Of a DNA stretch of 33,831 nt, positions 1-33,831 are shown piece by piece; position 1 is the stretch's first letter; the number at the start of each line of letters is the position of its first letter. The stretch spans positions 1 through 33,831 of the forward strand of contig JAJPIQ010000075.1 in the NCBI GenBank assembly GCA_021324685.1. Direction: 5' to 3'. A program made the translations under genes and the position numbers. Under the pieces are notes generated by a model that saw nothing but the letters and a program-made list of their open reading frames with translations, was not told where the DNA came from and ran no database searches. The DNA is from Bacteroidota bacterium (GTDB taxonomy: Bacteria > Bacteroidota > Ignavibacteria > Palsa-1295).

Positions 1-534
1 ATGCCGAAGGACCGGGTCGAAGCGGCGATCAAACGCGCTTCTTCCAAAGACCAGGAGGCGTTCCAGGAAGTCGTCTATGAAGGATATGGACCGAGCGGCG
101 TTCCCATTGTCGTCGAATGCGCGACGGACAATCCCACGCGCACCGTGGCGAACGTTCGCAGCGCGTTCACCCGATCCGGCGGTCAGTTGGCGATGACGGG
201 CGCGCTCGATTTTCTCTTCGAACGCAAAGGCGTATTCAAATTCCCAAAAGACGGGCTCGATCTGGATGAATTAGAACTCGAACTTATCGACTTCGGCGCG
301 GAGGAGCTTTCCGCTGAAGAAGGCGAAGTCACGCTCCTCACCTCGTTTGCCGACTTTGCGGGGATGCAAAAAGCCCTGGAGGACCGCAACATCCCGGTCG
401 CCAGCGCCGAAGTCCAGCGCATCCCGACGGTCTTCAAGGAAATTCCCGAAACGGAGGAAGAGCCGGTCATGGAACTGATCGAAAAGCTCGAAGAAGACGA
501 CGACGTCCAGGCGGTGTATCATAATTTGAAATAG
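1..534 (+). CDS. yebC: YebC/PmpR-type regulator, 5'-truncated by the window edge
   Basis: This is the C-terminal part of a YebC/PmpR family protein (TACO1 type). Family members bind DNA as transcription regulators or act on ribosomes during translation of difficult peptides. The visible 177 residues begin in the conserved MPKDxVExAIKRA segment and continue with YEGYGPSGV, ECATDNPTRTVANVR and LFERKG, then the acidic C-terminal domain ending VYHNLK. Full-length members have about 240-250 residues, so roughly 70 N-terminal residues lie to the left of base 1. The ATG at base 1 is an internal Met codon, not the start. The TAG stop is at 532-534. The next gene starts 16 bp downstream on the same strand. 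Family identity is secure; which of the two proposed roles applies cannot be told. Confidence 0.95.
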   Translation: MPKDRVEAAIKRASSKDQEAFQEVVYEGYGPSGVPIVVECATDNPTRTVANVRSAFTRSGGQLAMTGALDFLFERKGVFKFPKDGLDLDELELELIDFGAEELSAEEGEVTLLTSFADFAGMQKALEDRNIPVASAEVQRIPTVFKEIPETEEEPVMELIEKLEEDDDVQAVYHNLK

Positions 535-550
535 AATTGGGATTCGAGAT

Positions 551-1429
551 TTGATTTCTATTCTTTCGAGGCCACTCTTTTTCTTTTCTCTCTTGATCGT
601 TGCGGCTCACACCGATGCGCCTAAACGCTCTGTCCCCTTCTATCGCATTACTCACGCCCATTCTTCGGACACTTCGTACCTTTTCGGGACCTTACACCTG
701 CTGGAAAGTTCCTACGTCGATACGATGCCGCAGGTGATGGCGGCGCTCGGTCGTGCAAACCTCGTGGTCGGTGAACTTGCGCTCGATAGCTCGCTGACGA
801 GCGGTGCGATCTCCGAAATTCTTTCCGGTCCGCCGCTCGACAGCCTGCTCACGAAGGACCAATACAAGAAAATTAAGCAAGCCGTTAAAGAGTACGTACA
901 ACTCCCGATGATGCTCTTTCAGAATGTGGAACCGGTCATGCTCGATGCCATGATCTTAGAAGGCATGTACACCCGGGCCCATCCGGAAAATCATACGACG
1001 GGGATTCCAATGGACCTTTTTTTTCAGCAGCAAGCGGCTAAACGCGGCGTACGCGTGATCGGTCTGGAACACGCCGAGGACCAGGAGACCGTGCTCGATT
1101 CGATTCCACTAAAGGAGCAGATCGATGACCTTATGGAACTGGTTTCCAATCCCAAAACCGCGATGTCGGAGTTGGACTCGATGCTTGCCGACTATCGTGC
1201 CGGAAAAATCACCGAGATCTTGGACGATCCGAGTTTCGGTGAATTATCGCCGAAGGAAATCGCGTCGATGCTGTACGACCGCAATAAAAAATGGCTCGAT
1301 ACGCTTCCGACGATCCTCGCCGGCCATCGCGCCTTCATTGCCGTTGGCGCCGGGCACCTCGCAGGGGCCCATGGCCTGGTCGAAGGCCTTCGTAAAAAAG
1401 GCTACACCGTTACCCCGGAAGAACCTTAG
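551..1429 (+). CDS. TraB/GumN family protein (TIKI-like fold), secreted or membrane-anchored
   Basis: The 292-aa product matches the TraB/PrgY/GumN family, which shares a fold with TIKI metalloproteases. Two GxxH motifs typical of the superfamily are visible: GTLH at residues 46-49 near the N terminus and GAGH at about 266-269 near the C terminus, followed by a GLVEGLRKKGYTV ending. An RN-x-x-W motif at about 244-248 is also typical. A short hydrophobic N terminus (FFFSLLIVAAH) suggests export or a membrane anchor. The only sensible start is TTG at 551, 16 bp after yebC; no strong Shine-Dalgarno sequence is visible. Related proteins may be hydrolases, but the substrate is unknown. It converges on amt, 36 bp away. 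Confidence 0.85.
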   Translation: MISILSRPLFFFSLLIVAAHTDAPKRSVPFYRITHAHSSDTSYLFGTLHLLESSYVDTMPQVMAALGRANLVVGELALDSSLTSGAISEILSGPPLDSLLTKDQYKKIKQAVKEYVQLPMMLFQNVEPVMLDAMILEGMYTRAHPENHTTGIPMDLFFQQQAAKRGVRVIGLEHAEDQETVLDSIPLKEQIDDLMELVSNPKTAMSELDSMLADYRAGKITEILDDPSFGELSPKEIASMLYDRNKKWLDTLPTILAGHRAFIAVGAGHLAGAHGLVEGLRKKGYTVTPEEP

Positions 1430-1437
1430 TACGCGTA

Positions 1438-1460
1438 CGGCACAAACACGGGCCGTGCCG
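1438..1460. terminator. Candidate bidirectional hairpin between convergent genes
   Basis: CGGCAC at 1438-1443 can pair with GTGCCG at 1455-1460 around an 11-nt loop. It lies in the 36-bp gap between the stop of the TraB/GumN gene and the stop of amt. A perfect palindrome GTACGCGTAC (1429-1438) directly precedes it and overlaps the TAG stop. There is no clear T-tract on either side, so an intrinsic terminator is only suggested by position and symmetry. Confidence 0.35.
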
Positions 1461-1465
1461 ATGGA

Positions 1466-2704
1466 TTAATTCGAATGCTCGAGATATGCGATCTCACCGT
1501 GAAGCACCAGATCGAGTCCGGCAACTTCGTGTGCTTCGGCAACTTTCACCGTGGTGATTTTATTGATGAGCCAGAGCATCGCGTAGGTAAAGCCGAACGC
1601 CCAGACGGAGGAAATCGCGATCGCGGCGATCTGCTTGAAAAAGAAATCCGGGTTCCCGAACAACAGGCCGTTCGTGTGCACGGCCGGATTGAAGTTCGCG
1701 TCGGCCAGCAGGCCTAAGAGAACGATTCCCAGCGCTCCGCCCACGCCGTGGACGCCCCACACGTCCAACGCGTCGTCCCATTTCAGTTTGTTCTTGAGCA
1801 TGACGGCCCAATAACAAATAATTCCGGCAACTATCCCGATCCCGACTGCCGCGAGCGGCGAAACGTAGCCCGCGGCCGGAGTAATCGTGGCGAGTCCTGC
1901 CACCGCACCGGTGAGGAGACCGAGGAACTTCGGTTTACGCGAGGAGAACCATTCGATAAACATCCAGGTCACGGCCGCGAAGCTCGCCGCCAGGTCGGTG
2001 TTCAGGAATGCGCTGGCGGTCACCGAATCGACGCGAAATTCGCTCCCGGCATTGAAGCCATACCATCCGAACCAGAGCAGTCCGGTTCCCAAAGCCACGA
2101 GCGGGATCGAGTGCGGCCCTGCGTCCGCTGCGCGGCGCTTGCCGACGTAGAGGACCGATGCCAGCGCCGCCATGCCGGCAATATTATGCACGACAATGCC
2201 GCCCGCGAAATCGAGCACGCCCCACTGCGCCAGGAAGCCACCACCCCAGATCATGTGCACGAATGGGAAGTAGACAAAGAGCAGCCATGCGGTCAGGAAG
2301 ATCATATAGGCTTTGAAGGTCACGCGGTTCGTGAAGGCGCCGGTGATAAGCGCCGGCGTGATGATCGCGAACATCATCTGGTATGCGATGAAGACAATGA
2401 GCGGGATGGAAGGATTGATCGGCGAGGGGCTCATCAGATCGACCCCGTGCAGGAAGGCCTGATCTAAGTTCCCGATCACGCCGCCGACGTCTCCGCTGAA
2501 GCAGAGCGAATACCCGAAGGCGAACCAGAGGACGGTCGTCCAGCCCATGCTTACGAAGGACTGGATCATGATCGCCAGCACATTCTTGCGCCCGACCAGC
2601 CCGCCGTAAAAAAAGGCGAGCCCGGGCGTCATGAGCATGACAAGGCTGGTACACAGCAGCATAAAACCGGTGTTGCCGGTATCGAGGGTCAGGGTGGGAT
2701 GCAT
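1466..2704 (-). CDS. amt: Ammonium transporter (Amt/Mep/Rh family)
   Basis: This 412-aa polytopic inner-membrane protein carries ammonium into the cell. The family signature DFAGGIVVHNIAG is at residues 165-177. It contains the Asp needed for folding and recruitment (D165) and the first pore His (H173). The second pore His is H319 in DVWGVHGVGG. F112 and W153 match the pore-gate and recruitment-site aromatics. About 11 hydrophobic segments can be seen. The ATG at 2704 is preceded by a good GGAGG, 8 bp upstream, which fixes the start. A promoter-like element lies about 40 bp further up. No glnK/P-II gene follows it inside the window; it ends against the TraB/GumN gene. No export signal is separable from the first membrane segment. 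Confidence 0.96.
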   Translation of the reverse strand: MHPTLTLDTGNTGFMLLCTSLVMLMTPGLAFFYGGLVGRKNVLAIMIQSFVSMGWTTVLWFAFGYSLCFSGDVGGVIGNLDQAFLHGVDLMSPSPINPSIPLIVFIAYQMMFAIITPALITGAFTNRVTFKAYMIFLTAWLLFVYFPFVHMIWGGGFLAQWGVLDFAGGIVVHNIAGMAALASVLYVGKRRAADAGPHSIPLVALGTGLLWFGWYGFNAGSEFRVDSVTASAFLNTDLAASFAAVTWMFIEWFSSRKPKFLGLLTGAVAGLATITPAAGYVSPLAAVGIGIVAGIICYWAVMLKNKLKWDDALDVWGVHGVGGALGIVLLGLLADANFNPAVHTNGLLFGNPDFFFKQIAAIAISSVWAFGFTYAMLWLINKITTVKVAEAHEVAGLDLVLHGEIAYLEHSN

Positions 2705-3269
2705 CTTTTACCTCCGGGAACGTTAACTATTTATGGAACTTCGGCACAAATATACAACAATTTCGGATCGGTGGATTGGAACATATTTTTGCTGGAGCTG
2801 GATGAGGCCGGGAGCGAACCATGACAGGTTCGTATGTCGGGGCGGTAAACCTTCAGCGGCATTTGACGCTTAATTCGCTATCAAAAGAGTGAAATGCGCG
2901 CTGCCCTTAGTCGAAATTTCCTTTTCGTGACCTCGTGGGCATATGCAGGCGAAAAAGGATGTCTAAAAGCACGTTAAAACGGCATGACCGAACGAAACTC
3001 TTTGTACCTCTTAACGTTTGCTCATTCACCACGTTTTTCGGAAAACGACTCTAAAATCCTCACGCTATCGACGATTTCTACGATTTCTGCCAGTCGGGTT
3101 TCCGGCTGACGCTAAAAGCTTCTTTTTAGCGAAACTTTAAGGTCATACCGCGCCGGGCTGTGAAAGAACAGCAATCGGAGCGAATTTTACGTAATCGGAA
3201 TAAGAAATCGTGCGACGTCTGTCATTTCTACCATCGGTCCCTGCGGCTGCCACGGGAAAGAAGCGTCCT
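2705..3269. other. 565-bp non-coding region between amt and porU with several hairpins
   Basis: No believable gene or tRNA is visible here. The region holds the amt promoter at its left end. Four inverted repeats follow: 2815-2832 (CGAACC / GGTTCG, 6-nt loop), 3032-3047 (CGTTTT / AAAACG, loop TCGG), 3091-3108 (CAGTCGG / CCGGCTG with one G-T pair, 4-nt loop) and 3110-3131 (CGCTAAAA / TTTTAGCG, 6-nt loop). A TTACGTAA palindrome lies at 3187-3194. The last two hairpins are one base apart, about 140-180 bp before the porU start. They could be a leader RNA structure or operator sites. No T-tract follows them, so they do not look like ordinary terminators. Confidence 0.5.
2747..2754 (-). promoter_or_regulatory. 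TAnnTTTG-type -7 promoter element for amt
   Basis: On the minus strand these bases read TATATTTG, a full match to the Bacteroidota -7 consensus TAnnTTTG. It lies about 43 bp upstream of the amt ATG, giving a short leader that ends in GGAGG. A matching -33 TTTG was not evident; the spacer region is T-rich but degenerate. The functional assignment is inference from motif and position. Confidence 0.45.
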
Positions 3270-6200
3270 ATGTTCGCGTCTCGTTTTTTTGCGGTTTTTG
3301 GTCTCGTTTTAGCGTTTTTCCTCGCTTCAGTGTTTTTTGTTTCTTCAGCGCTCGCACAGCAAACCGGTCCATACCGCATCCTTTCTGTTTCTCCGGGCGA
3401 AATCACGCTCGAGATCGCCCCACATTATAATTCCCATACGGTCGCAGGCACTGACGGACATTCATACACAGAAATCGGCTTTTTTGGCGGAATTTCGCGG
3501 GATTCGGCAGGCGCTCCGGACGTTTTGCGCTTGCCGCTTAATTTTCTAACACCGAGCCAAAAACCGGCTGAAATTCAGGTCTTAAGCCAGTCTCTGGAAG
3601 TTTTGCCAAACGTCGATCTGCCTCCGGTGCCAACGATCGTCACGAAAAATGGCAATGCGGTCCCCGAATATACCCCAAACGCTCGCTATTTTTTGCAGAA
3701 CTCGGGTGATCTATATGCGGCCGAGGCGGTCGGCCGGTTCCGAAATGCATTTTCGGAGCGGATCTGGATTTCGCCGATCCAGTACGATCCAGAAACTCGC
3801 AGCCTAACCCGCGTAAAATCGCTCGTTTTGCGCATTTCTTTCGCCGATGCAAGTCTGGCGCGTTCAAACTCGAACGTGCTTTCTCATGAGGAAGCAGAGT
3901 TTTTCCATGCGCTTTTCATAAACGGCTCGGTGTCCCAATTTTATAATTGCGCCGCTCCAGAAATTACCGATAATTTGCAGAAATCGGCAAAGAATATTGC
4001 TTTATCGACCGCCGGGAGCGGCCAGTGGCTCGAGATCACAACGACGAACGAGGGCGTGTACCGCATCTCGGCCCAGGACCTGGCGAGCAATGGCATTTCG
4101 GGTCCGATCGACCCGAATTCGATAGAATTGTTCGGTACGGGAGGCCTGATGCTCGTCGAAAATGTGACCGATTCGAGCGGCGAGTGGCTCCAGACTCCGA
4201 TCGAAGTCCGCACCGATGCGAGCGGGTTTAAGGAACTTTATTTTTACGCCAGTTCGGCTACGAATTGGCGGTATTCGAGCTACCCCGGCGGTACGGACGG
4301 CCTCTTTCATGAACTGAATCCTTACACTTCCGCCGGCCATTTCCTGCTTAAAATTGGGGGAGACAATATCGGGAACCCTCTTCGAATTCCCGTTCAGCCT
4401 GATTCGCCCAGTCGGCCTGCTGCCCCGGCAAATCGGGTGTTGGCGGCGATCAATCGAGAGAACGATCGGACACTTGAAATTCCGAATATCGGACGAGAAA
4501 TGCTCGATCAGGCGATACCCCGCTCGGACGCCCCTTCGCCGCTCAATTTTTCGGTCGATGCTCCCGGTTACACTGGCGATTCCTCCGTTTTACGCGTCGG
4601 CTTCGATTCGCAAGTCGATTCAGACCAGAATAATCCGGCCTCGGGATCGGTCGCGGTAACCGTCAATAGCGAGAAAGTCGCAACTATTCAAACGCGCGTA
4701 AATGGCGGTCCGGACCGGAATTGGGACAACACGACAGTGCTCGATCCTGCAATCCAGGCTCCGCTCAATGTTTCGCTCAGTTTTACGAGCTCGAGCATTA
4801 CAGGAAGTGCCACGCTCGATTTTGTGGAACTTATATATCGCCGTTCGACCGATATCGGCTCTGTTCAAATTCCGTTTTTTATTCTCGATACCGGCGCCGC
4901 ATTCCATTATAATTTCACGAGCGCGACCGGCGGCGAACTCTGGGATATCACCAATCCCTTTGCTGCGCATGTTGTGGCAAGCGCTTCGGGCGATGCAATT
5001 TCGGTCGATCTTCAGGGGATGGTGCATCAGATGCGACATTTTATCGCATTCTCGGGTGCATCGCTGCAAACTCCGTCGATCAGTTCGGTTTCAGTTCCCA
5101 ATCTTCGAAGTGGCGTTTGCCAGACCGGCGCCACAGAGATCATCATCGCTCCACAGGAATTCCTTCCGCAGGCGAATGAACTCGCGCAGTTACGCGAACA
5201 AGGCGGAGAAGCAACCGAGGCGATGTCCGCCGTTGTCGTTTCGATCGACGATGTGTTCCGTGAATTTGGTTATGGTTCCCACGATGTAACGGCCCTGCGC
5301 GATTTTATGGCGTACCTCTTCCGCCATGCCAGCACAAAACCTGTTTATCTGACACTTCTGGGCGGTGGACACTGCGATTATCAGAATCGGCAAACTTCGG
5401 CCAGCAACTGGATCCCGGTCTGGGAAAACGAACCGTATCCAGCGCCCGGATTCCGTTCGTCCTTTGGCGCAGAACCGAATCCAGACGATGGATACTTCGC
5501 CCAACTGACTCCAGGCGGCAGTTACGATCTGGCGGTAGGACGAATTTCGGCACGGAATACCGACGATGCCGACGTGTATGTCCAAAAAGTGCGGGAATAC
5601 GAGCATGCGAGCGATACGGGCGCGTGGCGCTCGGTCGCGACATTTTTGGCCGACGATCATTACGATCCCGAGCCTGAGTTCGAACAGGAAGGCTTTGTTG
5701 ACCCGCTCGATCATTTTTTCGATACCGAAAACGAGACAACACACGTTCAGGACCGCGTATCGATAAAAAAAATCTATGAGTCGAGCTATCCGACGGTGAT
5801 CTCTTCGACCGGTCAGCGGCTGAAACCGCTTGTGAACCAGGCCATCGAGAATGCCTTCGCTTCGGGCACGATGCTTTTTTCCTTTATTGGCCATGGAAAT
5901 CCGGAAGTGTGGACGCACGAATCGGTACTGAACGTACCAGGGTCGATCACTCAAATGACAAATTTCGACCGGCTTGCCTACGTAACTACGGCTACCTGCG
6001 ACTTCAGCCGGTATGACGATTTTTCGTTCTTTTCTGGCGGTGAACTGTTCTTGATGAATCCCACAGGAGGGGCAATTGGCCTGCTTGGAACTTCACGCTC
6101 CGTTACAAGCGGCGAACCGCTCGTGCAGTATTTTTACGATGCGCTGTTCCATCACGATCCGGACCTCGGTACTTCGACAGTGGGTGTCGCGCTGCTGGCA

Positions 6201-7379
6201 GGGAAAGCACACGCAAGCCCGAACGGCCCGTTTTTCTATCTGCTCGGCGATCCCGCCCAGCGGCTCCTCTTGCCAAAACTCTACGTTGCCTTCGATTCGC
6301 TGAACGGTGCTCCGATGAGCGATAGTACGACGATCCCAGCACTTTCGCAGGTACGAGTTTCAGGCTCCATTCGGACCGGCAGTGAACCGGACGCATCGAC
6401 CGATGCAACGTTTAACGGCACAGTGACCGTCACACTCTATGACACTCCGACGCACAAAATAGCGACGTCCTATTTTCCGCAGGCTTCGCCGCCGGAAACA
6501 ATCACCGATTCGTATTCGGTGGATGGACCCGTGCTGTATCGCGGCACCGCGACGGTTACGAATGGCCAGTTCTCGATCGCTTTTATTGTACCGCGGGACT
6601 TAAAGCTCGATTCCGGTTCAGCGAAATTTTCGGGCTATGCTTATTCCGGTTCCGATTTCAGGACCGCTTTGGGAGACAAGACCGGCATCGCGCTTACCGG
6701 AGATACCGCAATCCTTGCCAACGACACCGGTGGCATCCGGCTCCAGCTCTGGCTGGGAAACCGAGCGTTCCAGAGTGGGGACGCGGTTTCCATGAGTTCT
6801 ACGGCTATCGTCGATATCGATGCTACCCATGGTCTTAATACTTCCACGGCGAGTATCGGCCACAGTTTTATTGCCTGGGTGGATAATGCGATGGACTCTT
6901 CGGTCGATATGGCGAGCACCTACACATCGAAATCTAACGATTTTACGCAGGGCACAAGTGAACATGCCATCGCGCTGCCACCGGGACATCATACCCTGCA
7001 CGTTCGAGCGTTCGATACCTACGATAACGCCGCGTTCGCAAGCGTCGATTTTGTCGCGAAAAAAGACGCGCCATACCAGCTTTACGATGTGACTGCGGTT
7101 CCAAACCCGATCACGGACCACACGACATTCAGCTTCGTCCAGCCAGGCAATGCCGGAAGCGTCGTCAATGTCACACTCAATATTTATACGACGGATGGCC
7201 GTTTAATACGTTCCCTTACCGCATCGTCCAGCGAAAGCGCGATCGAGATTCCGTGGGATGGGCGCGACGTAACTGGAACGGCCGTCGCTAATGGCGCTTA
7301 TGTTTTTACGATCGATGCCGTGGATGTCGGCGATGGGACCACCTCCGTCGCGACCGGGAAATGCATCGTTAAACGATAA
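3270..7379 (+). CDS. porU: T9SS sortase PorU-like, C25 (gingipain-type) peptidase family
   Basis: PorU is the outer-membrane sortase that removes the C-terminal sorting domain of T9SS cargo and attaches the protein to the surface. This product is 1369 aa from the ATG at 3270. A longer GTG start at 3210 is possible, but the ATG gives a textbook signal peptide (hydrophobic core, cleavage ALA|QQ after residue 29). The C25 catalytic pair is visible: His875 in FIGHGN and Cys910 in TATCDFSRYDD, 35 residues apart, close to gingipain spacing. Next to them are TLLGGGHCDY and a GGAIGLLGTSR segment. The last 100 residues form a FlgD-like/sorting-type Ig domain (VPNPITDHTTFSF, then WDGRD). It is followed after 30 bp by porV, the usual partner. 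Codons are somewhat more AT-rich than in neighbouring genes. Confidence 0.93.
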   Translation: MFASRFFAVFGLVLAFFLASVFFVSSALAQQTGPYRILSVSPGEITLEIAPHYNSHTVAGTDGHSYTEIGFFGGISRDSAGAPDVLRLPLNFLTPSQKPAEIQVLSQSLEVLPNVDLPPVPTIVTKNGNAVPEYTPNARYFLQNSGDLYAAEAVGRFRNAFSERIWISPIQYDPETRSLTRVKSLVLRISFADASLARSNSNVLSHEEAEFFHALFINGSVSQFYNCAAPEITDNLQKSAKNIALSTAGSGQWLEITTTNEGVYRISAQDLASNGISGPIDPNSIELFGTGGLMLVENVTDSSGEWLQTPIEVRTDASGFKELYFYASSATNWRYSSYPGGTDGLFHELNPYTSAGHFLLKIGGDNIGNPLRIPVQPDSPSRPAAPANRVLAAINRENDRTLEIPNIGREMLDQAIPRSDAPSPLNFSVDAPGYTGDSSVLRVGFDSQVDSDQNNPASGSVAVTVNSEKVATIQTRVNGGPDRNWDNTTVLDPAIQAPLNVSLSFTSSSITGSATLDFVELIYRRSTDIGSVQIPFFILDTGAAFHYNFTSATGGELWDITNPFAAHVVASASGDAISVDLQGMVHQMRHFIAFSGASLQTPSISSVSVPNLRSGVCQTGATEIIIAPQEFLPQANELAQLREQGGEATEAMSAVVVSIDDVFREFGYGSHDVTALRDFMAYLFRHASTKPVYLTLLGGGHCDYQNRQTSASNWIPVWENEPYPAPGFRSSFGAEPNPDDGYFAQLTPGGSYDLAVGRISARNTDDADVYVQKVREYEHASDTGAWRSVATFLADDHYDPEPEFEQEGFVDPLDHFFDTENETTHVQDRVSIKKIYESSYPTVISSTGQRLKPLVNQAIENAFASGTMLFSFIGHGNPEVWTHESVLNVPGSITQMTNFDRLAYVTTATCDFSRYDDFSFFSGGELFLMNPTGGAIGLLGTSRSVTSGEPLVQYFYDALFHHDPDLGTSTVGVALLAGKAHASPNGPFFYLLGDPAQRLLLPKLYVAFDSLNGAPMSDSTTIPALSQVRVSGSIRTGSEPDASTDATFNGTVTVTLYDTPTHKIATSYFPQASPPETITDSYSVDGPVLYRGTATVTNGQFSIAFIVPRDLKLDSGSAKFSGYAYSGSDFRTALGDKTGIALTGDTAILANDTGGIRLQLWLGNRAFQSGDAVSMSSTAIVDIDATHGLNTSTASIGHSFIAWVDNAMDSSVDMASTYTSKSNDFTQGTSEHAIALPPGHHTLHVRAFDTYDNAAFASVDFVAKKDAPYQLYDVTAVPNPITDHTTFSFVQPGNAGSVVNVTLNIYTTDGRLIRSLTASSSESAIEIPWDGRDVTGTAVANGAYVFTIDAVDVGDGTTSVATGKCIVKR

Positions 7380-7409
7380 ATCGAGTTTAAAACACACTTA
7401 CTTCGAAGG

Positions 7410-8522
7410 ATGAATACGATAATAAAGCATAGTTTCCTTGCGGCGGCACTGGTTCTCACGCCATGCGCATTCCTCGCAACTCCGGGGCACGCCCAGCAGA
7501 CCGCCTCGGCGATCGTTTCGACAGCCGTACCATTCATGCTGATCGCGCCCGATGCGCGTGCCAGCGGAATGGGAGACGTCGGCACCGGCAATCCGGACGA
7601 TATCGACGCGATCTATTACAATCCCGCGGGGCTTGCCTTCCAGACCGGAAAACAAGTTGGAATGACCCACTCGCAATGGCTCCCCCAGTTCAATCAGAGC
7701 GACCTGTTTTTCGACAATCTCAATTTTAAATGGAACGACGATGACAAGTTCGGCGGCACGATCGGCGGCAGCATCGTTTTCCTCAACCTCGGGGAATTTA
7801 TTTACACCACCGAAGCCTCGCCCACGCCGATCACGACGTTTCACTCTTTCGAATATGCGGTCACCGGCACGTATGCCACGAAACTTTCGAACGACTGGGG
7901 TTTTGGCGGAAGCCTTCGTTTTATCCAATCGACGCTTTCGACCCTCCACGTCGCCTATGAGCAATCCAATGGCGTGGGATACTCGGTGTCGTTCGATCTC
8001 AGTGCGCTCTGGAAGCCGGACTCGACCTATATCGATGGCATCGGCAATGCGCTCGAAGTCGGATTTATTCTGGCAGACGTCGGACCGAAGATCAAGTATG
8101 TCGATGCGCTGCAGGCCGATCCGCTTCCCACCGAACTTCGTGTCGGAGCATCCTACAAGCTTTATAGCGACGAATATAACGACCTCAAGATCGCTTCCGA
8201 CGTCGGGAAGCTTCTCGTCCATCGCGATGCCGGCGCGATCACGGCCGACCCCCTTCCGAAATCGTTTATTACCTCCTGGGACGACAGCACGATGCATTCC
8301 TTTATGTGGTCGACGGGCGTAGAATATTGGTACGATCAGCTTTTGGCGCTGCGAGCCGGATACTACACGGAAGGTTCCCATGTCGGCGGCCGGAATTACC
8401 TCACGTTCGGTGCCGGACTTCGTTACGATGCCTATCAATTCGATTTCAGCTACATTGACGCGCTTGTGGCCGATAGTCCGCTGGCGAACACCTTGCGCTT
8501 TACGCTCGGCATAAAATGGTAG
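7410..8522 (+). CDS. porV: T9SS outer-membrane cargo shuttle PorV (LptO)
   Basis: PorV is a FadL-like outer-membrane beta-barrel that collects cargo from the T9SS translocon and hands it to PorU. The 370-aa product has a signal peptide cleaved at about GHA|QQ (residue 28). It then has the diagnostic PorV stretch AVPFMLIAPDARASGMGD followed by IYYNPAGLAF. The rest alternates in beta-strand fashion and ends with an amphipathic strand, FTLGIKW, ending in an aromatic residue as expected for BAM-assembled barrels. The ATG at 7410 lies 30 bp after porU, so the two are almost certainly co-transcribed. Length agrees with known PorV proteins of about 380-400 residues. Confidence 0.95.
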   Translation: MNTIIKHSFLAAALVLTPCAFLATPGHAQQTASAIVSTAVPFMLIAPDARASGMGDVGTGNPDDIDAIYYNPAGLAFQTGKQVGMTHSQWLPQFNQSDLFFDNLNFKWNDDDKFGGTIGGSIVFLNLGEFIYTTEASPTPITTFHSFEYAVTGTYATKLSNDWGFGGSLRFIQSTLSTLHVAYEQSNGVGYSVSFDLSALWKPDSTYIDGIGNALEVGFILADVGPKIKYVDALQADPLPTELRVGASYKLYSDEYNDLKIASDVGKLLVHRDAGAITADPLPKSFITSWDDSTMHSFMWSTGVEYWYDQLLALRAGYYTEGSHVGGRNYLTFGAGLRYDAYQFDFSYIDALVADSPLANTLRFTLGIKW

Positions 8523-8538
8523 CGACTCCCCCTAAAGT

Positions 8539-9465
8539 ATGAAACGGTTTTTCTTTCGGCGGCGAGCATGGCTCGCCGCTTTCATGCTTTATAGTTCCTT
8601 CTATGTCGTTTCGTCTGCGGCCCGGGCGCAGTTTCTCAAAAACCCCGAAAAAAAAGTTGTTTCTCTCAATCCGCTCCTCACAAGCTATCGTATCCTCCAA
8701 CGCCCAACTTCCACGCACGACACCGTTCCGTTGGAACTCGGGAATCCGGACGAAGTGCCAGGCCATAAAAGCGGATTTTTAGCCGCGATGCTCTCGCTTG
8801 CCATTCCGGGTCTTGGAGAATATTACGTCGGAGAAAGCATGTGGAGGGGGATGATCTTCACCGGTATCGAGGCCGGGCTCTGGATCGAAATGTTCCACTA
8901 TCAGTCGCTTTACAATAACAAGCAAAATGCGTTTTATGCTTATAGCGACCAGCATTTTTGCGTCGCAAAGTATGGCGGCCATATCGACACGGTCCTCTCC
9001 TCGGACAGTGTAGCACCGTCTGTGCATGTCTTGAGTTGCGACTGGCGAACGGTCAGCCGCGACGATTGGAATTCGATCAATCGAGGCGAGGCCTCTATGG
9101 ATTCGCTGAGCAACACGCACTCCGACCTGGGCGACTGGAACCACCGACTGATCAACCCGAACGACGACCTTCAGCAGTATTACGAAGAAATCTCGAAATA
9201 CGATCAATTTCTTTCTGGCTGGGATGCCCTTACCACTTATAATACGGCCTCTTTCATGCGCGCCGACGCGCAGAACCAGGCCGGCATCGCGAACGACTTC
9301 CTGTTTGGGATTTTTTTAAATCACGTCCTCTCGGCCATCGACGCGGCGCTGCTTGCACGAGACCACAACTCCGCGCTTCGGGTCCATGGCGACATTCTTT
9401 CTCACTCGAATTCCCACGGCGAAATGGGTTTCATTCCCACCGCGAAGATCGAATATCGCTTTTAA
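8539..9465 (+). CDS. DUF5683-like envelope protein downstream of porV
   Basis: The 308-aa product has a signal peptide (MKRFFFRRR, hydrophobic stretch, cleavage at ARA|Q, residue 30). A hydrophobic pair follows (AAMLSLAIPGLGEYYVGE, then RGMIFTGIEAGLW), resembling the DUF5683 domain common in Bacteroidota. The middle, residues about 130-230, is hydrophilic and has no recognised motif. A second weakly hydrophobic stretch (FGIFLNHVLSAIDAALLA) precedes a C terminus ending in IEYRF, which could be a last barrel strand. It starts 16 bp after porV in the same direction, so it is probably co-transcribed with porU and porV. A T9SS accessory role is inferred only from position. It ends directly against the convergent YdeI-type gene. 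Confidence 0.75.
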   Translation: MKRFFFRRRAWLAAFMLYSSFYVVSSAARAQFLKNPEKKVVSLNPLLTSYRILQRPTSTHDTVPLELGNPDEVPGHKSGFLAAMLSLAIPGLGEYYVGESMWRGMIFTGIEAGLWIEMFHYQSLYNNKQNAFYAYSDQHFCVAKYGGHIDTVLSSDSVAPSVHVLSCDWRTVSRDDWNSINRGEASMDSLSNTHSDLGDWNHRLINPNDDLQQYYEEISKYDQFLSGWDALTTYNTASFMRADAQNQAGIANDFLFGIFLNHVLSAIDAALLARDHNSALRVHGDILSHSNSHGEMGFIPTAKIEYRF

Positions 9466-10071
9466 TTACTTCTTTACGTATTTCCAGTTGCGGATCTTCC
9501 CTTCGGACATCCATTCGATGGCCGTCTCGAGCCGCTTTTCCCGCGTGGCGTCGGTCCTGGCTTCCAATAGCCAGTTCACGTAATCGCGTTTGTTCGACGG
9601 GCTGAAGGCTTCGAACGTTTTTTTCGCCGAAGGATTTTTCTTAAGGGCTTTGGTAAGATCATCGGGAACTTCGAAGGCGACCGGCTTCGTCTTCTTTCGG
9701 ACGACCGTCTTGCCCTCTTCGTTCAATTTCATCGCCTGCCGGATAAATCCTTCGAGGACACGATCGCTCGGAAGGTCCGCCATCGAGCGGATTTTCCCGA
9801 GGTTTCCCATCGCACCTTCTTCGGCAAGGATTCGCCTGGGGTCATCCAGAAGCGGCGCCTTCCAGAACCCGAATGCGACGTGCTCTTTAAAAGCTGCCAT
9901 GCTGCACATCATTTGTCCGCGATAGTCGAAATGCGGAAAGCTCCATTTCATTTTTTCTTCGCACTCCGGGCACACGCGAACGATAAGCTCTCTTAGGTGC
10001 TCGAGAACAGGCCGTGCAAACGGTGCGGCCTTTGCGATATAACGATCGACTTCATTACTGTTCTTCGGCAT
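9466..10071 (-). CDS. YdeI/DUF1801 and OmpD-associated-domain family protein
   Basis: The protein (201 aa from the ATG at 10071) matches the YdeI-like family. The N-terminal DUF1801 part has the typical KMKWSFPHFDYRGQMMCSMAAFKEHVAFGFW segment in pieces around residues 40-75. The C-terminal part (VPDDLTKALKKNPSAKKTFEAFSPSNKRDYV) is the OmpD-associated/YdeI motif with the characteristic FxxxSPSxxRxYxxWLxxAKxxxTRxxRL pattern. No signal peptide is present, so it is cytoplasmic. Biochemical function is not established. A TTG at 10080 would overlap the stop of the upstream gene; the ATG three codons later is preferred. It is third in a minus-strand series after recG and the transglutaminase-like gene. 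Its stop touches the stop of the opposite gene. Confidence 0.85.
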   Translation of the reverse strand: MPKNSNEVDRYIAKAAPFARPVLEHLRELIVRVCPECEEKMKWSFPHFDYRGQMMCSMAAFKEHVAFGFWKAPLLDDPRRILAEEGAMGNLGKIRSMADLPSDRVLEGFIRQAMKLNEEGKTVVRKKTKPVAFEVPDDLTKALKKNPSAKKTFEAFSPSNKRDYVNWLLEARTDATREKRLETAIEWMSEGKIRNWKYVKK

Positions 10072-10076
10072 GGCAT

Positions 10077-11126
10077 TCAAACAATGGCATTTGCGGAAAC
10101 GGCGTCTTTATTCGGAACGGGTTCTCGCTTGGGTCGGGGTTTCCGTGGCGTTAGCGTACATGCGAGCACTCCTGAAATACCGGCCATTGCAAGGAGCGTC
10201 CAGAACATCCATTTGATGCGATGAATATGATAATGCGGTGCAAGCGCATCGTGAATGAAATCGCGACGGTCATCGCTGCCGAGTAAAAACATTCGCGCAC
10301 CACGCGATACGCGGAGCGGAAGACCGTCGATCATTGGCGCGATCGCGGGAGTCAGCCAGGCGTAACGATGGGCGTAACGCCATCCAAAATCGTTGTTCTC
10401 ATGCACCATGGCGAATGGAACTAAGTATCGGTATTCCGAAAGAATATAGGGATCGGGCCGATCGTACGCCGAATGCGCATAATGGACAACGGCGACCGGT
10501 GTTCCCGTGAGCAGCGCACGCCGAAGTTCCGGAAGACTCATCGGCACACTGTCAGGACGAATAAAATAACAATGATAGAACGGATCGAGCACTTTCCAGG
10601 AGTGCGCCGCTCCATCATAAACTTCCAGCACGTTATGGCCGTCACCGCCCAATTTGTTGGGACCGCACAAGTCCCACATGCGCGCAAAAATGTTCGCGTG
10701 TGCGAGAAATGCAGCCGCACCGATATCGACATTATAGCAGTGCAACATTTTCGCGTTTTCGAGCAATGCAAGGCACGTGTCCGGATTGTCGATCGCCGGC
10801 ATCGGGTCGCGGTACACGGTGGGCTGTCGAATCGACGCAAGGAGAGCGACGGCTTTCGAAAAATCGCCATTCAAAAGATTACCCCGCGGGACCATGAACC
10901 GCATGTCTTCGAGTGTCTTTTGCTCGCGATCCTCGAAATGCCCATAGGAGCCAATAATGAGGCGAACCCGGTGCTGGGAAGAAATTAAGGTTCCGGCTAT
11001 CGCCAGAAAGACGAATGCCAGAAACCAAAAGGAACGGCGGACGATGAGCGAACGCAATGGCGAGTCTGTCATAGGGTACCAACACTTCGAAGCCGAAAGG
11101 TTCACGAAGCAGGCAGGAACGGACAT
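10077..11126 (-). CDS. Membrane-anchored transglutaminase-like protein
   Basis: The 349-aa product shows the Cys-His-Asp arrangement of the transglutaminase-like superfamily. Cys130 (LHCYN) is followed by an ARMWDLCG helix region, His164 in GHNVLEVY and Asp181 in WKVLDPFY; the spacings of 34 and 17 residues suit this fold. It has one membrane segment near the N terminus (FWFLAFVFLAIAGTLIS, about 33-49) and another near the C terminus (WMFWTLLAMAGISGVLACTL, about 311-330), with a basic tail after it. The catalytic domain is therefore predicted to sit between two membrane anchors, probably in the periplasm. Another Met at residue 19 (11072) is a plausible start and puts the first membrane segment nearer the terminus. 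It starts 32 bp after recG. The substrate is unknown; bacterial members include peptidases and cross-linking enzymes. Confidence 0.7.
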   Translation of the reverse strand: MSVPACFVNLSASKCWYPMTDSPLRSLIVRRSFWFLAFVFLAIAGTLISSQHRVRLIIGSYGHFEDREQKTLEDMRFMVPRGNLLNGDFSKAVALLASIRQPTVYRDPMPAIDNPDTCLALLENAKMLHCYNVDIGAAAFLAHANIFARMWDLCGPNKLGGDGHNVLEVYDGAAHSWKVLDPFYHCYFIRPDSVPMSLPELRRALLTGTPVAVVHYAHSAYDRPDPYILSEYRYLVPFAMVHENNDFGWRYAHRYAWLTPAIAPMIDGLPLRVSRGARMFLLGSDDRRDFIHDALAPHYHIHRIKWMFWTLLAMAGISGVLACTLTPRKPRPKREPVPNKDAVSANAIV

Positions 11127-11158
11127 TCTTACTACATTTTCTGTGAAAGAGCTGTTCC

Positions 11159-13438
11159 TCAGCCTACATGCAGATACGACTCAGCATCGCGGTACTGGCG
11201 CAGGAATTCTTCCCTCGTCGGCCGATTTTCGGGCCGTGCGAGCCGAGTATCCTGTTCCAAAAGTTCTCCGGCATCTTTGAGCGCCTGCTCCACAAGCGCA
11301 ATATCGGCAGTGAGATCGGCAATATTGAGCCGCACTTTCCCGGATTGTTTCAACCCCAGAATCTCGCCGGTACCACGGAATTTCATGTCGGCTTCGGCAA
11401 TTTTAAAACCGTCCGAAGTCGCGACGAGCGTCCGAAGCCGTTCGAGCGCAAGCGACGACTGCTCGATCTCATCGCTCGTCTCATTTTCCGCTTCTCCGGC
11501 CAGCTTTTCGCTCGCTACGAGGACGCAGGCGGAGTCCGCGCTCCCGCGGCCGACCCGACCCCGAAGCTGATGCAGTTGCGCCAGCCCGAATCGTTCAGCG
11601 TGTTCGATGATCATCACCGTTGCGTTCGGCACATCGACTCCGACCTCGATGACCGTTGTCGCAACAAGCACATCGAACTCCTTCTGTCGAAACCGGCGCA
11701 TCACGTCCTGTTTTTCCTGTGAGGACAATTTGCCATGCACCAGGCCGACGCGGAATTTTTTAAACGCTTTGGAGCGCAGATCTTCATAGGCTTTTTCTGC
11801 GGCTTCGGAATCGACTTTCTGCGATTTTTCACGTAGCGGATAAACAATAAAGACCTGCTCGCCGCGTTCTTCGATCCTTCGTATTGCCGCTTTGTAGATC
11901 TGAGCATGGTCGTGCTCGAAAAAGAGCATGGTTTTGATCGGTTTTCTTCCGGACGGAAGTTCACGAATGGTGCTTACTTCCATGTCGCCATAAATGGTGA
12001 GCGCCAGCGTACGCGGAATGGGCGTAGCCGTCATCAGCAAAACGTCCGGCGTAACGATTTCGGGGGTGTGCAGTGTGACACGGAACATATCGCGCTCGAA
12101 TTCTTCGACGTTTGCCGCCTCTGCGCTTTTTTCGATCAACGCTTTGCGCTGTGCCACGCCGAACCGGTGCTGTTCATCGGTCACGACGAACCCTAACCGT
12201 TGAAATCGGACGTTTTTCTGGAACAGGGCATGCGTCCCGACGGCAATGTGCGTTTCCCCGGAAGCAACGGAAGCGAGAATCGCCGCGCGCTCGCGTTTCG
12301 ATTGTCCGCCGATGAGCAGCGCTGTTTTTAATGGCGTATCCTTTAAAATTCTCGAGATCGTATCGAAATGCTGCACCGCCAGCACTTCCGTCGGCACCAT
12401 GAAGGCACATTGGTAACCATTTTCAATGGCCGCCAGCATGGCAAGCAATGCGACGATCGTTTTTCCGCTGCCGACATCGCCCTGCAAAAGCCGGTTCATG
12501 GGATAGGACTGCCCTTCCTTCGACATGTCGTACAGGATTTCGCGAAGGGCACGCCGTTGATCGTCGGTAAGCCTAAAGGGCAACGAAAGGAGCACTCGTT
12601 CGGCGATACCCTGAGCTTCGGAACTCTTCTCTTCGAGCACGGCCATCATCCGGGAAACGTCGTATTTCACGACCCCTTTCACCGCCCGCCGCATGCGGAT
12701 CCGCTCGACGGCAAGGCGCAATTCCAGAAAAAAGATCTCTTCGTATTTTAATCGCCGCTTTGCCTCTTCGAGCCGTTCCGGCGTTTTCGGGCGATGGACC
12801 TCCTCGATCGATTCCGTTCGCGGCATCAGCCGATGGCGTTTTAAGAGGGCGGGCGGAAGGATCTCGGTAAAAAGGTCTAAGCCTTTTCCGGCATCGATCG
12901 ATTTTTGGACCAGCGAACGAAATTCCTTATCTCGAATCCCGGCTTTTCGAAGTGAGGTCGGCAGATAGTAGAGCGGCAGCATCTGGCCTTGTACAAATTC
13001 TTCGGGACTCGCCAAATGCTCGATAAACGGCGGCTGAACGATCTGTAAGACGCTCTTATACTCGCCGGCATATCCGGCAATTAAAAATTCGTCCCCGGTT
13101 TGGAATTGTTTTGCACGCCATTCCGGATAATCGAAAAAGACGAGCTGCAAGAGGCCGCCGGACTGATCCTGCAACATCACGGCCGCGCGAGAACGCCGGC
13201 GGCCGGGAATGACGAGCGAAGAAATTACGCTGCCGCGCACGCTCACCGGTTCGCGTAAATGCTTTCGAAGTTGGTTTAATGGAATGAGCGCACGCGCGTC
13301 CAGATAGCGGCCGGGAATATGGAAGGCGAGGTCCTCGACATATTCAAAACCGGCCTGTGCAAGCGCCTCCGCTTTTTTCGGCGAAAGCCCTTTTAATCGA
13401 CGCAGAGAGTTCGGTGGCGGAACGGGGTCAACGAGCAC
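11159..13438 (-). CDS. recG: ATP-dependent DNA helicase RecG
   Basis: RecG remodels stalled replication forks and branch-migrates Holliday junctions. The 759-aa product has the N-terminal wedge/OB region, starting LRRLKGLSPKKAEALAQAGF and containing VRGSVISS. The SF2 helicase motifs follow: Walker A GDVGSGKT at about 317-324, DEQH box at about 420, LLMTATPIPRTL, and the RecG-specific VIEVGVDVPNATVM plus QLHQLRGRVGRG. The C-terminal LKQSGKVRLNIADL is also typical. The start is GTG at 13438; the N terminus aligns with other RecG proteins there, and no ATG is nearby. This start lies inside the first copy of a 31-bp tandem duplication shared with the rnr upstream region. It probably leads an operon with the two genes that follow. 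Confidence 0.97.
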   Translation of the reverse strand: MLVDPVPPPNSLRRLKGLSPKKAEALAQAGFEYVEDLAFHIPGRYLDARALIPLNQLRKHLREPVSVRGSVISSLVIPGRRRSRAAVMLQDQSGGLLQLVFFDYPEWRAKQFQTGDEFLIAGYAGEYKSVLQIVQPPFIEHLASPEEFVQGQMLPLYYLPTSLRKAGIRDKEFRSLVQKSIDAGKGLDLFTEILPPALLKRHRLMPRTESIEEVHRPKTPERLEEAKRRLKYEEIFFLELRLAVERIRMRRAVKGVVKYDVSRMMAVLEEKSSEAQGIAERVLLSLPFRLTDDQRRALREILYDMSKEGQSYPMNRLLQGDVGSGKTIVALLAMLAAIENGYQCAFMVPTEVLAVQHFDTISRILKDTPLKTALLIGGQSKRERAAILASVASGETHIAVGTHALFQKNVRFQRLGFVVTDEQHRFGVAQRKALIEKSAEAANVEEFERDMFRVTLHTPEIVTPDVLLMTATPIPRTLALTIYGDMEVSTIRELPSGRKPIKTMLFFEHDHAQIYKAAIRRIEERGEQVFIVYPLREKSQKVDSEAAEKAYEDLRSKAFKKFRVGLVHGKLSSQEKQDVMRRFRQKEFDVLVATTVIEVGVDVPNATVMIIEHAERFGLAQLHQLRGRVGRGSADSACVLVASEKLAGEAENETSDEIEQSSLALERLRTLVATSDGFKIAEADMKFRGTGEILGLKQSGKVRLNIADLTADIALVEQALKDAGELLEQDTRLARPENRPTREEFLRQYRDAESYLHVG

Positions 13439-13491
13439 GTGGAATTAAGATTCGCGTCTTAACGAGCACGTAGAATTAAGATTCGCGTCTT
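13430..13491. repeat. 31-bp tandem duplication in the recG-rnr divergent region
   Basis: Bases 13430-13460 and 13461-13491 are the same 31-bp sequence with a single difference (G at 13441, A at 13472). Each copy carries the inverted repeat TAAGA-TTCGCG-TCTTA; in the first copy the arms extend to TTAAGA / TCTTAA (13445-13462). The palindrome centres are therefore 31 bp apart, close to three helical turns. The first copy contains the recG GTG start; the second copy ends 28 bp before the rnr ATG. Confidence 0.95.
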
Positions 13492-13519
13492 ATGGTTCGA
13501 TGGTGGAACGCTCTCACGT

Positions 13520-15823
13520 ATGCCAAAAGCCAAACCCTCTTTCACGAACGCTTCGATTTCCACACGCCTGCTCGAAGTGATGCAGGCGCACCCCACCGAG
13601 CTCTTCAAGACCAACGAGCTCTCGAAGATGCTCGCCATCAAGTCCGACAGCGGCGAATACCAGACGTTGCGGGAGGTCCTGAACACGCTCGAACGCGAAG
13701 GAACGATCGTCCGCGGTTCCCGCCGCCGCTATGGCCTGCCCCGCGCCGAACGAACAGAGATCGAAGGGACGCTGCATATTAAATCGACCGGCAACGGGAT
13801 CGTGACTCCGGCCGAAGGATTTGAAATGGGCGATACGATCCTTATTCGCGCCAGGAACCTTTCTACGGCGCTCGAAGGCGATACGGTACGGGTTCATCTG
13901 TTCGCTCCGCAAAAAGGCGAACGCCCCCAGGGGGAGATCGTCGAGATCCTCCGGAAAGCCGCGCACCGCATTGTCGGAACGATCGAACGCTCGCGCCAGG
14001 GATTTTTCGTTCGCCCGGAGGGCGGCCGGATCAAACGCGACATTTTTATTGCCCGCAAGGACCTCCACGGCGCAAGAGAAGGCGATCGAGTAACGATCGA
14101 ACTCTACGAATGGACTGATGAATATCTCCTGCCCGAAGGCTTTGTCCTGAATGTGCTCGGCACCAAAGTGCACGGCGGATTCAGCAACGATGCCGTCATA
14201 TCGGAATATGACCTTCCGCAATCGTTTCCTTCGGCCGTCGGAAAAGAGACGGAGGGATTATCCGACGAGATCTCCGAAAAAGAAGTAAAGAAACGGATCG
14301 ACCTTCGCGGCGAAATCATTTTTACGATCGATCCCGAAGACGCGAAAGATTTCGACGATGCCGTCTCGCTCGTCACCAATAAGGACGGTACCGTCCTCCT
14401 CGGGGTGCATATCGCCGATGTGAGCCATTTCGTGCGCGAAGCCTCCGCGCTCGATACGGAAGCGCTCGCGCGCAGTACGAGCGTCTATCTCGTCGGCGAA
14501 GTGATCCCGATGCTTCCGGAACGAATTTCAAACGAACTCTGCTCGCTTCGTCCCGACGAAGATAAGCTGGCCTACTCGGTCTTTCTTACCGTCGATCCCA
14601 CGACCGGAAAAGTCCTGTCGGCGAACATCGCAAAAACCGTCATTCGTAGCGTGATGCGTTTTACCTACGAAGAAGCCGAACAACGCATTAAGAGCGGTCG
14701 TGGAAAGCATGCGAAGCTCTTGCGAGACATGCGGGCGCTGAGCGAAAAAATGTACGAACGACGCCGGGAAGCCGGCTCGATCGACTTCGAGTCCGAAGAA
14801 TTCAAGTTCCGGTTCGAAGCGGGCGAGCCGGTCGAATCCATTCGAAAAGAACGTTTGGGTTCCATGCGCATGATCGAGGACTTTATGCTCGCCGCCAACC
14901 GTGCCGTTGCCGAATTTATAGCTCGGAAAGCAAAACAAGGGGCCGAGCGGCCGTTCCTCTATCGCATCCATGCCGAACCGGATGCCTCCAAGATCCGGGA
15001 ACTTGCACAGCTCGCAAAAACGCTCGGTTATAAATTATCGGCCGAAAATCCGACCCCGAAAACGGTCCAGAAATTTTTGGAATCGCTCAAAGGAAAACCG
15101 GAAGAGCATTTGCTCAATCAACTCATGCTTCGCACCATGGCAAAGGCCGTCTATGCCGAGCATAACGTCGGCCATTTTGGGCTTGCCTTCCTGCACTATA
15201 CCCATTTTACGTCGCCGATCCGGCGGTATCCGGACCTCATCGTGCACCGCATGCTCTTCGAGTATCAGCGGCCCGGCGGCATGAACGCCGAACGCGAACA
15301 TCATTACTTCGAACTCCTCCCGGAGGTCGCTGACCAGACGAGCGCCATGGAACGCCGGGCCACGGACGCGGAGCGCGCCTCCATCAAGTTGGCCCAGGTC
15401 TATATCTTAAAGCACAAGGTGGGCGAAGAATTCGACGGTGTCATTACCGGCGTCACCCACTTCGGAATTTTTGTCGAAATCCCCTCCGGAGCGGAAGGAC
15501 TCGTCCACATTAGGGAACTTCCGGGATATTACGAATTTGACGAGGCCCATTACTCGCTGATTCAGCGCCGCGGTTCCTATGGCTCGAAGGGCGAAGGCCG
15601 CCGGTTCCGTATCGGCGATAAGGTACGCGTACAACTCGTCAAAGTGATGGAGGAAAAACGGCAGGTCGATTTTCGATTGGCGGACGATGGTCCCGCCGCC
15701 GAAGGCGACGGAGCGCGACCGGGACCTACCGAGAACGAGAAACTTCGCCGCCAGGAACGTCACCACGAGCGCGTTGGCGGACGACCTCGAACAGGGCAAC
15801 GCCGGCGGCAACGCTCGCATTGA
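13520..15823 (+). CDS. rnr: Ribonuclease R (RNB-family 3'-5' exoribonuclease)
   Basis: RNase R degrades structured RNA from the 3' end and takes part in rRNA and mRNA turnover. The 767-aa product has an N-terminal winged-helix-like region (LLEVMQAHPTELFKTNELSKML), two cold-shock domains (about 80-230) and an RNB domain. The four metal-binding Asp residues are D271, D277, D279 and D280 in IDPEDAKDFDDAV. The conserved HYTHFTSPIRRYPDL is present, as is an S1 domain from about residue 635 (FDGVITGVTHFGIFVEI). The last 35 residues are a strongly basic, Arg-rich tail, as in other RNase R proteins. The ATG at 13520 is the natural start. The final 98 bp overlap the 3' end of rlmB on the opposite strand. 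Confidence 0.97.
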   Translation: MPKAKPSFTNASISTRLLEVMQAHPTELFKTNELSKMLAIKSDSGEYQTLREVLNTLEREGTIVRGSRRRYGLPRAERTEIEGTLHIKSTGNGIVTPAEGFEMGDTILIRARNLSTALEGDTVRVHLFAPQKGERPQGEIVEILRKAAHRIVGTIERSRQGFFVRPEGGRIKRDIFIARKDLHGAREGDRVTIELYEWTDEYLLPEGFVLNVLGTKVHGGFSNDAVISEYDLPQSFPSAVGKETEGLSDEISEKEVKKRIDLRGEIIFTIDPEDAKDFDDAVSLVTNKDGTVLLGVHIADVSHFVREASALDTEALARSTSVYLVGEVIPMLPERISNELCSLRPDEDKLAYSVFLTVDPTTGKVLSANIAKTVIRSVMRFTYEEAEQRIKSGRGKHAKLLRDMRALSEKMYERRREAGSIDFESEEFKFRFEAGEPVESIRKERLGSMRMIEDFMLAANRAVAEFIARKAKQGAERPFLYRIHAEPDASKIRELAQLAKTLGYKLSAENPTPKTVQKFLESLKGKPEEHLLNQLMLRTMAKAVYAEHNVGHFGLAFLHYTHFTSPIRRYPDLIVHRMLFEYQRPGGMNAEREHHYFELLPEVADQTSAMERRATDAERASIKLAQVYILKHKVGEEFDGVITGVTHFGIFVEIPSGAEGLVHIRELPGYYEFDEAHYSLIQRRGSYGSKGEGRRFRIGDKVRVQLVKVMEEKRQVDFRLADDGPAAEGDGARPGPTENEKLRRQERHHERVGGRPRTGQRRRQRSH

Positions 15824-16532
15824 GCGAAGCCGTTTTTCCCGTCATGGGAATTTTGACGAGCTGTTCGCACCGCTCTTTTACCAGGCGGTGCAGACCCGTT
15901 TCCTCGCTCCCGACGAGCAGGCACAGCGGGCCGGCCAGCGACGTTTCGTAGAGCGACCGATTCGCTTCCCCGGCGAGCCCCACACAGGTAACGCCGAACG
16001 CTTCCTGCAAGCGCCGAATGGTCTCGGCAAGGTTCCCATATTTCACGATCGCGATATGATTCGCCGCGCCGGCACTCGCTTTATAGACCGCCGGCGTAAG
16101 AACGGCCCCGCGTTTGGGAAGCAAGACCGCGGTCGCGCCGGCGGCTTCGGCCGACCGAACGATCGCGCCGATATTATGCGGGTCTTCGATGCCATCGAGC
16201 GCGATGAGTAATGGCGGCCATCGCCCGGCCTTCGCTTCGTTCCCCGGAGATAACACGTCTTCCAGTTCCTGGTACGAGCGTTGCGTGACAAGGACGATCA
16301 CGCCCTGAGAATCGGTCCCGGAAGCGGCGCGGCGCTCGAGTTCCCGGAACTTGGTCCGGTCGAGTTCCCCCAGGGCGACCTTGTGTTTGCGGGCGACCGC
16401 TAACAGTTCCCCGATCTGCGGACCATGCACGCCGTGCGCCACATAGATTTTTTCGATACGCGCACGCGAGGCTTCGTCCCGAAGCAGTTCCAGCGCCGCG
16501 CGGCGGCCGACGATATATTCGGTTCCGTTCAT
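15726..16532 (-). CDS. rlmB: SPOUT-family RNA 2'-O-ribose methyltransferase, RlmB type
   Basis: TrmH/RlmB enzymes methylate a ribose 2'-OH using SAM; RlmB acts on 23S rRNA G2251 (E. coli numbering). The 268-aa product has the N-terminal L30e-like substrate-binding part (GRRAALELL to about residue 90). The SPOUT knot motifs follow: ALDGIEDPHNIGAIVRSAEAAG (motif I, with Asn and Arg), LLVGSEETGL (motif II) and IPMTGKTASLNASVAAGVALFE (motif III). The ATG overlaps the stop of the upstream LOG gene as ATGA (16529-16532), implying translational coupling. The C-terminal 32 codons, including the SLNASVAAG knot, are encoded opposite the RNase R tail. The exact rRNA target is inferred from family; another TrmH-type target cannot be excluded. 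Confidence 0.93.
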   Translation of the reverse strand: MNGTEYIVGRRAALELLRDEASRARIEKIYVAHGVHGPQIGELLAVARKHKVALGELDRTKFRELERRAASGTDSQGVIVLVTQRSYQELEDVLSPGNEAKAGRWPPLLIALDGIEDPHNIGAIVRSAEAAGATAVLLPKRGAVLTPAVYKASAGAANHIAIVKYGNLAETIRRLQEAFGVTCVGLAGEANRSLYETSLAGPLCLLVGSEETGLHRLVKERCEQLVKIPMTGKTASLNASVAAGVALFEVVRQRARGDVPGGEVSRSR

Positions 16533-17092
16533 TTCAGGATTTCGAGTTCGGGAAAGGCCTGCTGTGGACCGAAATGCCGAACGAGCGCTTCGATAGCGTG
16601 TTCCGGCGTGCGGCCGTAGTGAACGAGATCGCTCACCAGGCGCGGCTCGTCACGAACGTATGTTAAAAAATGGCTCCAGGTCTCGCCGAGCAACAGGAGC
16701 GGTTTCCGGGGTAAAAATCCTTTGGTCATATAATCCCAGGCCATAGCAACTTCGGCGAGCGTTCCCGTCGAATTTCCGATCGCGCACCAGGCATCGGCAA
16801 GATCGAGTAGTTCCATGAGCCGGTCGGTCGCGCTTTTAACACGGACTTCCCGCGTGAGATAGGGATTCGGTTCACGGCCTTTCGAGAAATAGACTTCGGC
16901 GGTAATTCCAATCGCCGGTCCGCCACCTTCGCGTGCCCCCTTGCTTGCGGCTTCCATGACGCCTTCGTAGCCGCCGGTAACCACGGCAAAGCCCGAGATA
17001 GCGAGGAGCCTTCCGAGTTCTTCGGCCTCCGCATACAGCGCATCGCCGGAGCGGCAATCGCCGGGTCCAAAAACGGCAACAAGCTTTTTCAT
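16529..17092 (-). CDS. LOG-family (lysine-decarboxylase-like, SLOG) nucleotide-binding protein
   Basis: The 187-aa product belongs to the TIGR00725/LOG-type Rossmann-like family. Motifs visible are VAVFGPG at the N terminus, VVTGGYEGVMEAASKGAREGGG in the first nucleotide-binding loop, and IGNSTGTLAEVAMAWDY in the position of the PGGxGTxxE motif of cytokinin-activating LOG enzymes. The second motif differs from the active-enzyme consensus (GNSTGTLAE rather than PGGxGTxxE), so phosphoribohydrolase activity is doubtful. The protein has no signal or membrane segment and is probably cytoplasmic. It starts immediately after the stop of the barrel gene (TAAATG) and overlaps the rlmB start by 4 nt, so it sits in the middle of a tight operon. 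Confidence 0.85.
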   Translation of the reverse strand: MKKLVAVFGPGDCRSGDALYAEAEELGRLLAISGFAVVTGGYEGVMEAASKGAREGGGPAIGITAEVYFSKGREPNPYLTREVRVKSATDRLMELLDLADAWCAIGNSTGTLAEVAMAWDYMTKGFLPRKPLLLLGETWSHFLTYVRDEPRLVSDLVHYGRTPEHAIEALVRHFGPQQAFPELEILK

Positions 17093-19345
17093 TTAGTCGA
17101 TAAATGCCCAGACGACATCCAACCGCCAGTGAAAGCCATCGCGTGGATAGATCGCAACATTATAATGCGGCGCGCCGAGAATATTCAGGAATTCCATACT
17201 CACCTGTGCGCGACGGTCGACCTCTGCCGATAATAAAAAATCGAACAGGACCTGCGGCTTCGTAAGGCTGGCAATGGGAACTCGGTTTAACGCCGAGTCG
17301 AGGAACAGGGAGTAGGCGTATCCGCGATAGACGTAATAGTCGCTCGCCGGATCGTAGGTAAGCTGTGGATCGACCGGATTGATAAGGCGCACGCGCGGTC
17401 CCACGGTCAATCGAAGGTTCCCTTCCGTCCCTTCGTTTTCAAAATAGAGTCCGGTAAACCCAAATACCCGATTGGGAAGAGCACCTTCGAGCGCGGCGGT
17501 CTGCGTATAGGGACTGATCGGGACCGTGTTTGGGAAGTAGGTCGCCGACGTGCTCCAATGGAACTTCCATAAGTACGCATCGAGCGCGACAGTGTACGAC
17601 TGCGAGTGAAGGTCGTTCGAGGAGAATCTCGGTGCCGTTCGGACCGTATCGTTCGGCACATCGTAGACGATCCCTTCCGGCTCGTGCCGGTCCAGATAGC
17701 CGGCATGGAGGGCAAGGCTGTCATTTCGTGACAGGGAGAAATGGGCATCGAACCAGCCGCCGATATTCTGCAGGGTGTAGGTCGCTTCGGGCGTGGGGCT
17801 CAGCGTGGCGCGGTCCTTCGAATACTGATAGCTCGCGTGGAACGAAATGGCGTCGGTGATCCCCAGGGAACCGGAAAATCCAACCGACGGCAGTACCTTC
17901 GGCGAGAACGGGCCGCCCGCCATCGAGAGGTTCGATTCTACGGTACGTGCAAATCCGAAGAGCGAAATGCGGAGCGCCGTCCGCAGCGCCAGGGAATCGC
18001 TGGCCGTCGCGGAAAGACGCGTTTCGGTAAGCGGATGAGTAAAGTTAAACGTGGAGTCTTTTTGAATGCGCTCGGCATCGCCCCGCAGCAGGGCACTCGT
18101 TTCGAAATCGCCGATGGAAAGCACCAGGGGTTGTTCGAGCGTGGCCCCTGCCCGCGTTCCTGTCGCGACGTCGGGAATGAACGCCGGGAACGTCGAATCG
18201 GGCGATAAAATACGCCGCGATTCGTAGGAGAAGTAACCGGCAAGTTTCGTCCGGGCCTCCGCAAGGAGCGGAAGTTCGAGCTCAGCAAGCACGTCCGCGC
18301 GTATGCGGTGGTCGAAGGTATTGTTATCGCGGACCGGAGCGCTGACCTGATCGAAAATATCGCTCGAGTCCAGTGCCTGAACGCCACCATTCAAGCCGGT
18401 AAACGCCGTCATGTAATCTCCCCACAAAAGGAAATCGAGCGTTTTCGCTTTGGCTTCCGGTGTCGTAAGGATGGAGTCGATCTTATGCTCGGTCATCGTA
18501 CTGTCCGTGGGCAGCACTCCCAAATACCGGGTGATCGTCATCTGGCCTCGAGCGTTCCAGAGATCGGTCCGAGGATTGAAGTTCAGGCTTAAGGTCGAAG
18601 GCGGGCTGCCGGAAGCATGCCGATGAAGCGCCAGGGCGATATTCGTTGCGCGGGAGGCATTGATACTGAAGAGTCCGTCGAAATTCTCATTTCCACGCGC
18701 GAGGTCCTGGGTAAAATGAATGCGCGAATACGGTACCGGCGCTCGAAATCGTTCCAACGTGAGGTCGCTGACATCGCTCGACGCAAAATCCGAACCGGCG
18801 ATCGCCGCGCCCTCGGCCATGCTGTTGATCCGAATGCCCGAAAAGGCTTCGGGTGGGAAATAATTCCCGAGCGTCGTTCCATTCAGGATACTATTCATCG
18901 GCAGCACACCCTCCATCCGCATGGAAGCGAGATCTTCCGACGTTCGCGAGGTCATGACGTACGATTCGCGACCGTACCCTTCATCGCTTTGCACGAGCGG
19001 GAACCCGCCGCCGGACTCCTCGAGCAGTTCCGGCACGGTGTTCGGGGAACCGTAGTATCGCAGCGCTTCGCCGCTATAATACAGGTCGCCCCCGTCGCGC
19101 GCGACCTGAGGGCGTCGCCAGAGCTCGTTCAACGCCTTCGGGGCGTTCGAAAGCGTACTGTCATTTCGCGTACTCCGTTCGGCTTTGCGGAGGGCCGCCT
19201 GCGAAGTGTCCGATCCGGCTGCCGTTTGCGCGTGCCCCTCGCAGTGGGCGAGCACGATCGTGAGAATAAGAAAAAAGGTCGCGCGCAAATCTGGAATGAA
19301 AGGTCTTCGGTGCAAACGACGTAGGCGGACGTAAGTGTTCACCAA
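17093..19345 (-). CDS. TonB-dependent-receptor-like outer-membrane beta-barrel protein
   Basis: The 750-aa product has a signal peptide (basic start, ATFFLILTIVL, cleavage at about GHAQ). A plug-like domain follows at about residues 100-200 (VPELLEESGG, MRMEGVLPMNSILNG, FSGIRINSMAEGAAIAGSDFASSDVSDLTLERF). The remaining roughly 540 residues alternate polar and hydrophobic positions with many Tyr, Phe and Trp residues, as in beta-barrels. The C terminus reads FHWRLDVVWAFID. No N-terminal CarboxypepD_reg-like domain and no clear TonB box are visible, so it could be an atypical receptor or a porin with a plug-like region. The substrate is unknown. The start is TTG at 19345 (GTG at 19342 is equally possible), 3 bp after the SDR stop. 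LOG and rlmB follow without a gap. Confidence 0.72.
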   Translation of the reverse strand: MVNTYVRLRRLHRRPFIPDLRATFFLILTIVLAHCEGHAQTAAGSDTSQAALRKAERSTRNDSTLSNAPKALNELWRRPQVARDGGDLYYSGEALRYYGSPNTVPELLEESGGGFPLVQSDEGYGRESYVMTSRTSEDLASMRMEGVLPMNSILNGTTLGNYFPPEAFSGIRINSMAEGAAIAGSDFASSDVSDLTLERFRAPVPYSRIHFTQDLARGNENFDGLFSINASRATNIALALHRHASGSPPSTLSLNFNPRTDLWNARGQMTITRYLGVLPTDSTMTEHKIDSILTTPEAKAKTLDFLLWGDYMTAFTGLNGGVQALDSSDIFDQVSAPVRDNNTFDHRIRADVLAELELPLLAEARTKLAGYFSYESRRILSPDSTFPAFIPDVATGTRAGATLEQPLVLSIGDFETSALLRGDAERIQKDSTFNFTHPLTETRLSATASDSLALRTALRISLFGFARTVESNLSMAGGPFSPKVLPSVGFSGSLGITDAISFHASYQYSKDRATLSPTPEATYTLQNIGGWFDAHFSLSRNDSLALHAGYLDRHEPEGIVYDVPNDTVRTAPRFSSNDLHSQSYTVALDAYLWKFHWSTSATYFPNTVPISPYTQTAALEGALPNRVFGFTGLYFENEGTEGNLRLTVGPRVRLINPVDPQLTYDPASDYYVYRGYAYSLFLDSALNRVPIASLTKPQVLFDFLLSAEVDRRAQVSMEFLNILGAPHYNVAIYPRDGFHWRLDVVWAFID

Positions 19346-19348
19346 TTT

Positions 19349-20101
19349 TTAGTGGGCATTCATCCGCTCGAAGATCGCCCGGGCCGCCTCGGCGGAAGCA
19401 TTCACAAGATTGGCCGCCATGCCGACCGGAATTTCGAATCGGTCTTCCCCTAATCCCTTCATCGTCTCTTCGGCAACGGTAGCGGCCGAAATGCCTCGCT
19501 CCGTTTGGCCGCGAACGGCCCGGGCCCCGCGATCGAGTTCCGTATCGACCGTAGGAGGGATCACCTCGAAGACCGTGACGCCGGAATTTCGAAGCTGATG
19601 CCGAAGCGATATCGTGAAAGAATGGGTCGCCGCTTTCGTCGCACAATAGATCGGCACGATGGCGATGGGAATAAAACCAAGCGCGGAAGAAACATTGACA
19701 ATTGCTGGATTTTTTTGCTGCATCAACCATGGCACCAGGGCGGCGGTGAGGTAAACAGTCCCTTCGAAATTGATCCGAATTTCGTTATCTCCCGCCTCGA
19801 GTTGCTCCAGGCCCTTGCGAAGGTCGATCTCGCGTTGCATACCGGCATTATTGATCAAGATATTTACGCCGTTCCCGGTCGCCCATTCGACCAGTCTCTT
19901 GCGGCTTTCGGAGTCGGATATATCCGCCACGAAATACTCTACTCCGGGACATTGGGCCTGCGCCTCCAACAATTTCTCTTTTCGCCGACCGCAAATAAGT
20001 ACACGGTTCCCACGGTTTACGAAGTTCCTGGCAAATTCGAGCCCGATGCCGGTCGCACCGCCGGTGATAAGGATGGTATTATGGGAGAGGTCCATATCCA
20101 T
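19349..20101 (-). CDS. Short-chain dehydrogenase/reductase (DltE/YdfG-like)
   Basis: The 250-aa product is a classical SDR oxidoreductase using NAD(P)H. The cofactor motif TGGATGIG is at about residues 13-20, NNAG at about 84-87, the catalytic Ser in VNVSSALG at about 138, and the YxxxK pair in YCATK at about 151-155. CGRRKEKL after the second strand suggests NADP preference. It most resembles the DltE-type SDRs that are frequent in Bacteroidota, for which no firm substrate is known. The ATG at 20101 is taken as the start; a second ATG two codons on is equally possible. It is the first gene of the operon running to rlmB and is divergent from dxr, with about 50 bp between starts. Confidence 0.9.
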   Translation of the reverse strand: MDMDLSHNTILITGGATGIGLEFARNFVNRGNRVLICGRRKEKLLEAQAQCPGVEYFVADISDSESRKRLVEWATGNGVNILINNAGMQREIDLRKGLEQLEAGDNEIRINFEGTVYLTAALVPWLMQQKNPAIVNVSSALGFIPIAIVPIYCATKAATHSFTISLRHQLRNSGVTVFEVIPPTVDTELDRGARAVRGQTERGISAATVAEETMKGLGEDRFEIPVGMAANLVNASAEAARAIFERMNAH

Positions 20102-20153
20102 TAAAACGAATACCGCGTAAGAAAGTGTTCAATACGTGACTCCTCAAACCGTA

Positions 20154-21335
20154 ATGCCGTACGCTCCGCTTCGCATCGCACTTTTTGGCTCCACTGGCTC
20201 CATTGGAACGAACACCCTCGATGTGGTTCGCCGAAATCCCGACCGTTTCGAAATATCGGTGCTCGCCGCGAACCGCAACGCTGCGTCGGTACTGGACCAG
20301 ATCGCGGAGTTCCGTCCCACTCTTGTCGCACTCGCCGATGAGGAGGCTGCACAGACCGTCCGGCAAGCCGGTAGCGCATGCGAAGTCGTAGCCGGCGAAG
20401 ACGGGCTCTCGGAAGCGGCCCGGAGTGGCGATTACGACGTCTTTATCGGGGCGCTCGTGGGGTTTGCGGGACTCCGGCCGACGGTCGAAGCCGTGAAGCT
20501 CGGAAAGCGGATCGCACTCGCGAATAAAGAAACGCTCGTCGTGGCCGGTGAGCTGCTTTTCGAACTCGCACGCACGTCGGGGAGCAAGATCGTTCCCATC
20601 GATTCCGAGCATTCGGCGATCTATCAATGCCTGGTCGGCGAGGACCCGGAGAGCATCCGGAGGATCATTCTGACCGCGAGCGGCGGTCCGTTCCGCACGA
20701 TGCCGAAAGAATCATTCCCGTCGATCGCGCCCGAGCAGGCGCTCCGGCACCCGAAGTGGACCATGGGCCGGAAGATCACGATCGATTCGGCAACGCTGAT
20801 GAACAAGGGCCTGGAGATCATCGAAGCAAAGTGGCTCTTCGATGTGCCGATCGCGAGGATGGACGTCATGGTCCACCCGCAGTCCATCGTTCATTCGCTG
20901 GTCGAATTTTCGGACGGCAGCGTAAAGGCACAATTAGGAATGCCGGACATGCGGCTCGCCATCCAGTACGCGCTGACGGCGCCGGAGCGGCTTACGACGT
21001 CGTACTCGATGCTCGATTTGGCACAGATGGGACCGCTCGAATTTTTTCCGCCGGAGTATGATAAGTTCCCCTGCCTTTCGCTCGCCCGCGATGCCGGAGA
21101 GCGGGGCGGCCTTTATCCCTGTATCCTGAACGCCGCGAATGAAGTTGCCGTCGAAGCCTTCCTTTCGGGAAGGATCGGATTTACAGAGATTCCGGAACTC
21201 ATCGAATGCGCGCTCTCGGATGCCGCGACGGCCGCTCTCCCGCCGCTCTCGGATCTGGAAGGGATCTATGCGTGCGATCGCGAAACGCGTTCCAGGACAC
21301 TGGAACGTATGGGAAAGCACGCCGACGCCGCGTAA
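20154..21335 (+). CDS. dxr: 1-deoxy-D-xylulose 5-phosphate reductoisomerase
   Basis: DXR (IspC) converts DXP to MEP, the committed step of the non-mevalonate isoprenoid pathway, using NADPH and a divalent metal. The 393-aa product shows GSTGSIG (NADPH binding, near the N terminus) and ANKETLVVAGE. The metal and substrate motifs are IDSEHSAIYQ, LTASGGPF, HPKWTMGRKITIDSATLMNKGLEIIEA (read in two parts), VHPQSIVHSLVEF and LNAANEVAVEAFL. Length fits the family. A GTG at 20136 in frame would add six residues; the ATG at 20154 is preferred because it places the N terminus like other DXRs. It converges on the asparaginase gene, with 4 bp between the stops. Confidence 0.97.
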   Translation: MPYAPLRIALFGSTGSIGTNTLDVVRRNPDRFEISVLAANRNAASVLDQIAEFRPTLVALADEEAAQTVRQAGSACEVVAGEDGLSEAARSGDYDVFIGALVGFAGLRPTVEAVKLGKRIALANKETLVVAGELLFELARTSGSKIVPIDSEHSAIYQCLVGEDPESIRRIILTASGGPFRTMPKESFPSIAPEQALRHPKWTMGRKITIDSATLMNKGLEIIEAKWLFDVPIARMDVMVHPQSIVHSLVEFSDGSVKAQLGMPDMRLAIQYALTAPERLTTSYSMLDLAQMGPLEFFPPEYDKFPCLSLARDAGERGGLYPCILNAANEVAVEAFLSGRIGFTEIPELIECALSDAATAALPPLSDLEGIYACDRETRSRTLERMGKHADAA

Positions 21336-21339
21336 TATT

Positions 21340-22398
21340 TCAGGCTTCCCACAGTGCGCGCAGGGCCTCGCCCTCGATGCCGGCGGCCGTCGCCAGCATG
21401 AGTTTGATGCGCGCTTTCGGTCCGGAAAGATACGGAGCGAAGATGCAGCCTAACTTTTCGAGTTCCCTGCCGGCGCCTTCATACGCATAATAGGGCCGGA
21501 CGGGCCCCGCCAGGCAGCGCGTCGTGATCACGACCGGAACGTTCATTTCTCTCGCCCGCGAGATCCCATTGACCACGCCGGGCGGAACATTTCCCTGCCC
21601 CATGGCCTCGATCACGATCCCGGACGCGCCGGCTTTGAGCGCGGCTACGAAGAGCATATCGTCCATGCCGGAGTAGGTCTTTATGAGTTCCACATACGGA
21701 AGATCGGCGTCCTCTCCGATCGAAAGGTTCATCCGGCGGTGCGGTTCCCGAATTCGTTTCGGCGCATCGAGTTTGAGCGTGTTCACCGTTCCGAGCGGGC
21801 CGAAGTCCGGGGAACGGAACGTATCGTCCTTCATCGTATGCGATTTTGTCACTTCGCTGGCGGCATGGACCTGTCCGGCCATGACGACGAGCGTTCCCAT
21901 CTTCTGGAACGCGCCGCTCGCTGCGACCGCGCACGCATCGACGAGGTTTTGCCCACCATCCCATGCCGCGTCCGTCGCGGGGTGCATCGAACCGGTAAAG
22001 ACAACGGGAATGCGGTCGCCGATCACCAGGTCTAGAAAATAGGCGCATTCCTCCATGGAATCGGTGCCGTGTGTGATGACGATGCCGTCCGAGTGTTCCA
22101 AAAGCGCGCGGACAAAACTTGCCAGCGTCAGCATCATTTCGGGCGAAATGTGCGGCCCGGGCAATGTGGCAAAATCGTGGACCTGCAATTTCAGGCCGGG
22201 GAGGTACTGTGCGATCTCGGGTACGCGCTCTAAAATCTCCCGCCCCGAAAGAACGGGGACGTTCTTAGCAACTTTATTCGCGCTTACCGCGATCGTGCCG
22301 CCTGTAAAAACAGTAGCCACACGCGCCGAACCGGCGTTTTCTGAGGGCATGGATGAGGGGCGATTTAAAATTTCTGTTTCTTCTGTAACAAACGCCAT
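21340..22398 (-). CDS. L-asparaginase (type I-like, cytoplasmic)
   Basis: The enzyme hydrolyses L-asparagine to aspartate and ammonia. The 352-aa product contains both family signatures: FTGGTIA with the nucleophile Thr35, and ITHGTDSMEE with Thr112 and Asp113 of the second catalytic triad. Lys185 in SEVTKSH completes that triad. There is no signal peptide, so it is expected in the cytoplasm. The N terminus is about 15 residues longer than usual; Met17 is another possible start. Whether glutamine is also used cannot be told. It is transcribed alone from a 165-bp gap shared with the DUF486 gene. Its 3' end nearly touches dxr. Confidence 0.93.
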   Translation of the reverse strand: MAFVTEETEILNRPSSMPSENAGSARVATVFTGGTIAVSANKVAKNVPVLSGREILERVPEIAQYLPGLKLQVHDFATLPGPHISPEMMLTLASFVRALLEHSDGIVITHGTDSMEECAYFLDLVIGDRIPVVFTGSMHPATDAAWDGGQNLVDACAVAASGAFQKMGTLVVMAGQVHAASEVTKSHTMKDDTFRSPDFGPLGTVNTLKLDAPKRIREPHRRMNLSIGEDADLPYVELIKTYSGMDDMLFVAALKAGASGIVIEAMGQGNVPPGVVNGISRAREMNVPVVITTRCLAGPVRPYYAYEGAGRELEKLGCIFAPYLSGPKARIKLMLATAAGIEGEALRALWEA

Positions 22399-22563
22399 CG
22401 AGGATAATTATTAATGTCGGCGGTCATGATGCGCCAAATGGACCTCTCTTTAAAACTTATACCCTCGAAATGAGATTCCAAATTATTGCGAGTCCTTTAA
22501 ACCAAACATCCCCTTCTGCGTACACACACAAGGACCGGTTTCCAACGTTAACGATTCGATACC

Positions 22564-22905
22564 ATGGCAATTCTGCTCACGATCCTTTTACTCGTCATTT
22601 CTAACACGTTCATGACGTTTGCATGGTATGGCCATTTGAAGTTTACGTCGAAACCGCTCTGGCTGGTCGTACTCGCAAGCTGGGGCCTGGCGTTCTTCGA
22701 ATATTGCTTTCAGGTTCCCGCCAACCGATGGGGCTTCGAACATGCGATTGGTCCGGCCAAGCTTAAGATCCTCGCCGAAGCGATCGCGCTCACGGTCTTT
22801 ATCGTATTTGCCCGGTATTATTTCGGCGAGACGCTGAAATGGAACTACGTCGTGAGTTTCGGGCTGATGTTCGCGGCAGTCTTTTTTGCTTTTGCATTTC
22901 AATGA
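22564..22905 (+). CDS. DMT-family small membrane protein, DUF486
   Basis: The 113-aa product has four predicted transmembrane helices and the DUF486 hallmarks FMTFAWYGHLK near residue 20, SWGLAFFEYCFQVPANRWG near 40-55 and ETLKWNYVVSF near the C terminus. DUF486 belongs to the drug/metabolite transporter superfamily and is of single-repeat EmrE-like size, but no substrate is established. The ATG at 22564 fits the family N terminus. The stop overlaps the ATG of the next gene (ATGA at 22902-22905), indicating coupled translation. Confidence 0.92.
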   Translation: MAILLTILLLVISNTFMTFAWYGHLKFTSKPLWLVVLASWGLAFFEYCFQVPANRWGFEHAIGPAKLKILAEAIALTVFIVFARYYFGETLKWNYVVSFGLMFAAVFFAFAFQ

Positions 22906-23504
22906 TCCTCACCCTCCATCCCATGCGACGCTCCCTCCTCCTGTTTGCGATCGTGCTCCCGCTCGTCGCCTTCGGTCAACTCGTGGTCTTCGGTCAACTC
23001 GTGGCCTTTGGCCAGACGAAAAAAGGGAAGCACAAGCCCGCGAAAGCACACGTCGAGGCACCGGCCGCTCCCGAACAACCGCTTGAAATTTTAGGAATTC
23101 GCCCCGGAATTACGCTCGACAGTATAAAGCATATCATGATGGACGCCGGAGCAGGCATGCGTGAAGTCCGTGAAGATACGTTGTCCCACTCGTTTACCGA
23201 TAACCCGGTCCACGTCTTTGTCGTCGATTCGATTATCTGCCGGCTCACGTATATGCGCATGGCGTTTGTGTTCGACGGTTCGGACCGGCTTCGGCGGCTG
23301 ACCATTACGCCAAGGGAAAGTTCCATCAGTGTCGGCGCGACCGACGATATCGAAAACGTCCTCCTGCTCTATTTCGGCCAAAAATGGGGTAAACCTGAAC
23401 TCGATCTCGAACCTCCGCTCCCCGTTTTTAAGTGGAAGACGGGAAATATCGAGATGCGCGGCTTTATCCGGCGTGGCTATCCGATGTGGGTATTGGAAGG
23501 CTGA
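22902..23504 (+). CDS. Small secreted protein of unknown function with repeated signal-peptide end
   Basis: The 200-aa product (from the ATG at 22902, which overlaps the DUF486 stop by 4 nt; another ATG at 22923 is possible) has an N-terminal signal peptide. Its end is repeated three times as LVAFGQ / LVVFGQ / LVAFGQ. A Lys-rich stretch (TKKGKHKPAKAH) follows. The globular part, about residues 50-200, contains ILGIRPGITLDSIKHIM, FVVDSIICRLTYMRMAFVFDGSDRL and LLLYFGQKWGKP. That layout recalls small periplasmic proteins in which a short helix follows a strand, but I do not recognise the family. It is probably periplasmic or surface-exposed. Confidence 0.75.
   Translation: MILTLHPMRRSLLLFAIVLPLVAFGQLVVFGQLVAFGQTKKGKHKPAKAHVEAPAAPEQPLEILGIRPGITLDSIKHIMMDAGAGMREVREDTLSHSFTDNPVHVFVVDSIICRLTYMRMAFVFDGSDRLRRLTITPRESSISVGATDDIENVLLLYFGQKWGKPELDLEPPLPVFKWKTGNIEMRGFIRRGYPMWVLEG
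22962..23015 (+). repeat. Three 18-bp tandem repeats in the signal-peptide coding region
   Basis: Units at 22962-22979, 22980-22997 and 22998-23015 are variants of CTCGTGGTCTTCGGTCAA. Each encodes Leu-Val-(Ala/Val)-Phe-Gly-Gln. The unit length is a multiple of three, so copy changes keep the frame. Units one and two differ at two or three bases; the third is more diverged. Confidence 0.92.
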
Positions 23505-23631
23505 GCGCACCTCGATTTCGCTGCAGTACGATCGCGCGATCCCCGGCTTTCTGTCTCCGTCCTTTCGTGAGGGAATGACAACCTACAAAGAATCGGTTTA
23601 ATAACGCTTGCATTTCTATTCATCAGGTCTG

Positions 23632-24669
23632 ATGCCGCGCAACGAATCCATAACTACCGATCGCACATCTTTCGAGGCCGAGTTCGAACGGTCGCTGCGG
23701 CCTCGCGAATTCGTCGAGTTCACCGGCCAGGCAAGCATAATCGAGAACCTGCGTATTTTCATTGCCGCCGCTCGCACGCGTGGTGAGGCGCTCGATCACG
23801 TCCTCTTTACCGGCCCGCCCGGTCTCGGTAAGACGACGCTCGCCCATATCATCGCGAACGAAATGTCCGCGCAAATCCGGACGACTTCCGGACCCGTGCT
23901 CGAGCGCGCCGGGGACTTAGCCGGCATTCTGACCTCGCTCGAAGAAGGCGATGTCCTTTTTATCGATGAGGTCCACCGGCTGTCGGCCGTCGTGGAAGAA
24001 TATCTCTATTCGGCGATGGAAGATTACAAGCTCGATATCATGATCGATTCGGGCCCGAGCGCGCGGTCGATCCAGATCGAGTTGAAACCGTTTACGCTCA
24101 TCGGCGCCACGACGCGGGCGGGGCTTCTTTCTGCGCCGCTGCGATCGCGATTCGGAATCTCCAATCGGCTCGATTATTACCCGGCGGCCGCGCTAAAAAA
24201 AATTGTCGAGCGGAGCGCGCGCCTCATCCAGATTGCCATCGACGACGACGGCGCGCTCGAGATCGCCCGCCGCTCCCGAGGGACGCCGCGGATCGCCAAC
24301 CGCCTTTTGCATCGCACGCGCGATTTTGCGCAGGTGAAGGGCAATGGAACGATTACCCGCGAAATTGCGCTCATCGCGCTCCGTGCCCTGGAAGTCGATG
24401 AGCATGGCCTGGACGAAATGGACAAACGCATCCTTCTTACGATCATCGAAAAATTCGGTGGCGGGCCCGTCGGACTCAACACGATCGCGGTCGCCGTCGG
24501 CGAAGAAGGCGGGACGATCGAAGAGGTCTACGAGCCATTCCTGATCCAGGAAGGATTTTTAACGCGCACGCCGCGAGGCCGCGAGGCCACGAAGCTCGCG
24601 TACGAACATTTCCGGATCGCTTCGAGCACCGCGAATGAATCGTTATTTGCAGCATCGCCAATTTCTTAA
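23632..24669 (+). CDS. ruvB: Holliday junction branch-migration ATPase RuvB
   Basis: RuvB is the hexameric AAA+ motor of the RuvAB complex that moves Holliday junctions. The 345-aa product (ATG at 23632, preceded by AGG seven bases upstream) begins with the typical [12 protein letters not shown]. It contains Walker A ([11 protein letters not shown]), Walker B (LFIDEVHRL), sensor 1 ([10 protein letters not shown]), the arginine finger in LRSRFGI, and the C-terminal winged-helix part ending [17 protein letters not shown] at 23608 would add eight residues and is less likely. No ruvA or ruvC is in the window. The O-methyltransferase gene follows after 24 bp. Confidence 0.97.
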
Positions 24670-24693
24670 TTCTCAAACCTTATTGCACCATCC

Positions 24694-25353
24694 ATGAAGG
24701 GAACGCCGCTCACCGAAGAAATCTACGAATATATCGTCCAGCACTTTGCCATGAAGGAGCGGGAACTCCTGGAGCGCATGAGCACGCGCGCCAAAGCCGC
24801 CAATATGCCGATGATCATGATCGGCGAAGAACAGGCAAAGTTCATCGGATTTTTTTTAAAGGCGATCGGCGCGAAGCGCGCGCTCGATGTGGGGACCCTG
24901 TTCGGTTATAGCGCGGCCGTGATGTCCCGCGCGATGGGACCGGGGAGCGAAGTCATCAGTCTCGAATTCAAGGAAGAACACGCCAAAATCGCGCGCGAAA
25001 ACCTGGAAGAACTCTTTTTGCGTAATGTCCGCATCCAGACCGGCCCCGCGCTCGAAGCGATGAAGCTGATGCGGAGGAATTCCTTCGATTTCATCCTGAT
25101 CGATGCCGATAAACCGAACTATGTGAACTATTTGAACGAGGCGCTGCGGCTGATCAAACCCGGAGGCGTGATCGCTGGCGATAATGCCCTGGCCTGGGGA
25201 CGGGTCGCCCAAACCGTCGCCCCAAAAAGCGACGATTCCGAGAACGTGATCGGCATCCAGAAGTTCAACGATGCCATGGCGGCCGAAAAATCGCTCTTCA
25301 GTGTGATCGTTCCCATCGGCGACGGGATGGCGATGGGCGTCGTCCAAAAATAA
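24694..25353 (+). CDS. SAM-dependent O-methyltransferase, CCoAOMT-like (family 3)
   Basis: The 219-aa product matches the class of cation-dependent O-methyltransferases (Pfam Methyltransf_3) that methylate catechol-type hydroxyls. Motifs are LDVGTLFGYSAAVM (SAM-binding motif I), VISLEF, and FDFILIDADKPNYVNYLNEALRLIKPGGVIAGDNALAWGRV in two parts. The latter contains the metal-binding Asp pair (DAD and GDN). It has no signal peptide and is cytoplasmic. The ATG at 24694 sits 24 bp after ruvB. The substrate is unknown. Confidence 0.92.
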   Translation: MKGTPLTEEIYEYIVQHFAMKERELLERMSTRAKAANMPMIMIGEEQAKFIGFFLKAIGAKRALDVGTLFGYSAAVMSRAMGPGSEVISLEFKEEHAKIARENLEELFLRNVRIQTGPALEAMKLMRRNSFDFILIDADKPNYVNYLNEALRLIKPGGVIAGDNALAWGRVAQTVAPKSDDSENVIGIQKFNDAMAAEKSLFSVIVPIGDGMAMGVVQK

Positions 25354-25437
25354 TCCGTAAAAATCGGCGGCACGGGGTGTAACTTTCGCGGGTTCCGAGT
25401 GTTATTTCGCCTGTTTGTAACCTTTTATTTTTTTTCC

Positions 25438-26196
25438 ATGACACCACGAGGCCGCCTTCTTCTTGCACTCTGTTTTATCGTCGGTATTCCACTATCCGTG
25501 AGCGCGCAGCTTTCCAAAAGCGTCGGCCTGCTCAAAGGCGAAGTCGTTTCGCCTTCCGGCACACCGATCCCGAACGTCACGATCGCCATTTTCAAGGGAA
25601 CCGATAAGGTCACGACGACCAAATCGAATTCCGAGGGAAAGGTCACGTCCGTCCTTCAACCGAATGCGACCTACCGCATCGTTTCCGCGTCCAGCGAATA
25701 TTTTTATCACGAGGATACGGTGACGGTTCCCGCGCTGAGTTCCTACCAGGAGTTTCCGGTCCATATCGTCCTGACCCCGCTCACGAACGGGCAACCGTTC
25801 GATCTTACGCAGCCCGTCTTCCTGCCGCACGAGCGGGACATCGACCGCGCGGCCCTTGCGGAACTCGACCGGATCGCCGAAGAGATGAAGCACAATCCGA
25901 AGCTTTCGGTGAGCATCACGGTCTATCCCGACGCGCCGGTCCGGACGAAAAAGGACGCCGCCCAAAAAGCGCTCGCTTCGTCTCGGGAAACGGCGATCCG
26001 TTCCTATTTCATGGGCAAAGGCATTCCTTCTTCGCGGTTCGATGTCACGAGCGTCACGACGAGCATCCCACCGGGCCGCTTCCCGAATCCCGCCGCGGCG
26101 GCCGCGCCAAAAAAGAAAGGCAAAAAATCGAAGACCCCGCCCGAGCCGGCCCTCTTTCCGCAATACGTCGAGATCGTCGCGCACGTCGCGCCGTGA
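25438..26196 (+). CDS. Secreted carboxypeptidase-regulatory-like plus degenerate OmpA-like protein
   Basis: From the ATG at 25438 (a GTG at 25399 is possible but would lengthen the n-region of the signal peptide) the product has 252 residues. A signal peptide is cleaved at about VSA|QL (residue 23). An Ig-like carboxypeptidase-regulatory domain follows (LLKGEVVSPSGTPIPNVTIAIF to about residue 120). The remainder looks like an OmpA C-terminal domain: RAALAELDRIAEEMKHNPKLSVSITVY, then LASSRETAIRSYFMGKGIPSSRF, then a final strand YVEIVAHV. The HTDxxG motif expected before the second helix is replaced by VYPDAP, and a Lys/Ala/Pro-rich insertion (APKKKGKKSK) precedes the last strand. Peptidoglycan binding is therefore uncertain. 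Confidence 0.75.
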   Translation: MTPRGRLLLALCFIVGIPLSVSAQLSKSVGLLKGEVVSPSGTPIPNVTIAIFKGTDKVTTTKSNSEGKVTSVLQPNATYRIVSASSEYFYHEDTVTVPALSSYQEFPVHIVLTPLTNGQPFDLTQPVFLPHERDIDRAALAELDRIAEEMKHNPKLSVSITVYPDAPVRTKKDAAQKALASSRETAIRSYFMGKGIPSSRFDVTSVTTSIPPGRFPNPAAAAAPKKKGKKSKTPPEPALFPQYVEIVAHVAP

Positions 26197-26235
26197 TCCG
26201 GGAACTTTAGGAGCGCGCCCGGCGTAGAAGGCACC

Positions 26236-27726
26236 TTGCGCCTCCCTTCGACTCGCGATATCATAGCGGATAAGAGCTGGCTCCGCTCGTCCCAAGACGG
26301 CCGGTACCTCCTTATGCGTGGCGTCTGCTTCGGCCCTTCGGCGAAACTGCCGCCGCACCTTCCCTTTCGCACCGCCGAGGACTGGGCCCGCTACGAGACC
26401 TACGTCGATCTCCTCTTTGCCTGTGGGTTCCGGGTGCTGCGGCTGCCATTCTTCTGGTCCGCGTTCGAGCCGCGCTGCAATCCCGACCGACCCGAATACA
26501 ACGAGCAATACCTTCGCGATTTTTTCGATTACGTCCGGCGGTTTTCCGACAAAGGGTTTTTGCTCCTCATCGATATTCATCAGGACCTCCTCGGCAAGGC
26601 CTTTGGCGGTAACGGCATGCCGGAGTGGGTCCACGCCGAGGGGACGCGTTCGCACAGTTTTTTAAAGAACACGCCGCTCTGGGGCGCCAACTACGAGTTC
26701 AATCGCGATCTTCGAAAAACATTCACCGATTTCTGGAATAACGACCTCACCAACCGTACCACGACGCCCCCGCTCGAGCATTTTAAAGTACGCGACCGCT
26801 TCCTCGACATGGTCGGGCGCGTGGCCGAAGAAGCCGCGCTTCACGAGCGCGTCCTCGGTATCGAGATTTTCAACGAACCGCATCCGGCCCGTATCAACGA
26901 CCGCCGTTTCGAGGAAGAGATCCTTCCCGGGTTTTATTCCGAAGCGATTGCCCGCATTCGCAGGCATTCGAGCGCCCTCTTCGCCTTCGTCTCTCCGCAG
27001 AGCGACTGGAACGTAAATTTGCGCGAGAATAAGAACTACGAATCGTACCTGGCGCTCGACCCCGCGACGGGACCCACCGATGCGGGCCGAGTCGCGTTCG
27101 CCTATCATTACTACGATTCGCTGCTCACGGCCATGGGCGGGCTCCTCTTTCACGACGCCAAGCGCGAAGAGTATCTCGCGGCCCAGACCCTGGGAACGAA
27201 ACGCGCGCGCGAAAAAGGGATGGTCCCCTTCCTCACCGAATTTGGCACGCGCCAAAGCTGGCCGCGCACCATCGTCCGGCGTCACATGGACTGGCAGTTC
27301 GAAGCCGTCGAATACGCGCTCGTCCACTCGACCTACTGGAACGTCAATCTCTACAACACGCAGGAACTTCGCGACGGCTTTATGCGCGAGGACTTTTCGC
27401 TCATTGGGTTCGATCACCGGCTCCGCAATCTCGATATCGCCGTCCGACCGTACGTCCTCGCGGCGAGCGCGAAACCGGTCCATATGCATTTTAACGCGCG
27501 CACGAAAGAGTTCGAGTTAGTGCTGCGCGGGAACCCCGTTCCCAGCCCGACGACACTCTACCTTCCGCACCTCCGCGAGCACTCGATGCAGCCCGTGCAT
27601 TACGAGCGGGGCTTCGAGATCGACTACAACGGCTCGCTCGATTATCGCGCGGAAGGAAATGACGTCGAACTCACGCTCGATCCGAGCGTGGACGTCCATG
27701 AAATACGGATCACTCCCCGTTCCTGA
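26236..27726 (+). CDS. GH5-family glycoside hydrolase, endoglycoceramidase-like
   Basis: The 496-aa product is a clan GH-A hydrolase. GFRVLRLPFFWSAFEP marks the first barrel strands. LLIDIHQDLLGKAFGGNGMPEW closely recalls the DMHQD..FGGDG..DW pattern of endoglycoceramidases. The acid/base Glu214 lies in IFNEPHP and the nucleophile Glu335 in FLTEFGT. A C-terminal beta-sandwich-like part (about 410-496) also fits that subfamily. Endoglycoceramidases cut glycan from glycosphingolipids, but the substrate here is inference. No signal peptide is visible; the start is TTG at 26236, preceded by GAAGG at a good distance. It is thus predicted to be cytoplasmic, unlike typical secreted members. Its end overlaps the next gene on the opposite strand by 17 bp. 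Confidence 0.85.
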   Translation: MRLPSTRDIIADKSWLRSSQDGRYLLMRGVCFGPSAKLPPHLPFRTAEDWARYETYVDLLFACGFRVLRLPFFWSAFEPRCNPDRPEYNEQYLRDFFDYVRRFSDKGFLLLIDIHQDLLGKAFGGNGMPEWVHAEGTRSHSFLKNTPLWGANYEFNRDLRKTFTDFWNNDLTNRTTTPPLEHFKVRDRFLDMVGRVAEEAALHERVLGIEIFNEPHPARINDRRFEEEILPGFYSEAIARIRRHSSALFAFVSPQSDWNVNLRENKNYESYLALDPATGPTDAGRVAFAYHYYDSLLTAMGGLLFHDAKREEYLAAQTLGTKRAREKGMVPFLTEFGTRQSWPRTIVRRHMDWQFEAVEYALVHSTYWNVNLYNTQELRDGFMREDFSLIGFDHRLRNLDIAVRPYVLAASAKPVHMHFNARTKEFELVLRGNPVPSPTTLYLPHLREHSMQPVHYERGFEIDYNGSLDYRAEGNDVELTLDPSVDVHEIRITPRS

Positions 27727-28696
27727 GCTTTGCGGCATTCGATTCCGAGAGCGTCACGACGGAACGAACGTTCAGCAGGTCGGTAAAGGGCGTCGCGGTC
27801 GAGACCGTTACTTTTGCCGGGATCTTCATGGCGAGCGTCCGTTTGACGACGCGCCCCGAAAACAGATCGAGGAACGTCGTGTCCGTGCCGGAGATCGGTC
27901 CCGAGGTCGAGGTCGTAACATTCGTGACGGAGTTCGTTTGCGTTCCCTGGAACGATCCCGTATCGGTTGCGACGATAACGGCAAGGTAGGTCGTATCGAT
28001 CAGGCGCGCAAGGCTATAGGTGCGGGAGACATCGTAAATATATTCGCCCGTCGTCGTGCCGATATTGACGGTATCGTGCACAAAAACCGTATCGACGCTG
28101 TGCTCGGACCAGGTGTTCCCATAGGTCACCGGCTGAACGGGCAGCGGGATCAGCATGCGCGGCGGTTCGAAAAAATAGGCGTTCGTCTGCGCTTCCGCAT
28201 TCAGGAGTTTCAGCGAATCGACGATCTCTTTATGCAGTTCGTCGCCTTTCATATTGTACGTCAGCCGCGTAATACGGTTGACGGCGAGGTTCTCTTCCAG
28301 CCAGAGCGAATCGCCGGCAAGCGTATGGCCGCCGACATCGAACTTGGTGAACGATTCTTCGAAGGTCCAGAGCCCTTTTTTATAATCGATCGAAAGATTG
28401 TGGAATGCGAGCTCGGCTTCGCTCGCAAGATCGCCCGAAAGTTCGTCGCGGTCCGTGCGGACCGATTGGTCGATGCGCGTATGCACATCGTAAACAAGCG
28501 TTCCCGCCTGCGGTTTGTAGCGGAGCGTAAGGATGTCCGGCTTGATCTCGGGCGTGTGCGGCGCCGGAGGTTCCTCTTTTACCGGCGCGGGTTTATGGCG
28601 GCGCTGCGCCGCACACGGCTTCACGCCGATTCCGTTCACGGCCACGAAAGCGACCGTGACGAAGATCACCGTTCGGCACACGTTCTGAAAGAGCAT
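27710..28696 (-). CDS. Secreted protein of unknown function in an operon with the T9SS cargo
   Basis: The product has 328 residues from the ATG at 28696, which lies one base after the stop of the upstream cargo gene (TAA-C-ATG). A longer ORF reaches into that gene but is not needed, because this ATG gives a good signal peptide (hydrophobic TVIFVTVAFVAV, cleavage near AAQ). After a Pro-rich linker (PAPVKEEPPAPHTPEIKP) the rest looks all-beta: LTLRYKPQAGTLVYDVHTRIDQSV, TWSEHSVDTVFVHDTVNI and ARLIDTTYLAVIVATDTGSF. It resembles large secreted beta-rich families of unknown function. No catalytic motif is seen. Position suggests it is exported together with, or helps, the neighbouring BNR-repeat cargo. 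Confidence 0.75.
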   Translation of the reverse strand: MLFQNVCRTVIFVTVAFVAVNGIGVKPCAAQRRHKPAPVKEEPPAPHTPEIKPDILTLRYKPQAGTLVYDVHTRIDQSVRTDRDELSGDLASEAELAFHNLSIDYKKGLWTFEESFTKFDVGGHTLAGDSLWLEENLAVNRITRLTYNMKGDELHKEIVDSLKLLNAEAQTNAYFFEPPRMLIPLPVQPVTYGNTWSEHSVDTVFVHDTVNIGTTTGEYIYDVSRTYSLARLIDTTYLAVIVATDTGSFQGTQTNSVTNVTTSTSGPISGTDTTFLDLFSGRVVKRTLAMKIPAKVTVSTATPFTDLLNVRSVVTLSESNAAKLRNGE

Positions 28697-28697
28697 G

Positions 28698-31600
28698 TTA
28701 TCGGGAAACGAGCGCAACCCGGGCTTCACCGAGCGTCCGGCCCGATGCGCTCCGAAGTTCCGCAATATACGCGCCGGGTTCCAGAGCACCGCGATCGATC
28801 GTGTACTGCCCGGCTCCGCTCTCGCGGACGGGCAGGGTAAATTCCTTCCCACTCGAAACTTCGATCATGCGGCATGCGGAAGCCGGTTCCGTGCCGGCGG
28901 TCTCGATGCGGAAGGAAGTTCCGGCGACCGGATTGGGGTAGATGAAAAGCGGCGGAACGGTGGATGCCGAGGCCCTCGTGACCGAGGACGGCACCGCCTG
29001 GAGCCCGCCGATGTCCACCGCATAGAGCGAGCGCCCGTGCGTCGAGGCAATGAGCATGTTCTTGTAGATCTTGAGATCGCTCACGATCACGTGCGGCATT
29101 CCGGTGCCGAGCGCGAACCACTGCGCCCCGCCGTTCGTCGTCGCATAGACGCCCACATCGGTCCCGACAATGAGCGCCTGGTCCTTGAGGGCCGGGTCGC
29201 CATGTTCGGCGAGCGTATCGATCGCGAGCGCGCTCGCCGCGGCCGCAGGTAAGTTCCCGGAAATATTCACCCACTTCTTCCCGCCGTTGGTCGTCTTCAG
29301 CACGTGCGCCGCGCCGGACGTGCTCATGGTCGCGCAGAACGCCGTCATCGAATCGCTCCGGTCTGGAACGACCTGCGAGATCGTCGCCACCGGAAGCCCT
29401 GCTCCGTGCGCGCCGATCCAGTGCGGCGGCGTGGTATCGCTCGTCGTGGGGTCCACCGTCGTCCGCCAGAGCACGCCGCTCGTCCCATAGCCTCCGGCCC
29501 AGAGCATCGGACGCCCGTTCGCATCGCGGGGACCCAGCGCCACGGTCTCGATATCGCCGTAATACCACTGGGAATCTTTCGTTACGTTCCCCTCGATGGG
29601 CGGCGACCACGTCCGCCAGGTGATGTTCTCCAGATCGTTCCAATCGAGCGTTGCGCGATAGACGTGGCAGCGGCCGGTATAAAGTTCCGCGGGGTCTTGC
29701 TCGTCCAGCGCGATGGGCGCGTTCCAGGCCACGGCTTCCTCGGTATCCGTAAGCGCGTGCGGGCCATAGAGCAGGCGGTAGGTGAGCGTGTGCCAGCGCG
29801 GCCGCGAGTCGTGCGTCGAGTCCTTCATTGCGAGCGGAAGCGGAAGGAGCGAGTCCAGCGTGTTCCGTGCGAAGATCACCCCATACTGCAGCGAGGTAAT
29901 GAGCTTGTTCGTGTCCGTAGGATGCGAGACGGCCGCTTCGCCATCGCCATGGTTGATCCACGCGAAGGACGTGTCGAGAAGATTCCCGACCGTGCCGTTG
30001 TCCTGCGTGCCGCCAAAGACTTTGAGGTCGCTCGCCGAGATCGTGGCCGGCGTATGCGCCATGCCGGCACGCCACGGTTCCACCGAATAGAACATCGTGA
30101 TCGGCAGGCCGGTCATTTGCTTCCAGGTCGCCCCAAAATCGTAGGTCGAAAAGAGGCCGCCATCGGAAACGACGAGCAGGTCGCTGCCGGCGAAGGCCAG
30201 CCCGTGCTGGTCCGAATGCTGCTCGCGATTCCCCTTCACATAATACTCGCTGTACGAATCGGTGATGTCCTTCCACGTGGCCCCCAGGTCGGTGGAACGA
30301 AATACATCGATGCCCCCGAGATAAATATCGGGATCGATCGCCGGTCCGACCGGCGCGGCCGTAAGATAAAAATTATATCCGCCCTGCGCGTTCGTGATGT
30401 TGGCGCTGTCTTTTCCCTGCACGCCGCCCATCGGAATTTTTATCGTCGAGTCGAGGATTTTTGTCCAGGTCACACCCTGATCGGCGGAGCGATAGAGGCC
30501 TTCAAAATTTTCGTCGAGCAGGTCGTGGGTTACCACATTGGTATCGGTACGAATATATCCTGCGAAAAGGTAATCGCGGGCCGGAGGCAGCCCTCCCGTC
30601 ATCGTCCAGAGCAGCGCGCCGCGGCCAAGAACGTTTTCTTTTTCGCCATTGGGCAAGCCGCTCGAAGCCATGGTATCGATCCGCTGCCAGGTATGGCCGG
30701 TATCGGTGCTACGATAAATTCCCGTATGCGGTCCCGAGGGCCCGCCGGGATTGAAATTCGGGCCGATGGTAATCGAGTGGTCCACCGCGAAGGCGACGAT
30801 CTGCGCCGCGTTCAGTGGATTCATCGCCAGGTCGATAAAGCCGACACAATCGCTTGCGCTCGGTTTAACAAAAAGAGATCGGGTCCATGTCGCGCCGCCG
30901 TCCGTCGAGCGGAAGATGCCTTTGTTCGTATCGGTAAGGGAGTTCGGCCCGGGAACGGCGATGAAAAGCTGTTTATCGTTTCGTGGATCGATCGCGACCT
31001 TCGCGATATATTGCGCCGCGGCAAAGCCAATATAGTTCCAGGTGCCGCCGCCGTCGGTCGATTTCCAGAGTCCGTCTCCGGGATAGGAGTCGGAGCTGCC
31101 GTTGCACTCGCCGAGACCGATATAGATCGTCTGTGGCTGGGCGGGATCGATCGTGATACAGCCGATCGAAAGCGAGCCGAACGTATCGGTCGTGCAGTGC
31201 CAGCTCGCGCCGTGGTCCGTCGTTTTCCAGAGTCCTCCGGCCGCCGCCCCGATATAAAACGTGTTTGTATCGGTGGGATCGGTCGCGATGGCGCTTACGC
31301 GGCCGTCGATGGAATAGGGACCGATCGGCTCCCACACAAAACTCGATAGCGTGCCTTCTTTCCCGATCCGTTCTGAAAGCACGGGCATCCGTGCGGCCTG
31401 GGCGAGCGCGTTCGGGTAATAGGCGGGGTCGATCGTCTCCCCCGGCCAGGCCCGCCGGCGCGAGAACCAATCGCTCCGCTCCTCGCCGTCATGCCCGGGC
31501 GGCGGAGCATGCTCCCTGATGCTCGTTTGGATACGGGCCGGCTTCGATTCCAGCGTCCGCGTTTTGGAGTGGTTTCGCGGCCGTGCGCGATGATGGCTCC

Positions 31601-31874
31601 TGCGATGATGAACGCGGGAATGAGCCGTTTTTTGTGAATGCGCCCTTTCTTGTGAATGCGCCCTTTCTTGTGAATGCGCCCTTTCTTGTGAATGCGCCCT
31701 TTCTTGTGAATGCGCCCTTTCTTGTGAATGTGCCGTTTTTTGCAAATGCGCCTTTTTTGGAGCGGCCGCTTCGGTCTGCGAAAATGCGGGGGCGACCGCA
31801 AAAGTAAGCCCGAAAGCCATGACGAGCATGCACAAGAGCCAGCGAAAGGAGACGGTCCGGAAGCGTGTTATCAT
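28698..31874 (-). CDS. BNR/sortilin-type beta-propeller protein with T9SS sorting tail
   Basis: The 1058-aa product is a predicted T9SS cargo. It has a signal peptide (cleavage about AFS|QT, residue 32). A repeat linker follows at residues 42-89 (AHSQER units), then a His/Arg-rich stretch (VHHRRSHHRARPRNHSKTR). A long propeller region, about 190-960, has many Asp-box/BNR motifs such as STDGGGTWNY, STDGGATWTR, STDTGHTWQR, SADQGVTWTK, STDLGATWKD and TTNGGKKWVN. This architecture is like the sortilin/Vps10 or glycosyl-hydrolase BNR proteins of Bacteroidota. The last 85 residues (from about 974) start FIYPNPVAGTSFRIE and end GEARVALVSR, matching the type A sorting domain. Enzymatic activity is not evident. 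The PorU/PorV pair in this window could process and export it. Confidence 0.88.
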   Translation of the reverse strand: MITRFRTVSFRWLLCMLVMAFGLTFAVAPAFSQTEAAAPKKAHLQKTAHSQERAHSQERAHSQERAHSQERAHSQERAHSQKTAHSRVHHRRSHHRARPRNHSKTRTLESKPARIQTSIREHAPPPGHDGEERSDWFSRRRAWPGETIDPAYYPNALAQAARMPVLSERIGKEGTLSSFVWEPIGPYSIDGRVSAIATDPTDTNTFYIGAAAGGLWKTTDHGASWHCTTDTFGSLSIGCITIDPAQPQTIYIGLGECNGSSDSYPGDGLWKSTDGGGTWNYIGFAAAQYIAKVAIDPRNDKQLFIAVPGPNSLTDTNKGIFRSTDGGATWTRSLFVKPSASDCVGFIDLAMNPLNAAQIVAFAVDHSITIGPNFNPGGPSGPHTGIYRSTDTGHTWQRIDTMASSGLPNGEKENVLGRGALLWTMTGGLPPARDYLFAGYIRTDTNVVTHDLLDENFEGLYRSADQGVTWTKILDSTIKIPMGGVQGKDSANITNAQGGYNFYLTAAPVGPAIDPDIYLGGIDVFRSTDLGATWKDITDSYSEYYVKGNREQHSDQHGLAFAGSDLLVVSDGGLFSTYDFGATWKQMTGLPITMFYSVEPWRAGMAHTPATISASDLKVFGGTQDNGTVGNLLDTSFAWINHGDGEAAVSHPTDTNKLITSLQYGVIFARNTLDSLLPLPLAMKDSTHDSRPRWHTLTYRLLYGPHALTDTEEAVAWNAPIALDEQDPAELYTGRCHVYRATLDWNDLENITWRTWSPPIEGNVTKDSQWYYGDIETVALGPRDANGRPMLWAGGYGTSGVLWRTTVDPTTSDTTPPHWIGAHGAGLPVATISQVVPDRSDSMTAFCATMSTSGAAHVLKTTNGGKKWVNISGNLPAAAASALAIDTLAEHGDPALKDQALIVGTDVGVYATTNGGAQWFALGTGMPHVIVSDLKIYKNMLIASTHGRSLYAVDIGGLQAVPSSVTRASASTVPPLFIYPNPVAGTSFRIETAGTEPASACRMIEVSSGKEFTLPVRESGAGQYTIDRGALEPGAYIAELRSASGRTLGEARVALVSR
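31618..31761 (-). repeat. Eight 18-bp tandem repeats coding a His/Arg/Lys-rich linker
   Basis: Five exact copies of GAATGCGCCCTTTCTTGT (plus-strand reading) lie at 31636-31725. They are flanked by one variant copy on the left (31618-31635) and two on the right (31726-31743, 31744-31761). Read on the coding (minus) strand they give AHSQER five times, bordered by AHLQKT and AHSQKT. All six frames across the array are stop-free, so it also creates spurious ORFs such as repeated VNAPFL on the plus strand. Confidence 0.97.
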
Positions 31875-31976
31875 ATGCAGAGCATAAAAAGAACTGGAAA
31901 ATAAGGGACAAAGTTTGCAGGCATCTTTGCCCCGCGGCTACCGAACGCCCGCACCGCTTCCGCCGTTAATGAGTCT

Positions 31977-33482
31977 ATGCGCCTCGTTCTTCTCGTTTTC
32001 GCCGCGCTTGTTTGTGGAGCGATGTCCGGGTTCGCCCAGAGCGGCTTTTTGGAACTACCGCTCACGATCAATATTCCGGACCAGAGCGAGATCCTTCCCG
32101 TCATCTCCGCCGACAACAAAACGCTCTATTTCGGACGCACGCGGATGGGGATCGACTCCGGGCTCGTCTTCGATATCTGGCGGACCCATATCGCCGGGGA
32201 CTCGAGCTATTCGGCGCCGGAATTCGTCGGCGGGAACCTATCGAGTTCCTACGGCATCCTCGTCACCTCTGTTTCGCCGGACAACAACACGCTCTATCTT
32301 GCCGGCAAGCTGCACCGCGATTCCCCGCCCGACGAACGGCTCTACGTCGCCCATAAGCTGGCTTCGGGATGGTCGATCCCGGAACCGATAAAAATTCCCG
32401 ACCTCCAGCCGCGGGCGCTCTATACCGATTACAGCTTCGGCCCCGACCAGCGGACGCTCGTCATGGCCGTCGATCGCGATTCGACCCTCGGCGACCGCGA
32501 TCTCTACGTCAGTTTTTTCGATAGCCGCTCCGGGAACTGGACGCCGCCCCTCTGGCTCGGACCCGACATCAATAGCAATGCGGCGGAGATGACGCCCTTC
32601 CTCGCGAGCGATAACAAGACGCTCTATTTTTCCAGCGAGCGCCCGGGCGGTATCGGTTCGCTCGACGTCTATCGTTCCGTTCGGCAGGACGACACCTGGA
32701 AACACTGGTCGAAACCGGAGGACCTCGGACCCGGCGTCAACCGGCCGGGCCGCACCTCCTATTACACCGAAGACGCGAGCGGGAACTATGCATATTTCTC
32801 CTGGCGGCCTTCCGAGCATGAGGCGAGCGCGATCTACCGTATTAAAGTCAAACATACGCACGCCATCGCGCTGGTCCACGGCACGGTGACCGACGCCAAC
32901 GGCAAACCGCTCTCCGCGAAGATCGAATATGGGTCGCTGAACGATACCGCTTCCTCCGGCAGTGCGCGTTCCGATCCGACGACCGGCGAATACCAGTTGA
33001 CGCTGCCGGCCGGGGTCGCCTATGCGATCCGTGCCGAGCGCGATGGCTATTTCCCGGCGAGCGATCATCTCGACCTTACGGCCCTGAAGAATTTCGAACC
33101 GTTCGAGCTCGACCTTCGCCTGAACCGCATCGAGACCGGCGCGCGGGTGGAACTAAAAAATGTCTTTTTCGAGACCGACCGGGCAGAACTCCTGCCCGCC
33201 TCCTTCCCCGAACTCGACCGGGTGGTCGGGCTCCTCGCCGAACATCCCGAATTCAAACTCGAGATCGCGGGACATACCGATAGCACCGGAAGCGAAGCGC
33301 ACAATCTCGCCCTTTCAAAGGCCCGCGCCGAAGCCGTGGCACAATACCTCATACAAAAAGGTACCGCGAGCGCGCGCCTGACCGCCGTGGGCTACGGTTC
33401 CACCAAACCCGTCGCAACGAACGCGACCGAAGCCGGCCGCGCCCAAAACCGAAGAGTCGAGTTTATCGTCGTCGCCAAGTGA
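31977..33482 (+). CDS. PorE-like OmpA-family lipidless envelope protein: propeller, regulatory-like and OmpA domains
   Basis: The 501-aa product has a signal peptide cut at about GFA|QS (residue 20) with no lipobox Cys at the cleavage site. A PD40-like beta-propeller spans about 30-295 (repeated DNKTLYF, DNNTLYL, DQRTLVM and SSERPGG). A carboxypeptidase-regulatory-like domain lies at about 298-385 (LVHGTVTDANGKPLSAKIEY), and an OmpA C-terminal domain at about 390-501. The OmpA part keeps the peptidoglycan-binding elements HTDSTG (about 432) and NLALSKARAEAV, with the final NRRVEFIVV. The same order, with an extra N-terminal TPR region, is found in PorE of the T9SS; the TPR is absent here. It is divergent from the T9SS cargo gene, with 102 bp between starts. 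Confidence 0.85.
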   Translation: MRLVLLVFAALVCGAMSGFAQSGFLELPLTINIPDQSEILPVISADNKTLYFGRTRMGIDSGLVFDIWRTHIAGDSSYSAPEFVGGNLSSSYGILVTSVSPDNNTLYLAGKLHRDSPPDERLYVAHKLASGWSIPEPIKIPDLQPRALYTDYSFGPDQRTLVMAVDRDSTLGDRDLYVSFFDSRSGNWTPPLWLGPDINSNAAEMTPFLASDNKTLYFSSERPGGIGSLDVYRSVRQDDTWKHWSKPEDLGPGVNRPGRTSYYTEDASGNYAYFSWRPSEHEASAIYRIKVKHTHAIALVHGTVTDANGKPLSAKIEYGSLNDTASSGSARSDPTTGEYQLTLPAGVAYAIRAERDGYFPASDHLDLTALKNFEPFELDLRLNRIETGARVELKNVFFETDRAELLPASFPELDRVVGLLAEHPEFKLEIAGHTDSTGSEAHNLALSKARAEAVAQYLIQKGTASARLTAVGYGSTKPVATNATEAGRAQNRRVEFIVVAK

Positions 33483-33575
33483 GGCTCATTGCCTGACGTC
33501 GGAATGACGCCTGAAACGTGTGAACTTTAGTCCGCCGCCCTGGCAGATCGCTTCCATCCACACGAAAACCACTTT

Positions 33576-33682
33576 TGTCATCCCCGCGGAGGCGGGGATC
33601 CAGTGGTCCAATGATAGGTACGGAAAGATTTCAGATACCGCCTGGATTCCCGTTCCCGGTCGGGTCGAGGACAGGCTACTCG
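33576..33682. repeat. Interspersed palindromic repeat, copy 1
   Basis: This 107-bp unit begins TGTCATCCCCGCGGAGGCGG and ends GGACAGGCTACTCG. It holds a small hairpin (CCCCGC / GCGGGG, 4-nt loop) and a distant inverted pair (GGATCCAG / CTGGATTCC-like). It belongs to the widespread class of GTCAT(T/C)CCCGC...GGCGGG(A/G)ATCCAG intergenic elements found in many bacteria, similar in form to dRS3/REP-like repeats. No transposase is present, so movement would be non-autonomous. Confidence 0.88.
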
Positions 33683-33724
33683 CGACATATTATGCTGAGG
33701 GTGCATTCTAAACACAACCTTTCC

Positions 33725-33831
33725 TGTCATCCCCGCGGAGGCGGGGATCCAGTGGTCCAATGATGGGTACGGAGAAATTTCAGATCTCGCCTGGATTCCC
33801 GTTCCCAATCGGGTCGAGGACAGGCTACTCG
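33725..33831. repeat. Interspersed palindromic repeat, copy 2 (reaches window end)
   Basis: This is a same-orientation copy of the unit at 33576-33682. It has the same 107-bp length and differs at about eight positions, for example ATAGG/ATGGG, AAAGAT/AGAAAT and CGGTC/CAATC. It ends exactly at the window edge, so the element or an array of it may continue to the right. Confidence 0.88.

Follow-up and report, generated by a model that had tools for sequence, protein, structure and literature searches.

A 31-bp tandem duplication at the 5′ edge of recG in a Bacteroidota draft genome: a probably recent and neutral event in the divergent recG–rnr spacer

Introduction

Bacteria have short intergenic tandem duplications and minisatellite-type (VNTR-like) repeats. 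The repeat described here, between recG and rnr, resembles them in its head-to-tail, near-identical copies, its largely noncoding position and its presence in one species without a counterpart in relatives; it differs from minisatellite-type repeats in having two copies only, in a comparison of one genome per species. The part of the literature that was accessible yielded no published repeat in a recG–rnr spacer. In Beggiatoaceae, intergenic repeats of the heptanucleotide TAACTGA are reported (PMC4679880), which share with the present locus the occurrence of short direct repeats between genes but differ from it in that the unit here is 31 bp long and lies at one place.

Results

The window, a stretch of 33,831 nt from a draft genome of 3.47 Mb in 89 contigs (G000), contains recG on the minus strand and rnr on the plus strand, diverging from a spacer of 81 nt. 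Both names derive from NCBIfam equivalog models with scores above the cut-offs. The features of the spacer and its borders are as follows.

11159–13438, minus strand: recG, ATP-dependent DNA helicase, 759 aa, GTG start (NCBIfam equivalog model)
13428–13469, minus strand: putative 13-codon frame, VLVKTRILIPRAR plus a stop codon, beginning at the outer copy's GTG and terminating inside recG
13430–13460, unstranded: inner copy of the repeated 31 bp, on the recG side, with the recG GTG start (13438–13436, minus strand)
13445–13462, unstranded: palindrome TTAAGATTCGCGTCTTAA with 6-bp arms, its outermost right-hand bases supplied by the junction with the next copy; not above shuffles
13461–13491, unstranded: outer (rnr-side) copy of the 31-bp unit, one mismatch against the inner copy
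13477–13492, unstranded: second palindrome TAAGATTCGCGTCTTA with 5-bp arms, within the shuffle range
13520–15823, plus strand: rnr, ribonuclease R, 767 aa (NCBIfam equivalog model)

The two copies of the unit, AACGAGCACGT[G/A]GAATTAAGATTCGCGTCTT, stand head-to-tail with a spacing of 31 bp and are identical at 30 of 31 positions, G/A being the sole mismatch (TRF score of the array, 119). Adjacency and near-identity rule out chance for the duplication itself. Only 14% of the array is coding, namely the start of recG; the remainder is noncoding. A preliminary description of this DNA had reported the near-identical pair, the motif TAAGA-N6-TCTTA in each copy, the recG GTG start within one copy and a further GTG upstream in another frame, all of which are borne out by the sequence. 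An assembly artefact is scarcely plausible as the source of the repeat: the genome is a draft in many contigs and three sampled arrays lie at contig starts, but this repeat lies in the interior of a 33.8-kb contig and carries a mismatch, and duplications elsewhere in the genome have many different unit lengths, for which no single k-mer effect accounts.

The annotated GTG is likely the correct recG start, because the recG frame is closed by a stop just upstream, inside the repeat, and no alternative ATG, GTG or TTG is seen before the conserved NSLRRLKG block. The inner copy retains the first three codons and the 22 nt that precede them, bar possibly one mismatched base. The second GTG, in the outer copy, opens the 13-codon frame, whose stop (13430–13428) lies just beyond the third recG codon. 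The extra copy might thereby alter recG translation, its frame overlapping the recG start and either competing with it or coupling to it, as the preliminary description had suggested. We regard this as improbable. The frame does exist, its GTG has nearly the same context as the real start, and the nearness of its stop to the recG start would permit coupling in principle. Against this, inspection by eye reveals no evident purine-rich, ribosome-binding-like sequence upstream of either GTG, and such a frame arises automatically when the copied unit includes a start codon and its length is not divisible by three. No relative carries the repeat, hence conservation of the frame gives no support either way.

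The comparison with relatives, one genome per species, places the duplication in its own genome only among those searched. A DNA search with 13430–13519 found no match in any of the 293 other genomes of the class. While recG is present in all seven genus genomes and rnr in all 41 genomes searched, the two are neighbors in only four of the seven genus genomes, as a divergent pair (G000, G004, G005 and G006); the best recG and rnr matches of G001, G002 and G003 sit on different contigs. Spacers were measured in G004 (93 nt) and G005 (136 nt); in G006 the rnr ORF as listed begins at an early GTG and thereby overlaps recG. Both measured spacers are unrelated in sequence to that of the window and contain neither the motif nor the repeat. 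A search for related loci returned four at 66–73% identity, with no closer relative among them, and no genome searched carries a single copy that would display the ancestral arrangement.

The recG–rnr spacer of the sister genome G004 (L003) contains a run of heptads of the GAATTAA/GAATGAA type. We draw no link between this heptad family (GAATTAAGAATGAAG runs) and the present unit, which contains GAATTAAGA, because the pattern at up to two mismatches has no match in the window's genome and a reversed-pattern control is nearly as frequent in G004 itself (25 matches against 34). At several of the 34 places in G004 the heptads form pairs in opposed orientation, separated by some tens of bases.

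The preliminary description had also offered the repeat as a duplicated operator with joint control of recG and rnr; in such a reading a dimeric regulator would occupy both palindromes from the same side of the DNA. The divergent spacer does carry two palindromes 31 bp apart; their symmetry, however, is within chance. The outer copy has the 5-bp-arm form TAAGA-N6-TCTTA only, the following base spoiling a sixth pair. Dinucleotide shuffles of the 81-nt spacer reached an arm of at least 6, the best real value, in 408 of 2000 cases; for a 59-nt piece with the outer copy alone, whose best arm is 5, at least 5 was reached in 935 of 2000 shuffles and, among 1126 pieces of 59 nt taken from the window, in 536. 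We take the palindrome to be a chance property of the 31-bp unit, duplicated together with it. The centers do lie 31 bp apart, as the same-face argument held, but this phasing is not independent evidence, because the distance follows from the duplication.

No regulon of symmetric sites accompanies the palindrome. TTAAGA-N6-TCTTAA matches only the recG–rnr spacer in its own genome and is found in none of the 12 other family genomes (1 of 13 with its own included), and no further symmetric site was found near promoters in the genome. The looser 19-mer AATTAAGATTCGCGTCTTA, allowed up to three mismatches, occurs at seven places: both copies and five others. Sixty permutations of its letters, scaled to the genome, predict roughly 0.35 sites; the five exceed this, but the excess is weak evidence since such permutations do not preserve oligonucleotide bias. 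Two of the five are next to minus-strand ORFs: one, which counts in favor of the operator, precedes by 45 nt an ORF with carbamoyl-phosphate synthase domains, and the other is just past the 3′ end of its ORF. The remaining three are within ORFs of at least 150 aa. None keeps all five arm pairs (three or four of five, counted by eye). We read the five as evidence against an operator while noting their excess.

On stretch L133 (201–2201, minus strand), a 666-aa ORF encodes a partial carbamoyl-phosphate synthase large chain with preATP-grasp, ATP-binding and MGS domains, and is possibly a split or shortened carB.

With no symmetric site elsewhere in the genome, the family or, by DNA search, the class, with recG and rnr adjacent in only some genus genomes, and with arms no longer than those of shuffles, we set the operator aside as very unlikely. 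The uniqueness of the site does not disprove function, as a site serving a single promoter would look alike. An RNA element or terminator in the leader transcript deserves almost no credence. The isolated 18-mer could form a weak hairpin (−3.1 kcal/mol), but the spacer as a whole shows no more folding stability than its shuffles for either strand (z 0.53 and 0.61), contains no terminator-like site, and gives no Rfam match up to E 1.

Short duplications of this kind are numerous elsewhere between the genes of the genome. We applied TRF (units of 15–60 bp, match at least 90%, mostly noncoding) to 40 stretches of the own genome (L126–L145 and L187–L206; 669,483 bases, window excluded) and to 40 stretches of four same-genus relatives (G001, G003, G004 and G005). 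The own genome gave 14 arrays; after removal of three that lay at the ends of stretches, 11 remained in 64,937 noncoding bases, against one in 74,444 noncoding bases of the relatives (Fisher p 0.002). Their density is thus about 13 times higher, as estimated from stretches picked by hand rather than at random, with coding and noncoding DNA split by a greedy ORF call rather than a gene finder; one of the 11 arrays (L132) came from five own-genome stretches that had been picked for loose motif matches. Coding DNA was included in a second scan, run independently of TRF, that accepted exact or one-mismatch copies. With a minimum unit of 12 bp it counted 20 duplications in 669 kb of the own genome and 11 in 788 kb of the relatives (p 0.047); with a minimum of 15 bp the counts were 17 and 5 (p 0.004). 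The size of the excess therefore depends on how a duplication is defined.

The units of the own-genome duplications are unrelated in sequence. Thirteen two-copy duplications have extra end homology of 0 nt (six), 1 nt (four) or 2 nt (three), which we estimate to be about the chance level, with no need for homology. Ku (PF02735) was detected in none of the seven genus genomes, and a control search over 14 named genomes found it in one, Bacillus subtilis; Ku-dependent end joining was accordingly rejected as the source of the homology-free duplications.

Further repeats were observed in passing. At L136:1049–1103, a 27-bp unit occurs twice with a 100% match, likewise in a divergent spacer. Within the window, an 18-bp tandem array of 7.7 copies occupies 31618–31756 in a predicted coding region, and a 116-nt direct repeat, 91% alike, lies at 33567–33682 and 33716–33831, its second copy stopping exactly at the contig end.

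Discussion

We conclude that the repeat is very probably a recent, likely neutral tandem duplication of 31 bp in a relatively A+T-rich spacer at the 5′ edge of recG. Its neutrality, its recency and its mutational route are what we infer from the pattern described above. The earlier proposal of a recent slippage event divides accordingly: near-identity of the copies, their restriction to one genome and the many similar duplications favor a recent duplication, but strict slippage calls for several nucleotides of homology, and the end points share 1 nt at most. Illegitimate, homology-independent duplication therefore describes the repeat better than classical slippage between direct repeats.

In the most likely course, spacer DNA would have undergone illegitimate duplication once, and a lone base substitution would have come later. 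Since the inner copy preserves the recG start codon and the bases immediately upstream, initiation would be largely unchanged, with everything further upstream of recG shifted by 31 bp. This shift may have been tolerated if the recG promoter sits upstream of the outer copy; a scan restricted to sigma-70-type sites found no sigma-70-like promoter.

Taken alone, the repeat matters little. It shows that a duplicated unit containing a palindrome can look like a paired operator, the helical phasing being fixed by the duplication. Of the whole finding, only the genome-wide excess is mildly notable. That excess tentatively raises the possibility, which we think less likely to hold than to fail, of a lineage with an unusually high rate of homology-free, Ku-independent tandem duplications of 15–31 bp that survive mainly between genes, the recG–rnr repeat being one product. 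If the excess holds in a full, random comparison, it would offer a small clue to the way in which bacteria lacking Ku form such duplications.

What the first reader, a model, noticed from the sequence alone, without database searches (positions are those of the whole stretch)
31618..31761. Slippage-prone 18-bp array encodes a cationic His-rich linker right after the signal peptide of a T9SS cargo
Five perfect and three variant 18-bp units encode (AHSQER)n, followed by a His/Arg-rich stretch, between the signal peptide and the propeller domain. Perfect copies imply recent expansion. Because 18 is a multiple of three, copy number can vary without breaking the gene, so linker length on the cell surface could be tuned. 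All six frames are open. The composition suggests binding to anionic polymer or metal.
Basis: partly seen in the sequence, partly recalled or inferred. Interest (0 to 1): 0.6.

Follow-up and report, generated by a model that had tools for sequence, protein, structure and literature searches.

The report
Repeat-lengthened linker in secreted propeller protein
A short DNA repeat has recently multiplied inside a secreted protein of an uncultured Kapaibacteria-type bacterium, doubling the length of a floppy, positively charged tail that all 13 known relatives carry in other sequence; the repeat itself is an ordinary stretchable spacer, while the conserved charged tail is the more interesting part.

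Summary
The array is real: 7.7 copies of 18 bp at 31618-31756, with a 99-bp perfect core, far above chance. It lies in frame in a 1058-aa protein (28698-31874, minus strand) made of signal peptide, linker, GH74-like double beta-propeller and a T9SS-type C-terminal domain. The frames are not all open (one plus frame has TGA in every unit), and the unit AHSQER is charge-neutral, so the array is not what makes the linker cationic. Each of the 12 other family genomes has one orthologue and none has this array. All 13 carry a signal-peptide-proximal linker of unrelated sequence but the same character: net +7 to +14 and 30-43% K/R/H. In 59 other exported proteins of this genome the first 50 mature residues average net -0.9, maximum +3. 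Removing the array leaves 43 aa with net +9, the family's usual size and charge. So the array is a species-specific spacer of 48 near-neutral residues dropped into a conserved basic, probably disordered tether. Basic charge, not histidine, is conserved, which argues against metal binding. Copy-number variation could not be tested. New member of a known kind; modest interest.

The parts
28698..31874 (-). host gene: 1058-aa exported protein (signal peptide, basic linker, double beta-propeller, T9SS-type C-terminal domain)
   Evidence: one orthologue in each of 13 family genomes
31779..31874 (-). signal peptide, residues 1-32; predicted cleavage AFS|Q, with Gln as first mature residue
   Evidence: by eye; Q at the same place in 8 of 13 orthologues
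31506..31778 (-). basic linker, residues 33-123 (91 aa, net +12)
   Evidence: pLDDT below 50 over residues 20-151
31608..31751 (-). the array in codon register, residues 42-89: AHLQKT (AHSQER)5 AHSQKT AHSRVH
31632..31730 (-). perfect period-18 core, 99 bp
31506..31607 (-). non-repeat His/Arg-rich part of the linker, residues 90-123 (net +8), which carries most of the charge
31380..31505 (-). conserved motif after the linker (PPPGHDGEERSDWFSRRRAWPGETIDPAYYPNALAQAARMP), residues 124-165
   Evidence: alignment of 13 orthologues, conservation begins at P124
29004..31385 (-). GH74-like double beta-propeller, residues about 164-957
   Evidence: VIA-align Z 28.9, rmsd 3.9 over 617 residues to 6p2k_B; Foldseek
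28701..28952 (-). C-terminal T9SS-type sorting domain, residues about 975-1058
   Evidence: TIGR04183 17.7 bits, 9 of 13 orthologues match; beta-rich, pLDDT about 80
31977..33482 (+). divergently transcribed PD40 / CarboxypepD_reg / OmpA protein resembling PorE; conserved neighbour
   Evidence: adjacent in 9 of 13 family genomes, present in 12 of 13

Best explanation
The array is an in-frame intragenic minisatellite. A short stretch of an already existing, length-tolerant, probably disordered linker was duplicated in tandem in this species, presumably by replication slippage or unequal recombination (inferred). The result is 48 near-neutral residues (AHSQER units) inside a basic tether that joins the signal-peptide cleavage site to a surface double beta-propeller. 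The functional core, conserved in composition but not in sequence across the family, is the basic tether (shown by comparison). It most likely acts by non-specific electrostatics on anionic envelope material such as LPS, capsule or exopolymer, or on the acidic propeller or the acidic PorE-like partner (inferred). The repeat lengthens the tether from about 43 to 91 residues without adding much charge. Copy number could drift without frameshift, but nothing shows that it does or that length is selected.
For: Array and perfect core, well above shuffles and other stretches of the genome. Unique in the genome and genus. All 12 orthologues lack it but have a basic linker at the same place: 39-64 aa, net +7 to +14, KRH 0.30-0.43, against net mean -0.9, sd 1.7, max +3 and KRH max 0.18 in 59 signal-peptide proteins of the same genome. 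Own linker minus array is 43 aa, net +9, against a median of 47 aa in the others. Class-level homologues outside the family mostly go from signal peptide straight to the WFYQRAYP motif with no such linker. One congener (G002) has its own imperfect 15-bp x 3.5 array in the same linker, so repeats have probably arisen there more than once. Linker predicted unstructured. The edges of the array are degenerate and the centre perfect, as expected of slippage arrays.
Against: No strain, read or expression data. Only one genome per species, so slippage itself is inferred. Signal-peptide cleavage sites were assigned by eye. Low pLDDT on a shallow 13-sequence alignment is weak evidence of disorder. The orthologues are not phylogenetically independent. 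The first 50 mature residues of this protein are only +3, because the array dilutes the charge. The 15-bp array in G002 is imperfect (TRF score 62).
Confidence: 0.72

Rival explanations
1. The array is a selected length dial: copy-number change by slippage tunes how far the propeller stands from the cell surface, as a contingency locus would.
For: Unit length is a multiple of three; 99-bp perfect core; linker twice the family length.
Against: No variation data; no orthologue keeps an array of this kind, and the other 12 linkers stay within 39-64 aa, which suggests length is not usually extended.
Confidence: 0.15
2. The array is neutral: a slippage by-product in a permissive linker with no effect on function, and the copy number is a transient state. 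(This is compatible with the origin given in the best explanation; it differs only in denying the spacer any effect.)
For: Species-specific, near-neutral charge, inserted in a region without sequence conservation.
Against: Cannot be separated from a weakly useful spacer with the data held; the reading frame and absence of stops are kept.
Confidence: 0.5
3. The basic, His-rich linker is a metal-binding or polyanion-binding module of which AHSQER is the active repeat.
For: 9 His in the 48-aa array and 14 in the linker.
Against: His count in the other 12 linkers is 1-9; the unit has no net charge; the array is absent from all orthologues.
Confidence: 0.08
4. The linker is a propeptide cut at basic residues during or after T9SS export, so the array never reaches the surface in the mature protein.
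For: Basic-residue-rich and predicted unstructured; some Porphyromonas T9SS cargos have N-terminal propeptides cut at basic residues (own knowledge).
Against: No conserved cleavage motif in the alignment; no protein data.
Confidence: 0.15
5. The copy number is an assembly artefact (collapse or false expansion).
For: The genome is in 89 contigs and looks metagenome-derived; a 99-bp perfect core is near or above common k-mer sizes, and tandem repeats longer than k are known to be misassembled (PMC6868369).
Against: The whole array is 139 bp with degenerate edges, shorter than a 150-250 bp read, and in frame; array existence is therefore likely even if the count is off.
Confidence: 0.1
6. The array is a DNA or RNA element (regulator-binding iterons or a structured leader) rather than a protein feature.
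For: It lies about 220 bp from the divergent gene start.
Against: Absent from the congeners although the divergent pair is conserved; RNA fold z-score only -1.1.
Confidence: 0.03

Closest known systems
Intragenic in-frame minisatellites in linkers or stalks of bacterial surface proteins (e.g. the Ser-Asp repeats of staphylococcal adhesins, PMC3324548, abstract seen in search)
   Same: Unit length a multiple of three, near-identical copies, located in a non-globular spacer of a surface protein.
   Different: Placed at the N-terminus next to the signal peptide of a T9SS cargo; mixed AHSQER unit; no population variation data.
T9SS type A cargo proteins (TIGR04183 / PF18962)
   Same: Sec signal peptide, folded domain, C-terminal beta domain with (Y/F)PNP and SGxY motifs; genome has 150 such hits.
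   Different: Own domain below the curated cut-off; long basic linker right after the signal peptide, not seen in 59 other exported proteins of the genome.
GH74 xyloglucanases / sortilin-like BNR propellers
   Same: Double beta-propeller fold, Z 28.9 to 6p2k_B; Sortilin-Vps10 Pfam hit E 9.5e-20.
   Different: At the position that is Asp in 2cn2 and Ala in 2cn3 the 13 orthologues have an invariant Ala211, so no GH74 catalysis is expected.
PorE (T9SS peptidoglycan-binding component; compared with the neighbour gene)
   Same: PD40 propeller, CarboxypepD_reg and OmpA domains in the same order.
   Different: 501 aa against a 648-position model and 187 bits against a cut-off of 600; another gene in the genome (C45) scores slightly higher.

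Membership tests
In-frame coding minisatellite (VNTR candidate) | Tandem units of 10 bp or more, near-identical, above chance | tested here: met
   18 bp x 7.7, score 215, shuffle maximum 66
In-frame coding minisatellite (VNTR candidate) | Unit a multiple of three in a continuous reading frame | tested here: met
In-frame coding minisatellite (VNTR candidate) | Copy number varies between strains | not testable with these tools
   One genome per species; no reads; the nearest species (about 67% aa identity) lack the array
T9SS type A cargo | Sec signal peptide | tested here: met
   N-terminus by inspection, Gln at +1 in 8 of 13 orthologues; no dedicated predictor was available
T9SS type A cargo | C-terminal sorting domain matching TIGR04183 / PF18962 | tested here: inconclusive
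   Own 17.7 bits against 23 and 17.4 against 27, below cut-off; 9 of 13 orthologues match, best E 3e-12
T9SS type A cargo | Genome encodes many T9SS cargos | tested here: met
   150 TIGR04183 hits at E <= 0.001; core translocon genes were not searched
GH74 xyloglucanase | Double beta-propeller fold | tested here: met
   Z 28.9, rmsd 3.9, 617 residues; blade count not checked
GH74 xyloglucanase | Catalytic Asp at the ADIGG position | tested here: not met
   Invariant Ala211 aligns with the residue that is Asp in 2cn2 and Ala in 2cn3; that this Asp is catalytic is own knowledge
PorE (neighbour gene) | NF052230 score above curated cut-off | tested here: not met
   187 bits against 600

The most novel reading that the evidence does not exclude
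A Kapaibacteria family has fixed a strongly basic, sequence-free N-terminal tether on one T9SS-exported propeller protein, usually encoded head-to-head with a PorE-like OmpA-domain protein. The tether is a conserved electrostatic surface-attachment or partner-docking element whose reach is adjustable by in-frame repeats.
Probability: 0.2. Interest if true: 0.5.

Novelty: new member of a known kind. Interest (0 to 1): 0.27.

Why it matters
Coding repeats in linkers of surface proteins are familiar; on its own this one adds an example from an uncultured lineage. The useful part is the comparison. Charge and rough length of the linker are kept while its sequence is free to change, and the repeat contributes spacing, not charge. 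The 59 other exported proteins sampled here avoid positive charge just after the signal peptide, so a family-wide net +7 to +14 tether is an exception that can be tested, in a T9SS cargo usually paired with a PorE-like gene.

Tried and rejected
Six-open-frames claim: rejected. Other copies of the array in the genome or genus: none; the one extra AHSQER-like match at C69 is at the level of the reversed-pattern control. RNA structure of the array: z -1.1, not notable. Metal-binding reading: weakened by the variable His content. GH74 enzyme reading: the residue aligned with the Asp is an invariant Ala. Linker depending on adjacency to the OmpA gene: rejected, because genomes where the gene lies elsewhere (G001, G002, G006) keep the basic linker. 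Literature search for T9SS cargo with His-rich or basic N-terminal linkers found nothing relevant, and for Kapabacteria T9SS one unrelated paper. Strain-level copy number could not be studied. The genome-contig scan gave four orthologues that are the same as ones found by the genome search, plus one weak unrelated hit.

Full report
OBSERVATION. The array is present at the stated place. Tandem Repeats Finder reports 31618-31756, period 18, 7.7 copies, score 215, by far the strongest tandem repeat of the window. A perfect period-18 run spans 99 bp, 31632-31730. On the minus strand it is read in frame as AHLQKT, five AHSQER, AHSQKT, AHSRVH, residues 42-89 of a 1058-aa protein encoded at 28698-31874. 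The largest score in 30 Markov shuffles of the window was 66; in 391 kb of other stretches from the same genome, chosen around T9SS genes, the strongest array scored 175. The array is unique in the genome. The statement that all six frames are open is wrong: one plus-strand frame has TGA in every unit and another has a single stop. Nearly half of 18-mers drawn from the window would be open in six frames if repeated, so openness would mean little.

GENOME AND PROTEIN. The window is contig 89 of a 3.47-Mb, 98% complete genome. The named relatives in the collection are metagenome-assembled genomes labelled Bacteroidetes, Ignavibacteriae or Candidatus Kapaibacterium; placing the host in Kapaibacteria is an inference from these. 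The protein has a signal peptide, a linker, a conserved PPPGHDGEE...WF.RRAWPN.IDP motif, a propeller region and a C-terminal beta domain. A 13-sequence AlphaFold model (mean pLDDT 63) gives pLDDT below 50 over residues 20-151, GH74-like double propellers over about 164-957 (best Z 28.9, rmsd 3.9, 617 residues aligned to 6p2k_B) and a beta-rich C-terminal domain. Where 2cn2 has Asp and 2cn3 Ala, the orthologues have an invariant Ala211, so GH74 catalysis is not expected (that this Asp is catalytic is from general knowledge). The C-terminal domain scores 17.7 bits against TIGR04183 (cut-off 23), but 9 of 13 orthologues match that model, best E 3e-12, in a genome with 150 TIGR04183 hits. T9SS cargo status is therefore likely, not proven. 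Eight of 13 proteins have Gln at the predicted +1 position, as in the Q-rule described for Bacteroidetes; a high Q-value is also reported for Ignavibacterium album (PMC5837995).

COMPARISON. Exactly one close orthologue exists in each of the 12 other family genomes (45-68% identity). None carries the array; a two-unit pattern with three mismatches allowed is found only in the own genome within the genus. All 13 proteins nevertheless have a linker at the same place. In the 12 others it is 39-64 aa long with net charge +7 to +14, 30-43% K/R/H, and no conserved column before P124 apart from the start Met. Among 59 signal-peptide-like proteins of the same genome, the first 50 mature residues have mean net charge -0.9 (sd 1.7, maximum +3) and at most 18% K/R/H. 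The rank test against these controls gives p about 8e-9, but the orthologues share ancestry, so it is indicative only. More distant homologues of the class mostly run from the signal peptide straight into the WFYQRAYP motif without such a linker. The basic linker is thus a family-level feature of this orthologous group.

WHAT THE ARRAY ADDS. AHSQER has one Arg and one Glu, so it is neutral apart from His. The 48-aa array is net +3; removing it leaves 43 aa with net +9, close to the median length of 47 and the charge of the other 12 linkers. The array therefore doubles tether length and adds little charge. His counts in the other linkers run from 1 to 9, so histidine is not what is conserved. 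One congener, G002, shows a separate imperfect 15-bp x 3.5 repeat in the same linker (HAPSA/HAPST), which suggests repeated birth of in-frame repeats in a permissive segment.

CONTEXT. The divergent neighbour at 31977-33482 combines PD40, CarboxypepD_reg and OmpA domains and resembles PorE, though far below that model's cut-off. It is adjacent in 9 of 13 family genomes and present in 12 of 13. This conserved head-to-head pair is the best hint of a functional partner. Partner and propeller part are both acidic (net -2 to -14 and -4 to -36), so an electrostatic contact with the basic tether is possible but unproven. Genomes in which the pair is split keep the basic linker.

MECHANISM. Shown: an in-frame array, unique to this species among those held, inside a family-wide basic linker. 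Inferred: origin by slippage or unequal recombination; disorder; electrostatic attachment; spacer effect. Not tested: copy-number variation, retention of the linker after export, any binding. The perfect core is about as long as common assembly k-mers, so the exact copy number should be treated as provisional (PMC6868369).

VERDICT. An ordinary in-frame minisatellite in a linker, embedded in a mildly interesting conserved basic tether. Interest 0.27.

Noticed in passing
22962-23008 (ORF 22839-23504, +): A second 18-bp tandem repeat (2.6 copies) triplicates LVAFGQ at the end of a signal peptide, i.e. the predicted cleavage site, and is followed by a Lys/His-rich stretch (TKKGKHKPAKAH).
   Followed up: partly
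31977-33482 (+): PorE-like PD40-CRD-OmpA gene, divergent from the cargo and conserved next to it in 9 of 13 family genomes.
   Followed up: yes
27710-28852 (-): Gene directly downstream of the cargo, likely starting near 28696; conserved beside it in all six congeners and in one other family genome; no Pfam or NCBIfam match.
   Followed up: partly
33567-33831 (+): Two 116-bp direct repeats (91% identical) at the contig end belong to a dispersed repeat with about eight matches in the genome, which probably explains the contig break.
   Followed up: partly
13430-13492: Two 31-bp direct repeats at 96% identity between divergent genes.
   Followed up: no
L064:2319-2370: Independent imperfect 15-bp array (HAPSA/HAPST) in the linker of the G002 orthologue.
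   Followed up: partly
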